A DNA stretch of 54,460 nt, taken from NCBI GenBank assembly GCA_900197615.1, contig FZLR01000009.1, positions 1 through 54,460 of the forward strand, in the 5' to 3' direction. The number at the start of each line of letters is the position of its first letter. Position 1 is the stretch's first letter. Positions 1 through 54,460 of this stretch are shown piece after piece. The notes beneath the pieces are model-generated. The model saw only the letters and a list, made by a program, of their open reading frames with translations. It had not been told where the DNA came from and did not search any database. Origin of the DNA: Rhodospirillaceae bacterium Spongia-Bin9. GTDB taxonomy: Bacteria; Pseudomonadota; Alphaproteobacteria; Bin65. The translations under genes were made by a program, and so were the position numbers.

Positions 1-54
1 AAAGTGAGAAATTTTGGGTCGCAACAAATGGGAAATTTACGGTCGCTACCAACA
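1..54. mobile_element. Terminal end of an IS21-like insertion sequence (partial)
   Basis: The first 54 bases are AT-rich compared with the following gene. They hold two diverged direct copies of one motif, at 6-27 and 30-52, sharing G-R-G-A-A-A-T-T-T followed by GGTCGC and ACCAA/CAACAA. The block ends in CA at 53-54, so read inward from the minus strand it begins TGTTGGTAGC. Multiple short repeats near the tips and a TG...CA boundary are known features of IS21-family ends. The reading frame of the barrel gene crosses into this block and stops at once (TAG at 46-48). The transposase genes would lie outside the window, so the family call is an inference. Confidence 0.45.
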
Positions 55-2105
55 GGGTCTGTAGGGTGCGGCGCCGAACGATGGGATCATACTCAGCGAC
101 AGGCCCCGTCCGGACGAACGCGGCTCGAGACGGACCGAGAACGATGCGATCCATGCACCGAAACGCCGTTCTTCATGCGCAAGCAGCATCCGACCCTGCA
201 TTCCGAGCGTCAGGCGGGATGCCGGATCGGAATAGAGCAGGCGGCCGCCTGCTTCGATGCCCAGCCCGGTCTCCGCGTCGCCGCCGTCATGGCGCAGGCC
301 GATTTCCAGGCCCGGCGTCAGCGTCTGCCGGCCTCTGCCGAGTGCGTAGGCCCGCGAACCTTCGAGCAGCAGCCTGAACCGGCTCGCTTCGGCCTCTGTC
401 GCCGCAGTCCCGGGCGCCCGGTCTGCCTCGATCGACGCGAGGAACGCATCGGCCCGGACCGCCAGCTCGAAGCCGCCGGCGTCGCCGGCGTCGAGGAGCG
501 CACCGCGCAAGCCCGCCGCGAACAGGCGCATGTCGATATCGGTCCTGACGGCCGGCGCGGCCCGGTCCTGGCGGGATATCCGCAGGTCGCCGAAACCGTA
601 GCCGGCAAGCCCCCATGCCTGCACCCGGTCGTTGACGTCGAAGCGGAGATAGGGATACAGCGCGGTCAGCGAACCGGCGATCCGGCCCCGGTCTACGCCT
701 GACAGGCGATACGATCCTGCGCTCTCGCTTGCCGACAGTGCGATCCCGGCCAGCCAGCGTTCCCCTGAGAGGTCGAAGCCGGCGATGCCGGTCGTCACCT
801 GGCCGTCCACGGCGAGGCGGTTCGGCCCTGCCGCATCCGCACCCTCGAAGCCGGCCGCCGCGATCCGGCCCCAGGCCGCCCAGTCCGGCCCGTCGGCGGC
901 GTCAGCCGCGCCCGAAAGGTGGAACGCGCTTCCCGGCCGCAACCGAGCCGCCGGGAGCGGGATATCGGTCGGGTTTCCGGCGCCGGCATCCGTCCTGCCA
1001 ATGTTGTCAAGGCTGGCGGTCCGGCCGCTCGGCACGATCCGGCGGGCGCCTCGGGCCGGACCCGACAGAAGCCGGTCGGTCACAGCATCGACTGTCTGCT
1101 CCGCCACCGTGCGCCCGAAGCGCGCCAGCCACTTTTTCTGCACCGGATCGCGGTTCGAAATCGTGCCGACCGCCTCGCCGTCCGCGATGCGTGCGCCCCT
1201 GGCGTTTGTCAGCCGCAGGAAGAAGCGCTCGGAACCTTCGTCAATCGCGTCGTCGTGCACATCCACCGGCACGGTCTTCGAGGTCTCGCCCGGCGCGAAG
1301 GTCAACGTGCCGCGGGCGGCCCGGTAGTCGGATCCGGCCCGCGCCGTGCCGTCGGCGGTGGCGTAGTCGACGGAAACCGTGTCCGACGCCGGCGCGCCGC
1401 GGATTACCGCGAATCCGAGCGTTGCGCCGGGAACCTCGCGCGCCGCTGCGTCTTCCACCGTCAGTGCCGATCCGGCCGACCGGCCCCTCGTGCAATCCCC
1501 CAGCGTCAGCCAGCCGTTGCAGTTCTTGACCTTGGGTGCGTCGAGCCACTGCACGGTTATCATGGAGGGGACGTAGTAGGGCCGATTCTCGCCGCCGGGC
1601 TGTTTGAGCAGCGGGCGCTGAGCATGCAGCGGTAATTTTCGCCCGAAATCGATGCTTTTGCGGTGATACTGCGGGGAATGCAGTAAGACGCAGCCGGGCT
1701 CGCCAGGAACCGCCTGCGGCAGGTGTCGTTGGTCACCACGTCGGAGCGGTTGCACAGATTGCCCAGATCGGCGCAGCAGGAGACGCCGCGGATCGCGTGC
1801 AGGGTTCTGCCGTACCTCCGGTTGCCGTTGGTGAGATGGAGCGTCCGGTCCCTGGCGCTCTTGAGATCGACTTTGGCGACGACCTTGCCGTAATCCGCGC
1901 ACATGTTCTGGACCCGGTATCTGTTTTTCCTGAGCACGCCCCGGTTGTCCCACCAAGCGTCCAGGCACTCGGCGTTCCGATGATCGACCCGTTTGTTTCC
2001 GTCGCAGGCCGCATTTGCCGGCGCCGCAGGCAGGAGAAGCAGCAGGAACATCGCTGCGGCGGCGCCGGGCCATCGTCCGGCCGCGCAGATTTCCATCCAG
2101 AACAT
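46..2105 (-). pseudogene. Calx-beta / autotransporter-like outer-membrane barrel protein, frameshifted and 3'-truncated
   Basis: The chosen start is ATG at 2105, preceded by AAGGAG; an upstream TTG at 2141 is possible. A hydrophobic signal peptide (LLLLLPAAPANA) suggests export. A cysteine-rich N-terminal domain follows, then a one-base frameshift near 1590-1600. The other frame then carries a Calx-beta repeat (VSVDYATADGTA, GSDY, GTLTFAPGE, DEGSERFFLRL) and about 300 residues of alternating glycine/aromatic strands typical of an outer-membrane beta-barrel. The barrel ends abruptly with residues PCW, encoded by the putative IS end, so the last strands are missing. Both defects point to an inactive gene or to assembly error plus an IS insertion. 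The role is probably surface adhesion or autotransport, inferred only from the fold. Confidence 0.6.
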
Positions 2106-2347
2106 GGCGGCGCTCCTTGGGTTCGAGCGGCCGGCCGCCAATGATCGAGTATTGTATTTGTGAAATGACGCTGCCGTTTTCCAGAGTGACTGTTCGAAAC
2201 AGCGTGAATTACTTGTGGTTTTTCCGAATTATTTTCTTATGGGGTCTATAAAGTTCGCTCCAATTGAACGGCGAAAAAAGGCAATTTAATCGGAGTTTCC
2301 TACGCCAGAAGAAATATACCGGATTTCTCCCGCCGCCAGGATCGCGC

Positions 2348-3763
2348 TCAGCCGACAAGCTCCCAGTCGGTGCCGCCGGGGCGGTCCTTGATCGCGACGC
2401 CCTTTGCGCGCAACTCGTCGCGCAGCGTGTCGGCGGTTGCCCAGTCGCGGTCGGCGCGGGCCTGCTCGCGCCGGGCGATCAGCGCCATCAGGTCGTCCGG
2501 CAGGGACCGGCTTTCGGTCGCGGCGGCGAGATCGAGGCCGAATATCGTGTCGAAACCGAGCATCAGGGCCAGTTTTTCGGCCGGCGCGAGATCGCCGTCC
2601 CGCGCCATCTTCCAGGCGACGGCGAGCGCGTTCGGGACATGCAGGTCGTTGGCCAGCGCAGTCCGGAAACGCTCTTGCCAGTCGGCGAGCGCCTCTTTGC
2701 GGACCCCGTCGCCATCCCGCGCTGCATAGCTCCAATCGTGGGCGAGGTTGCGCAATGTCCTGAGCGACTGGCGCGCGCCGTCCAGGGCCTCGAAACTGAA
2801 GCTCAGGCGCGCCCGGTAGTGGCCGGTCAGCAGCAGGTAGCGGTAGTCCATCGGCTCGTAGCCGGCCTCGACCAGCCGATCGAGATGCAGGAAATCGCCG
2901 CTCGACTTGGCCATCTTGGCGTCGTCGACCACGAGGAATTCGCCGTGCAGCCAGGTATCGACCCAGCGGTGGCCGAAGCAACCCTCGGATTGCGCGATCT
3001 CGTTGGTGTGGTGGACCGGCACATGGTCGATGCCGCCGCAATGCATGTCGATGGTCTCGCCGAGATACTCGGTCGCCATCGCCGAGCATTCGATATGCCA
3101 GCCGGGGAAGCCGACGCCCCAGGGCGACTCCCATTTCATGACCTGGTTGGGATATTTCGACTGGCTGAACCAGAGCACGAAATCGGCCGGGTTGCGCTTG
3201 CGTTCGTCCAAGTCGACCCGCTCGGTCGCCTCCTGTGCGTCCATCCGGAGGCGGGCGAAATCCGCATAGGCCGGGAAGGTCGCGGTGTCGAAATAGACGT
3301 TGCCGCCGGCGGCATAGGCGTGGCCGCGTTCGACCAGCCGTTCAACCATGGCGATCATCTGACCGATATGCTCGGTCGCCCGGCAGACCGTGTCCGGACG
3401 GCGGATCTTCATCATGTCGGTGTGGCGGAAGAACTCGCCCTCGTAGAAGCGGGCGATGTCCCAGGGCGATTTGCGCTCGCGCGCCGCCGCCAGCATCATC
3501 TTGTCGTCGCCCTCGTCGGCGTCGGATTCGAGATGGCCGACATCGGTGATGTTCATCACATGATGCAGCTCGTAGCCCGCCATGCGCAGCGTGCGCTGCA
3601 GCAGGTCCTCGAAAACGTAGGTCCGCAGGTTGCCGATATGGGCATGGTTGTAGACCGTCGGCCCGCAACAATAGAGCGTCACCTTCGGCGGCACGGCCGG
3701 CGCGAAGGGCTCGACCTTGCGGGTTCGCGTGTTGAAGAAGCGCAGCGGCAGGGGCTCGGGCAT
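2348..3763 (-). CDS. cysS: Cysteinyl-tRNA synthetase
   Basis: Class I aminoacyl-tRNA synthetase that charges tRNA-Cys in the cytoplasm; 471 residues, normal for the family. Start ATG 3763 gives MPEPLPLRFFNT. The HIGH-type motif is HIGN at residues 42-45. Zinc ligands typical of CysRS are visible: Cys33 in CCGPTVY, Cys226 in GWHIECSAM, and His251/Glu255 in HHTNEIAQSE. The second signature is KMAKSSG at 283-289, against the usual KMSKSLG, a tolerated substitution of the middle Ser. The C-terminal part contains the helical anticodon-binding region and ends in KDRPGGTDWELVG. It is divergent from the SDR gene, with 132 bp between the two starts. A long antisense frame lies across it and is not a gene. 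Confidence 0.96.
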   Translation of the reverse strand: MPEPLPLRFFNTRTRKVEPFAPAVPPKVTLYCCGPTVYNHAHIGNLRTYVFEDLLQRTLRMAGYELHHVMNITDVGHLESDADEGDDKMMLAAARERKSPWDIARFYEGEFFRHTDMMKIRRPDTVCRATEHIGQMIAMVERLVERGHAYAAGGNVYFDTATFPAYADFARLRMDAQEATERVDLDERKRNPADFVLWFSQSKYPNQVMKWESPWGVGFPGWHIECSAMATEYLGETIDMHCGGIDHVPVHHTNEIAQSEGCFGHRWVDTWLHGEFLVVDDAKMAKSSGDFLHLDRLVEAGYEPMDYRYLLLTGHYRARLSFSFEALDGARQSLRTLRNLAHDWSYAARDGDGVRKEALADWQERFRTALANDLHVPNALAVAWKMARDGDLAPAEKLALMLGFDTIFGLDLAAATESRSLPDDLMALIARREQARADRDWATADTLRDELRAKGVAIKDRPGGTDWELVG

Positions 3764-3895
3764 CGCAGGGCCGGCGGCAGGGGATGGCGTCGGCTGCAAA
3801 GTGGCCCCGGAAGCGGCGGTTCGGCAAGGGCAAGCCTTGACCCGCGGCAACTTTCGGGCTTGGTGACGCAAATTTTCAGAACGGCGGAGCGGAAC

Positions 3896-4801
3896 ATGGC
3901 AGGCAGGTTCGGCAACGAATTCGGGGGCCGCGCGGCGGTCATAACCGGTGGGGCGAGCGGCATCGGCCGGGCGGCGGTGCTGCGCTTTCTGAACGAGGGT
4001 GCGCGGGTCACCTTCGCCGACCTGAACGACGCCAATGCCGAAGAGACGCTGGCCCTGGCGCGCGCCAACGGGCATGGCGAGCGCACCGCCTATGTCCGGG
4101 CCGACGTGACCGACGAAGCGGCGATGCGGGACTGTTTCGAGGATGCGGCCGCCCATTGGGGCCGGCTCGATATCGCCTTCCTCAACGCCGGCGTCGGCGG
4201 CGCCATCGGGCCGGTTGCCGAGACGACGGTAGAGGAGTGGGACACGACCTTTGCCTTCCTGGTGCGCAGCGTGTTCCTCGGCGCGAAATATGCGGCCCCG
4301 GCGATGCGCGCCAATCCGAACGGTTCCGATGGACGTCCGGCGGGAGGAGCCATCGTGGCGACCGGCAGCGTGGCCGGCCTCTCCGGCGGCGGCGGGCCGC
4401 ACGCCTATTCGGCGGCCAAGGCGGCGGTCATGAATCTGGTGCGCAGCCTTGCTCTCGAACTGGCGTCCTACCGCATCCGGGTGAACGGCGTCGCGCCCGG
4501 CCTGATCGACACGCCGCTCGCCCATGGCGGCGATCCCTCGCGCCTGCCGGACATGAGCGAGCGCCAGCCCTGGCCCGACCGCGGCCGGCCCGAGGATATC
4601 GCCGCGGCCGCGGCCTTCCTCGCCTCCGACGACGCCCGCTTTATCACCGGCGAGACCATTACGGTCGACGGCGGCGTCATGGCCAACAGCAGCAACATCT
4701 GGGGCCTGGGCGAGAATTGCCGCTTCCTCCAGAAGGCCGGGCTGAACAAGGGCACGACCGGGCTGGAAAGTATCGTGCGCGAGCTGGGCGAAGCGCCCTA
4801 G
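3896..4801 (+). CDS. SDR-family NAD(P)-dependent oxidoreductase
   Basis: Rossmann-fold short-chain dehydrogenase/reductase of 301 residues. The cofactor-binding TGGASGIG is at residues 17-24, LNAGVGG is the structural NAG motif, and the catalytic Tyr171-x3-Lys175 sits in HAYSAAKAAV, preceded by a Ser in the ATGSVAG strand. The PG motif (NGVAPGLIDTPL) and TGETITVDGG close the classical fold. A C-terminal tail of about 35 residues (from NIWGLGENCRF) extends beyond the usual end of about 250-260 residues. An acidic Asp after beta-2 (VTFADLND) suggests NAD(H) preference. Substrate unknown. The ATG at 3896 was chosen because homology starts there; the open frame extends far upstream, antisense to cysS. 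Confidence 0.88.
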   Translation: MAGRFGNEFGGRAAVITGGASGIGRAAVLRFLNEGARVTFADLNDANAEETLALARANGHGERTAYVRADVTDEAAMRDCFEDAAAHWGRLDIAFLNAGVGGAIGPVAETTVEEWDTTFAFLVRSVFLGAKYAAPAMRANPNGSDGRPAGGAIVATGSVAGLSGGGGPHAYSAAKAAVMNLVRSLALELASYRIRVNGVAPGLIDTPLAHGGDPSRLPDMSERQPWPDRGRPEDIAAAAAFLASDDARFITGETITVDGGVMANSSNIWGLGENCRFLQKAGLNKGTTGLESIVRELGEAP

Positions 4802-4812
4802 CGGCCGGTCCG

Positions 4813-4850
4813 CCGGGGAGCGCGGCCCGGCCACCGGGGAGCGCGGCCCG
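4813..4850. repeat. Short tandem direct repeat
   Basis: Two identical 17-bp copies of CCGGGGAGCGCGGCCCG lie at 4813-4829 and 4834-4850, a 21-bp period, just after the SDR stop codon. No hairpin followed by a T-run is seen, so this is not an obvious terminator. It is probably a local duplication. Confidence 0.6.
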
Positions 4851-4990
4851 TTGGCGCAAGCGGCTACGATCCTTATGGCTTTTTTGCAGCCGAGCGATTA
4901 TATGCCGGCCATCCGACGACCGGCGCGCCAAGCTGAAGCCTCTCCCGAGGCTCGCACTGCAACGCCGTCCCGAACCGCAGCGGACCGGAA

Positions 4991-5332
4991 ATGGAACTCG
5001 TCCTCCTGATCGTTCACCTCGTTCTGGCGATCGCGCTGATCGGCGTGGTGCTGCTGCAGCGCAGCGAAGGCGGCGCGCTCGGCATCGGCGGCGGGGGCGG
5101 TGGCGGCGGCATGAGCGGCTTCCTGACCGGTGCGGCGACGGCCAACCTTCTGACCCGGGCAACCGCGGTGATCGCCGCGCTCTTCATTGCGACCAGCATG
5201 GGGCTCGCGATCGTGTCGGGCAACAAGCGCGCGCCGACCAGCGTCGTGACCGGCACGGGCAACACCGCGCCGGCGGCGCAGCAGGGCAGCTCGAACGCGC
5301 CGGCCGAAGAGCCGCCCGCGCCGAAGCAATAG
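4991..5332 (+). CDS. secG: Preprotein translocase subunit SecG
   Basis: Small inner-membrane subunit that stimulates SecYE-mediated protein export; 113 residues. The N-terminal transmembrane helix (LVLLIVHLVLAIALIGVVLLQ) is followed by the family motif LLQRSEGGALGIGGG with a glycine run, then FLTGAATANLLTRATAVIAALFIATS forming the second helix. The C-terminal tail is low-complexity Ala/Pro/Gln, as is common in alphaproteobacterial SecG. It lies 157 bp upstream of pyrG on the same strand, a pairing I recall from alphaproteobacteria. Confidence 0.93.
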   Translation: MELVLLIVHLVLAIALIGVVLLQRSEGGALGIGGGGGGGGMSGFLTGAATANLLTRATAVIAALFIATSMGLAIVSGNKRAPTSVVTGTGNTAPAAQQGSSNAPAEEPPAPKQ

Positions 5333-5489
5333 CGGTGGCGCCGGCGCCGTTCTCCGAAGCTTCCGGCCCGATACTCGCATTGCCCCATCGCCCCGCGGCC
5401 CGGCTTCGTCGCCGGCGCCGCTCCGACTTCCCGATTAATTTACCCCGGCTTTTCGGGCCGCGCCGTCGATGCTACGCTGCGGACCCGTC

Positions 5490-7173
<1,684 letters not shown>

Positions 7174-7206
7174 GGGGCGGCTCCCTTTCCGGATGCCTCC
7201 AGGGAT

Positions 7207-7235
7207 TTGACGAGTATGCAGCCGCCTCTTAGATT
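7207..7235 (+). promoter_or_regulatory. Sigma-70-like promoter for the RHH/PIN module
   Basis: TTGACG at 7207-7212 is followed, after 17 bp, by TAGATT at 7230-7235. The start codon is 44 bp downstream, with AGGAG in front of it. The leader contains GCGCCTATGCGC (about 7256-7267), a short imperfect dyad that could be an autoregulatory operator for the antitoxin. Inferred from sequence match only. Confidence 0.4.
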
Positions 7236-7278
7236 GGGTGTATAAACGCACAAGCGCCTATGCGCAATAGGAGCATTC

Positions 7279-7515
7279 ATGACCCGATGGAACCTGTCCA
7301 TTCCGGAAGAGACGGACCGGATGGTCCGCACCTTTCTGGCGCGAAATGGCGGCAGGAAGGGAGACCTGTCGCGTTTCGTGGACGATGCGGTGCGCCGCCG
7401 CGTACTCGACCTCACCGTCCGGCAGGTCAAGGAGCGCAACGCGCGGTTCGACCAGACGGAAATTCTCGACCTGATCGACGAAGAAATCGGCGCCGTCCGT
7501 GCGGGTAGTTCTTGA
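7279..7515 (+). CDS. Ribbon-helix-helix antitoxin-like protein
   Basis: A 78-residue protein beginning MTRWNLSIPEETDRMVRTFLARNGGRKGDLSRFVDDAVRRRVLDL. A short beta-strand followed by two helices with a basic turn is typical of RHH DNA-binding antitoxins. The acidic C-terminus (EILDLIDEEIGAV) is a plausible toxin-neutralising segment. Its stop overlaps the GTG start of the downstream PIN-domain gene by 17 nt, the usual arrangement of a type II toxin-antitoxin operon with the antitoxin first. A good AGGAG ribosome-binding site precedes the ATG. Likely an autorepressor with its partner (inference). Confidence 0.75.
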   Translation: MTRWNLSIPEETDRMVRTFLARNGGRKGDLSRFVDDAVRRRVLDLTVRQVKERNARFDQTEILDLIDEEIGAVRAGSS

Positions 7516-7930
7516 TACCAACATCCTGATCGGCGCCCCGATTACCAGGGATACGCCGCCAGACAGGCTGTACCGCGCATGGTTGCGCGGTGAGTTCGAA
7601 CTCCTGACCTCGAAGGCGCAACTGGCCGAGATCGCCGATGTTGTCGCCCGGCCGCGTCTTCAGCGATTTATCGACGTTGACGAGGCTGCTGCAATAATTG
7701 CGAATATCGGCGCGCGCGCCTTGGTTCTCGAAGCGCCGCCGTCGGTCGATCTGTCTCCGGATCCCGACGACAATCCGATCCTCGCTGCTGCGATTGCCGG
7801 TGAGGCCGACCTCATCGTCTCGGGCGACAAGAAACACATGCTCTCTCTGGACATGGTCGAAGGCATACCGGTCGTCACGGCCCGCGCGGCGCTGGGCCAT
7901 CCCGGATTGCAAATCGACCGCGAAAATTGA
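7499..7930 (+). CDS. PIN-domain toxin (putative toxin-antitoxin component)
   Basis: A 143-residue PIN-family ribonuclease-like protein with a GTG start. Acidic catalytic residues are visible: Asp in VVLDTNILIG near the N-terminus, Glu in QLAEIADVVARPR, and Asp residues in SPDPDDNPILAAAIAGEADLIVSGDKKHML. This is the pattern of the PIN subfamily often annotated as 'putative toxin-antitoxin system toxin component'. As with VapC toxins it probably cleaves RNA using Mg2+. Co-translated with the overlapping RHH antitoxin upstream. Confidence 0.85.
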   Translation: MRVVLDTNILIGAPITRDTPPDRLYRAWLRGEFELLTSKAQLAEIADVVARPRLQRFIDVDEAAAIIANIGARALVLEAPPSVDLSPDPDDNPILAAAIAGEADLIVSGDKKHMLSLDMVEGIPVVTARAALGHPGLQIDREN

Positions 7931-8011
7931 GATACCGCGCGGAATGGGCGCCGTTCGACCCGCTTCCCCGAAATACAGCCACCTTCGAATGGTAGGAGTC
8001 TATCGAACACG

Positions 8012-9613
8012 CTACGGATAATAGCGCCGCACCTGGCGGATATCGCCCGGGATGCGGGCGCGGACGACCCTGGCTTCGGCCTTTGCCTTTTCCTTCGGGC
8101 CGACGATAACGCCGGCGTCGAGATCGAAGGAGCCGCGGGCGCCCAGGCTCGGCAGGGTGAGCCGGTTCCAGATCGGGCGGTTGCCGACGCTGCCGCTCAG
8201 GCTCACCGCGATGCCGGAGAGGCGATAGCCCGTCCGGTTGGTCACCTGCACGATGAGCCTCCGGAAGCGGAACACCGGCCGCGCCGAGACATAGCGGCCG
8301 GGATTCTCCGCGATATCCAGCATCGCATAGCGTGCCCGCGCCGCCTCGCCGACATCGTCCCGCGCGTTGGCCGCGGCCTCGAACAGGCTCTTGGCGCCGG
8401 ACCGGTCGCCGCTTTCCAGCTGGAGGTTGCCCAGGGCGTATCCGGCCAATGAGGTCGGCAGGAGGCTGTAGCTGTATTTGAGGTCGCTTGCCGACCGGGC
8501 GCCGTCGCCCAGCGCCGACCGGGCGAGGCCGCGGCCGAGGAAGTGCTCGTAGAACCCGGCGTCCCGGCGGATCGCGTTGTCGTAGGCCGCGACGGCCGCC
8601 TCGTAACGGCCCATGCGGGCGAGGATCTGGCCCTTGAGGCCGTGGAACTGCGCCTCCTGCGGCACCCGGGCGATGGCTTTCTCGATCAGGGGCAGGGCGC
8701 TCGCCGGCGAAAGGGTCATCGCGGACTTTGCCTTATCCGCCGCCGCATAGGCCGGCTTGCGCGTGCGCAACCAGGCGAGTTGCACATCGTAGCGCTTGCG
8801 GCCGAAGTCTCCGCCGGGCGGGTATTTCTTGAGCGCCTTGCGGTTGTTTTTGACCCGCTCCTTCGACGGCGGATGGGTCGCGAACAGGCCGGTCAGCCAG
8901 TCCTGCCGCCTGCCCTTGCTGAGCGCCAGGAACTTCTGCTGGAGCGTGACGGCGGCGCGCGTGTCGTAGCCGGCCCTGTGCATGTATTTCATGCCGAAAA
9001 AATCGGCCTCGCGCTCGGCGCCCCGGCCATAGCTGCGGTTGATCAGCGTGAAGGCGAGGCCGGTGCCGCCGAGGATGTAGTTGATGTGGCGCGATTTCCG
9101 GCCGGAGAGCGCGATGGCGATCTGCGCGGCGCCGAACAGCAGGTTGCGGGTCAGCGCCTGGCCGCCGTGACGCGCCGCGGCGTGGACGACCTCGTGGGAC
9201 AGCACGGCGGCGAGCTCGGCCTCGTTCTCCATTTCGAGCAGCAGGCCGCGGTTGACGGCGATCTTGCCGCCCGGCAGCGCCCAGGCGTTGGGCACGCTGT
9301 TGTTGATGACGACGAACTCGTAGGGCAGCTTGGTGCGGTCGCTCTTCCGGGCGACCCGCCGGCCGACCCGCCGGACATAGGCGGCGAGCTTCGGGTCCGT
9401 GCGAAAGGCGCCGCCCTGGGCTTGCTGCAATGGCCCGTAATGCTGCTTGCCGAGGTTAATCTCGTCCCGCGTCGAATAGGGCGCAAACTCCCTCTCGCCG
9501 GTCACCGGATTCTTCGAGCAGCCGGTGACGGCAACGGCGGTGAGAAGCAGGGCGAAGGGGAGAGGCCCAATACGCCGGAACGCGCCGGTCGGGCGGGACA
9601 GTGCGGCGGTCAT
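8012..9613 (-). CDS. M48-family metalloprotease lipoprotein with TPR-like region
   Basis: A 533-residue exported protein. The signal peptide ends in a lipobox (AVAVTGC, Cys32), so it is probably a lipoprotein anchored in the periplasm. The M48 peptidase domain has the zinc motif HEVVH at residues 140-144 and the third ligand region READFFGMKYMHRAGY. The second half contains TPR-type helical pairs (MGRYEAAVAAYDNAI, LGNLQLESGDRSGAKSLF), then a C-terminal beta-rich segment. The architecture resembles BepA/YfgC-type proteases involved in outer-membrane protein assembly and quality control. A decayed copy of its N-terminal half lies about 0.9 kb upstream, at 10458-10835. Confidence 0.88.
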   Translation of the reverse strand: MTAALSRPTGAFRRIGPLPFALLLTAVAVTGCSKNPVTGEREFAPYSTRDEINLGKQHYGPLQQAQGGAFRTDPKLAAYVRRVGRRVARKSDRTKLPYEFVVINNSVPNAWALPGGKIAVNRGLLLEMENEAELAAVLSHEVVHAAARHGGQALTRNLLFGAAQIAIALSGRKSRHINYILGGTGLAFTLINRSYGRGAEREADFFGMKYMHRAGYDTRAAVTLQQKFLALSKGRRQDWLTGLFATHPPSKERVKNNRKALKKYPPGGDFGRKRYDVQLAWLRTRKPAYAAADKAKSAMTLSPASALPLIEKAIARVPQEAQFHGLKGQILARMGRYEAAVAAYDNAIRRDAGFYEHFLGRGLARSALGDGARSASDLKYSYSLLPTSLAGYALGNLQLESGDRSGAKSLFEAAANARDDVGEAARARYAMLDIAENPGRYVSARPVFRFRRLIVQVTNRTGYRLSGIAVSLSGSVGNRPIWNRLTLPSLGARGSFDLDAGVIVGPKEKAKAEARVVRARIPGDIRQVRRYYP

Positions 9614-9661
9614 GCGTCTCCTCTACGGTCGAATGCCGGAAGCGTTCAAAAGACTCCTAAC

Positions 9662-9667
9662 ATTATA
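9662..9667 (-). promoter_or_regulatory. Consensus -10 box upstream of the M48 protease gene
   Basis: A perfect TATAAT on the minus strand lies 49 bp before the ATG at 9613, within a locally AT-rich patch. The matching -35 is weak (GAAATC at 17-bp spacing). A GAGGAG ribosome-binding site precedes the start codon. Confidence 0.35.
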
Positions 9668-9855
9668 TGTTCCTGTTTCGAACCGATTTCGTCGCTCGTT
9701 GCCGGTCGGGCGAAATTCCTCATCGATAGCCGTCCGATCCGGCGCTCCGGTCGAAACGACGGAAAAGGGTGCGGCGCACGGTCGAAACGACGGCTGGTCG
9801 GCCAGGGTAAACCGCGTAAGATGCTCATTTTCCGCCGGGCAGGGAAGCGACGGAC

Positions 9856-10395
9856 ATGGTCACGGTGCCGAACCCCTATCCGCAGGAGCCGTGGACGGAG
9901 ATCGCGGACTTCACCTACCTGACACCGCTCGTGCTGAGACGGGAGGTCGAGGCGCTGCTGCTGCGGCCGGACAACGGCATCGACGCCGAATATATCGTAG
10001 CGGAGCCGTACCGGGTCGGTTTCCGGCTGGACGGTGGCGCCCAACGGCAGGTCGAGGTTCCCGCGGGTTTTCTGACCGATCTGGTTTCGGCGCCGACGAT
10101 TGCCGCCCTCGCCGGAATCCGCCGGATCGGGCCGTACCTGGAGGCCACGATCGTGCACGATTTTCTCTATGTGGCGTGGCAGTATCTCGAAGACGAAGCG
10201 GACCGGAAACCGCGAAACGAAGACCGTCGCTTCGCCGACGAAGTGTACCGGGCCGCCATGATTGCCGCGAAGGTGCCCGGCAGCCAGGTCCGGCTGATCT
10301 ACCACGCCGTCAGAGCGTTCGGCCGGTCGACCTATGCAGCGGAAAACCCCGGATCGTTCGGCGAACTGCCGGAACAGCGGCCGGGTGCTGTCTAG
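9856..10395 (+). CDS. DUF1353 domain protein
   Basis: A 179-residue protein of the DUF1353 family, small proteins seen in phages and bacterial accessory regions with no established activity. Family features visible are YRVGFRLDGGAQRQVEVPAGFLTDLVSAPT and the conserved HDFLY in LEATIVHDFLYVAWQYLED. No signal peptide or membrane segment. The gene lies between the intact M48 gene (divergent) and the decayed M48 copy, at the left border of the AT-rich island. Start ATG 9856. Confidence 0.75.
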   Translation: MVTVPNPYPQEPWTEIADFTYLTPLVLRREVEALLLRPDNGIDAEYIVAEPYRVGFRLDGGAQRQVEVPAGFLTDLVSAPTIAALAGIRRIGPYLEATIVHDFLYVAWQYLEDEADRKPRNEDRRFADEVYRAAMIAAKVPGSQVRLIYHAVRAFGRSTYAAENPGSFGELPEQRPGAV

Positions 10396-10457
10396 CGGGA
10401 AAGCCGGGCTAAAGTTTCAGGACAGCTGGTCGGGGAAAGGGCGAAAGACGCTCTAGC

Positions 10458-10835
10458 CCATGAAAGCAAAGGTGTAGACGACTTAGTTGGACAGTGAGGT
10501 GGCGAACTCAGCCTCGATCTCTAATTCCATGAGCAAGCCGCGGTTGAAATCAATCTTGCCGCCCGGCAGGCCCAAGCGTTCGGCACGCTGTCGTTGATGA
10601 CGACGAGCTCGTTGGGCAGCTTCGTGCGGTCGCTCTTCCGGACGGTGCACCGGCCGACCTCCCGGACATAGGTGGAACAGTTTTGGATCCGTCTTGAAGA
10701 CGCCGCCTTGGGCCTGCTGAATAAAACCATAGTGCTGCTTCCCGAGGTCGATCTCGTCTTATGTCGAATAGAACACTAACTCACGCTCGCCGATGACAGG
10801 ATCCTTCGAACACCCGGCGACAATTGCTTTAAGAA
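10458..10835 (-). pseudogene. Decayed partial copy of the M48 metalloprotease gene
   Basis: Read on the plus strand, this stretch matches about 9185-9540 of the neighbouring M48 gene nearly base for base over long blocks: the region encoding KSDRTKLP-E-VVIN-SVPNAWA, the CSKDP-like lipobox area and ILGKQHYG-like positions. Many substitutions and small indels break the frame. The codons aligned with the catalytic HEVVH now read Asn-stop-Val-Val-Tyr, so the copy is dead. It covers roughly residues 30-145 only. The rest of 10396-10965 is AT-rich spacer with no recognisable gene. The copy probably arose by duplication, or was imported with the island. Confidence 0.8.
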
Positions 10836-10965
10836 AAATACGGAAAGAAAAAAAGCAGTAGACCGACCTAAACCAATACTAAATTTACTGAATCAGCATA
10901 AAGTAATTTTGACAACACTTTCAAGAGCAATTCAATATGACGCGCACTCCATCGCAATTCACTTC

Positions 10966-13164
10966 CTACACCCTCACCGTACGATCAATTTCATCCAATA
11001 CAAATTGTACCCCCTCTTCTGTGACTTTACCTCTTCTTCTCTTCGCTGCATCAAGGTGGTCACGCACACGTCTCTGAATAATATGTTCAGGAAGATCACT
11101 CGATTCTTGCCTTATTCGCGTCGCTTCCTCTAAAAGGTCGGCCGGAAGTTCACTAAAAAAATCGACTTCTAAGAATACCGGTAGGAACGAACTGCTTTCC
11201 TTTGATATCCTTGATCGAACTGGGCCAAAAGATAAACAATTGACAAGGAAATCAGCACTCATTAACGGCGTTTGTGGTGCATCTCTACCAAGATTACTTT
11301 TTAAATTATCATCAACTTGTATGGCAACTCGATCCAATGTAAGCCACCAATCTGAATAACCCAACGGAGAAAGTCCGGCATCTCGACGTCGCTCTACAAC
11401 GCCAAGATAGTTCTCGACATCATGTCGCACAAGTCGTTGAATGGAAATTTCATCAAGTTCCTGGCCGTCATTGGACCTTCTTTTGTCGTGAGCGCTACGC
11501 CATGTTTCAAAAACGATATTTCTTACTTCTTCAGGCGCTCTAAGTTCATCTTCTTCGAGGCTTTCTCGTTGAATACCAAAAAATTTTTCGAGATACTCAG
11601 ATAAATCATCTTCTGGCCTTTCAAGTCCTTCAAACTGCTCAATCCAACTGGGCAACATTGCAAGTGATTGTCCGGAACGCAAAAAAGAATCTGCTAAAAA
11701 GGGAATTCGACCTGTCCAATCATTTTGTTCTCTTCTAGCATACACTAGACACCTGTTCATATGTCGCTCAATTTCCTCAATAACACCTGGTGTAATTCGC
11801 AGTTTAAGATTTGCCTCCGATGCGGCTTTCAACATTTGAGTAAATCGCTTATGACCTACTTCCAATAATGTTTCTGCAAAAAGCGGCAACGCAATTGTCG
11901 TATCCAACCATATTGTTCCATGGGAAAACATTTTTCCGGCTGCCGATTGTATGTCCGGCGTTTGACCTAAAAAGGCAAACATAGTATATGCGTCAGCTTT
12001 GGACCGAAGGTGTCGCAATAGATCGTCATGCGGAACAACTAAAAGACTATTCGAAACCTCTAATATCAAATTCCTTACATTTCCTCTACGGACTGGAGAC
12101 CATTTCGGTATCTTCAAATCGACTGTCTTTTTCACTGCGTCTTCAAGTTCACGAAATCCTAGTCTGTCAACTTTCTCGTTTGCAACAGCAGTCGCAAACA
12201 TTTCTCCGCGATCAAGTAAGAAGTTGTTAATCGTGAAGCGGATAAGTTCACAGAGCGCATCGCTATCTTCGGTAACATTATCGTATTTTTCTAGTTCTTG
12301 CAAAATGATTTCGTCGAACTTTGTATTTGCGATCTCAATTTCAGCAAGTCTCCCTTTAACTCTTTGCGATTCCTCGTGAGTGAGGCAAAACTCGTCGAAT
12401 TTCTTCCAATGTCGTAAAAAGCGCTTGACCAGACGATTTAATGCAGAGTCGGTAAAGGATTTTATACTTTCTTCATGCTGATGAGGTAATATTGAAGCAA
12501 TTCGGCTATATATTTCGGTGCGCGTCATTCGCGCTTCACTATGCGTGTTTCGTAGTATAGTCCGAACAAGTGCTTCAAAAGATAAACGTGTTAGGCCTTT
12601 AGCGCGCGTATCATCTTCTAATTGTAGCTGGAGAAATGTAAGGGCAGCTTGGTATTCTGTAGAAGTCAAAGTAGGTGCAGAGTGCTCTAGTATTCCTTTG
12701 CTTGACAGCAAAGGATCGACAATTAGTTTCGCAAGTCGTTCAGATGCTGTTTCGTGAACAGTGTTTTCAGACGCCCGATCCAGGAACCAATCTTGATCGT
12801 GAATATCCAATGCCATATTGTATTTGTCAAATATTTTTTGCTTTAACTCATCAGCCTCAGACAAGACTGACCTGTTTGTAACAAATATTAATATCCGCGT
12901 GCTTGGTCGTGCTATTTCTAGCCTTTTTGCCGTATCACGGATTTTTTGTTTCCAATTTGATGCAATAGAATATTGTAGGACTACCTTAGGGCGCCCGTCA
13001 GGTGAAAAAAGATCAGCATCGCGTCCCTTGTCTCCCGAAGCGGAAGCAACGGTTCGTAAATTTGGGTAATGCAAAGATAAGTATTCTGATGCAAATTCTT
13101 CGAATATTTTCCACTGGTCAGACCGTAGTCGCTCTAGTGCTAATTGTAGTCTTTCCCTCTTCAT
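10966..13164 (-). CDS. Large AT-rich protein: N-terminal restriction-endonuclease-like and C-terminal PIN-like domains
   Basis: 732 residues, start ATG 13164 with GAGGGA upstream. Base composition is strikingly AT-rich beside neighbours of roughly two-thirds GC, a sign of horizontal transfer. Residues 15-80 resemble a PD-(D/E)xK nuclease: FEEFASEYL with Glu22/23, GDKGRDADLF with Asp49, then VVLQYS (Gln64), with the expected lysine shifted to NWKQKI (Lys72/74). A long helical middle follows. Around residue 420, HGTIWLDTTIALPLFAE, then PGVIEEIERHMNRC near 460, fit the first acidic positions of a PIN-like nuclease. No methyltransferase or partner gene is adjacent. The role is unknown; a stand-alone defence or mobile-island function is plausible, by inference. 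Confidence 0.6.
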   Translation of the reverse strand: MKRERLQLALERLRSDQWKIFEEFASEYLSLHYPNLRTVASASGDKGRDADLFSPDGRPKVVLQYSIASNWKQKIRDTAKRLEIARPSTRILIFVTNRSVLSEADELKQKIFDKYNMALDIHDQDWFLDRASENTVHETASERLAKLIVDPLLSSKGILEHSAPTLTSTEYQAALTFLQLQLEDDTRAKGLTRLSFEALVRTILRNTHSEARMTRTEIYSRIASILPHQHEESIKSFTDSALNRLVKRFLRHWKKFDEFCLTHEESQRVKGRLAEIEIANTKFDEIILQELEKYDNVTEDSDALCELIRFTINNFLLDRGEMFATAVANEKVDRLGFRELEDAVKKTVDLKIPKWSPVRRGNVRNLILEVSNSLLVVPHDDLLRHLRSKADAYTMFAFLGQTPDIQSAAGKMFSHGTIWLDTTIALPLFAETLLEVGHKRFTQMLKAASEANLKLRITPGVIEEIERHMNRCLVYARREQNDWTGRIPFLADSFLRSGQSLAMLPSWIEQFEGLERPEDDLSEYLEKFFGIQRESLEEDELRAPEEVRNIVFETWRSAHDKRRSNDGQELDEISIQRLVRHDVENYLGVVERRRDAGLSPLGYSDWWLTLDRVAIQVDDNLKSNLGRDAPQTPLMSADFLVNCLSFGPVRSRISKESSSFLPVFLEVDFFSELPADLLEEATRIRQESSDLPEHIIQRRVRDHLDAAKRRRGKVTEEGVQFVLDEIDRTVRV

Positions 13165-13252
13165 GGTTGGTTCCCTCGCTAGCTCATTGGAAATAGCAGA
13201 GTTACACTCGACAAGTGGGATTAGATTGAGATCGTGAGTAGGTGCTTAGACC

Positions 13253-13720
13253 TCACCCCACCTCGAACACCGCGTCGATCTCCACCGCCACGTCGAACGG
13301 CAGGGACGGCGCGCTGACGGCGAAGCGGGCGTGCTTGCCGCGGTCGCCGAAGACGGAGACGATCAGGTCGCTGGCGCCGTTGATGACTTTGGGCTGGTCG
13401 GTGAAGTCCGGCGTCGAGTTGACGAAGCCGCCGAGCTTGACGCAGCGCGTCACGCGGTCGAGGTCGCCGCCGCAGGCCGCCTTGAGCTGGGCCAGGATGT
13501 TGATCGCGACGATGCGGGCGCAGGCCTGGCCGTCCTCGACCGAATACGAGTCGCCCAGCTTGCCGATATGGCTCAGCTTGCCGCCCTCGAACGGCACCTG
13601 CCCGGCGATGAAGACCAGGTTGCCGGTCACGACCCAGGGCACATAGTTGGCCGCCGGCAGGGGGGCTTCGGGGATTTCGATGCCGAGTTCGGCGAGGCGG
13701 GCGTCGATGGCGCCGGTCAT
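13253..13720 (-). CDS. RidA/YjgF/Rid-family protein
   Basis: 155 residues from ATG 13720 (an upstream TTG at 13738 would add six). A YjgF/Rid trimer-forming protein; RidA members hydrolyse reactive enamine/imine intermediates of amino-acid and amine metabolism. Visible features are NYVPWVVTGNLVFIAGQVPFEGGK, GDLDRVTRCVKLGGFVNS and the C-terminal FDVAVEIDAVFEV. The usual active-site Arg of canonical RidA (R105 region) aligns around RFAVSAPSLPFDVAVEID. It belongs to the longer Rid subfamily with an N-terminal extension (AIDARLAELGIEIPEAP). Divergent from the Rieske gene, with 118 bp between the starts. Confidence 0.88.
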   Translation of the reverse strand: MTGAIDARLAELGIEIPEAPLPAANYVPWVVTGNLVFIAGQVPFEGGKLSHIGKLGDSYSVEDGQACARIVAINILAQLKAACGGDLDRVTRCVKLGGFVNSTPDFTDQPKVINGASDLIVSVFGDRGKHARFAVSAPSLPFDVAVEIDAVFEVG

Positions 13721-13838
13721 GGCGGGCTTCCTTTGCAATTACGGTGTCGCTTCGGGGCGGATTCGCGCCGTTGAGTAGCGGCACAGCGCGGCGCGGGCAA
13801 GACTGGACGCCTGCTGCCGGACGCGGCATTGTCGCGCC

Positions 13839-15200
13839 ATGCTGAGCGCAGCGCAGAACGAATTGCTGACCCGGACCGGCCCCGGTACCCCCGGCGGCGT
13901 GCTGATGCGGCGCTACTGGCAGCCGGTTGCGCTGTCGGAGGAACTGGCCCCGGATTCGGACAACCCGCGCCAGGTCAAGGCGGTGCGGCTGCTCGGGCTG
14001 GATCTGGTGCTGTTCCGCGACGAGGCCGGGCGGCTCGGCCTGATCGACCGCCATTGCTGCCACCGCGGCGCCGACCTCGCCTTCGGCCGCCTCGAAAACG
14101 GCGGTCTGCGCTGCCCGTTCCACGGCTGGCTCTACGACGTCACCGGCGCCTGCCTGGAGCAGCCGGCCGAGCCCGAAGGCTCCGACCTGCGCACGCGGGT
14201 GCGCCAGCCGGCGTATCCGTGCCTGGAGCGCAACGGCATGATCTTCGCCTGGCTGGGGGACGGAGACGCGCCGCCGTTGCCGGACCTCGACTGTTTCGCC
14301 GCGCCGGAGGCCTACAGCTTCGCCTGGAAGGGCTGGTGGGAGTGCAACTGGCTGCAGGCGCTGGAGGTCGGCGTCGATCCGGCCCACGCCTCCTTCCTGC
14401 ACCGCTTCTTCGAGGATGAGGAAGAAGATGGGGGCGGGCGCTACGGCCAGCAGTTTCGCGACCGCACCGGCGACATGGCGCAGACCGCGGTGTTCCGGGA
14501 ATACGACCGGCCGGACATCCACGTCGAGACAACGGGTTACGGACTGAGGCTGACAACGCTGCGCGATCTCGGCGACGGCCGCCGCCATGTCCGCATCACC
14601 AACCAGGTCTTTCCGCACGGCATCGTCATCCCGATCTCGGCGACCATGAACATCACCCAGTGGCACGTCCCGATCGATGACGAGAACTGCTTCTGGTACA
14701 CGCTGTTTACGGACTACGCCGCCCCGGTCGACAAGGACCGGATGCGCGCCGACCGGATCGGCAGCTGCACCCTGCCGGACTACCGCTCGATCCACAGCCG
14801 GGCCAACAACTGGGGCTACGATCCCGCCGAGCAACGGCTGCGCACCTATACCGGCATGGGCGAGGACATCAATTTCCACGACCAGTGGGCCGTCGAATCG
14901 CCCGGCCCGGTCCACGACCGGTCGAAGGAGAATCTCGGCACCACCGATGCCGGCATCATGGCCTACCGGCGTATCCTGCGCCGGGCGCTCAAGGCGGCGG
15001 AGGAGGGCGGGCCGGTACCCTTCGAGAGCGGCACGGCGGAATACGCCCCGCTCGCCATCGACACGATCGGCCCGGCGGCCGAATGGCGGACGGTCTGGCG
15101 CGAGGACGAAGCGGCGCGGCGCGCCCGCTCGCCCTGGGCCGGAGCGGCGACGGGCAGTGCGGTGACTGGCAGTGCGGTGACGGGCGAGGCGGCCGAATGA
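13839..15200 (+). CDS. Rieske-type aromatic-ring/amine oxygenase, large subunit
   Basis: 453 residues. The N-terminal Rieske [2Fe-2S] domain has Cys73-x-His75 (HCCHRGADLAFG) and Cys92-x2-His95 (CPFHGWLYD). The catalytic domain has the mononuclear-iron region NWLQALEVGVDPAHASFLHRFF, giving the expected Asp/Glu and two His ligands. Overall it is closest in style to phthalate-4,5-dioxygenase-like single-component oxygenase subunits; the reductase is not encoded nearby. The C-terminus ends in a small repeat (TGSAVTGSAVTGEAAE). Its TGA overlaps the ATG of the following glutamine-synthetase-like gene (ATGA), implying coupled translation and linked function. Substrate unknown. Confidence 0.9.
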   Translation: MLSAAQNELLTRTGPGTPGGVLMRRYWQPVALSEELAPDSDNPRQVKAVRLLGLDLVLFRDEAGRLGLIDRHCCHRGADLAFGRLENGGLRCPFHGWLYDVTGACLEQPAEPEGSDLRTRVRQPAYPCLERNGMIFAWLGDGDAPPLPDLDCFAAPEAYSFAWKGWWECNWLQALEVGVDPAHASFLHRFFEDEEEDGGGRYGQQFRDRTGDMAQTAVFREYDRPDIHVETTGYGLRLTTLRDLGDGRRHVRITNQVFPHGIVIPISATMNITQWHVPIDDENCFWYTLFTDYAAPVDKDRMRADRIGSCTLPDYRSIHSRANNWGYDPAEQRLRTYTGMGEDINFHDQWAVESPGPVHDRSKENLGTTDAGIMAYRRILRRALKAAEEGGPVPFESGTAEYAPLAIDTIGPAAEWRTVWREDEAARRARSPWAGAATGSAVTGSAVTGEAAE

Positions 15201-16678
15201 GCCGGTCCAGGGCGACAGTGGGCCCGGGCGTCGGTCGCACCGGATTCGTCGAACGCCACGGCCTCTGGACTGCCGAACAGGCGGAAGCCGGCGCCGAGTT
15301 GGCCGGGCGCATCGACAGCGGCGAGATCGAGACCCTGCGCTTTTCCTTCGCCGACCAGCACGGCATCGCCCGCGGCAAAGCGCTGATCGGCGAGGCGGCG
15401 AAGGCGGCGCTGGCGAGCGGCGTATCGCTGCCCTCGACCCTGCTGACCAAGGACACCTCCCACGCCACCGTGTTCCCGGCCTTCTCGAAGGGCTCCGGGC
15501 TGGGGCTGGACGAGTTGACCGGCGCGTCGGACATTGTGCTGGTCGCCGATCCCGCGACCTTCGTCATGCTGCCCTGGGCGCCGCGCACCGGCTGGGTGCT
15601 GTGCGACGTCTATTTCACCAACGGCCGGGCGGCGCCGTTCTCCGGGCGGCGGATTCTACGGCAGGTTCTTGAGCCGCTGGCCTCTGTGGGGCGGCGGCTG
15701 ATTACCGGGCTGGAAATCGAGTTCCACCTGTTCCGGCTGGAGAACCCGCACCTGGCGCCGGAGGACGCGACCCAGCCGGCCACGGCGCCGGAAGTCAGCC
15801 TGCTGGCGCGCGGCTTCCACTATCTCACCGAGACAAGGCTCGACGAGCTGGAACAGGGCATCGAGCTTCTGCGCGACGGGCTGCTGGCGATGGGCGTGCC
15901 GCTGCGCTCCGCCGAGTGCGAGTTCGGCCCCAGCCAGGTCGAGTTCACCTTCGCGGCGGACGAGGCGGTCGCCTCGGCAGACCGGATGATCCTGTTCCGC
16001 ACCGCGGCCAAGCAGATCTGCCGGCGCAACGGCCTGCACGTCACTTTCATGTGCAAGCCCGGCCTGCCCAACCTGTTCGCCAGCGGCTGGCACCTGCACC
16101 AGTCGGTTGCCGACGCCGGCGGTAACAATGTGTTCGCGCCGGACGGTGAAGGCGACCTTCTTTCGCCCTACGGCCGGCAGTGGGTCGCCGGGCTGATCGA
16201 CCATGCCGCCGCCTCGGCCCTGCTGACCACGCCGACGGTCAACGGCTACAAGCGCTACCGGCCCAATTCCCTGGCGCCGGACCGGGCGGCCTGGAGCAAG
16301 GACAACCGGGGCGTCATGCTGCGGGTGATCGGCGCCGGACCGGGCGATCCGGCGACCCGGATCGAGAACCGGATCGGCGACCCGGCGGCCAACCCCTATT
16401 TCTACATGGCCTCCCAGGCGCTCGCCGGGCTGGACGGCGTTGCCCGCGGGCTGGCGCCGCCATCGCCGACCGAGACGCCCTACGAGGAAGCGGACGCGCC
16501 GGCCCTGCCGCAGAGCCTCATGGAGGCGGTGCCGGCGTTCCGCAACAGCGCGCTCTACCGGGGCAAGCTGGGCGACCTGTTCGTCGACTACTGGGCCGAC
16601 ATGAAACAGGCCGAAATCGCGCGCTTCCTGGCCACCGTCACCGACTGGGAACAGCGCGAATATTTCGAGATTTACTGA
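15197..16678 (+). CDS. Glutamine-synthetase-family ligase (gamma-glutamyl-amine synthetase-like)
   Basis: 493 residues; start ATG 15197 inside the stop of the Rieske gene. The glutamine synthetase fold is clear: the GLEIEFHLF metal-binding Glu motif, ECEFGPSQVEFTF, KPGLPNLFASGWHLHQS, TVNGYKRYRPNSLAPDRAAW, and the C-terminal RIENRIGDPAANPYFYMASQALAGLDG. It lacks the adenylylation-loop features expected of nitrogen-assimilating GlnA, and it has the GS-like organisation of PuuA/FluG-type proteins that ligate glutamate to amines. Pairing with a Rieske oxygenase recalls amine and aniline degradation, where an amine is gamma-glutamylated before oxidation. The assignment to an amine substrate is an inference. 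Confidence 0.85.
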   Translation: MSRSRATVGPGVGRTGFVERHGLWTAEQAEAGAELAGRIDSGEIETLRFSFADQHGIARGKALIGEAAKAALASGVSLPSTLLTKDTSHATVFPAFSKGSGLGLDELTGASDIVLVADPATFVMLPWAPRTGWVLCDVYFTNGRAAPFSGRRILRQVLEPLASVGRRLITGLEIEFHLFRLENPHLAPEDATQPATAPEVSLLARGFHYLTETRLDELEQGIELLRDGLLAMGVPLRSAECEFGPSQVEFTFAADEAVASADRMILFRTAAKQICRRNGLHVTFMCKPGLPNLFASGWHLHQSVADAGGNNVFAPDGEGDLLSPYGRQWVAGLIDHAAASALLTTPTVNGYKRYRPNSLAPDRAAWSKDNRGVMLRVIGAGPGDPATRIENRIGDPAANPYFYMASQALAGLDGVARGLAPPSPTETPYEEADAPALPQSLMEAVPAFRNSALYRGKLGDLFVDYWADMKQAEIARFLATVTDWEQREYFEIY

Positions 16679-17165
16679 GGGAATTTGGCGCTGACTTTCT
16701 TTTTCCTCCCGCCCTTCAGGGATTCCCCTGGGAAATCCAGAGAGGGAGGGAACAGCGCCGCCGGCCCGGCCTTTCAGCTTCCACAGAGGAGTCCCCCGGC
16801 TGGAACCCGGCGGGACCCGGGCGGAACCGCCGGCAGGAAAACGCTTGACGCCTGTTAAAGAACAATATATGAACAAATAGTTGTTTCCGTTGACCGGTAT
16901 GCGGCGGTCCGATCCGACGGTGCGGCTTCGAACGGAGAGACCGGTGTGCAAAAAAACACTGTAGATAGAACGGTCTGTCTTAGCGAATTAAGGCAAAATC
17001 GGGGCGGCGACGCAGCGCGGACGGGAAGGCCGTCGCGGCGAGTAACGGCGGAACATGACAAATCATGACATTTCATGACACTTGCAGATACATGCCGGCC
17101 CGGCCTGTCCTTCCGCCGCTTCAGCGGGGGAAGGAAATCCGTCCTGCAACCCTTCACGCGGCCGG
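16679..17165. other. 487-bp non-coding stretch between convergent genes, with short repeats
   Basis: No credible gene lies here; the long frames crossing it are shadows of mscS or the ligase. It contains an imperfect dyad GGGATTCCCCTGGGAAATCC near 16722-16741 without a following T-run, an AT-rich patch at 16850-16885, a copy of a dispersed motif (CGGTCTGTCTTAGCGAATTA, 16971-16990), and three CATGACA repeats. Confidence 0.55.
17054..17080. repeat. Three CATGACA repeats at 10-bp spacing
   Basis: CATGACA occurs at 17054-17060, 17064-17070 and 17074-17080, separated by AAT and TTT. The exact 10-bp phase places the copies on one face of the DNA helix, as in multi-site operators or iterons. The site is 3' of both flanking genes, so its role is unclear. 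Confidence 0.6.
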
Positions 17166-18479
17166 TCAGGCGCGGGCGGTCGACAGGGGAATATCGCTCG
17201 ACTTCAGGTGCAGGTCGCGCTGCGGGAAGGGGATCTCGATGCCGTGCTCGCGGAACAGGTCCCAGACCCGGAGCAGAACCTCGCTGATGACGTTGGAGCG
17301 GCCCTCGGACGGGTCGTCGATCCAGATGCGGATTTCGAGATCGACCGAGCTGTCGCCGAACCCCTTGAGGAGGCACTGGATCGGCGGATCGGCCAGGACC
17401 CGTTCGACCGTAGCAGGCGCCTCGCGGCACAGCTTCATCGCAACATGCACATCGGATTTGTAGGAAATGCCGACCGGGATGTTGAGGCGGACGGCCTTGT
17501 CGCTGTGCGACCAGTTCTCGACCCGCTGGGTGATCAGCTCTTCGTTGGGAATGAGATATTCGACGCCGTCGCGCGTCCGGACCGCCGCATAGCGCGCGCC
17601 GAGCGAGGCAACCCAGCCATAGGTGCCGCCGACCGCGATGACGTCGTTCGGCTTGATCGATTTGTCCATCAACAGCAGCAGGCCGCTGACCAGGTTGGAA
17701 ACGACTTTCTGCAGCCCGATCCCGACACCGATGCCCAATGCGCCGCCGAACACGGTGAGGGCCGTAAGGTCGATCCCCAGGCTGCCGATCGCGATCAGGA
17801 ACGCAAGGACGACAAGGACGATCTTGATAATCTTGGCGATCAGCACCTGGACCGACGGCGTCAGACTTTCCGCCCGGCCGATGCGCCGTTCGAGTGCTTT
17901 GGAAAGCGCCGAGGTGATCCAGAGCAGGACGCCGAGCGCCACAACGCCTTTCGCCAGGGAAAGGAGCGAAATGCGTACCTTGCCGAAGGTCATGCCGATG
18001 CCATCGAGCAGCGTGACCGTGGCGTCGAACAATCCCAGGGCGACCAGCGCCGCGATAATCCAGGCGATCCAGGCGACCGACCGGGCCAGCAGGTCGTTGC
18101 CGATAAATCCGGAGACCAGACGGATCGCCACCCAGGCGGCGGCGAGGCTCGCCGCGATTTGCGTCAGGCGATGGCCGAACAGCGCCGTCTGCGATCCCGC
18201 CTCGACGGCGATCCACAGGAAGAGCAGGATGACGATCGGTGTCGAGAGCGCGGCGAGACGGTCGAGGAAATCCTGGACCCCGACGCGCCGGGTCCGGTGC
18301 TGCGCCGCCGCCGCGATGGCCCGCCGGAGCCGCGGGCCAAGCAATCGGCCGAGCAACAGCGCCAGCACAATCAGCCCGGCCTGGATTGCATTGTCGACGG
18401 CCAGGACGTGGGTATCGAACCAGGCTTCGAGGCTGGTGCGCAGCTCGGGCAAATTCAGTCTCTGGATGAATTCGTTCAT
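17166..18479 (-). CDS. MscS-family mechanosensitive ion channel
   Basis: 437 residues, inner membrane. Several N-terminal transmembrane helices (AIQAGLIVLALLLGRLLG, STPIVILLFLWIAVEA, SVAWIAWIIAALVALGLF) precede the conserved MscS pore helix and beta domain: VFGGALGIGVGIGLQKVVSNLVSGLLLLMD, then the KPNDVIAVGGTYGWVASLGARYAAVRTRDGVEYLIPNEELI Sm-like fold, and a C-terminal alpha/beta region (FGDSSVDLEIRIWIDD, LRVWDLFREHGIEIPFPQRDLH). It opens under membrane tension to relieve hypo-osmotic stress. It is longer than E. coli MscS (286 residues), with extra helices at the front. Monocistronic; divergent from the GST gene. Confidence 0.93.
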   Translation of the reverse strand: MNEFIQRLNLPELRTSLEAWFDTHVLAVDNAIQAGLIVLALLLGRLLGPRLRRAIAAAAQHRTRRVGVQDFLDRLAALSTPIVILLFLWIAVEAGSQTALFGHRLTQIAASLAAAWVAIRLVSGFIGNDLLARSVAWIAWIIAALVALGLFDATVTLLDGIGMTFGKVRISLLSLAKGVVALGVLLWITSALSKALERRIGRAESLTPSVQVLIAKIIKIVLVVLAFLIAIGSLGIDLTALTVFGGALGIGVGIGLQKVVSNLVSGLLLLMDKSIKPNDVIAVGGTYGWVASLGARYAAVRTRDGVEYLIPNEELITQRVENWSHSDKAVRLNIPVGISYKSDVHVAMKLCREAPATVERVLADPPIQCLLKGFGDSSVDLEIRIWIDDPSEGRSNVISEVLLRVWDLFREHGIEIPFPQRDLHLKSSDIPLSTARA

Positions 18480-18762
18480 CGCATCGATCCCGCCGGTCAG
18501 GTCCAGTCCGGGCGTCCGGGGAAAAAGACTCCCACAACCCCGACACCCGTGACGGCAAGTATACTTCGGCCATGTGGCGATGTCGGACCCGATTTCCGGA
18601 GTCTGTCAAAACTCGTGCTAAACAGGCCTGCGCCGGATTGCGTTGTGCGGAAACTCTCTGCAACCGAAGGACTCTTTGCTACAGAAGTACGGTGTCCGTT
18701 CGGGCAGGCCGGGGCACCGGCCTCTCGTACGCGGTTTGTCTCAGCGAAATGGCAGGGAAGCG

Positions 18763-19569
18763 ATGCTCGAACTGTACCACCACGGATCGTCGGTCTGCGC
18801 CGCCAAGGTGCGCCTCGCGCTGGCCGAGAAGGGGCTGGACTGGGAAGGCCATTATCTGGACATCCTCAAGGGCGACCAGTTCGCGCCGGAATACCGCAAG
18901 CTCAACCCCAAGGCCGTGGTGCCGACCCTGGTGCATGACGGCACGGTCATAACCGAATCCACCGTGATCTGCGAATATCTCGACGAGGTCTTTCCCGACC
19001 CTCCGCTGATCCCCGCCGATCCCGTACAGCGCGCAAGGATGCGGTGCTGGACCAAGGCGGTCGACGAGGAGGTCCATCGCGCCTGCGGGCCGCTCACCTT
19101 CATGGCCTCGCACCGGCACACCCTGATGCGTCTGGGTCCGGATAAGCTGGAGGAATTCCTCCAGAGCACGCCGGTCGATTCCGTCACCTCCGACTGGAAC
19201 GTCCGCAAGCGCGGCTATATCGAGCGGGGCTTCGACGCGCCGGACGCCGCCCGCATCGTGCATCTCTACGACCGCTACCTGGCCAAGATGGAGGCCGACC
19301 TCGCCGGCGGTCCGTGGCTGGCCGGCGACGCCTATACGCTGGCCGACGCCGGCATGACGCCCTACCTCGCCCGGCTCGACATGCTGCAGATGCAGGCGAT
19401 GTGGACCGCGAACCGGCCGCGGCTGACCGACTGGTTCGCGCGCATCGAGGCGCGGCCGAGCTACGCCGAGGCGGTCGAGAAGTGGGTGCCGGACCATCTG
19501 CGCAGCGATCTGAACACGTTCGGGGCGCAGAACTGGCCGTCCGTGCGGGATATCCTCGCCGCTGCCTGA
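18763..19569 (+). CDS. Glutathione S-transferase family protein
   Basis: 268 residues from ATG 18763 (AGGGAAGCG upstream). The N-terminal thioredoxin-like domain reads MLELYHHGSSVCAAKVRLALAEKGLDWE, with Ser/Cys at the glutathione-activating position, then KAVVPTLVHDGTVITESTVICEYLDE (cis-Pro and ES motifs). The C-terminal helical domain carries GPWLAGDAYTLADAGMTPYLARLDML. Longer than typical GSTs by about 50 residues because of an insert around SHRHTLMRLGPDKLEEFLQ. The stop is separated from the glycerol kinase ATG by a single base, so the two are probably co-transcribed. Physiological substrate unknown. Confidence 0.9.
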   Translation: MLELYHHGSSVCAAKVRLALAEKGLDWEGHYLDILKGDQFAPEYRKLNPKAVVPTLVHDGTVITESTVICEYLDEVFPDPPLIPADPVQRARMRCWTKAVDEEVHRACGPLTFMASHRHTLMRLGPDKLEEFLQSTPVDSVTSDWNVRKRGYIERGFDAPDAARIVHLYDRYLAKMEADLAGGPWLAGDAYTLADAGMTPYLARLDMLQMQAMWTANRPRLTDWFARIEARPSYAEAVEKWVPDHLRSDLNTFGAQNWPSVRDILAAA

Positions 19570-19570
19570 C

Positions 19571-21103
19571 ATGGCGCCCGATTCGGCCCGGCCCGCGATC
19601 CTGGCGATCGACCAGGGCACGACGAGCAGCCGGGCCATCGCCTTCGACCCGAGCGGCGTTGTCGTCGGCGCGGCGCAGGAACCGTTACCGCAACATTTCC
19701 CGCGCGACGGCTGGGTCGAGCAGGACCCGGAGGATATCTGGCGCACTGTGCTGGAGACGAGCCGGCAGGCCATGGCCGAGGCGCAGGGCAGGGGCTTCGC
19801 CATCGCCGCCATCGGCATCGTCAACCAGCGCGAGACGGCCGTCGTCTGGGACCGCGAGACCGGACGGCCGATCCACAACGCCATCGTCTGGCAGGACCGG
19901 CGCGGCGCCGACCGGTGCCGGGGGCTGGTGGCGGGCGGCGCGGCGCCGGCGATCCGCCGGGCGACCGGCCTGGTGCCGGATTCCTACTTCTCCGCGACCA
20001 AGCTGGAATGGCTGCTCGGCCATGTCGACGGCGCCGGGGCGGCGGCAGGGCGCGGCGCGCTCGCCTTCGGTACGGTCGACAGCTTCCTCCTCTGGCGCCT
20101 GACCGGCGGCGCGGCCCACGCGACCGACGCGACCAACGCCTCGCGCACCATGCTGTTCGATATCGAAGTGCAGAGCTGGGACACGGCCCTGTGCGCCGAA
20201 TTCGACGTGCCGGCTTCCGTGTTGCCCGAGGTCCGGGACAGCGCCGGCGCGTTCGGCACGACCGATCCGGCGCATTTCGGCGCGGCGATTCCGATAACCG
20301 GCATCGCCGGCGACCAGCAGGCGGCGCTGGTCGGGCAGGGCTGCCTGACGCCGGGCATGGCCAAGAGCACCTACGGCACCGGCTGTTTCATCCTGGTCAA
20401 TGCCGGAGGTGTGCGGCCCGATCCGGGCGAGGGCATCCTGGCGACCGTCGCCTGGCGGCTCGGCGGCGCGGCGGTCTACGCCGTCGAGGGCGCCATCTTC
20501 AACGCCGGCACCGCGGTCCAGTGGCTGCGCGACGGGTTGGGCGTCATCGGCGAGAGCGCGGCGAGCGAAACCCTGGCCGCCGGGCTGCCGGACAACGAGG
20601 GCGTCTACCTGGTGCCTGCCTTCACCGGCCTCGGCGCGCCGTGGTGGGACGCCTCCGCGCGCGGCGGCCTGTTCGGCCTGACCCGGGATACCGGCGCGGC
20701 CCACCTGGCGCGCGCGGCCCTCGAAGCCTGCGGTTACCAGACCGCAGACCTGTTGGAGGCCATGGGCGGACCCAAGGGCGTCGGGCGGCACGGCTTCGGG
20801 CCCCGAAGCGACAGTGGCCGGCTGCGGGTCGACGGCGGTATGGCGGCGAACGACTGGTTGATGCAGTTCATCGCGGATATCGCCGACGCCCCGGTCGAGC
20901 GCCCGGCGATGACCGAGACGACGGCCCTCGGCGCCGCCTTGCTGGCCGGTGTGGGCGTAGGCCTCTACAATTCTCTGGAGGACGCGGTCGCGGCAACCTG
21001 GCGCCCCGACCGCATCTTCACGCCCTCGATGGCGGCAGATCGCCGAAAAGCCCTGCGCGCCGGCTGGCACGCCGCGGTCGAACGGGTGCGGAGCGGGGGT
21101 TAG
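19571..21103 (+). CDS. glpK: Glycerol kinase
   Basis: 510 residues, FGGY-family kinase forming sn-glycerol-3-phosphate from glycerol and ATP. The N-terminal ATP-binding strand is ILAIDQGTTSSRAIAFD; INQRET-type NQRETAVVWDRETGRPIHNAIVWQDRR is diagnostic of GlpK; LWRLTGG, DATNASRTMLFD, GIAGDQQAALVGQGC and KSTYGTGCFILVN follow. The C-terminal FGGY signature region has RVDGGMAANDWLMQFIADI and ETTALGAALLAGVGVGLY. No glpD, glpF or glpR lies in the window; instead it follows a GST gene. A palindromic repeat with a T-run lies 30-200 bp after the stop and may end transcription. Confidence 0.94.
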   Translation: MAPDSARPAILAIDQGTTSSRAIAFDPSGVVVGAAQEPLPQHFPRDGWVEQDPEDIWRTVLETSRQAMAEAQGRGFAIAAIGIVNQRETAVVWDRETGRPIHNAIVWQDRRGADRCRGLVAGGAAPAIRRATGLVPDSYFSATKLEWLLGHVDGAGAAAGRGALAFGTVDSFLLWRLTGGAAHATDATNASRTMLFDIEVQSWDTALCAEFDVPASVLPEVRDSAGAFGTTDPAHFGAAIPITGIAGDQQAALVGQGCLTPGMAKSTYGTGCFILVNAGGVRPDPGEGILATVAWRLGGAAVYAVEGAIFNAGTAVQWLRDGLGVIGESAASETLAAGLPDNEGVYLVPAFTGLGAPWWDASARGGLFGLTRDTGAAHLARAALEACGYQTADLLEAMGGPKGVGRHGFGPRSDSGRLRVDGGMAANDWLMQFIADIADAPVERPAMTETTALGAALLAGVGVGLYNSLEDAVAATWRPDRIFTPSMAADRRKALRAGWHAAVERVRSGG

Positions 21104-21132
21104 GGCTGGCGCACGGAACAATTCACCCCATT

Positions 21133-21298
21133 TCCCGTCATTTCGACCGGCGCGTCCCGTAGGGGCGCGGAGTGGAGAAATCTACCCTGCGTTCGGCCGA
21201 AGTCGAAATGCAGCGCACGGTCCGACGCACGACAAGATGCAGATTTCTCCGCGCCGCGGCTGCGCCGCTTCTGTCGAAATCACGGGAGCGGGTTTTTT
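21133..21298. repeat. MITE/REP-like palindromic element, possible terminator of the GST-glpK unit
   Basis: The left arm (21133-21184: TCCCGTCATTTCGACCGG... then GCGCGGAG..GGAGAAATCT) and right arm (21241-21287: AGATTTCTCCGCGCC... then GTCGAAATCACGGGA) are imperfect inverted repeats of about 48 bp around a 56-bp centre. The right end is followed by GGTTTTTT (T-run 21293-21298). Elements with GTCATTTCGACCG arms and GGAGAAATCT inner ends are widespread intergenic repeats in alphaproteobacteria (general knowledge). Related half-copies are visible near 37735 and 38620-38690. Confidence 0.7.
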
Positions 21299-21344
21299 CT
21301 GCCGGCCGGGAAACAGGCCGGGGCGGATGACCGGCTGAAACCCG

Positions 21345-22358
21345 TCAGGCCGCCGCCTCGAACAACTCCCGCACCAGCTTTATCGCCATCTTGGTCGCGA
21401 CGCGGCGGCGGTAGTGGCCGGGGGTGAAGGTGGTCTTCATCGACATGAGCTGGTCCTTGCACAGATCGTCGATCCCCTGGACCGCGGCGTCGTCCAGCGC
21501 TCCGCCGGCCAGGTCCGCCGCGCCTTCGAGGAACACGGGGCGCGGATTGGTGCCGGTGATCGCGATGCGCAGGTCGGCGAGTGCGTTGCCGTCGCGCGCC
21601 ACCGCCGCGGCACAGCCGGCCACCGGATACTCGATCGAGCGGCGGATGCGGATCTTTTCATAGCCCGAGACGAGAGTGCCCGGCGCCGAAGCCCGGATGC
21701 GCAGCACGAACTCGCCGGGCTCTATCGCCATGTAGTCGATGCCGTCGCCGGTCGAGCCGTCCTGCCTCGAATAGCCGGTGAAGAAGTCGCGCATCGAAAC
21801 CGTGCGCTCGCCGTTCGGGCCGAGCAGGTCGATTTCGCCGTCGAACAGCAGCATCGCCGGCGCGAGGTCGCCGGAATAGGTCGCGAAACACACGCCCTTC
21901 GACTTGGGCGCGACATGGCACATGTCGCCGAGCTCGGTCTTCAGGCAGTGGTCGTTGGCCTCGCGCCACCATTCGGACTGGTTGTAGTAGATGCAGCGGG
22001 TGTCCAGGCAGATGTTGCCGCCGACGGTGCCCATGTTGCGCTGGGTCGGTCCCGCGATAGTGCCGGCGGCCTTGGCGACCGCCGGATAGAGTCGCCGGAT
22101 TTCCGGATGCTCGGCGACCTCGAACAGGCGTACCGACGCACCGATGACGAGGCCGTTCCCGCTCACGTCGATGGATTTGAGATCGGCCAGGTCGTTGGTG
22201 TCGATCAGGACCGGCGGCGTCTCGATCTGCCGCCGGATGTTGACCAGCAGGTCGGTGCCGCCGCCGATCATCCGGCTTTCCGGATGGGCCTGCCGGGCGG
22301 CCAGCGCTTCCTCGACCGTATGCGGACGAATGACCTCGAAACTGTGCAGCGCGTCCAT
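21345..22358 (-). CDS. hcrB: Molybdenum hydroxylase FAD subunit, 4-hydroxybenzoyl-CoA reductase beta-like
   Basis: 337 residues. A CO-dehydrogenase/xanthine-dehydrogenase flavoprotein fold with MIGGGTDLLVNIRR (FAD pyrophosphate binding) and TVGGNICLDTRC. An insert at about residues 117-160 contains Cys122, Cys138, Cys147 and Cys157 (DTRCIYY, NDHCLK, GDMCHVAP, KGVCFATYSGD). This matches the position and spacing of the extra [4Fe-4S]-binding loop known from the beta subunit of 4-hydroxybenzoyl-CoA reductase and absent from ordinary xanthine dehydrogenases. The ATG at 22358 overlaps the stop of the large-subunit gene by one base (TGATG). It would pass electrons between ferredoxin-like donors and the Mo centre. 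Confidence 0.85.
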   Translation of the reverse strand: MDALHSFEVIRPHTVEEALAARQAHPESRMIGGGTDLLVNIRRQIETPPVLIDTNDLADLKSIDVSGNGLVIGASVRLFEVAEHPEIRRLYPAVAKAAGTIAGPTQRNMGTVGGNICLDTRCIYYNQSEWWREANDHCLKTELGDMCHVAPKSKGVCFATYSGDLAPAMLLFDGEIDLLGPNGERTVSMRDFFTGYSRQDGSTGDGIDYMAIEPGEFVLRIRASAPGTLVSGYEKIRIRRSIEYPVAGCAAAVARDGNALADLRIAITGTNPRPVFLEGAADLAGGALDDAAVQGIDDLCKDQLMSMKTTFTPGHYRRRVATKMAIKLVRELFEAAA

Positions 22359-24721
22359 CAGGCGGCCCTCTTCTTCGCGCCGAAGCGGGCGGCTTTCTCC
22401 AGGGCGAGGAACACCTTGTCCGGCGTGATCGGCGTATCGGCAAAGCGGATGCCCGTGGCGTCGTGGATCGCGTTGGCGACCGCCGGAATGAAGCTGCTGA
22501 GCGAGCCTTCGCCGGCCTCCTTGGCGCCATAGGGCCCGTGGGGATCGTTCGATTCGACGATGTGGGTGTGGATCGGCGGCGAATCCTGGATCGTCGGGAT
22601 CCGGTAATCCAGCAGGTTGTTGGCCAAATTCAGGCCGTTGTAGAAGCCGGTCTCCTCGCTCAGCGCCTGGCCCATGCCCATCCAGACCGAACCCTCGATC
22701 TGGCCCTCGACCGTCAGCCGGTTGAGCGCCTTGCCGCAATCGTGGGCGACCCAGACATCGTCCACGGTGACTTCGCCGGTGATCTCGTCGACCGTCACTT
22801 CCACGGCCTGAGCGGCGTAGGAGAAGCCCATGGTGCCGCCGATCGCGGCGCCGCGGTATTTCTTGCCGCCCCAGCTTTCGGGGATCGTGTTGTAGATGCC
22901 CTTGGTGGTGATCGTGCCGGTGTCGCGCAGCGCCTCCATCACGACTTCCTGGAAGGGGATGCCGGTATCCTGGCTGCCGGCGCGGTAGTATTCGCCGAGC
23001 ACCTCGACATCTTCCGGATCGGCCTCCAGCTTGCGCGCTGCAGCCTCGACCAGGATCTTGCGCAGATTGGTCGCCGCTTCGAGGGTCGCGTTGCCGACAT
23101 AGAAGGTGACACGCGAGGAATAGGAGCCGTTGTCTTTCGGCGTCACCTCGCTGTCCGAGGCGATCACCCGGATGCGGTCGATCGGCAGGCCGAGCACGTC
23201 GGCGGTGATCTGGGCAACGAGAGTCGACGAACCCTGGCCGATCTCGGCCGCGCCGGTCAGCACCGTGATCGCGCCGTCCCAGTCCAGCTTCAGGTTGACG
23301 GTCGCGTGGGGCTCGCCGGTCCAGTTCACCGGCTTGGACGCGCCGGAGATATAGTGAGAGGCGGCGAAGCCGATGCCCTTCTTCTTGCCGGGCCCGGGAT
23401 CGGGCAGGCCGTTGGCCCGCTTCTCCTTCCAGCCGCTCGCCCGCTCGACCCAGTCGATGCATTCGGGCAGGCCGTAGGAATTGATCATCAGGTCGTTCTG
23501 GGTGAAGGTCGGCGCTTCCAGAAAATTTCGCCGGCGCACCTCGATCGGGTCGAGGCCCAGGGCTTCCGCCATTTCGTCGAGCAACGATTCGAACACGAAG
23601 CGGGTGTTGACCGTGCCGTGGCCGCGGAAAGCGCCGCAGGGCGGCGTGTTGGTCAGCACTCGCCGGCCGATATAGCGGACATTCTGGAGATCGTAGATCG
23701 CGTAGAGCAGCGAGCCGGCATAGAGAATCGTGACGATGCCGTAGCTCGAATGGGCACCGCCGCGCTGGTCGTTCTCCAGCTCGACGCCCGCGATCCGGCC
23801 GTCCTTCGTCATGCCGATCTTGAGACGCAGGTCGGTCTCCGGCCGGCCGCGGTGGGTGATGAAGGTTTCCTCGCGCGTCGTCAGCAGCCGCACCGCGCCG
23901 CCGATCTTGCGGGCCAGCAGGGCGGCGATCAGTTCCGGCTGCAAGGTTTCCGTCCGGGCGCCGAAGCCGCCGCCGACATGGGGTTTGATAACCCGGATAC
24001 GCCCCTGGTCCATGCCGGTCACCTTGGCCAGCATGAGGTGGACGTAGTAGGGCACCTGGGTCGAGCACTGGCAGGTCAGCCGGTCGCGCAGCGGATCGTA
24101 TGACACCAGCGCGCTGTGCATCTCCATCTGCGCCTGGCAGACCTCGGCGGCGTGGAATTTCCGCTCCATCACAAGGTCCGCGCCGGCGAAGGCGTCGTCG
24201 ACATCGCCGAGTTCGAAGAAAACGTCGCGCTCCAGATTGCCGGGCCGGTGCTCGTGCAGGTCGACCGCGCCTTCGGCATAGGCGTCCCTGCAGCGGTAGT
24301 AGGCAGGCAGTTCCCTGACTTTCAGCCCGATCTTCTTGAGCGCGGCCTTGGCGATGTGGATATCGTCGGCCGCAACCGCCGCCACCGGCTCGCCCTTGTA
24401 GCGCACCCGGTCGCGCGCCAGCGGGTATTCGCCGCGGGCGATGGGGAGCACGCCGAAAGTCTTGTCGCAATCCGCGCCGGTGACGACGGCGCGCACGCCA
24501 GGCATCGCTTCGGCTTCGGACGTGTCGACCTCGAGAACCTCGGCATGGGCGTAGGGGCTGCGCAGGATCGCTGCCTCCAGAGCCTTGCCCTCGACGAAAT
24601 CGGCGGTGTACCGGGCGGCGCCGGAAACCTTCTCCGGGCCATCGACCATCGGCACATACTCGCCGATCGAGCGCACCGGTTCGACGGCGGCGGTATCGAC
24701 GGGTTTGACCTGTTCGTTCAT
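22358..24721 (-). CDS. hcrA: Molybdenum hydroxylase large (molybdopterin) subunit, 4-hydroxybenzoyl-CoA reductase alpha-like
   Basis: 787 residues. Xanthine-oxidase-family large subunit: [15 protein letters not shown] near the N-terminus, [18 protein letters not shown] (cofactor contact), [40 protein letters not shown], and a C-terminal [24 protein letters not shown] containing the catalytic Glu of the family. Middle gene of a C-A-B operon: 15 bp after the small subunit and overlapping the FAD subunit by 1 nt. The reaction is inferred from the FAD subunit's Fe-S loop: reductive removal of the phenolic OH of 4-hydroxybenzoyl-CoA to give benzoyl-CoA. Another CoA-ester or purine hydroxylase remains possible. 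Confidence 0.88.
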
Positions 24722-24736
24722 CGCTCTGTCCCCCCG

Positions 24737-25264
24737 TTACGCCACATGTCCCGCCACCCGATCCGGCAGGGGCGGGTAGGGCGCCGGCTCCTCGCCGCGC
24801 CGACGGGCGGCGGCATGATGTACGGCGTCCAAAATCTTGATGTAGCCGGTGCAGCGGCAGATGTTGCTGCCCAACGCCTCGCGGATGTCGTCGTCGTCCG
24901 GCCGGTGGTTACAGCGCAGCAGCGCCTCGGCCGCCATGACGAAGCCCGGCGTGCAGGCCCCGCACTGCGCGCCCAGCTTCATGTGGAAGCCTTCCTGCAC
25001 GTCCGAAAGGCGGCCGTTGTGCGACAGGCCCTCTACGGTTTCGACCGCTTTGCCGGCGACCTGGCCGACCAGCGTGAGGCAGGAAAGCTGCGCGCGGCCT
25101 TCGACCAGCACTGTGCAGGCGCCGCATTCGCCGCCGTCGCAACCGGTCTTGGTGCCGGTCAGGCCCAGACCTTCGCGCAGGTAATCCAGCAGCAGCGTAT
25201 TGTCCGGCACAACGCCGTCATGCGCCTTGCCGTTCAGGGTGAAACTGACGATCCGTTTGGCCAT
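24737..25264 (-). CDS. hcrC: Molybdenum hydroxylase [2Fe-2S] subunit, 4-hydroxybenzoyl-CoA reductase gamma-like
   Basis: 175 residues. N-terminal plant-type ferredoxin cluster with Cys42, Cys47, Cys50 and Cys62 (GCDGGECGACTVL ... QLSCLTL). The second, helical cluster domain has AQCGACTPGFVMAAEALL and NICRCTGYIKILDAV. The residue between the first two helical-cluster cysteines is Ala where QCGFCTPG is usual. First gene of the three-subunit operon, 15 bp upstream of the large subunit. It relays electrons between the FAD subunit and the Mo site in the cytoplasm. Confidence 0.92.
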   Translation of the reverse strand: MAKRIVSFTLNGKAHDGVVPDNTLLLDYLREGLGLTGTKTGCDGGECGACTVLVEGRAQLSCLTLVGQVAGKAVETVEGLSHNGRLSDVQEGFHMKLGAQCGACTPGFVMAAEALLRCNHRPDDDDIREALGSNICRCTGYIKILDAVHHAAARRRGEEPAPYPPLPDRVAGHVA

Positions 25265-25290
25265 CGCTTTGGTTCCGCCGCCAATTTGCG

Positions 25291-25339
25291 TTTAATTATC
25301 AATAATCAGTATCACAAATAATTTGTTATCTCAATTAAA
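25291..25339. promoter_or_regulatory. AT-rich dyad upstream of the molybdenum-hydroxylase operon
   Basis: A nested dyad in a markedly AT-rich patch: inner ATTAT-CA-ATAAT at 25295-25306 and outer TTTAATT (25291-25297) / AATTAAA (25333-25339). It starts 27 bp before the ATG at 25264, where a repressor or activator site and promoter would be expected. The regulator is not identified. Confidence 0.35.
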
Positions 25340-25454
25340 TTTACCGGCAGCGCCGGATGGCCGCGGTGGGTATCGTGCGCCTGTGACGAAATCGACATTG
25401 GGCCTTTGCAGGCACGCGGGATAAGCGGGTGCCGCCCATCGAAAGGAGAAACCC

Positions 25455-25823
25455 ATGGCCGATCACGGCGCTTTCCGTTGGAACGAACTGCTCACCGGCG
25501 ATGTCGAGAAATGCAAGGCGTTTTTCGCCGAGGTGTGCGGCTGGACCTACGACGATGTCCCCATGCCGAATTTTACCTACACGGTTGCCAGGTCCGGCGA
25601 CAAGATGGCCGGCGGTATTATGGACAAGTCGAAGACCGGGGCGCCGGACATGCCGAGCCACTGGATGGCCTATATCGGCGTCGATGACGTGGATGCGGCG
25701 GCGGCGAAGGTTGCCGGGGCCGGCGGTACGGTGCTGCAGGAACCTTTCGATGTCGAAGGCGTCGGCCGGATCGCCGTCGTCGCCGACCCGGACGGCGCGG
25801 TCGTCGGCCTGATCGCCGACTAG
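25455..25823 (+). CDS. VOC-family (glyoxalase/bleomycin resistance-like) protein
   Basis: 122 residues, one vicinal-oxygen-chelate module: FRWNELLTGDVEKCKAFFAEVCGWTYDDV at the start, SHWMAYIGVDDVDAAAAKVAGAGGTVLQEPFDVEGVGRIAVVADPDGAVVGLI at the end. Similar in form to single-domain proteins annotated as glyoxalase-like or hydroxylase subunits; metal ligands are not obvious, so enzymatic activity is uncertain. A good ribosome-binding site (AAAGGAG) precedes the ATG. It is divergent from the molybdenum-hydroxylase operon, across the AT-rich regulatory patch. Confidence 0.85.
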   Translation: MADHGAFRWNELLTGDVEKCKAFFAEVCGWTYDDVPMPNFTYTVARSGDKMAGGIMDKSKTGAPDMPSHWMAYIGVDDVDAAAAKVAGAGGTVLQEPFDVEGVGRIAVVADPDGAVVGLIAD

Positions 25824-25900
25824 GGCCGGGGCCGGGCGGCCACCGTCTTGATCCCACTCCGATTTCGCGGTTTGCTGCGCGCCTCCGCTCACCGCAACAG

Positions 25901-27058
25901 GTGCCTGCCGTGACCGACGCTTCCGCCACTAAAACCGACCGTTTCGTCGAGACCGCCCGCCGTTTCGCCGCCGAGGCGGTTGCGCCCCACGCCGCATCGT
26001 GGGAACGCGACCGGCGCGCGCCGCGCGAGGCGTTGGAGGCCGCGGCCGACGCCGGGCTGATGGGCCTGCTGGTGCCCGAGGATCTGGGCGGCGCGGGCCT
26101 CGACCTCGCCGCGATGGCGCGGATCATGGAGGTGCTGGCCGCCGCCGACCTGGCCTTCGCCTTCAGCCTCGTCGTCCACAACAATCTGGCTGGCAACATC
26201 GCGCGCAACGGTGCGCCGCATCATCATGCCGCCTATCTGCCGGACCTGATCGCCGGGCGGCGCATCGGCGCCTTCCTGCTGACCGAGCCCCAGGGCGGCA
26301 GCGACGCCGCCAACGTGCGCACAACGGCCACGAAAACGGAAATCGGCTGGCGCATCGACGGCGAGAAGGCCTGGGTGACCAGCGGCTCCCACGCCGACCT
26401 GCTCAGCATCTATGCCCAGACCGACCCGTCGGCCGGCCACCGCGGTATTGCCTGTTTCCTGACGGCTGCGGACCGGCCCGGAATCGAGCGCCTTCCGGCC
26501 TACGCCATGCTGGGCGGCCATGCGCTGGGCGCCGGCGGCTTCCGCTTCGACGGCCTGGAGCTCGACGAATCGGCCCATTTCATCCCGGCGGGGCGCGGTT
26601 TCGCGGCAGCAATGCAGGGCATCGATCTGGCGCGGGTCAACGTCGCCTACAGCGCCTGCGGCATGCTCCGCGCCGGCCTCGACGCCGCTATCGCCTTCGT
26701 GGCGCAGCGTTCCCTGTTCGGTACGCGCAATGCGGAAAAGCAGGGCATACAATGGATTCTGGCGGATGCCGCCAGCGAACTGGAAGCGGCCTCGGCGCTT
26801 GCCGCAAAAGCCGGCGCGGCGCTCGCCGCCGACGATCCGGAAGGGAGGGTGCTGGCGGCCCATGCCAAGAAATACGCCACGCGGGCCGCGTTCGACCGGC
26901 TGAACGACTGCATGCAGGTCATGGGCGCCTGGGGCCTGACCCACGATCATCCGCTCGCCCGGCATCTGGCCGGCGCCAAGATCGCCCAATATCTCGACGG
27001 CGCCAACGAGATCCAGAATGTCGTGATCGCTCGCTCGCTGTTCGGCGGCAGGGGCTGA
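25901..27058 (+). CDS. Acyl-CoA dehydrogenase family protein
   Basis: 385 residues from GTG 25901 (GTG 25910 is an alternative). FAD-dependent alpha,beta-dehydrogenation of a CoA ester. The fold is visible from LMGLLVPEDLGGAGLDLAAMARIMEVLAAAD, the FAD/substrate loop FLLTEPQGGSDAANVRT, GEKAWVTSGSHADLLSIYAQT, the helical YSACGMLRAGLDAAIAFVAQRSLFG, and the C-terminal GAWGLTHDHPLARHLAGAKIAQYLDGANEIQNVVIARSLFG. The usual catalytic Glu position falls in YLDGANEIQ. Located between a VOC gene and a gamma-butyrobetaine-dioxygenase-like gene; electrons would go to ETF. Substrate unknown. Confidence 0.92.
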   Translation: MPAVTDASATKTDRFVETARRFAAEAVAPHAASWERDRRAPREALEAAADAGLMGLLVPEDLGGAGLDLAAMARIMEVLAAADLAFAFSLVVHNNLAGNIARNGAPHHHAAYLPDLIAGRRIGAFLLTEPQGGSDAANVRTTATKTEIGWRIDGEKAWVTSGSHADLLSIYAQTDPSAGHRGIACFLTAADRPGIERLPAYAMLGGHALGAGGFRFDGLELDESAHFIPAGRGFAAAMQGIDLARVNVAYSACGMLRAGLDAAIAFVAQRSLFGTRNAEKQGIQWILADAASELEAASALAAKAGAALAADDPEGRVLAAHAKKYATRAAFDRLNDCMQVMGAWGLTHDHPLARHLAGAKIAQYLDGANEIQNVVIARSLFGGRG

Positions 27059-27159
27059 GGCCGTAAACGCCAGGCAGCGGCGGCACGAAATTTCGCTTGA
27101 CCGGAAACGCGAATGGCGCGAGACGGGCGCCCCTTCGGTCCTTCAAGCGAACCGCCGCC

Positions 27160-28389
27160 ATGTCAGGGATGGATGCGCCTTCGGGCTGCGCTTGGCCGCC
27201 GACACCGGATTTCGATAGCTGGCCGGTCGAGCATCTGCCGGTCGAAGCTGCCACGGACGGCCGGATCGTCACAGTGACCTGGGACGACGGCCGGGTCAGC
27301 CGCTACCATGCGATCTGGCTACGCGACAACGCGGCCGAACCGCAGACCCATAGTCCGGTGACGCGCGAGCAGGTCGGTCATCCCTGGGACCTGCCGGAGG
27401 ACCTCGCCGCAGCGTCGGCGGGAGTGGCGGAAGGCGGAAATGTGCAAGTGACCTTCGCGCCGGAAGGCCTGACCGTGGCCTACCATCCGGGCTGGCTGCG
27501 CACGCTGGATTATTCCAACGGCCCGCGAGACGATCTGGGCAACATCGCGCCGACCTGCTGGGACGCAGGAAGCCTCGAAGCCCCGCCGGCCTTCGACGGC
27601 ACGGCCTACCTCGAAGACGACGGGACGCTGCTGGCGGCACTCGAAGCCCTGAAGGAATTCGGCATCGTGCGGTTGCGCGACGTACCGACCGACGAAATGG
27701 CGGTGCAGCGGGTGGCCGAGCGGATCGGGACGATCCGGAATTCCAATTTCGGCTTCCTGTTCGATGTCAGGACCGCGCCGATGGAATCGCGCAAGAGCGC
27801 GGATTCGAACGCCTATTTTTCCGGCGCCCTGGCGCCCCATACCGACTTGGCGACCCGGGAATACGAGCCCGGCCTGCAACTGCTGCATTGTTTGGTCAAC
27901 ACGACCAGGGGCGGCCAGGCGATCTATGTCGACGGCTTCGCGGTCGCCGACCATATCCGCAGGACCGACACGGCGCTGTGGCGGGCGATTACCGGGATCG
28001 AATGGACCTTCACGAACCGCTCGCCCGCGACGGACTATCGCTGGCGCGCGCCGTTGGTCGTGCTGGACGATGCCGGCAACCCCCGCGAAATCCGCGCCAC
28101 GACCTTCCTCCGCGGGCCGCTCAACGTCGATTCCGGCGATGTGGAAGCGGCCTATGCCGGCCTGCGCGCCTTTCAGACCCTGGCCGCCGGCGACCGCTTT
28201 CGCATGACGTTCGATTACGCGCCCGGCGACCTGATCGTCTTCGACAACCGGCGCATCCTGCACGGCCGCACGGCGTTCGATGACGCCAGCGGCGAACGGG
28301 CGCTCAAGGGCTGCTACATGGAGCGGGAAGAGGTGCTGAGCCGGATCCGCGTATTGCGGCGGGCGATACGCGCTACGAGCGCAATTTGA
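27160..28389 (+). CDS. Gamma-butyrobetaine dioxygenase-like Fe(II)/2-oxoglutarate oxygenase
   Basis: 409 residues from ATG 27160; an in-frame TTG at 27097 would add 21 residues. The N-terminal DUF971-like domain (VTWDDGRVSRYHAIWLRDNA) is followed by the TauD/BBOX catalytic domain: APHTDLATREYEPGLQLLHCL supplies the His-x-Asp iron ligands, RILHGRTAF the distal His, and ALKGCYMEREEVLSRIRVL the terminal region. BBOX enzymes hydroxylate gamma-butyrobetaine to carnitine; related ones act on trimethyllysine or other betaines. A quaternary-amine substrate would fit the MttB/DMGDH operon 18 kb away, but this is inference. Its last 17 nt overlap the convergent CoA-ligase gene. Confidence 0.87.
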   Translation: MSGMDAPSGCAWPPTPDFDSWPVEHLPVEAATDGRIVTVTWDDGRVSRYHAIWLRDNAAEPQTHSPVTREQVGHPWDLPEDLAAASAGVAEGGNVQVTFAPEGLTVAYHPGWLRTLDYSNGPRDDLGNIAPTCWDAGSLEAPPAFDGTAYLEDDGTLLAALEALKEFGIVRLRDVPTDEMAVQRVAERIGTIRNSNFGFLFDVRTAPMESRKSADSNAYFSGALAPHTDLATREYEPGLQLLHCLVNTTRGGQAIYVDGFAVADHIRRTDTALWRAITGIEWTFTNRSPATDYRWRAPLVVLDDAGNPREIRATTFLRGPLNVDSGDVEAAYAGLRAFQTLAAGDRFRMTFDYAPGDLIVFDNRRILHGRTAFDDASGERALKGCYMEREEVLSRIRVLRRAIRATSAI

Positions 28390-29965
28390 AGCGCTGGATT
28401 TTTCCCGTCGCCGTCTTGGGTAGTGCGTCGACGAATTTCCACCAGCGCGGATATTTGTAGGGCGCGAGGTTCGCCTTGACGTGGCTGTGCAGTTCTTCCT
28501 GTAGCGCCGTTGCGTCGTCGCTCACGCCTTCGGCCCGGATGATCCAGGCCTCCGGCTTGACCAGGCCGGCGTCGTCCGCGCGCCCGACGATTGCCGCCTC
28601 GAGCACCTTGGGATGGCCGATCAGGCAGGCCTCGATCTCGACCGGCGACGTCCAGATGCCGCCGACCTTCATCATGTCGTCGGAGCGGCCCTCGTAGACA
28701 AAGCAGCTGTCCTCGTCGATCCGATAGGTGTCGCCGGTGTCGAGCCAGCCGCCGTCCAGCATGGTCGAACCGGTTTTCTCCGGCTGGTTCCAGTAGGCGC
28801 GCGCCGTCGAGACGCCGCGGATTTGCAGGGCGCCGGCTTCTCCCGCGGCGAGCGGTGCGCCGTCCTCGCCGACGATGCGCGCCGCGTAGCCGGGCACCAT
28901 GAGGCCGCTGGTGCCGGGTTTCTGCATGTCCGGCCGGTTGGAGATGAAAATGTGCAGCGCTTCGGTCGAGCCGATGCCGTCCAGGATCGTCGTGCCGGTT
29001 TTCTCCCGCCAGCGCCGGAAGATATCGGCGGGCAGGGCCTCGCCGGCGGAGACGCACCAGCGCACGCTGGCCATGTCGCACGACGCGCCGCCGTCGATCG
29101 CCGCCAGTTGTGCGGCGTAGAGCGTCGGCACACCGAAATAGAGCGTCGGGCGGAAGCGCTCGAAAATGTCGAAGGTCATCTGCGGCGCCGGCCGTTCGGC
29201 GGCCAGCACCGCCGTGGCGCCGACCCATAGCGGGAAGGTCATGGCGTTGCCGAGGCCGTAGGCGAAGAACAGCTTGGCGGCGGAAAAGCAGATATCGTCC
29301 TCGCGCACGCCGAGCACATCGACGCCGTATTGCCGGCTGGTCACAACCATGTCGCGATGCCGGTGGATTGTGCCTTTCGGAAAGCCGGTCGAGCCGGAAG
29401 AGTAGAGCCAGAAACAATCGTCGTCGGCCGCGCTCGGATTCGGATCGAGGCTGTCCGAAGCCTGCGCCGCCAGAGCGGCGGCCCGGTCCTGCGGCAGCAG
29501 ATGTGCCGGCTCGTGGCGCGCCTGCGCCAACGCCTCGCGCACCGCATCGTCGTATTCCGGCGACCAGACGATGGCGGCCGCGGCCGAATCGTCGATCATG
29601 TAGGTGTAGTCTTTCCCGGTTAGCAGCGTGTTGAGCGGCACCGGCACGAAGCCGGCCTTGATGGCGCCCCAGAAGACGAAGAAGAACTCCGGACAGTCCT
29701 TCACCACCATGAGCACGCGCTCGCCAGTCGCGATGCCGAGGCTTTTCAGGGCATTGCCGTACCGGTTCACCTCGGCGGCAAGCTGTCCGTAGCTGACCTC
29801 AGCGCCGGCCGTCGTCAGGATGGCGGGTTTGCCGGCGCGGCCTTCCCCGGCGTGCCGGTCGATGAACGCCACGGCCGCATTGAAGGGAGTCGCGAAGTGC
29901 AGGGCCGCGCCGTCGGCAGAATTGGCCGTCGCGTCCGGCGTGACCTTGACCGTGTGGGCATCCAT
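28373..29965 (-). CDS. Benzoate-CoA ligase family protein
   Basis: 530 residues from ATG 29965. ANL-superfamily adenylate-forming enzyme: the P-loop-like LYSSGSTGFPKGTIHRHRDM, ILDGIGSTEALHIFISNRP (the A5 motif with GSTE as in benzoate- and 4-hydroxybenzoate-CoA ligases), GWLDTGDTY, EGRSDDMMKVGGIWTSPVEIE (hinge) and LPKTATGKIQRFKL (catalytic Lys). The motifs SSGSTGFPKG, GIGSTE and GIWTSP fit the BadA/HbaA-type group activating benzoate or hydroxybenzoate. With the 4-hydroxybenzoyl-CoA reductase-like operon 3 kb away, it could supply that enzyme's CoA ester. Exact aryl substrate unproven. Confidence 0.9.
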   Translation of the reverse strand: MDAHTVKVTPDATANSADGAALHFATPFNAAVAFIDRHAGEGRAGKPAILTTAGAEVSYGQLAAEVNRYGNALKSLGIATGERVLMVVKDCPEFFFVFWGAIKAGFVPVPLNTLLTGKDYTYMIDDSAAAAIVWSPEYDDAVREALAQARHEPAHLLPQDRAAALAAQASDSLDPNPSAADDDCFWLYSSGSTGFPKGTIHRHRDMVVTSRQYGVDVLGVREDDICFSAAKLFFAYGLGNAMTFPLWVGATAVLAAERPAPQMTFDIFERFRPTLYFGVPTLYAAQLAAIDGGASCDMASVRWCVSAGEALPADIFRRWREKTGTTILDGIGSTEALHIFISNRPDMQKPGTSGLMVPGYAARIVGEDGAPLAAGEAGALQIRGVSTARAYWNQPEKTGSTMLDGGWLDTGDTYRIDEDSCFVYEGRSDDMMKVGGIWTSPVEIEACLIGHPKVLEAAIVGRADDAGLVKPEAWIIRAEGVSDDATALQEELHSHVKANLAPYKYPRWWKFVDALPKTATGKIQRFKLRS

Positions 29966-30151
29966 TGCAGCCCTCCTTGTCAATAATGCGCCGATACCCT
30001 GCCGGCCCGGAAGCGCGCGGCGAATTGCACGGGGTGTTCGGGTTTTCCCGGCTTTAGCACAGAGGCATCTTTCGATTCACCGTGCAACAGGGCGCGTCCG
30101 TTTTCGCGTGCCCGCCGCCCGATACCGCCACCCGATCCTGCCGCCGCTGCC

Positions 30152-31183
30152 ATGGTCGCGCCGCACCCCGAACCCGTGCATCCGTCGGTCCGCCGCTGGC
30201 TCCTGCTGGTAGCCGGCATGATCTTCGCCATGGTCTTGCTCGGCGGGTTGACCCGGCTGACCGAGTCCGGCCTGTCGATGACCGAATGGCGGCCCCTGTT
30301 CGGCTGGCTGCCGCCGACGAGCGACGAGGCCTGGGAGCGCCTGTTCGGACTCTACAGGCAAACGCCGCAATACCGGCAGGTCTTTCCCGACCTGACCGTC
30401 GGCGGGTTCAAGGCGATCTTCTGGCTGGAATACCTGCACCGCCTGTTCGGCCGGCTGATCGGCGTCGTCTTCCTGGGCGGTTTCGTCTATCTGCTGCTCC
30501 GCCGCCGCCTGCCGCGCCGGCTCATACCCCCGCTGATAGCGCTGTTCGTCCTGGGCGGCCTGCAGGGCGCGCTGGGCTGGTACATGGTTGCCAGCGGCCT
30601 GATCGACCGGCCCTCGGTCAGCCATTACCGACTCGCCGCCCACCTGTCGCTGGCGATGATCCTCTACGCCTGGATCGTCTGGACGATCGCCCGCACGGGC
30701 CGGCCGGTCGAGCCGGCGGCGGCAGGAGGCCGGCTGTTGCCGTTCGCCGTCTACGCGGCGATCGCTGTGACCGTCGTCTACGGCGCGTTCGTCGCGGGAT
30801 TGGACGCCGGCAAGATCTACAACACCTTCCCCACGATGGGCGGTGCGCTGGTTCCTCTCGACTATCTCCGGCCGGGGCGGGGCGTCGCCGAACTGGTCGC
30901 CAATCCGGTCGCGGTGCAATTCAATCACCGGGTGCTGGCAATCGTCACCGTGTTGCTCATCCTCGCCCTGTGGTGGCAGACCCGCAGGCAGGGCGGCGGC
31001 CCGGAGCGGCGATGGGCGAATTGGTTGCTCGCTGCCACCCTGATTCAGACCGGGCTCGGCATCGCGACGTTACTCCTGTTCGCGCCGGTCTGGCTGGCCG
31101 CGCTGCACCAGGCGGGCGCCATGCTGCTCGTGACCGCCGCCGTGCTGCACGCCACGGCCCGTCGGCGCATCCGGGCCGATTAG
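30152..31183 (+). CDS. ctaA: Heme A synthase, COX15/CtaA type
   Basis: 343 residues, polytopic inner-membrane enzyme that oxidises heme O to heme A for aa3-type cytochrome oxidase. About eight transmembrane helices are visible, beginning with WLLLVAGMIFAMVLLGGLTRLTESGLSMTEWRP, a signature of the alphaproteobacterial/mitochondrial type. Conserved heme-ligand His residues lie in FWLEYLHRLFGR, HYRLAAHLSLAM, QFNHRVLAIVT and LAALHQAGAMLL. The FVAGLDAGKIYNTFPTMGG loop is also characteristic. It implies aerobic respiration. Convergent with radC, 16 bp apart; the CoA-ligase gene is divergent upstream. Confidence 0.96.
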   Translation: MVAPHPEPVHPSVRRWLLLVAGMIFAMVLLGGLTRLTESGLSMTEWRPLFGWLPPTSDEAWERLFGLYRQTPQYRQVFPDLTVGGFKAIFWLEYLHRLFGRLIGVVFLGGFVYLLLRRRLPRRLIPPLIALFVLGGLQGALGWYMVASGLIDRPSVSHYRLAAHLSLAMILYAWIVWTIARTGRPVEPAAAGGRLLPFAVYAAIAVTVVYGAFVAGLDAGKIYNTFPTMGGALVPLDYLRPGRGVAELVANPVAVQFNHRVLAIVTVLLILALWWQTRRQGGGPERRWANWLLAATLIQTGLGIATLLLFAPVWLAALHQAGAMLLVTAAVLHATARRRIRAD

Positions 31184-31199
31184 GCGAGCGTCTGCGGTA

Positions 31200-31970
31200 C
31201 TACAGCAACCCCAGCGTGCGGAAGGAGGTATCGCCCTCGGCGCTGACGATCAGATGATCGAGCACCGTAATGCCGATGGGCGCCAGCGCCTCCTTGAGCG
31301 ACTTGGTCATCCGGATGTCGGCATCGCTCGGCGCCGGGTTGCCCGAGGGATGGTTGTGCACCAGGACCACCGCGGTTGCGCCCCGGTCCAGCGCCCGGTG
31401 CGCGACTTCCCGGGGATAGACCGGCGTATGATCGATAGTGCCGCGCTGGACGATCTCGTCGCCGATCATCCGGTTCTGCTTGTCGAGAAAGAGCACCCGG
31501 AACTGCTCGACCGGCTCCCGGCCCATGGCGGCGCGGCAGAAGCCGATCACCTTGCGGTAGTTGTTCAGCACCGGCCGCCCCGACGCCTCGTGCCGCGCCA
31601 GGCGGACGCCCGCCGCCGCTGCCGCCTCGATCGCCGCCGCCGCAGCGAGACCGATGCCCTTTGTTCGCAGCAGGTCGGCCGGGCTCGCCGCCAACACGTT
31701 GCCGAGCGAGCCGAACTCCGCAATCAGCCGCTTGGCTGCCGGTTTGACGTCGCCGCGCGGGCTGGCGGCGAACAGGATCAGCTCCAGAAGCTCATAGTCG
31801 GGCAGGGCGTCCGCGCCGCCGTCGAGAAACCGCCGGCGCAACCGTTCCCGGTGACCGCCGAGGGATTTGTCTTTCGGATCGAATTCGGGAACGGGGTCGT
31901 GATGTTGCGCACTTGCCTCGTCCGTACGGGGCGGAGTTTCCGGCCAACGATGCTCGAAATCACGCAGCAT
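31200..31970 (-). CDS. radC: RadC-family JAB/MPN domain protein (UPF0758)
   Basis: 256 residues. N-terminal helix-hairpin-helix part (LPDYELLELILFAASPRGDVKPAAKRLIAEFGSLGNVLAA, then LLRTKGIG) and a C-terminal JAMM metalloprotease-like domain with ligands in HTPVYPREVAHRAL and HNHPSGNPAPSDADIRMT, then DHLIVS. Historically linked to DNA repair, but the biochemical role is unsettled. It follows map on the same strand with a 63-bp gap, a gene order common in alphaproteobacteria. Confidence 0.95.
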   Translation of the reverse strand: MLRDFEHRWPETPPRTDEASAQHHDPVPEFDPKDKSLGGHRERLRRRFLDGGADALPDYELLELILFAASPRGDVKPAAKRLIAEFGSLGNVLAASPADLLRTKGIGLAAAAAIEAAAAAGVRLARHEASGRPVLNNYRKVIGFCRAAMGREPVEQFRVLFLDKQNRMIGDEIVQRGTIDHTPVYPREVAHRALDRGATAVVLVHNHPSGNPAPSDADIRMTKSLKEALAPIGITVLDHLIVSAEGDTSFRTLGLL

Positions 31971-32033
31971 GAATTCGAATATACACGGAACGTTCCATTA
32001 ACATCAATGAAAAATACGGCTGCTGCCGGAAAA

Positions 32034-32876
32034 TCAAGCTGCCTGCTCGACGGTTTCATAGGGCGGCTTCTGCCAGCCGCGCGGCGAACCGGTGAAAATT
32101 TCGCAGCCTTCTGCCGTCACGCCCATGGAATGTTCGAACTGCGCCGAGAGCTTGCGGTCGCGGGTGACGGCGGTCCAGCCGTCCTGCAGGATTTTCGTCG
32201 CCGGGGCGCCGGCGTTGATCATCGGCTCGATGGTGAAAAACATGCCCTCCTGCAGCACGATGCCGGTGCCCGGTTCGCCGTAATGCAGCACACTCGGCGT
32301 ATCGTGGAACACCGTGCCGAGCCCGTGGCCGCAAAAATCGCGGACGACCGAGAAGCCCTGGCTTTCGGCATAGCCCTGGATGGCGGCGCCGATATCGCCG
32401 AGTGTCGCGCCGGGCCGGACGGCCTCGATCCCCGTCATCATCGCCGTCCAGGTGACGTCGATCAGCCGCTGCACCCGCACGCCGACCTTTCCGACCGGAA
32501 ACATGCGGCTGGTGTCGCCGTGCCAGCCGTCCAGGATCACGGTGACGTCGATGTTCACGGAATCGCCGTTCTTGAGGATTTTCCGCTCGTCGGGGATGCC
32601 GTGGCAGACGACATGGTTGACCGAGGTGCAGATGGATTTCGGAAAGCCGCGATAGTCGAGCGGGGCGGGCACTGCACCGCGATCGCAGATGAAGTCGTGG
32701 CACAGCCGGTCCAGCTCGCCGGTCGAGATGCCGGGTTCGACATAGGGCGTGATGAAGTCGAGGGTCTCGGCCGCCAGCCGGCCGGCCCGGCGCATGCCGT
32801 CGAATTCGGCGGCATCGTGCAGTTTCACCAGCGTGCGGGATTTGCCCGACCTGTCGTAAAGGGTCTCTGTTCTCAT
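32034..32876 (-). CDS. map: Methionine aminopeptidase, type I
   Basis: 280 residues. Removes N-terminal Met from nascent proteins. Pita-bread fold with metal ligands in NIDVTVILDGWHGDTSRMF (two Asp), GHGLGTVFHDTP (His), FFTIEPMI (Glu) and SAQFEHSMGVT (Glu). SICTSVNHVVCHGIP supplies the substrate-pocket His. Slightly longer than E. coli Map (264 residues), with an N-terminal extension of about 20 residues. In a run with sfsA upstream and radC downstream on the minus strand. Confidence 0.96.
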   Translation of the reverse strand: MRTETLYDRSGKSRTLVKLHDAAEFDGMRRAGRLAAETLDFITPYVEPGISTGELDRLCHDFICDRGAVPAPLDYRGFPKSICTSVNHVVCHGIPDERKILKNGDSVNIDVTVILDGWHGDTSRMFPVGKVGVRVQRLIDVTWTAMMTGIEAVRPGATLGDIGAAIQGYAESQGFSVVRDFCGHGLGTVFHDTPSVLHYGEPGTGIVLQEGMFFTIEPMINAGAPATKILQDGWTAVTRDRKLSAQFEHSMGVTAEGCEIFTGSPRGWQKPPYETVEQAA

Positions 32877-32915
32877 CGAGCCGGATTTGAATTTGCGCTC
32901 CGGATACCTAGCCCC

Positions 32916-33632
32916 TCAAATCTCGACCGGCAAGGGACCGGCCGCGGCAATCCCGCGGGGCGAAATGCGGCAGCCGAGGGCGCGGAACTCGACGCCGGCC
33001 TCCCGGGCGGCTTTTGCCGCTGCGGCATATGCCGGGTCGATATCCGCTGCCAGGCGGACGGCCGCGCAATCCTCCCGCTGCACCAGGTAGAGCAGCATCG
33101 CCCGGCCGCCGGCCGTGCAGACCGAGGCCAGGTCGCGCAAATGGCGGGCGCCGCGCGCGGTCACGGCATCGGGAAATTCGCCGGCATGGGGCGCTGCCTG
33201 CGAGCGGCGCAGCGTTACGCTCTTGACCTCGAGATGGCAGGGCGGTCCGGCCTCCGGCGTCAGCAGGAAATCGACCCGCGAGCCGGTGCCGTAGCGGACC
33301 TCGCGCCGGATCGCCGCCGCGGCGGGAGCGGGCTCGACGCGGCCGGCCTTCAGGGCTTCCTCGACTATGGCGTTGGCCCGCCCGGTGTTGATGCCGACAA
33401 AGCTACCGGTCGCTGCGTCGCGCACCAGCTCCCAGGTCCATTGCAGCTTGCGCTTCGGGTTGGCGGCGGGCGACAGCCAGACCTCGGTGTCCGGCTCCGC
33501 CAACCCCGCCATCGAGCCGGGATTGGGGCAATGGGCGACGACCCGCTCGCCCGATTCCAGATCGACATCGGCCAGGAACCGCTTGTAGCGCCGGACCAGC
33601 GCGCCGCGACGCAGGGGAGCGGGGAAGAGCAT
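32916..33632 (-). CDS. sfsA: SfsA-family DNA/RNA nuclease (sugar fermentation stimulation protein)
   Basis: 238 residues from ATG 33632. The family signature runs YKRFLADVDLESGERVVAHCPNPGSM near the N-terminus, NPKRKLQWTWELV, GTGSRVDFLLT (Asp), HLEVKSVTL (the E-x-K of a PD-(D/E)xK-like site) and FPDAVTARGARHLRDLA. E. coli SfsA was first described as a DNA-binding regulator of maltose metabolism; the fold suggests a nuclease. Divergent from the CinA-like gene and 39 bp upstream of map, so probably co-transcribed with it. Confidence 0.94.
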   Translation of the reverse strand: MLFPAPLRRGALVRRYKRFLADVDLESGERVVAHCPNPGSMAGLAEPDTEVWLSPAANPKRKLQWTWELVRDAATGSFVGINTGRANAIVEEALKAGRVEPAPAAAAIRREVRYGTGSRVDFLLTPEAGPPCHLEVKSVTLRRSQAAPHAGEFPDAVTARGARHLRDLASVCTAGGRAMLLYLVQREDCAAVRLAADIDPAYAAAAKAAREAGVEFRALGCRISPRGIAAAGPLPVEI

Positions 33633-33775
33633 GCGGCCCGGTTTATGGCAGCCGGGGCGCGGCGGCAAGCTGCCCGCCGGTCGATGCCGGGCGGCGCAGG
33701 CGGCTTGTCCGTTGCAGGGCGCAGGCGAGGCGCTATTCTCCGCCGCACAAGCGACGTCGCATCGACCGGAAATCC

Positions 33776-34537
33776 ATGACCAGCACCAAGACCGAATACA
33801 TCGCCTGCCTGATCGTCATCGGCAACGAAATCCTGTCCGGGCGGACGCGCGACGCCAACCTCCAGTATCTGGCCGGCAGGCTGAACGGCTGGGGCGTGCA
33901 GCTGCGCGAGGCGCGGGTCATTCCCGATATCGAGCAGACCATCGTCGATACGGTGAACCACTGCCGGCAGGCGTTCGACTACGTTTTCACCACCGGCGGC
34001 ATCGGGCCGACCCATGACGACATTACTGCGGCCAGCGTGGCGAAGGCATTCGGCGTCGGACTGGTCAAGGATCCCAAGAGTTTCGCGCTGATGGCGGCGC
34101 GCTACGAGACCCCGGAGGAATTCAACGAGTCGCGGCGGAAAATGTGCTTCATTCCGGAGGGCGCCGTGCCGGTCGAGAATTCGGTTTCCGTCGCACCGGG
34201 CTTCCAGATCGACAATGTGTTCGTGCTCGCCGGCGTCCCCTCGATCATGCGCGCCATGGTGGATACGCTGCAGAACCGGCTGGTCGGCGGCGCGCCGGTC
34301 AAATCGCGCTCCATCGGCTGCCATTTGCCGGAAGGCGCGGTCGCCGGGGGCCTTGCGGACATTCAGGGACGCTGGCCGGATATCGACATCGGCAGCTATC
34401 CCTTCTACCGGGAGGGCAAGTTCGGCACCAGCCTGGTGCTGCGCGGCACCGACGAGGCGGCGCTCGACGCCACCTGCTCGGCGGTGGAGGCGATGGTGAT
34501 CCGGCTCGGCGGCGTGCCGATGCCCGAAGAGGATTGA
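33776..34537 (+). CDS. CinA N-terminal-like molybdopterin-binding-domain protein
   Basis: 253 residues. MoaB/MogA-like domain as found in the first half of competence/damage-inducible protein CinA: ACLIVIGNEILSGRTRDANLQYLAGRLNGWGVQL, DYVFTTGGIGPTHDDITAASVAKAF and VFVLAGVPSIMRAM. It lacks the C-terminal amidohydrolase (PncC) domain of full-length CinA, so it is the short form common in alphaproteobacteria. CinA proteins with this domain have ADP-ribose/pyridine-nucleotide-related pyrophosphatase activity; activity here is not established. Divergent from sfsA with 143 bp between. Confidence 0.9.
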   Translation: MTSTKTEYIACLIVIGNEILSGRTRDANLQYLAGRLNGWGVQLREARVIPDIEQTIVDTVNHCRQAFDYVFTTGGIGPTHDDITAASVAKAFGVGLVKDPKSFALMAARYETPEEFNESRRKMCFIPEGAVPVENSVSVAPGFQIDNVFVLAGVPSIMRAMVDTLQNRLVGGAPVKSRSIGCHLPEGAVAGGLADIQGRWPDIDIGSYPFYREGKFGTSLVLRGTDEAALDATCSAVEAMVIRLGGVPMPEED

Positions 34538-34571
34538 ACCCGGCGGGGAACGGCGGGCGCCCGCGCGCGGC

Positions 34572-34811
34572 TCACCGCCCGCGATTTCTTTCTGCGCGCC
34601 GCAGCAATGCGGCAATGACGAGGCCGACGATCCAGCCGGCCAGCGGCACGGTGAAGATGAAGTTGAACAGGAAATCGCCGGTGTCGCCGTTCGTCGCGAC
34701 GACGATGCCGGCCATCCAGATGGCCGACAGGATATAGCCGATGCGCTGGACCGGTTCCTTCCGGCGCCACCAGGGCCGTTCGGCGGGGGAGGGATCTTCC
34801 GGATCGGCCAT
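34572..34811 (-). CDS. Small two-helix membrane protein, unknown function
   Basis: 79 residues. A charged proline-rich N-terminus (ADPEDPSPAERPWWRRKEPVQR) precedes two predicted transmembrane segments, IGYILSAIWMAGIVVAT and FLFNFIFTVPLAGWIVGLVIAALL, and a basic tail (RRAERNRGR). I recognise no family. The composition and codon use match the neighbours, and a tail-to-tail arrangement with the CinA-like gene (34-bp gap) supports it being real. Confidence 0.7.
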   Translation of the reverse strand: MADPEDPSPAERPWWRRKEPVQRIGYILSAIWMAGIVVATNGDTGDFLFNFIFTVPLAGWIVGLVIAALLRRAERNRGR

Positions 34812-34963
34812 TCGAGCCAGGGCTGTCCATTCGGGAGAGGCGGGCAGGGCGTGGGCGAGGCTTACCGGCCCGCTGCCGGTTGCGCAATGTCGGACAAAGG
34901 ACTTACCTATCCGTCGACCCTATTCTTCGCCGCTATCTTTCGTCGTGGCCGGCGGCGGCCCGG

Positions 34964-35050
34964 GCCCGCTTGGTGGAATCGGTAGACACGAGGGACTTAA
35001 AATCCCTTTCGCGTAAGCGAGTGCGAGTTCAAGTCTCGCAGCGGGCACCA
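34964..35050 (+). tRNA. tRNA-Leu (anticodon TAA)
   Basis: Acceptor stem GCCCGCT (34964-34970) pairs with AGCGGGC (35040-35046), followed by encoded ACCA (35047-35050). The anticodon stem AGGGA/TCCCT encloses loop CTTAAAA with anticodon TAA. A long variable arm (TTCGCGTAAGCGAG) and T-arm GCGAG-TTCAAGT-CTCGC confirm a class II tRNA-Leu of 87 nt. Confidence 0.97.
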
Positions 35051-35088
35051 CAATTCCGATGTGCTGGTTTCCGGAACGCGACCGCTTG

Positions 35089-35376
35089 CTACGCTACGGC
35101 GATCCGCTCGACCTTGATCCTGCGATCCAGGTCGCGCGAGCGGGACAGATCGAACGCCATCTGCATGCCGAGCCAGGTCTCGGGCGTCGAACCGAACGCT
35201 TTCGATAACCGGTAGGCCATCTCGATCGAAACGGACGCCTTTTCATTGACCAGGTTGGAGAGCGCCTGGCGCCCGACTCCGAGGCGCCTAGCCCCTTCCG
35301 TAACCGACAGGCCCAGCGGTTTCAGGCAATCCTCGCGCACGATGGCGCCGGGATGCACAGGGTTCTTCATGGCCAT
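35089..35376 (-). CDS. higA: HigA-family XRE antitoxin
   Basis: 95 residues. Helix-turn-helix protein of the HigA type: HPGAIVREDCLKPLGLSVTEGARRLGVGRQALSNLVNEKASVSIEMAYRLSKAFGSTPETWLGMQ is the classic HigA signature. It is 11 bp downstream of the toxin gene (toxin-first order as usual for higBA). Expected to neutralise the toxin and repress the operon. Located 38 bp past tRNA-Leu on the opposite strand. Confidence 0.92.
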   Translation of the reverse strand: MAMKNPVHPGAIVREDCLKPLGLSVTEGARRLGVGRQALSNLVNEKASVSIEMAYRLSKAFGSTPETWLGMQMAFDLSRSRDLDRRIKVERIAVA

Positions 35377-35387
35377 GAGGCGCGCTC

Positions 35388-35666
35388 CTAATGATAGTCC
35401 AGGTAATTCACATCGACTGCGTGTTCGCCATCGAAGCGGAAGGTCACACGCCAGTTGGCCGAGACGGTAACCGCAAAGTGGCCGCGCTGACGTCCTTTGA
35501 GCGGGTGCAACCGAAAACCGGGAAGGTCCAGACTCTTCGGACTGCTGCTCCGGTCCAGCGCTGTCAGAATGCGCAGGAGTTTCGGAATGTGACCCGGCGG
35601 CACCTTTGCCGATCGCCCGTGTTCGTAAAGTTCCTTCAGGCCGCGATGGCGGAACGTTCTTATCAC
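35388..35666 (-). CDS. higB: HigB-family RelE-like toxin
   Basis: 92 residues. Type II toxin with the HigB pattern: MIRTFRHRGLKELYEHG at the start, HIPKLLRILTALDRSSSPKSLDLPGFRLHPLKG, and the C-terminal HFAVTVSANWRVTFRFDGEHAVDVNYLDYH. RelE-superfamily toxins of this type cleave mRNA on the ribosome. First gene of the pair; stop to antitoxin start gap is 11 bp. Confidence 0.93.
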   Translation of the reverse strand: MIRTFRHRGLKELYEHGRSAKVPPGHIPKLLRILTALDRSSSPKSLDLPGFRLHPLKGRQRGHFAVTVSANWRVTFRFDGEHAVDVNYLDYH

Positions 35667-35723
35667 CGAATTGTTGTATGCTGTCGCCCGACAGTAATCA
35701 ACGCAAAACGAATTTCATCGCTC

Positions 35724-36416
35724 TCAAATCCAGTTAAGCGTCAGCAGTTTCTGCCGGGATTCTTTTTCGAGTGGCGACGCCGGTTCCGGCGCGGGCTCTT
35801 TCGCCGGCTTTTCCCGCTCGGCGTAGCCCATCGGGGCGGGTGCGAGGGCGACGATCCTGCTGTAGAGATTGTCGAAGCGGCTGCGCGGAACGCGGCCGAA
35901 GATCGGATCGTCGTTGGCGCTGAAGGCGGCTTCGATCGGCGCCCAGTCCTCGGCGGTCAGCACCTCCTGCGCGCGCGGCATGACCTCGACCCCTTCCTTG
36001 CGCGCGTGCGCCCGCTCGAAGTTGACATAGCGGTCCACCGCGTCGGCGAAGGCCTCGAAGTTCGCCGCACCGTCGCCCTGCCAGCGGCCGTCCCACAGGG
36101 CCTGAAGTTCGGCGACCCGGTCCTTCAGGTCGCTGACCCGCGCCTCGCCGTCCTCATGCTGGGCCAGCAGTTCCGCGATTACCGGTTCGAGGTCCGGCGC
36201 GCGCTCCAGAACCGCAGGAAACAGGTAGGAATCCTCCTTGGGATGATGGAAGCGGTTGGGAAAGGACGTCAGGTAATCCAGAACGGCATGGATCATCGCG
36301 AAGGGCGGCACGATGGCGCCCTTGCGCGCTTCGCCGACTGTGTGTTTCAGGCAGAACAAAACCGCGCTGATCGCGCGGTGTTCCCGTCTCAGGATATCGA
36401 GGGCGGCCTGCGACAT
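35724..36416 (-). CDS. Hemerythrin HHE-domain protein
   Basis: 230 residues. Four-helix hemerythrin-like domain with candidate di-iron ligands in RREHRAIS, FHHPKEDSYLFP (HxxxE), LLAQHEDGE and FERAHARKEGVEVMP (HxxxE). Such proteins bind O2 or NO, or repair Fe-S damage; the specific role here is unknown. The C-terminal tail is Pro/Glu-rich (KPAKEPAPEPASPLEKES) and probably disordered. Single gene next to the higBA module. Confidence 0.88.
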   Translation of the reverse strand: MSQAALDILRREHRAISAVLFCLKHTVGEARKGAIVPPFAMIHAVLDYLTSFPNRFHHPKEDSYLFPAVLERAPDLEPVIAELLAQHEDGEARVSDLKDRVAELQALWDGRWQGDGAANFEAFADAVDRYVNFERAHARKEGVEVMPRAQEVLTAEDWAPIEAAFSANDDPIFGRVPRSRFDNLYSRIVALAPAPMGYAEREKPAKEPAPEPASPLEKESRQKLLTLNWI

Positions 36417-36598
36417 TGCACGGCTCCGTTCGGACTCGCGACCGTCCGCCCGGTGGCCGGCCGCACGACACGTATGTCGGCAGTTCGGCCGGCCGGTACG
36501 GATTTCGGCGTTCAGGCGGACATCGTGGCCGAAACGGGCTCAGGCCGCATTGATGTTTATCAAGGCGGTGCGGGGCAGTTTGCCGCCGGGCGCTTCGT

Positions 36599-37576
36599 TC
36601 AGGCGGCCAGCATGCCTTCCAGGCGCTGGCGGATCAATTCGTCGGCCTCGGCCATGATGCCGTCGATCAGTTCCTTGCAGGTCGGGATGTCGTCGATCAG
36701 CCCGGCGACGAGGCCGCAGCTCCAGGCGCCGGAGTCCATGTCGCCCTCCAGCATGACCTTCGGATAGACGCCCATCACCTCTTCCCGGATATCCTCGATC
36801 CGGATCTTGTTGCCCAGCTCGCGCTCCTTCTCAAGCAGCCGTTCGACGGCCGCGTTGGTCAGCACCCGCTCCGTGTTACGCAGCGGCCGCATGACCAGCC
36901 TTGTATCCAGTTCGCTCGCCGCGACGATCGCCTGTTTCACCTTGTCGTGCACCGGCGCTTCCTTGGTCGCGATGAAGCGGGTGCCCATGTTCATGCCGTC
37001 CGCGCCCATCGCCAGCGAAGCGACGAGGCTGCGTGCATCCGCCATGCCGCCGGAGGCGACGAACGGGATGGTCAGCTCGTCGGCCGCCCGCGGCAGCAGG
37101 ATCATGTTCGGGATATCGTCCTCGCCCGGATGGCCGCCGCATTCGAAACCGTCGACCGAGACCGCATCGCAGCCGATCGCCTCCGCCTTCAGCGAATGGC
37201 GGACGGACGTGCATTTGTGGATAACTTTGATGCCCTTTTCCTTGAGCCGCGGCAGGAACGGTTGGGGGTTGCGTCCGGCGGTTTCTACCACCTTGATTCC
37301 GCCTTCGACGATCGCCTCCATATATTCGTCGTAGGGCGTCTCCTGGAACGACGGCAGGATCGTCAGGTTCACGCCGAAGGGCTTGTCGGTCATCTCGTAG
37401 CAGCGGGCGATTTCCTTCGCCAGGTCTTCCGGTGTCTGCTGGGTCAGCCCGGTAATAATGCCGAAACCGCCGGCGTTCGAGACCGCCGCCGCCAGTTCGG
37501 CGAAACCGACGAAATGCATGCCGCCCTGGATGATCGGGTGCTCGATGCCGAGCATTTCGGTGATACGGGTTTTCAT
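36599..37576 (-). CDS. Nitronate monooxygenase (2-nitropropane dioxygenase family)
   Basis: 325 residues from ATG 37576. FMN-dependent TIM-barrel enzyme: TEMLGIEHPIIQGGMHFVGFAELAAAVSNAGGFGIITGLTQ at the start, PFGVNLTIL, KVIHKCTSVRHSLKAEAIGCDAVSVDGFECGGHPGEDDIPNMILLPRAAD, PFVASGGMADARSLVASLAMGADGMNMGTRFIATKEAPVH (phosphate binding). The GGHPGEDD motif carries the conserved histidine of class I-like enzymes. Oxidises alkyl nitronates; the family also includes enoyl-reductase-like members. Monocistronic. Confidence 0.92.
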   Translation of the reverse strand: MKTRITEMLGIEHPIIQGGMHFVGFAELAAAVSNAGGFGIITGLTQQTPEDLAKEIARCYEMTDKPFGVNLTILPSFQETPYDEYMEAIVEGGIKVVETAGRNPQPFLPRLKEKGIKVIHKCTSVRHSLKAEAIGCDAVSVDGFECGGHPGEDDIPNMILLPRAADELTIPFVASGGMADARSLVASLAMGADGMNMGTRFIATKEAPVHDKVKQAIVAASELDTRLVMRPLRNTERVLTNAAVERLLEKERELGNKIRIEDIREEVMGVYPKVMLEGDMDSGAWSCGLVAGLIDDIPTCKELIDGIMAEADELIRQRLEGMLAA

Positions 37577-38838
37577 GATGCGGTTCTTTCCGGCGATTTC
37601 GGCAGGTCGGTGGTGGCCCGGTTTAACCCGGCTTCGGCGGGCGCCGGCGTCAACAAAATGTCGCGAGGCGGCGGCCGCACGCGCGGGTCGTGTCCCAGTC
37701 TGGCTCTTCGTGTCGGCCGGAGCCGATCCCCTGTTCGTCATTTCGACCGGAGCGGCGGGTCGATCCGGGACACAGCCGGATAGCCATCCATTTTTGTACG
37801 ATCGTTTTATTTTCGATTCCGGCGAATGGGGCGTAAAAACAGCCGGTTGGCCCGTTTCGCTGATCTGGACAGACCGTTCCATTTTCTTCAGAAAATTCGT
37901 CGGGACGCCCGGCCGCGGCGTGCCGCGCTTGCGGCAACGCCTTGCATCGCGCCGCTTTCGGGGACAGCGGCGATCCGAAGCGTCACGCCGCCTGCGCCGC
38001 AAAAGTTGCAACACAAGGATAAAAATCCTTATACTATTGCGCGGCCGTCCGCTGTCCGTTTCCGGCAAACAGGTCCGAAGAACAAAGGGTTAGCCGGATT
38101 TTCTTACCTGGACGGAGCACGCCCTTGTTTTGCAGAAAATCCGCCGGAACGGACTTTTCGCAGCGATTCGGGCCGCGGCGCCTGGGCCGCGCCTTGCAGC
38201 GCTTCGGGCGCCGCGCCGTATCGCTGCCGGGCGTTTGCAACGCCCATGGCAGCAGCCGACCGCCGGCGCGGGGATCGGCGGTCGGGATCGGACGGAAAGA
38301 CCGCCCGCGCGGCGCTCCGGGCACATTTCGGGCGTTGGCGGGAGTCGATATAGGAGACAAAAAACGGAATGTCAAGGAAAAAAGAAGTAGATAATAGGTG
38401 CAAATACCAGAACCTGTCCGGCCGCATTCCCGCTGGCGAAGCGAAACATCGCCGCGGTCTTCAGCAGTTCGACGACGCGGGCAGCGTCCCGGTTCGGCTT
38501 TTCGTTCCGGCCGGAGTCGGTTCCCTGTCCGCAGTCTTGACCGGAGGCCCGGATCTATCCGGAACGGGACGGAAGAATCTTTCATCGGCGGTACAAGGTC
38601 CAAAGTATTGTACTGGAACGATTTCTCCGCTTCGACTTCGCTCGGGGCAGGCCGTTCCGCAGCGGCCCCGCTTTCGTCGAAATGGCGGACAGGGCCGGCG
38701 CCGCTTCGGTCGGGTTGACGGGGAAGGAACGGGTTCGGTCCGGCGCCGCAAGCCGGACCGGGACGCGGTCCAACCACGCCGTCGCTTGATTTTCCGGGCC
38801 GGCGCCCATAGGTGAGGCGCGCGCCCGGCGGCACCGGC
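37577..38838. repeat. 1.26-kb repeat-rich non-coding region
   Basis: No convincing gene; short frames here overlap on both strands and resemble nothing. Blocks recur within the region. About 37685-37775 matches about 38480-38570 (shared GTCCC-GT--GGCT-TTCGT--CGGCCGGAG, then TGACCGGAG/TCGACCGGAG and GGATC-ATCCGG). About 37860-37910 matches about 38105-38150 (CTGGAC-GA ... TT-CAGAAAATCCG-CGG-AC). A half-copy of the 21133 palindrome lies at 38620-38690. An AT-rich patch at 38345-38400 breaks the GC-rich blocks. It reads as layered degenerate dispersed repeats. An operational RNA cannot be excluded. Confidence 0.6.
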
Positions 38839-38915
38839 GACCCCATCGTCTAGCCAGGTCAGGACGTCACCCTTTCAAGGTGAAGACACGGGTTCGAATC
38901 CCGTTGGGGTCACCA
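38839..38915 (+). tRNA. tRNA-Glu (anticodon TTC)
   Basis: Acceptor stem GACCCCA (38839-38845) pairs with TGGGGTC (38905-38911), then encoded ACCA to 38915. The anticodon stem TCACC/GGTGA holds loop CTTTCAA with anticodon TTC (38874-38876). T-arm ACGGG-TTCGAAT-CCCGT is perfect. 77 nt in total. Confidence 0.97.
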
Positions 38916-39094
38916 TCGCGCTTTCCGGTCGGAATTGTTGTCGGCCCGTCGGCATGCCTTGAGGGGCTGCGAGGCATCGCCGGTAACGGGTGCGCCGGGC
39001 GTTCAACGGTAGAATGCCCCTGCAGGATCCGGCAGGACGCGGCCGCAATTTCCGGGAATCGACAGAAATTTCCGCCATATCACCGAAATCGGAG

Positions 39095-40918
39095 ATGCCG
39101 GAAACGCCCCCGCCGGAACGGTGGAACGGGCGGTTTTCGATCACGATCACGCTCGCGACGGCGATATCGCTGCTCGTGCTGGTGTCGGTCGGCGGGGTTC
39201 TCGGCGTCGGTGTCTGGCTCGCCGGGAAGAATACGCTGGCCCTGATGAGCCGGAACGCCAACCAGGGCATCGCCAACGCGGTGGACCGTCTCGAGTGGCA
39301 CTTGCGGCCGGCCGAGGACCAGGCGCGCTACATCGCCAGGCGGATCGAAAAGGGCGAAATCGATCCCGGGGATCGCGCCGCGTTCGGCCGCCTGCTGACC
39401 GGCGCGCTTGCGGGCGTCCGCCAGATCGAGGCTGTGTCCTATTTCGACGAGAGCCTGGTCGCGTTGACGGCCGCGCGGCGCGAAGGCGACGATATCGACG
39501 TTCACGAGGCCGACCTGTCTCGCGATCCGCAAATCCGCAGACACCGCCCGATGCTGGCCGAGGATCCGCAATGGGCGGCGCCGGTCTGGCGCGATGAGCA
39601 CAACAAGACCTTTTTCAATCTGGTCCATCCCGTGCGGCGGAACGGCCGTCCTATCGGGGCTGTGGTCGCGATCGTCTCCATCCGCGAACTGTCGGCCTTC
39701 GTGCGCAGGGTCGGCAAGGCCGACCCCGGCACCCGGTTCATCCTCTACGGCCGCGACCGCGTGCTTGCGCATCCGCTTATGGCACACGGCTATCCGGGAC
39801 TTTCGGTTGCCAACCCGCTGCCCGGTCTGGACGGTTTCCGCGATCCCGTTCTGGCAGCGATGTGGCAGCAGGAGGGCCGCTTCGACCTTGTCATCGAGCT
39901 GGCGCAGGGAACCAACGGCCACGGCGTCGAGATAGGCGGAGAGCAATATGTGTTCTGGTTCCGCCGCCTGCACGGCTACGGGCCGAAGCCGCTGATCGTC
40001 GGCGCTTATTCCCACGTCGACGATATCAGCACCGCGATTCGCCGGATGATGCTGTCGATCGGGATCGGAATCGGGGCCCTGGTGCTGGCGATCGCCGCGG
40101 CCGTGCTTCTGGGACGGCGCATCGCCCGGCCGATCGTGCGCTTCTCGGCGGCGGCCGGCCAGGTCCGCGACCTGAATATCCGCGACATCGGCGATTTACC
40201 GGGCAGCGCGTTCCGCGAGCTCGACCAGCAGGCCAGGTCGTTCAACGCCATGCTGCATGCCCTGCGCTGGTTCGAACTCTACATTCCCAGGAAGGTCGTC
40301 GAGCGATTGGTCAAGCGGGGCGAAATCGGCGACTCGATCTCGTCGGCGCGCGAGATCACCGTCATGTTTACCGACATCGCAGGATTTTCCACGGTGTCCG
40401 AACACCTTTCGGCCCCGGAAGTCGCTGCCGTCGTTAACCGGCATTTCGAGATCGTTGCCGGCTGCATCGAGGCCGAGGACGGCACGGTCGACAAGTTCAT
40501 CGGCGATTCCGTAATGGCGTTCTGGGGCGCGCCGGACGCCCAGCCCGATGCCGCAGAGCGGGCCTGCCGCGCTGCGCTGGCGATCGCCGACGGCATCCGG
40601 GCGGAGAATGCCAGGCGCGGGTCCATGGGCGAAGCGCCGCTCGGCATCCGCATCGGAATCCATTCCGGCATTGCAACGGTCGGCAACATCGGCTCGCCGG
40701 GCCGTATCAACTACACCATCATCGGCGATACGGTGAATGTCGGTGCGCGCCTCGAACAGCTCGGCAAGACGCTGTTCCCCGAAGGCAGCGAAACGGCGAT
40801 CCTGATCAGCGGTGCGACGGCAGCGGGTCTGGGACCGGACTTCGATCCGCAGCCGGCCGGCACGCACCGAGTCAAGGGGCGCGCCGGCGAGGTCGAGGTG
40901 TTCAGGCTGGGCGGTTGA
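39095..40918 (+). CDS. Membrane-bound class III adenylate/guanylate cyclase with Cache-like sensor and HAMP
   Basis: 607 residues from ATG 39095 (upstream starts at 39014 or 38990 cannot be excluded). A first transmembrane helix (ATAISLLVLVSVGGVLGVGVWL), a periplasmic sensor of about 270 residues resembling a Cache domain (GVRQIEAVSYFDESLV, FFNLVHPVRRNGRPIGAVVAIVSI), a second helix (IGIGIGALVLAIAAAVLLG) and HAMP (RRIARPIVRFSAAAGQVRDLNI) lead to the catalytic domain. There, ITVMFTDIAGFSTVSEHL and GDSVMAFWGAP give the two metal-binding Asp, and INYTIIGDTVNVGARLEQL the transition-state Asn/Arg. It senses an external signal and makes cyclic AMP (or GMP). Confidence 0.92.
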   Translation: MPETPPPERWNGRFSITITLATAISLLVLVSVGGVLGVGVWLAGKNTLALMSRNANQGIANAVDRLEWHLRPAEDQARYIARRIEKGEIDPGDRAAFGRLLTGALAGVRQIEAVSYFDESLVALTAARREGDDIDVHEADLSRDPQIRRHRPMLAEDPQWAAPVWRDEHNKTFFNLVHPVRRNGRPIGAVVAIVSIRELSAFVRRVGKADPGTRFILYGRDRVLAHPLMAHGYPGLSVANPLPGLDGFRDPVLAAMWQQEGRFDLVIELAQGTNGHGVEIGGEQYVFWFRRLHGYGPKPLIVGAYSHVDDISTAIRRMMLSIGIGIGALVLAIAAAVLLGRRIARPIVRFSAAAGQVRDLNIRDIGDLPGSAFRELDQQARSFNAMLHALRWFELYIPRKVVERLVKRGEIGDSISSAREITVMFTDIAGFSTVSEHLSAPEVAAVVNRHFEIVAGCIEAEDGTVDKFIGDSVMAFWGAPDAQPDAAERACRAALAIADGIRAENARRGSMGEAPLGIRIGIHSGIATVGNIGSPGRINYTIIGDTVNVGARLEQLGKTLFPEGSETAILISGATAAGLGPDFDPQPAGTHRVKGRAGEVEVFRLGG

Positions 40919-40936
40919 TCCGAAATTATTTACCCT

Positions 40937-41833
40937 TCAGGCCGCCGCCGCTTCGATCTTGTCCTGGGTCTTGGTCTCGAAGTCGGACGCGTCGTGGCGT
41001 TCGTGGAGCTGGCTTGCCGGATCGCCCATGGTGCGGTTGACCATGCGGCCGCGCTTGACCGCCGGGCGCGCCGCGATGGCGTCGCTCCAGCGGTTGACGT
41101 GCTCATACTCCTCGACCTGGAGAAACTCGCCAGCCTCGTAGATCCGGCCCTTGGCCAGCGCGCCGTACCACGGCCAGATCGCCATGTCGGCAATGCTGTA
41201 TTCGTCGCCGGCAAAATATTCGTGGCCGGCCAGGTGACGGTCGAGCACATCGAGCTGGCGCTTGGCCTCCATGGCGAAGCGGTCGATGGCATATTCGATC
41301 TTGACCGGCGCGTAGGCGTAGAAATGGCCGAATCCGCCGCCGAGATAGGGCGCGCTGCCCATCTGCCAGAACAGCCAGTTCAGCGCCTCGGTGCGCTTCG
41401 CCGGATCATCGGGCAGAAAGGCGCCGAATTTTCCGGCGAGATAGACCAGGATCGAACCGCTCTCGAAAACCCGCCGCGGCGGCGAGCCGGCAGGTTCCGG
41501 GCTGCGGTCGATCAATGCCGGAATCTTCGAATTCGGGTTGGCCCCGACGAAGCCGCTGCCGAACTGGTCGCCGTCCCGGATGCGGACGAGCCAGGCATCG
41601 TATTCCGCGCCGCTGTGGCCGGCAGCCAGCAATTCCTCCAGCAGGACCGTGACTTTCACCCCGTTGGGCGTGCCGAGCGAATAGAGCTGGAGCGGATGTT
41701 TGCCGACGGGCAGGTCCTTGTCGTGGGTCGCGCCGGCAACCGGCCGGTTGATATTGGCGAAGTTGCCGCCGCTGGGCTTTTCCCAGGTCCAGATTTTCGG
41801 CGGGGTGTATTCGGCAGGGGCGTCTGAGGGCAT
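40937..41833 (-). CDS. yghU: YghU-type glutathione transferase / disulfide-bond oxidoreductase
   Basis: 298 residues. The N-terminal extension ([61 protein letters not shown]) is diagnostic for YghU/YfcG-like nu-class GSTs. Thr-Pro-Asn-Gly sits at the glutathione site, [11 protein letters not shown] is the cis-Pro loop, and [17 protein letters not shown] contains the ES motif. The helical domain has [17 protein letters not shown] and [21 protein letters not shown]. coli YghU reduces disulfides using two bound glutathiones. Convergent with the cyclase gene, divergent from icmF. Confidence 0.93.
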
Positions 41834-42056
41834 GGTGCGGAGGTCCGGCTATTTCGGTTTGTGCGCTTTCAATGGCCGGATGACAGGTCGCTGTCCAGAG
41901 CGAAGGATGCCGCGCGTCTGTGCCGGCAGCTGGAGGGGCGTCCCGCGCCATGCCGTCCCTATACCTGCCGGTCGGCCTGCCTTACATTCGGCAGCGGTGC
42001 GGCTGCGCCGCTTTGCGCGCCGCGTCGGGATACCGCCCCGGAGGAGGCCGTTTCGC

Positions 42057-45000
42057 ATGCCGGATGACAGTCGCCTGGCGCTCGCTGCTGCCGGAAAAGA
42101 GTCTGCGCTGAAGAACCCCGTCCGCTTCGTGACGGCGGCGTCGCTGTTCGACGGCCACGATGCGTCGATCAACATCATGCGCCGTATCCTGCAGGCGCAG
42201 GGAGCGGAGGTTATCCATCTCGGCCATAACCGCTCGGTCGACGAGATCGTCAAGGCGGCGATCGAGGAGGACGCGCACGGCATCGCCGTCTCGTCCTACC
42301 AGGGCGGCCATGTCGAGTTTTTCAAATACACGGTCGACCGGCTGAACGCCCTGCGGGCCGGCCACATCAAGGTGTTCGGCGGCGGCGGCGGCACCATCGT
42401 GCCGGAGGAAATCCGCGAACTGCACGATCACGGCGTGGCCCGCATCTATAGCCCCTACGACGGGCAGAAACTCGGCCTTCCGGGCATGATCGCCAACATG
42501 CTGGAGAGTGCGGATGTCGATCTCGCCGCCACGCCGCCGCCGAACCTGAACGCGCTTGACGCGGCCCATTCCGGCGTCGTCGCCCGGCTGCTCTCCTGCC
42601 TGGAGAGCGGATCGCTGCCGCAATCGATGGCGGCTGAAATTTCGCAACGGGCGTCGAAGATCGGCACGCCGGTTCTCGGCATCACCGGCACCGGCGGCGC
42701 GGGCAAGAGTTCCCTGACCGACGAGATCGTCCAGCGCTTCCGCCAGGATCAGCCGGATCTGCGCATCGCGCTGATCGCCATCGACCCGACCCGCCGGCGC
42801 ACCGGCGGCGCGCTGCTCGGCGACCGCATCCGGATGAACGCGATCGACAGCGACCGGGTCTACATGCGCTCCATCGCCACCCGCGGCGCCGAGGGCGAAA
42901 TTCCGCCGGTCACGCCCCGGGCGATTGAGGTTTGCAAGGCCGCCGGTTTCGATCTCGTGATCGTCGAGACGCCGGGCATCGGCCAGGGCGACGCCGGCAT
43001 CGTGCCCTATGTCGATCTTTCCCTCTATGTCATGACGCCGGAGTTCGGCGCCGCCAGCCAGCTCGAAAAGATCGACATGCTGGATTTTGCCGATCTGGTG
43101 GCGATCAACAAGTTCGACCGCAAGGGCGGCAAGGACGCGCTGCGCGATGTCGCCAAGCAGGTCCAGCGCAACCGCGAAGCCTTCGGCAAGCGGCCGGAGG
43201 AGATGCCCGTCTACGGCACGATCGCCAGCCGTTTCAACGACGACGGCGTGACGGCGCTCTATCTCGGCCTCCTGGACCGCCTGCGCGAAAGGGGACTTGC
43301 GGCGGGCGAGAGCAAATGGCCGGCGGCGGGCGTCCGCCATTCCTCGGACAACCGCGCCATCGTTCCGGCGGACCGGACGCGCTACCTGTCCGAGATATCG
43401 GCGACCGTGCGGGGTTATCACGAATGGGCCGGTACGCAGGCGCAGATCGCGCGGGAGCGGCAGCAACTCACGGCGACCCGTGCGATGCTGGGCAAGAAGG
43501 ATAGCCCGAAAGCCCTCGACGCGCTGATCGCCGAAAAGGACGCCGCCCTCGACCCGCGCGCCCGCAAATTGCTGGAAATCTGGCCGCGGGTGAAGGCGGA
43601 CTACGGCGGCGACGAATACAAGGTGAAGATCCGCAGCCGCGAGCTCACCTACGCCCTGAAATCCAAGAGCCTGAGCGGCACGCCGGTGCCGCGGGTCGCG
43701 CTGCCGCAATGGCAGGACGAGGGCGAAATCCTGCACTGGTTGCTGCGCGAGAACGTGCCAGGCAGCTACCCCTATACCGCCGGCGTCTTCGCCTTCAAGC
43801 GCGAGGGTGAGGACCCGACGCGCATGTTCGCCGGAGAAGGCGACGCTGCGCGCACCAACCGCCGCTTCCACTATCTCTCGGCCAACTCCGAAGCCAAGCG
43901 CCTCTCCACGGCCTTCGACAGCGTGACGTTGTATGGCCAGGATCCGGCGCTGCGGCCCGATATCTACGGCAAGGTCGGCACATCCGGCGTCTCGATTTCG
44001 ACACTGGAGGACATGAAGGTCCTCTACAGCGGTTTCGACCTGTGCGCGCCGGCGACTTCGGTCTCCATGACCATTAACGGCCCGGCGCCGACTATTCTGG
44101 CGATGTTCCTGAACACTGCCGTCGACCAGCAGGTCGACAAATTCCGCGAGGAAAACGGCCGCGCGCCGACGGACGAGGAAATCGCCAAGATCCGCGCCTG
44201 GACCCTCTCGACCGTCCGCGGCACCGTCCAGGCCGACATTCTCAAGGAGGACCAGGGCCAGAACACCTGCCTGTTTTCGACCGAGTTCAGCCTCAAGGTG
44301 ATGGGCGACATCGCGCAGTATTTCGTCCAGCACGACGTGCAGAATTTCTATTCGGTCTCGATCAGCGGCTACCACATCGCAGAGGCCGGCGCGAACCCGA
44401 TCACCCAGCTGGCGTTGACGCTCTCCAACGGCTTCACCTATGTCGAGAGCTATCTGGCGCGCGGCATGAACATCGACGATTTCGCGCCCAACCTGAGCTT
44501 CTTCTTCTCCTACGGCATGGACCCGGAATACAGCGTCATCGGCCGGGTGGCGCGGCGCATCTGGGCGACCGTCATGCGCGAGAAATACGGCGCGAGCGAA
44601 CGCAGCCAGAAGCTCAAGTTCCACAGCCAGACCTCGGGCCGCTCCCTGCACGCCCAGGAATACAGCTTCAACGACATCCGCACGACGCTTCAGGCGCTGA
44701 TCTCGACCTACGACAACACCAACAGCCTGCACACCAACGCCTACGACGAGGCGATCACCACGCCGACGGAAGAAAGCGTGCGCCGCGCCATGGCGATCCA
44801 GCTCATCATCAACAAGGAATGGGGGCTGGCGAAGAACGAGAACCCGAACCAGGGCAGCTTCGTTATCGACGAGCTGACCGACCTGGTGGAGGAGGCGGTG
44901 CTCGCCGAGTTCGACCGCATCGGCGAGCGCGGCGGCGTGCTGGGCGCGATGGAGTTGGGCTATCAGCGCGGCCTGATCCAGGAAGAGAGTCTCTACTACG

Positions 45001-45320
45001 AGACGCTAAAACACGACGGCGACCTGCCGATCGTCGGCGTCAACACCTTCCGCAATCCGAATGCCGAAGAGTGGGAAGAGACCACCCTTGAGCTGATGCG
45101 CGGCACGGAAGAAGAGAAGCAGGGCGCACTGGAGGCGCTGGAGCGGTTCCACGACGCGCACGCGACCGAGGCGCCGGCCATGCTGGAGCGCCTGCGCGAG
45201 GCCGTGCGCCGGGACGACAACGTCTTCGAAGTGCTGATGGACGCCGTGCGCGTCTGCTCCCTCGGCCAGATCACCCGGACCCTGTTCGAGGTCGGCGGGA
45301 AGTACCGGCGGAATATGTAA
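42057..45320 (+). CDS. icmF: Fused isobutyryl-CoA mutase / G-protein chaperone
   Basis: 1087 residues from ATG 42057, with GGAGGAGG nine bases upstream. Three parts in the order of IcmF: an N-terminal cobalamin-binding domain ([17 protein letters not shown], base-off His34, and [12 protein letters not shown]); a MeaI-like GTPase ([17 protein letters not shown]-loop, [24 protein letters not shown]); and a TIM-barrel acyl-CoA mutase ([64 protein letters not shown]-like [18 protein letters not shown]). The Phe in AGVF at the position of methylmalonyl-CoA mutase's Tyr favours isobutyryl/n-butyryl-CoA. It interconverts these CoA esters using adenosylcobalamin and protects itself through the GTPase. 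Full length, no breaks. Confidence 0.96.
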
Positions 45321-45389
45321 CCGTTCTTGCGGTACTTCATACCGTCGGAGAATTGTATTGAGCCAAATTTCGCCCGGCGGGTATTGACG

Positions 45390-45641
45390 ATGGCCGTCCG
45401 GATTCACCCCCACGCCGCTGCAAGAATGGAAGAGAGGGGTGCACTCTTCGCCGAAGTCGCTGCAACGGTCGAAGCCGGAGAGAGTTATCCGGCAAGGCAC
45501 GGTAGATCCGGTTTTCGGAGAAACTTTCAGTTCGATGGCATCGGAGGCGGCAAACGCTACCGGACCAAACAGATTGACGTGTTTGCTATACAGGAAAACG
45601 ATGAGTGGCTGGTCATCACCGTCATCGTGAAGTACTTTTGA
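45390..45641 (+). CDS. DUF4258 domain protein, putative toxin
   Basis: 83 residues from ATG 45390. Family pattern: IHPHAAARMEERGALFAEVAATVEAGESYPARHGRSGFRRNFQF, then RYRTKQIDVFAIQENDEWLVITVIVKYF. DUF4258 proteins have a small RelE-like character and often sit beside DUF2283 proteins in putative toxin-antitoxin pairs. The DUF2283 gene begins 29 bp downstream. No signal peptide. The pair lies between icmF and the methyltransferase operon. Confidence 0.8.
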   Translation: MAVRIHPHAAARMEERGALFAEVAATVEAGESYPARHGRSGFRRNFQFDGIGGGKRYRTKQIDVFAIQENDEWLVITVIVKYF

Positions 45642-45670
45642 GCGAAGCCCAGCGAACGATCGGCTTATCC

Positions 45671-45910
45671 ATGAAACTCAGCTACGACGCGAAACTGAAC
45701 ATAGCCTATATTCGCCTGCGGCCCGAATCCGCCGGCGTCGAAACGATACGGGTGAGCGATGAGCTCAACATCGATATGAGCCCGGATGGCAGCATATTTG
45801 GCATCGAACTGCTGAACGCGAATGAGCAGTTGAATGCTGCAGAGAGTGGGCGACTGGTCGTCGAATTGGCGGGAGAGCAAGCCGGCACGCTGGACCTTAC
45901 TGCTGCGTAA
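45671..45910 (+). CDS. DUF2283 domain protein, putative antitoxin
   Basis: 79 residues from ATG 45671. The DUF2283 pattern is clear: MKLSYDAKLNIAYIRLRPE, then TIRVSDELNIDMSPDGSIFGIELLNANEQL. Small beta-rich proteins of this family are frequently encoded directly after DUF4258 genes and are thought to be antitoxins. Function is not proven. The C-terminus VELAGEQAGTLDLTAA is unremarkable. Confidence 0.82.
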   Translation: MKLSYDAKLNIAYIRLRPESAGVETIRVSDELNIDMSPDGSIFGIELLNANEQLNAAESGRLVVELAGEQAGTLDLTAA

Positions 45911-46103
45911 CGCCGGCGTTACGCGCCTGATCCCGAGCGCGTTTCAATCTGGCCGATCTGCCCGACGGACCGCGCCGCTCGCTTCGTCTGCACGCTTTCG
46001 TAACCCACGCATATTGATCTTGCGTTGCAGTCACCCAGGGTATAGGCACGCCCGGCAATTTTCCTGCTCGGAATTCGGGGCACGCGCGACGCAACAGGCG
46101 GCC

Positions 46104-47729
46104 ATGGCAGATGCATCATCGTCGATAGACCGGCCGGCCCGGAGCGGCGCACAGGAGCGTCGCCGCCGCAGGCGAGGGCGTCGCCCGGCAGACGGTTCGG
46201 CGGTCGATAACCGGTCTGTCGCCGGATCCGAGAGTCGACCTGCCCGCAAGGTCGATTATCGCCGGCTGGTCAATCCGTTCGAGCCGGTGCGCGTCTATTC
46301 CGACGATCATATCGCCGCCATCCACGACACCGCGCTTAAGGTGCTGGAAGAGCTGGGCATGCGCCTGTTGCTGCCGGAGGCGCTCGACCTGCTGCGCACA
46401 AAGGCGGCGGACGGCGTTTCGATCGACGACGACGCCCGGCATTGCCGCTTCGACCGCGGGCTGGTGGCCGCGGCGATCGCGACGGCGCCGGCGCAGTGGA
46501 CCCTGCATGGCGGCACGGCCGAAACCTCGCTGGCGTTCGGCGGCCGGCACGTCATCTGGTGCGCGGTCGGCGGCGCGCCGCATATCTCGGACCTCGACGG
46601 CGGAAAACGGCCCGGAACCCTGGAGGACAGCAGCAACATCATGCGGCTGTGCGAGCATTACGATGTCATGCATGTGCAGGGCCCGAACGTCGAAGCGCAG
46701 GATATCGACACCGCGTTTCGCCATCTGGAAGTCACCCGCGCGCAACTCGTCCTCTCGACCAAGCCGCCATTCGTCTACTGCCGCGGCAAGGGCCAGGTCG
46801 CCGATGGCATGGAGATGGTGCGGATCGCCCGCGGCCTTTCGGAGGAGGCGTTCCGGGCCGCACCCTATGTTTACACCGTCATCAACACCAACTCGCCGCT
46901 GGTGCTCGACCGGCCGATGCTCCAGGGGATCATGGATTACGCTGCCAACGGCCAGCCGATCCTCCTGACGCCCTTCACGCTTTCGGGCGCGATGGCGCCG
47001 GTCACCATCCCCGGCGCCTTGGTCCAGCAGCATGCCGAGTTTCTCGCCGGACTGGTGATCAGCCAGCTGACCCGCCCCGGCGCGCCGGTCTGCTACGGCG
47101 CCTTTACCTCCAACGTCGCCATGCGCAGCGGGGCGCCGGCCTTCGGCACGCCGGAGAATGTCCGGGCCGCCTTCGCCAGTGGGCAGCTTGCCCGGCTGGT
47201 CGACGTGCCGTGGCGCTCCTCCGGGTCGTGCACGGCCAACTGCGTCGACGCCCAGGCGGTCTACGAGACCCAGATGGCGATGTGGGGCGCGACACTCGGC
47301 GGCGCGAACTTCGTCGCCCATGCCGCCGGCTGGATGGAAGGCGGGCTGACCGGCTCGATGGAGAAATTCATCGTCGATATCGAGATGCTGCAGCAGATGG
47401 CGGAACTGATGCAGCCTGTTAGCGTGGACGAAGACGATCTCGCCTTCGAGGCGATGCGCGATGTCGGCAGCGGCGGCCATTTCTTCGGCACGCAGCACAC
47501 GATGGATCGCTACGAGACAGCTTTTTACGAACCTTTCCTGTCCGATTGGAGCAACTTCAACCAGTGGACCGAGAACGGCTCGGTTCAGACGCCGGAACGG
47601 GCGAACGCCATCTGGAAAAAAGTGCTGGACGAATTCGAGCCGCCGAAGATGGACGAAGCCGTCCGCGAGGCCCTGGACGATTTCGTCGCCCGCCGCACCG
47701 CCGAGGGCGGCGCGCCGCCGCTAAGTTGA
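46104..47729 (+). CDS. Non-pyrrolysine MttB-family (trimethylamine/betaine:corrinoid) methyltransferase
   Basis: 541 residues from ATG 46104. MttB-superfamily TIM-barrel methyltransferase: PVRVYSDDHIAAIHDTALKVLEELGMRLLLPEALDLL at the start, WCAVGGAPHISDLDGGKRPGTLEDSSNIMRLCEHYDVMHVQGPNVEAQDID, FTLSGAMAPVTIPGALVQQHAEFLAGLVI, and the C-terminal DVGSGGHFFGTQHTMDRYETAFYEPFLSDWSNFNQWTENG. The frame contains no in-frame TAG, so it lacks pyrrolysine and belongs to the group that includes glycine-betaine methyltransferase MtgB. An unusual N-terminal tail is Arg-rich (ERRRRRRGRRPADG). First gene of the amine-demethylation operon, 56 bp before an FAD oxidase. Corrinoid partner not in view. Confidence 0.9.
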   Translation: MADASSSIDRPARSGAQERRRRRRGRRPADGSAVDNRSVAGSESRPARKVDYRRLVNPFEPVRVYSDDHIAAIHDTALKVLEELGMRLLLPEALDLLRTKAADGVSIDDDARHCRFDRGLVAAAIATAPAQWTLHGGTAETSLAFGGRHVIWCAVGGAPHISDLDGGKRPGTLEDSSNIMRLCEHYDVMHVQGPNVEAQDIDTAFRHLEVTRAQLVLSTKPPFVYCRGKGQVADGMEMVRIARGLSEEAFRAAPYVYTVINTNSPLVLDRPMLQGIMDYAANGQPILLTPFTLSGAMAPVTIPGALVQQHAEFLAGLVISQLTRPGAPVCYGAFTSNVAMRSGAPAFGTPENVRAAFASGQLARLVDVPWRSSGSCTANCVDAQAVYETQMAMWGATLGGANFVAHAAGWMEGGLTGSMEKFIVDIEMLQQMAELMQPVSVDEDDLAFEAMRDVGSGGHFFGTQHTMDRYETAFYEPFLSDWSNFNQWTENGSVQTPERANAIWKKVLDEFEPPKMDEAVREALDDFVARRTAEGGAPPLS

Positions 47730-47785
47730 CGGCGGCAGCCCGGCGAACCGAGAAGGCCGGCGAACCGAGAAGGAGTGAGAGAGAC

Positions 47786-49090
47786 GTGGTCGATACTACA
47801 GACGCTATCGTTATCGGGGCCGGGGTCATCGGCGCGGCTACTTCGTTCGAACTTGCCAAAACCGGCCGCAAGGTGGTGTCGGTCGATGCCAACGGCGATG
47901 CCGGCATGGGATCGACCGCCGGATCCTGCGCCATTATCCGGGTGCATTACTCTACGCTGGACGGCACCGCCTTCGCCTATGAAGGCTATTTCTACTGGCG
48001 CGACTGGGCCGACTACCTGGAAGTCGCCGACGAGGCCGGCCTGGCCCGGTTCGTCCAGTGCGGCGCTTTGGTGATGGCGGTCGATGCCAACGGATATCTC
48101 ACGAAACACAAAAGGTATTGCGACGAACTCGATATTCCGTATGAGGATTGGGATGCCGATGCGATCCTGCGCCGCCTGCCGCAATTCGATCTGGCCTGCC
48201 ATTCGCCGGCCAAGCGCATGGACGATGCCGGTTTCGGCGAACCGACCGGCGGCTCGGTCAAGGCCGGGGTCTACTGGCCGACCGCGGGATACATCACCGA
48301 TCCTCAGCTTGCTTCCCACAACCTGCGCCGGGCGGCGGAAGCCAAAGGCGCACGCTTCCGGTTCAATGCCCGCGTGACGGATATCCTGCAGCAGGACGGC
48401 CGCACCGCCGGGGTCAGGCTGGCGGACGGCGCGGAAATCCATGCGCCGGTTGTGGTCAATGTCGGCGGGCCGGCGTCCTACAAGCTCAACGAGATGGCGG
48501 GCGTGACCGGCGACATGACGATCAAGACCCGGGCACTGAAGCAGGAAGTGGTCCACGTTCCGGCGCCGGAGGGGATGGATTTCGAGGCGAACGGCTTTGT
48601 CATGTCCGACAGCGATATCAGCGTCTATACCCGGCCGGAGCAGGGCAACCATATCCTGATCGGCAGCGAGGATCCGGAATGCGACGCGCGCGACTGGGTC
48701 GATCCGGACGACTACGACACCAATTTCACCGACCAGTGGACCCACCAGGCCTACCGCTTTGCCCAGCGGCTGCCGACGCTCGGCATCCCGAGCCGGATGA
48801 AAGGCGTCGTCGATCTTTACGATGTGTCCGACGACTGGATTCCGATCTACGACAAGTCGGCACTGCCGGGATTCTACATGGCCTGCGGCTCGAGCGGAAA
48901 CCAGTTCAAGAATGCGGCGATCGCCGGCAAGATGATGGCTTCGCTCATCGACTATTGCGAAGCCGGTAACGATCACGATACCGACCCGCTGCAATTTACC
49001 CTGCCGTATATCGGCCGGGCGATCGATGTGGGATTCTTCTCCCGCAAGCGCGAGATCAATCCCGAGAGCAGCTTCTCGGTGCTGGGCTAG
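47786..49090 (+). CDS. FAD-dependent amine oxidoreductase (DAO / sarcosine-oxidase-beta-like)
   Basis: 434 residues from GTG 47786, with AAGGAG ten bases upstream. N-terminal dinucleotide-binding motif DAIVIGAGVIGAATSFELAKTGRKVVSVDAN, then AGSCAIIRVHYS, a DAO-fold substrate domain, and the C-terminal FYMACGSSGNQFKNAAIAGKMMASLI. This single-domain form has no GcvT domain, unlike its two downstream neighbours. It probably oxidises a secondary or tertiary amine such as an N-methylated amino acid. Substrate not determinable. 18 bp before the next gene. Confidence 0.88.
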   Translation: MVDTTDAIVIGAGVIGAATSFELAKTGRKVVSVDANGDAGMGSTAGSCAIIRVHYSTLDGTAFAYEGYFYWRDWADYLEVADEAGLARFVQCGALVMAVDANGYLTKHKRYCDELDIPYEDWDADAILRRLPQFDLACHSPAKRMDDAGFGEPTGGSVKAGVYWPTAGYITDPQLASHNLRRAAEAKGARFRFNARVTDILQQDGRTAGVRLADGAEIHAPVVVNVGGPASYKLNEMAGVTGDMTIKTRALKQEVVHVPAPEGMDFEANGFVMSDSDISVYTRPEQGNHILIGSEDPECDARDWVDPDDYDTNFTDQWTHQAYRFAQRLPTLGIPSRMKGVVDLYDVSDDWIPIYDKSALPGFYMACGSSGNQFKNAAIAGKMMASLIDYCEAGNDHDTDPLQFTLPYIGRAIDVGFFSRKREINPESSFSVLG

Positions 49091-49108
49091 GGACGAGGGA
49101 ACGCGACC

Positions 49109-51556
49109 ATGGCCGATCTGCCAACGACTGCCCGTGTCGTCATCGTCGGCGGCGGCGCCGTCGGCGCCTCCAGCCTCTACCATCTGGCGCTCAAGGGCTG
49201 GACCGATTGCATCCTGCTGGAAAAGAACGAGCTGACATCGGGCTCGACCTGGCACGCCGCCGGCAATGTGCCGACCTTCTCGGCAAGCTGGTCGGTCATG
49301 AACATGCAGCGCTATTCGACGGAGCTGTATCGCGATCTCGGCGAGCGGGTCGACTATCCGATGAACTACCACGTCACCGGGTCGCTGCGCCTCGCCCATT
49401 CGCGTAACCGGATGATGGAGTTCGAACGGGTCGTCGGCATGGGCCGCTACCAGGGCCTCGATGTCTCGATGGTCTCCGTGGCCGACCTGAAGGACCGCTA
49501 TCCCTTCCTGGAAACCCACGATCTGGCCGGCGGCCTGTACGATCCCTACGACGGCGATATCGATCCGGCGCAGTTGACCCAGGCGCTGGCGAAAGGCGCG
49601 CGCGACCTGGGCGCGAAGATCGTTCGTTTCTGCCCGGCTACGGGGGTGCGCCGCGAGGGCGGGGAGTGGGTCGTCGAGACGCCGCAGGGCGAAATCCGCT
49701 GCGAATACGCGGTCAACGCCGCGGGCTATCGCGCCCAGGAGGTCGGCGCAATGTTCGGCCGTTTCGTGCCGATGGTCAGCATGTCCCACCAGTATATGCT
49801 GACCGATCCGATCCCGGAGCTCGAGTCCTGGAGCGCCGGAGAGGGCCGGAAACTACCGCTGCTGCGCGACGTCGACAGCTCCTATTATCTGCGCCAGGAA
49901 AAATTCGGCCTCAATCTCGGCCCCTACGAGCGCAATTGCCGTGCGCACTGGACGACGCCGGACGATCCGATGCCGGAGGATTTTTCCTTCCAGCTTTATC
50001 CGGACGATCTCGACCGGCTCGAATGGTATATCGAGGATGCGATGGAACGGGTGCCGATTCTCGGTTCCGCCGGCGTCAACAAGGTCATCAACGGGCCGAT
50101 CCCCTACACGCCGGACGGCAACCCTCTCATCGGTCCGATGCCGGGCGTGCCGAACGCTTACGAAGCCTGCGTCTTCACCTTCGGCATCGCCCAGGCGGGC
50201 GGTGCCGGCAAGGTGCTCGCCGAATGGGTCGTCGAAGGCGGCACGGAATGGGACATGTGGAGCTGCGACCCGCGCCGCTTCACGGCTTACGCCGACCAGG
50301 ACCATACCAACCAGAAGGGCATGGAGGTCTACGGTCACGAATACGCCATGCACTTCCCGCACCACGAATGGCCGGCCGGCCGCGGCAAGCGCCTGTCGCC
50401 GATCCACGGCCGGCTGAAGGAATTCGGCGCCCGGTTCGGCGTCTACGGCGGCTGGGAGCGGGCCAACTGGTTCGCGCAGCCGGGCGACGACACCTCGGAG
50501 GAGGCGACACAGACCTGGGAGCGGGAAGGGCCCTGGTTCCCGCGCATCCGCGAAGAGTGCGAGGCGGTGCGCGACGCCGCCGGCATCCTCAATTTGTGCG
50601 GTTTTTCCCGCTATCTCGCGACCGGCGCAGACGCTGTGGGATGGCTAGACGGCCTGATGACCGGAAGAATCCCGTCGGTCGGGCGCATTGGCCTGGGCTA
50701 TTTCCCGGACGAGCGAGGCCGCATCGTCACCGAGATGTCGCTGATTCGCCTGGCAAAAGACAAGGTGCTGCTCATCACTGCCGCCGCCGCGGAATGGCAC
50801 GATCTGGAATGGCTGCACAAACATCTGCCCGACGGTTCCGACATCCAAATAGAAAACCGCACGGAGGAATTCGACTGCCAGATCCTGACCGGCCCCAAAA
50901 CAAGGGATATCCTGTCCGGCCTGTGCGATGCGGACCTGAACCAACCCTGGCTGAGCTGGCAGAAGACGAAAATTGCCGGCAAGCCGGTTCTTTTGTTGCG
51001 CGTGTCGTACGCCGGCGAACTGGGATGGGAAGTTCACACGCATACCGAAGACACCGGCGCGGTGTTCGACGCGGTCTGGCAGGCAGGAAAGGTCCATGGC
51101 CTGAAACCGTTCGGCATGTACGCCCTGAACAGCCTGCGGCTGGAGAAAGGCTACCGCGCCTGGAAGGGCGATCTCTCGACCGATTACACCGTCCTCGAAG
51201 GCGGGCTCGACCGGTTCGTGCGCTGGAGCAAGGAGAGCTTCGTCGGCAAGGCGGCCATGGAGATCGAGCGCCAGGCCGGCCCGGCCAAGCGATTCGTGAC
51301 ATTGGTGGTCGATGCCGGCGCCTGCGACGCGCCCTACATGTCGACCCTGCGCTACGGTGAGGAGCAGGTCGGCGAGACCACGTCCGGCGGCTGGGGCCAC
51401 CGCATCGGCAAGTCGATCGCGCTCGGCATGGCGCGGGCCGACCTGGCGGTCGAGGGTACGGAGCTGGATGTCGAGATCTTCGGCGAGCGCCACCGCGCCG
51501 TCGTCCAGGCCGACCGGCCGCTCTACGACCCGGACAACGCCCGGATGAGGGCCTGA
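49109..51556 (+). CDS. FAD-GcvT fusion, dimethylglycine/sarcosine dehydrogenase-like (copy 1)
   Basis: 815 residues from ATG 49109. An N-terminal DAO domain (VVIVGGGAVGASSLYHLALKGWTDCILLEKNELTSGSTWHAAG) contains TWHAAG, whose His carries covalent FAD in dimethylglycine and sarcosine dehydrogenases. The DAO domain extends to about residue 400. From about 420 a GcvT-like tetrahydrofolate-binding domain follows (GVYGGWERANWFAQPG, AVRDAAGILNLCGFSRYLATGADAVGWLDGLMTGRIP, VSYAGELGWEVHT). Oxidises an N-methyl group and passes formaldehyde-level carbon to THF as methylene-THF. Tandem with copy 2, three bases apart. Confidence 0.93.
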   Translation: MADLPTTARVVIVGGGAVGASSLYHLALKGWTDCILLEKNELTSGSTWHAAGNVPTFSASWSVMNMQRYSTELYRDLGERVDYPMNYHVTGSLRLAHSRNRMMEFERVVGMGRYQGLDVSMVSVADLKDRYPFLETHDLAGGLYDPYDGDIDPAQLTQALAKGARDLGAKIVRFCPATGVRREGGEWVVETPQGEIRCEYAVNAAGYRAQEVGAMFGRFVPMVSMSHQYMLTDPIPELESWSAGEGRKLPLLRDVDSSYYLRQEKFGLNLGPYERNCRAHWTTPDDPMPEDFSFQLYPDDLDRLEWYIEDAMERVPILGSAGVNKVINGPIPYTPDGNPLIGPMPGVPNAYEACVFTFGIAQAGGAGKVLAEWVVEGGTEWDMWSCDPRRFTAYADQDHTNQKGMEVYGHEYAMHFPHHEWPAGRGKRLSPIHGRLKEFGARFGVYGGWERANWFAQPGDDTSEEATQTWEREGPWFPRIREECEAVRDAAGILNLCGFSRYLATGADAVGWLDGLMTGRIPSVGRIGLGYFPDERGRIVTEMSLIRLAKDKVLLITAAAAEWHDLEWLHKHLPDGSDIQIENRTEEFDCQILTGPKTRDILSGLCDADLNQPWLSWQKTKIAGKPVLLLRVSYAGELGWEVHTHTEDTGAVFDAVWQAGKVHGLKPFGMYALNSLRLEKGYRAWKGDLSTDYTVLEGGLDRFVRWSKESFVGKAAMEIERQAGPAKRFVTLVVDAGACDAPYMSTLRYGEEQVGETTSGGWGHRIGKSIALGMARADLAVEGTELDVEIFGERHRAVVQADRPLYDPDNARMRA

Positions 51557-51559
51557 GCG

Positions 51560-54010
51560 ATGGCGGCGCTGCCCCGGCAGGCCCGGGCCGTCATTATCGG
51601 CGGCGGCGTTTCCGGCTGCTCGGTCGCCTATCATCTTGCAAAACTCGGCTGGAAAGACATCGTACTGCTTGAGCGCAAGCAGCTGACCTGCGGCACGACC
51701 TGGCACGCCGCCGGCCTGATCGGGCAGCTGCGCGCCAGCCTGAACCTGACGCGGCTGGCGAAATATTCCGCGGAACTTTACGTCCGGTTGGAAGAAGAGA
51801 CCGGCATCGCCACCGGGATGCGCCAGAACGGCTCGATCACCGTAGCGCTGACCGAAGAGCGCAAGGAGGAAATCTATCGCCAGGCCTCGCTGGCGCGCGC
51901 CTTCGATGTCGAAGTCGCGGAAATTACGCCGTCGGAGACGAAGGCGCTTTATCCTCACCTGAATGTCGGCGATGTCGCCGGCGCCGTTCACCTGCCCCTC
52001 GACGGCCAATGCGATCCGGCGAATATCGCGCTGGCGCTGGCGAAGGGCGCGCGCCAGAACGGCGCTCTATTGGCCGAGGGCGTGAAGGTCACCGGGGTTT
52101 CAAGCGCGAACGGCCGCGTCGCCGGCGTCTCCTGGGAGCGCGACGGAGAGCGGGGCGAGATCGCCAGCGATATCGTGATCAACTGCGCCGGCATGTGGGC
52201 GCGGGAACTGGGCGCGATGAGCGGCGTGACGATCCCGCTGCATGCCTGCGAGCATTTCTACATCGTCACCGAGCCGATCCCCGATCTCGGCGCGTTGCCC
52301 GTGCTGCGCGTGCCCGACGAGTGCGCCTACTACAAGGAGGATGCCGGCAAGATGCTGCTCGGCGCCTTCGAGCCCGTCGCCAAGCCCTGGGGCATGGACG
52401 GCATCCCGGAAGACTTCTGCTTCGACCAGCTGCCCGAGGATTTCGACCATTTCGAACCGATCCTCGAACAGGCGGTCGGGCGTATGCCGCTGCTCGGCGA
52501 GGCCGGAATCCACACCTTCTTCAACGGTCCCGAGAGCTTTACCCCGGACGACCGCTACTATCTGGGCGAAGCGCCCGAGCTGCGCGGCTACTGGATAGCC
52601 GCGGGCTACAACTCCATCGGCATCGTCTCGTCGGGCGGCGCGGGAATGGCGCTCGCCCAGTGGATCGCCGACGGCGAAGCGCCGTTCGACCTGTGGGAGG
52701 TCGATATCCGGCGGGTCCAGCCGTTCCAGAAGAACCGCCACTATCTGAAACACCGGGTGAGCGAGACCCTGGGCCTGCTCTATGCCGACCATTTTCCCTA
52801 CCGGCAGCCGGCCAGCGCCCGCGGCGTCCGCCGCTCGCCGCTGCACGAGCATCTGAAGGCGCGCGGCGCCTGCTTCGGCGAAACGGCGGGCTGGGAGCGT
52901 GCCAACTGGTTCGCGCCGGCCGGCGCCGCCCCGGAATACCGCTACAGCTGGAAGCGCCAGAACTGGTTCGAGCATTCGCGCGACGAGCACATGGCGGTCC
53001 GCGAGCGCGTCGGCCTGTTCGACATGACCTCTTTCGGCAAGTTGCGCGTCGAGGGCCGTGATGCCGAAACCGTGCTGAACCGGATTTGCGGCAACGATGT
53101 CGCGGTGCTGCCGGGCCGGCTGGTCTACACCCAGTGGCTTAACGCCCGCGGCGGCATCGAGGCGGATCTGACGGTCGCGCGCCTGTCCGAGACCGAATTC
53201 CTGGTCGTCACGCCGGCGGCGACCGTGCAGCGCGACCTCGCCTGGCTACGCCGCCACATCCCGGACGACGCCCATATCGTCGTCACCGACGTGACGGCGG
53301 GCGAGGCGGTATTGTGCGTTATGGGACCGAAAGCGCGCGCCGTGCTGAACGCCTGTTCGCCGGCCGACCTGTCGAACGAGGCGTTTCCGTTCGGCTCGGT
53401 CCGGGAGATCGAAATCGGCATGGGCCTCGCCCGGGCGCACCGCGTTTCCTATGTCGGCGAACTCGGCTGGGAACTCTACGTCTCCGCCGAAATGGCCGCG
53501 CATGTCTTCGAAGCGCTGGAAGAGGCGGGGGCGGTGCACGGCCTCGAATTGTGCGGCCTGCACATGATGGACAGCTGCCGGATCGAGAAGGCCTTCCGCC
53601 ATTTCGGCCACGACATCACCGACGAGGATCATGTGCTCGAAGCCGGCCTCGGCTTCGCCGTGCGCACGAAGAAGCCGGACTTTTTCGGCCGGGACGCCGT
53701 TTTGCGCAAACGGGAGGAAGGTCTTTCCCGGCGTCTGCTGCAATTCCGCTTGCGCGACCCCGAGCCGCTGCTGTTCCATAACGAACCCATCGTGCGGGAC
53801 GGCGAGATGGTCGGTTATCTGACCTCAGGCAACTACGGCCATGCGCTGGGCGGTGCGGTCGGCCTGGGCTATGTGCCGTGCCCGGACGGCGAGAGCGCCG
53901 AGGCGCAGCTTGCCTCGGGCTACGAAATCGAGATCGCCGGCGCGCGCGTCGCCGCCGATGTTTCGCTCCGGCCCATGTACGATCCGGCAGCCGAGCGGGT
54001 GCGAATGTGA
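51560..54010 (+). CDS. FAD-GcvT fusion, dimethylglycine/sarcosine dehydrogenase-like (copy 2)
   Basis: 816 residues from ATG 51560, same architecture as copy 1 but clearly diverged: AVIIGGGVSGCSVAYHLAKLGWKDIVLLERKQLTCGTTWHAAGLIGQLRASLNLT, with the covalent-FAD TWHAAG preserved. The GcvT half has CFGETAGWERANWFAPAG, MAVRERVGLFDMTSFGKLRVEGRDAETVLNRICGND, RVSYVGELGWELYVS and GLHMMDSCRIEKAFRHFGHDIT. Copy 2 keeps the conserved AAGLIGQLR segment that copy 1 replaces with AAGNVPTFS, so the two probably act on successive or different N-methyl substrates. 35 bp before the second MttB gene. Confidence 0.93.
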   Translation: MAALPRQARAVIIGGGVSGCSVAYHLAKLGWKDIVLLERKQLTCGTTWHAAGLIGQLRASLNLTRLAKYSAELYVRLEEETGIATGMRQNGSITVALTEERKEEIYRQASLARAFDVEVAEITPSETKALYPHLNVGDVAGAVHLPLDGQCDPANIALALAKGARQNGALLAEGVKVTGVSSANGRVAGVSWERDGERGEIASDIVINCAGMWARELGAMSGVTIPLHACEHFYIVTEPIPDLGALPVLRVPDECAYYKEDAGKMLLGAFEPVAKPWGMDGIPEDFCFDQLPEDFDHFEPILEQAVGRMPLLGEAGIHTFFNGPESFTPDDRYYLGEAPELRGYWIAAGYNSIGIVSSGGAGMALAQWIADGEAPFDLWEVDIRRVQPFQKNRHYLKHRVSETLGLLYADHFPYRQPASARGVRRSPLHEHLKARGACFGETAGWERANWFAPAGAAPEYRYSWKRQNWFEHSRDEHMAVRERVGLFDMTSFGKLRVEGRDAETVLNRICGNDVAVLPGRLVYTQWLNARGGIEADLTVARLSETEFLVVTPAATVQRDLAWLRRHIPDDAHIVVTDVTAGEAVLCVMGPKARAVLNACSPADLSNEAFPFGSVREIEIGMGLARAHRVSYVGELGWELYVSAEMAAHVFEALEEAGAVHGLELCGLHMMDSCRIEKAFRHFGHDITDEDHVLEAGLGFAVRTKKPDFFGRDAVLRKREEGLSRRLLQFRLRDPEPLLFHNEPIVRDGEMVGYLTSGNYGHALGGAVGLGYVPCPDGESAEAQLASGYEIEIAGARVAADVSLRPMYDPAAERVRM

Positions 54011-54045
54011 GCGGCGGCAGCCGGAAACTTACAGGGAGGCAGACC

Positions 54046-54460
54046 ATGTCTCGCGATCGGAATCCCAGGGATCGGGCAGGGCGCCGCGCCGGCGGCCGGG
54101 AAGCCAGGCGGGCCCTGCGGGCCGCGCCGCTGGCCGAGGATGTCCGGCCGGTCCGCGCCGGACTGGAAGGCGGACGCTACAAGGCGCTGACCGATGGCCA
54201 GGTGCAGCAAATTCACAGGGCGGCACTGAAAATTCTGGCGGAAATCGGCCTTGCCGACGCGCCTGAGTCCGGCGTTGCGATGATGACGGCCGCCGGCGCC
54301 GTTCTGGGCGAAGACGGCCGTTTGCGTTTCTCCCAGGCGCTGGTCGAGGACATGCTGGCGAAGGCGGCGCGGGATATCACCCTGCACGGCCAGGATCCGA
54401 AGCACGATATCCGGCCCGGCGGCAGCCGCGTCCACTACGGCACGGCGGGCGCGGCGGGCC
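54046..54460 (+). CDS. Second MttB-family methyltransferase, partial at window end
   Basis: 138 codons are visible before the window ends; start ATG 54046, with AGGGAGGC upstream. After an Arg/Ala-rich tail (SRDRNPRDRAGRRAGGREARRALRAA), the MttB N-terminal domain is recognisable: YKALTDGQVQQIHRAALKILAEIGLADAPESGVAMMTAAGAVLGEDGRLRFSQALVEDMLAKAARDITLHGQDPKHDI. It resembles the first MttB of the operon in position and tail composition but is distinct in sequence. The active-site region lies beyond the window, so presence or absence of pyrrolysine cannot be seen here. Confidence 0.85.
   Translation, partial: MSRDRNPRDRAGRRAGGREARRALRAAPLAEDVRPVRAGLEGGRYKALTDGQVQQIHRAALKILAEIGLADAPESGVAMMTAAGAVLGEDGRLRFSQALVEDMLAKAARDITLHGQDPKHDIRPGGSRVHYGTAGAAG

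Follow-up and report, generated by a model that had tools for sequence, protein, structure and literature searches.

The window analyzed here is a 54,460-nucleotide stretch of DNA from Rhodospirillaceae bacterium Spongia-Bin9 (assembly GCA_900197615.1) that comprises the entire contig FZLR01000009.1 (contig C138 of genome G000). Five forward-strand genes occupy its end. MttB1 (46104..47729) encodes an MttB superfamily methyltransferase assigned to an MttB1/MttB3 clade by its PF06253 match, a tree and an alignment. It is followed by DAO (47786..49090, GTG start), which encodes an FAD amine oxidase/dehydrogenase of its own subfamily with a sarcosine-oxidase fold (PF01266, 170 bits), and by DH1 (49109..51556) and DH2 (51560..54010), which both encode FAD-GcvT dehydrogenases resembling dimethylglycine dehydrogenase (DMGDH) and carrying PF01266, PF16350, PF01571 and PF08669. 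The last gene is the 5' portion of MttB2 (ATG at 54046, to 54460), whose 139-amino-acid piece matches PF06253 with 67 bits. Open-reading-frame calls and Pfam searches reproduce exactly the intergenic gaps of 56, 18, 3 and 35 bp given in an earlier note on this DNA, and confirm that the five-gene set is real and forms one compact unit. Since the window coincides with a complete contig, the rest of MttB2 is lost to the assembly break. The window's final 55 bases recur exactly, in reversed orientation, at the right end of contig C157, which encodes MttB2 residues 119-538 with 95% identity to MttB2 of the sister genome G005. No gene in the operon could be recognized as a transporter, regulator or corrinoid gene, and searches upstream of MttB1 in seven sources yielded no cobalamin riboswitch at gathering score and one unrelated sub-threshold match.

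DH1 and DH2 each combine DAO, FAO_M, GCV_T and GCV_T_C domains with flavin and folate motifs, as expected of the DMGDH/sarcosine dehydrogenase type. Both carry GELGWE as well as TWHAAG at residue 47, whose histidine we take to be the covalent FAD carrier. The two proteins are 35% identical to each other and align with DMGDH along their entire lengths (575 and 569 bits for DH1 against the human and rat enzymes; 493 bits for DH2 against rat). In sequence, their four-domain architecture and motifs are those of dimethylglycine dehydrogenase (4p9s, 5l46) and dimethylglycine oxidase (1pj5). The genome holds six FAD-GcvT genes, of which two are in the operon, one adjoins MttB3 on C157 and one adjoins an MtgB orthologue on contig C287. 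This distribution, with the gene order preserved in relatives (below), marks the grouping as more than a coincidence.

The earlier note described two corrinoid-type methyltransferases combined with three flavin N-demethylating enzymes. This description stands for the MttB pair and the folate-linked DH1 and DH2, while DAO is a candidate N-demethylase by its fold, its sequence matches being weak. Its scores fall below the NCBIfam cut-offs for TIGR01377 and NF008425 (55.7 versus 480 and 99.5 versus 257 bits), which places it outside the monomeric sarcosine oxidase and N-methyltryptophan oxidase families, whose common fold it shares. In a predicted structure (pLDDT 88.9), the nearest fold is L-proline dehydrogenase (Z 42.5); glycine oxidase and monomeric sarcosine oxidase come next, each with a Z score of about 40.

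Both methyltransferases are members of the MttB superfamily, with near full-length matches to PF06253 well above its cut-off of 25 bits (638 bits over model positions 14-500 of 500 for MttB1; 366 bits over positions 1-490 for MttB2, using the G005 copy). They are 29% identical to each other and fall in different clades of a 71-row tree built by a quick method with SH-aLRT support only. MttB2 rows stand apart, with support of 99 on either side of a deep split. The 33 MttB1 and MttB3 rows group together (support 100), separate from seven alphaproteobacterial MtgB rows (support 96), and neither operon protein joins the clade of the D. hafniense and S. meliloti MtgB proteins. This tree omits pieces shorter than about 350 residues, 67 of the 80 named MttB2 loci, R. 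pomeroyi MtgB1 and MtgB2 (SPO2108 and SPO2134) and the E. limosum MttB paralogues, and its MttB3 rows take in several unlike loci.

The MttB proteins align over their full length with D. hafniense MtgB (2qne, 9yce) and S. meliloti 4yyc. However, in the multiple alignment all 33 MttB1/MttB3 rows have a gap at the column corresponding to pyrrolysine (Pyl) and lack a lysine that is kept in the 38 other rows, which is replaced by asparagine in MttB1. MttB2 rows carry methionine, isoleucine or phenylalanine at the Pyl column. Because this active-site loop differs from that of known members, the role of MttB1 as a quaternary-amine methyltransferase is uncertain.

The partner genes expected of an MtgBCD system are present in the genome but lie outside the operon, on contig C71, which carries MtgC, MtgD, DUF1638 and a RamA gene that runs off the contig. 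Apart from a 1008-amino-acid MetH-like frame, the genome has no PF02607 gene other than MtgC. In a sample of 29 genomes of the class that have an MttB2 relative, each with 2 to 15 PF06253 genes, MtgC (≥75% identity) was found in 25 and four show none. Among 25 comparison genomes, which were hand-picked rather than random and do not include G017 with its MttB pieces, MtgC occurs in four, the same four that have any PF06253 gene. Such co-occurrence lends support to the idea that methyl transfer by these MttB proteins would depend on MtgC.

The five-gene order is preserved in close relatives, being found in five of six same-genus genomes; a different arrangement there had been named in the earlier note as evidence against its reading. 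The sixth genome, G006, has no PF06253 gene, no MtgC and no DUF1638. This absence, together with the presence of the partner genes in the Spongia-Bin9 genome, supports a corrinoid route. G006 nevertheless retains DH2 and DAO despite having no MttB, and therefore these two genes have a role of their own.

More widely, DH1-DH2-MttB2 occurs in the same order on one strand at 27 of 80 named loci, two of them same-genus; this is a ranked sample because the best 80 of 574 relatives were kept. The other 53 of these best 80 comprise five loci with either DH1 or DH2 on the same strand and 48 with neither, although eight of the 48 have a short upstream flank and one (L187) has both genes on the opposite strand. 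A class sample of 23 loci was also compiled from MttB2 places in other genera with 56-79% identity, each genome contributing one, leaving aside two contig-edge fragments of G080 (62 and 66%) and weaker places. Here, MttB2 stands with DH1 and DH2 on one strand at nine loci, with one FAD-GcvT gene at seven and without DH1 or DH2 at seven. Two of these last seven (L222 and L223) end soon past the upstream side of MttB2, and in a third (L227) a DH3-type gene lies at a distance of 5 kb. Because gene calling was incomplete in lower-GC loci (MttB2 was recovered in 69 of 86), all neighbor tallies are lower bounds. The operon combines two modules, a widespread DH1-DH2-MttB2 module and an MttB1/DAO module. 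The neighbors of MttB2 in some relatives include an aminotransferase and a PEP-mutase/isocitrate-lyase-family protein.

We consider it somewhat probable that the two modules of this operon together remove N-methyl groups step by step from betaine-type compounds, though not from glycine betaine. MttB2, and probably MttB1, would take a single methyl group off a quaternary amine and load it onto the cob(I)alamin carried by MtgC. MtgD would pass the methyl group to tetrahydrofolate, and RamA and DUF1638 would re-reduce the cobalt. DH2 and DH1 would then successively oxidize the two remaining N-methyl groups, with their GcvT halves delivering the carbon to tetrahydrofolate and a primary amine being left. 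DAO may oxidize a related amine, either secondary or primary. The sequence itself establishes how the genes are arranged, their domains, the partner genes, the co-occurrence with MtgC and the clades of the MttB proteins; the individual reactions, which of DH1 and DH2 acts first, the part played by DAO and a substrate other than glycine betaine are our inferences.

The suggestion that the operon represents an undescribed pathway was overstated. According to PMC12478193, corrinoid glycine-betaine demethylation by MtgBCD has been published for aerobic Alphaproteobacteria, whose genomes carry up to seven pfam06253 genes, often with genes for later demethylation steps close by. The operon is a variant of this vitamin-B12-dependent route published in 2025. 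It resembles the R. pomeroyi system in that its PF06253 methyltransferases are accompanied elsewhere in the genome by single MtgC, MtgD, RamA and DUF1638 genes, and in the proximity of genes for later demethylation steps, but differs in having the partner genes outside the operon and MttB proteins outside the S. meliloti/D. hafniense MtgB clade.

A similar gene arrangement is the R. pomeroyi megaplasmid cluster SPO_RS21400-21380 (NC_006569, L063), which also joins an MttB2-clade MttB with two FAD-GcvT genes. However, its MttB2 is 45% identical to the one studied here, and the cluster includes two extra enzymes, a class III aminotransferase and a TPP enzyme of sulfoacetaldehyde-acetyltransferase-like type. 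As these score below curated cut-offs, a taurine-betaine reading of that cluster is tentative. Several MttB paralogues also coexist in E. limosum, an anaerobe that is not known to have a linked FAD-GcvT step. Its non-pyrrolysine paralogues MtpB, MtcB, MtyB and MthB serve different betaines, as described in PMC8604678 and PMC12155760, and share one common core corrinoid protein according to PMC12478193.

MttB paralogues are abundant in aerobic Alphaproteobacteria and few of their substrates are known. The conserved three-gene module is present in culturable rhizobia and roseobacters and could give marine, soil and symbiotic bacteria further sources of nitrogen and one-carbon units that depend on vitamin B12. 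In the titles and abstract beginnings of the open-licence literature, we found neither the MttB1/MttB3 clade nor a module of DH1-DH2-MttB2 type described, no substrate for either the MttB1 or the MttB2 clade, and no paper on a hom operon for homarine. Locus-tag searches returned nothing on these genes in the accessible text, including that of PMC9870897, and the portion of PMC13222342 available has no bearing on the operon.

A more specific version, which we regard as possible but tentative, is that the operon holds two new MttB functional classes. MttB2 with DH1 and DH2 would make up a complete route for some trimethylated amino acid that is not glycine betaine, and the MttB1/MttB3 type would act on a kind of substrate new to the superfamily. 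According to PMC12155760, its phosphocholine enzyme is the sixth in the superfamily for which a physiological substrate has been identified. Trimethylhomoserine from betaine lipids could be a candidate substrate for MttB2, with the oxo acid yielding pyruvate and a one-carbon unit. If this reading is true, the aminotransferase and PEP-mutase/isocitrate-lyase-family protein of some relatives would process the freed amino acid.

Glycine betaine, which the earlier note favored as the leading substrate, is not supported, given that this genome has its MtgB orthologue elsewhere as an independent gene and that MttB2 nearly always coexists with an MtgB-like gene. The orthologue on C287 has its own FAD-GcvT neighbor and matches 4yyc with 784 bits, compared with 329 for MttB1 and 146 for MttB2; the corresponding values for 2qne are 411, 298 and 198 bits. 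The 4yyc part is identical to an S. meliloti gene located among MtgC, MtgD, RamA-like, DUF1638 and bmt genes. An MtgB-like gene is present in 27 of the 29 genomes with an MttB2 relative, and MttB1 and MttB2 belong to other clades. We therefore find it unlikely that the operon converts glycine betaine to glycine, with MttB1 and MttB2 as extra glycine-betaine methyltransferases, DH2 and DH1 as dimethylglycine/sarcosine dehydrogenases and DAO as a sarcosine oxidase. Such a role would fit the full-length DMGDH matches of DH1 and DH2, the sarcosine-oxidase fold predicted for DAO, and the joint increase of two R. pomeroyi pfam06253 proteins on glycine betaine that is reported in PMC12478193, two proteins that lie outside the present tree. 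Coexistence of MttB2 with MtgB may also be compatible with both using glycine betaine.

DH1, DH2 and DAO might instead perform general N-methyl amino acid demethylation, with the MttB genes as mere neighbors in a storage place rather than steps of one pathway. The retention of DH2 and DAO in G006 fits this idea, as do the many loci where MttB2 lacks DH1/DH2 and the linkage of MttB1 and DAO elsewhere to another FAD-GcvT type. DAO relatives occur in 32 of 385 genomes searched, and 12 of the 20 regions read among the DAO places found have no DH or MttB relative nearby. However, DH1, DH2 and MttB2 are found linked again in different families, with identities of 56-80%, something that a passive arrangement would hardly preserve, and we judge this alternative improbable.

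That pyrrolysine-type MttB enzymes begin trimethylamine catabolism here has a negligible probability: the family name and near-equal MttB2 scores against pyrrolysine MttB 7xcl (187 bits) and MtgB 2qne speak for it, but pyrrolysine MttB identity is excluded by stop-free frames (MttB1, and MttB2 in its own genome and sisters) and by TIGR02369 scores of 294 and 341 bits for the two proteins, below the cut-off of 525, in agreement with the Pyl-column residues and gap described above.

Several smaller observations concern these same genes. Sec genes come after MttB2 in the Spongia-Bin9 genome, G001, G003 and G005. They were not found in the stretches examined beside MttB2 in G002 and G004, and therefore a link between the operon and selenocysteine is probably incidental. 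A simple motif reading placed a cysteine at the Pyl site of MttB1, as in a Cys/Sec pair with the nearby Sec genes; this reading was dropped because the multiple alignment gives a one-residue deletion. The C287 mtgB gene and the C157 portion of MttB2 contain PYLIS_3 matches, which are read as gene homology because they lie within coding sequence with no internal stop. When G044:C4, which holds a C-terminal MttB fragment, was examined for an in-frame TGA, only the fragment was matched. Stops were flagged in eight MttB2-type places, and open-frame lengths suggest that these are terminal stops.

The earlier note described an amine-demethylation operon at the right end of the window (46104-54460, plus strand), and its five genes were confirmed: MttB1, DAO (an FAD oxidase), DH1 and DH2 (both FAD-GcvT dehydrogenases) and MttB2, separated by gaps of 56, 18, 3 and 35 bp. 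The window is an entire contig (G000:C138) from a genome of 4.06 Mb (316 contigs, 95.9% complete), and its final 55 bases are identical to the right end, in reversed orientation, of contig C157, where the remainder of MttB2 resides. The gene order, which the note proposed to seek in relatives, is kept in five of six same-genus genomes at 87-98% identity. A genome search of the sixth, G006, found no PF06253 gene. MttB3, a further MttB of the same genome, is divided between the end of contig C215 (L049) and the start of C157 (L048), and these two ends share no exact overlap of at least 15 bases. A large gene upstream of MttB1 (41700-45320), which we take to resemble an IcmF-type B12-dependent acyl-CoA mutase, is conserved in same-genus genomes, including G006.

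According to PMC12478193, corrinoid demethylation by MtgBCD is already established in aerobic bacteria, whose genomes carry up to seven pfam06253 genes for which other methylated substrates are suggested. The window operon is a concrete, widely conserved instance of this suggestion. Unlike in MtgBCD, its MttB proteins belong to clades other than that of MtgB, the canonical glycine-betaine methyltransferase, and one of these clades has an altered active-site loop. In the tree, alphaproteobacterial MtgB (7 rows), MttB1 with MttB3 (33 rows) and MttB2 (29 rows) form three separate groups. Bit scores to the S. meliloti protein 4yyc are 784 for the MtgB orthologue on contig C287, 542 for the C164 protein, 341 for MttB3, 329 for MttB1 and 146 for MttB2, with the MttB2 and MttB3 sequences taken from the same-genus genome G005. 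Over 184 residues, 4yyc shows full identity to the product of a Sinorhizobium meliloti gene whose neighbours are MtgC, MtgD, RamA-like, MetF-like, DUF1638 and bmt genes, and the same co-location in S. meliloti is reported in PMC12478193. We know of no direct assay of this S. meliloti protein.

Alignment to the pyrrolysine MttB 7xcl locates the loop change. At the pyrrolysine column, MttB2 rows carry Met (18), Ile (10) or Phe (1), and all 8 MtgB rows, including 2qne from D. hafniense, carry Leu; a lysine four residues further on is present in the MttB2 and MtgB rows and 7xcl (38 rows). All 33 rows of MttB1 (13) and MttB3 (20) are gapped at this column, with the lysine replaced by Asn (32) or Thr (1), and pairwise phmmer likewise places a one-residue gap in the active-site loop of MttB1. 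Because many of these rows are closely related, the change is a property of one clade rather than 33 events. The Rfam model PYLIS_3 (pyrrolysine insertion sequence) scores above gathering at L047 19063-19162 (minus strand, G000:C157) and L068 2710-2806 (plus strand); these matches lie in MttB genes lacking an internal stop, and therefore the model marks non-pyrrolysine mttB genes too.

MttB enzymes depend on a corrinoid protein together with a folate methyltransferase and a reductive activator. Contig C71 groups RamA, MtgD, DUF1638 and MtgC, with RamA truncated where the contig stops, and the only PF02607 genes in the genome are MtgC and one MetH-like gene. Outside the genus, 29 genomes of the class sample carry an MttB2 relative, and MtgC of at least 75% identity is found in 25 of them; it is missing from G074, G080, G185 and G201, which are 68, 82, 93 and 64% complete, respectively. 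Among 25 hand-picked comparison genomes without MttB2, MtgC at the same threshold is present in 4, and exactly those 4 have a PF06253 gene. An MtgB-like gene (E 1e-120 or better) accompanies MttB2 in 27 of the 29 genomes that have it, with identity of at least 58% in 26 cases, and is missing from G083 and G201 (67 and 64% complete). MttB2 therefore adds to MtgB and does not substitute for it, and we infer that the two differ in substrate. The search of G006 also found neither MtgC nor DUF1638, and this genome has 1 FAD-GcvT gene compared with 6 or 7 in our genome and the five others; as a single genome, G006 counts as one event. Because G006 retains DH2 and DAO without MttB, these two genes have a use independent of MttB.

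The order DH1-DH2-MttB2 on one strand recurs in 27 of 80 named loci (the best 80 of 574 relatives; 2 are same-genus), with Sinorhizobium/Ensifer, Shinella, Hoeflea, Rhizobium setariae, SAR116/Puniceispirillum, Seohaeicola and Gemmobacter among the matches listed. In the class sample, all three genes share a strand in 9 of 23 loci (the window's order in 6, MttB2 first in 3), a single FAD-GcvT gene adjoins MttB2 in 7, one merely a contig-end piece, and none does in 7. Further genes accompany MttB2 in some loci. A LysR-family regulator is seen in 20 loci and an aminotransferase in 12. A PEP-mutase-family protein sits between DH2 and MttB2 in L142 and L205, and upstream of MttB2 in L151, L192 and L207. 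Other loci have an aldehyde dehydrogenase or a 3-hydroxyisobutyrate-dehydrogenase-like protein, and in L157 and L177 a homocysteine S-methyltransferase separates DH1 from DH2. No member of these families was identified inside the window operon. Outside the genus, relatives of MttB1 have another FAD-GcvT gene type (DH3-type) adjacent or one gene off in all four loci read. A DAO relative is present in 32 of 385 genomes, 5 in the same genus, and the 20 loci read include 7 with a DH3-type gene nearby (2 also with an MttB3-type gene), 1 with DH2 (G006) and 12 with neither. On the R. pomeroyi megaplasmid NC_006569 (L063:9929-19249), an MttB2-clade MttB is followed in an unbroken row by a class III aminotransferase, a pair of FAD-GcvT genes and a TPP enzyme resembling sulfoacetaldehyde acetyltransferase, possibly a pathway for another trimethylated amine. 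In S. meliloti Ak57 (CP090106, labelled plasmid pSymB yet 3.7 Mb long), DH2 matches in two frames (L061:11385-13716) and looks frameshifted.

The genes, their order, partners, co-occurrence and clades are observed; the route itself is proposed from family knowledge. In it, an MttB would transfer a methyl group from a quaternary amine to MtgC-Co(I), yielding a tertiary amine and methyl-Co(III), and MtgD would pass it on as methyl-THF. DH2 and DH1 would then convert the tertiary amine to secondary and primary amines, with methylene-THF formed by their GcvT halves, and DAO may act on a secondary or primary amine. The closest fold to the DAO structure model (pLDDT 88.9) is L-proline dehydrogenase (Z 42.5, rmsd 2.2, 365 aligned), and glycine oxidase and monomeric sarcosine oxidase each give Z about 40.

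Genes for selA, selB, tRNA-Sec and a selD fusion lie downstream of MttB2 in G005 (L039:3538-9313) and on contig C157 (L047:12443-18245); in the G002 and G004 stretches that were fetched, they do not flank MttB2. Between these Sec genes and MttB3 is a minus-strand gene for an AhpD-related selenoprotein (NF041238). The G005 gene (L039:10535-11761) contains a single in-frame TGA, and the copy on C215 (L049:13010-14236) is split in two frames.
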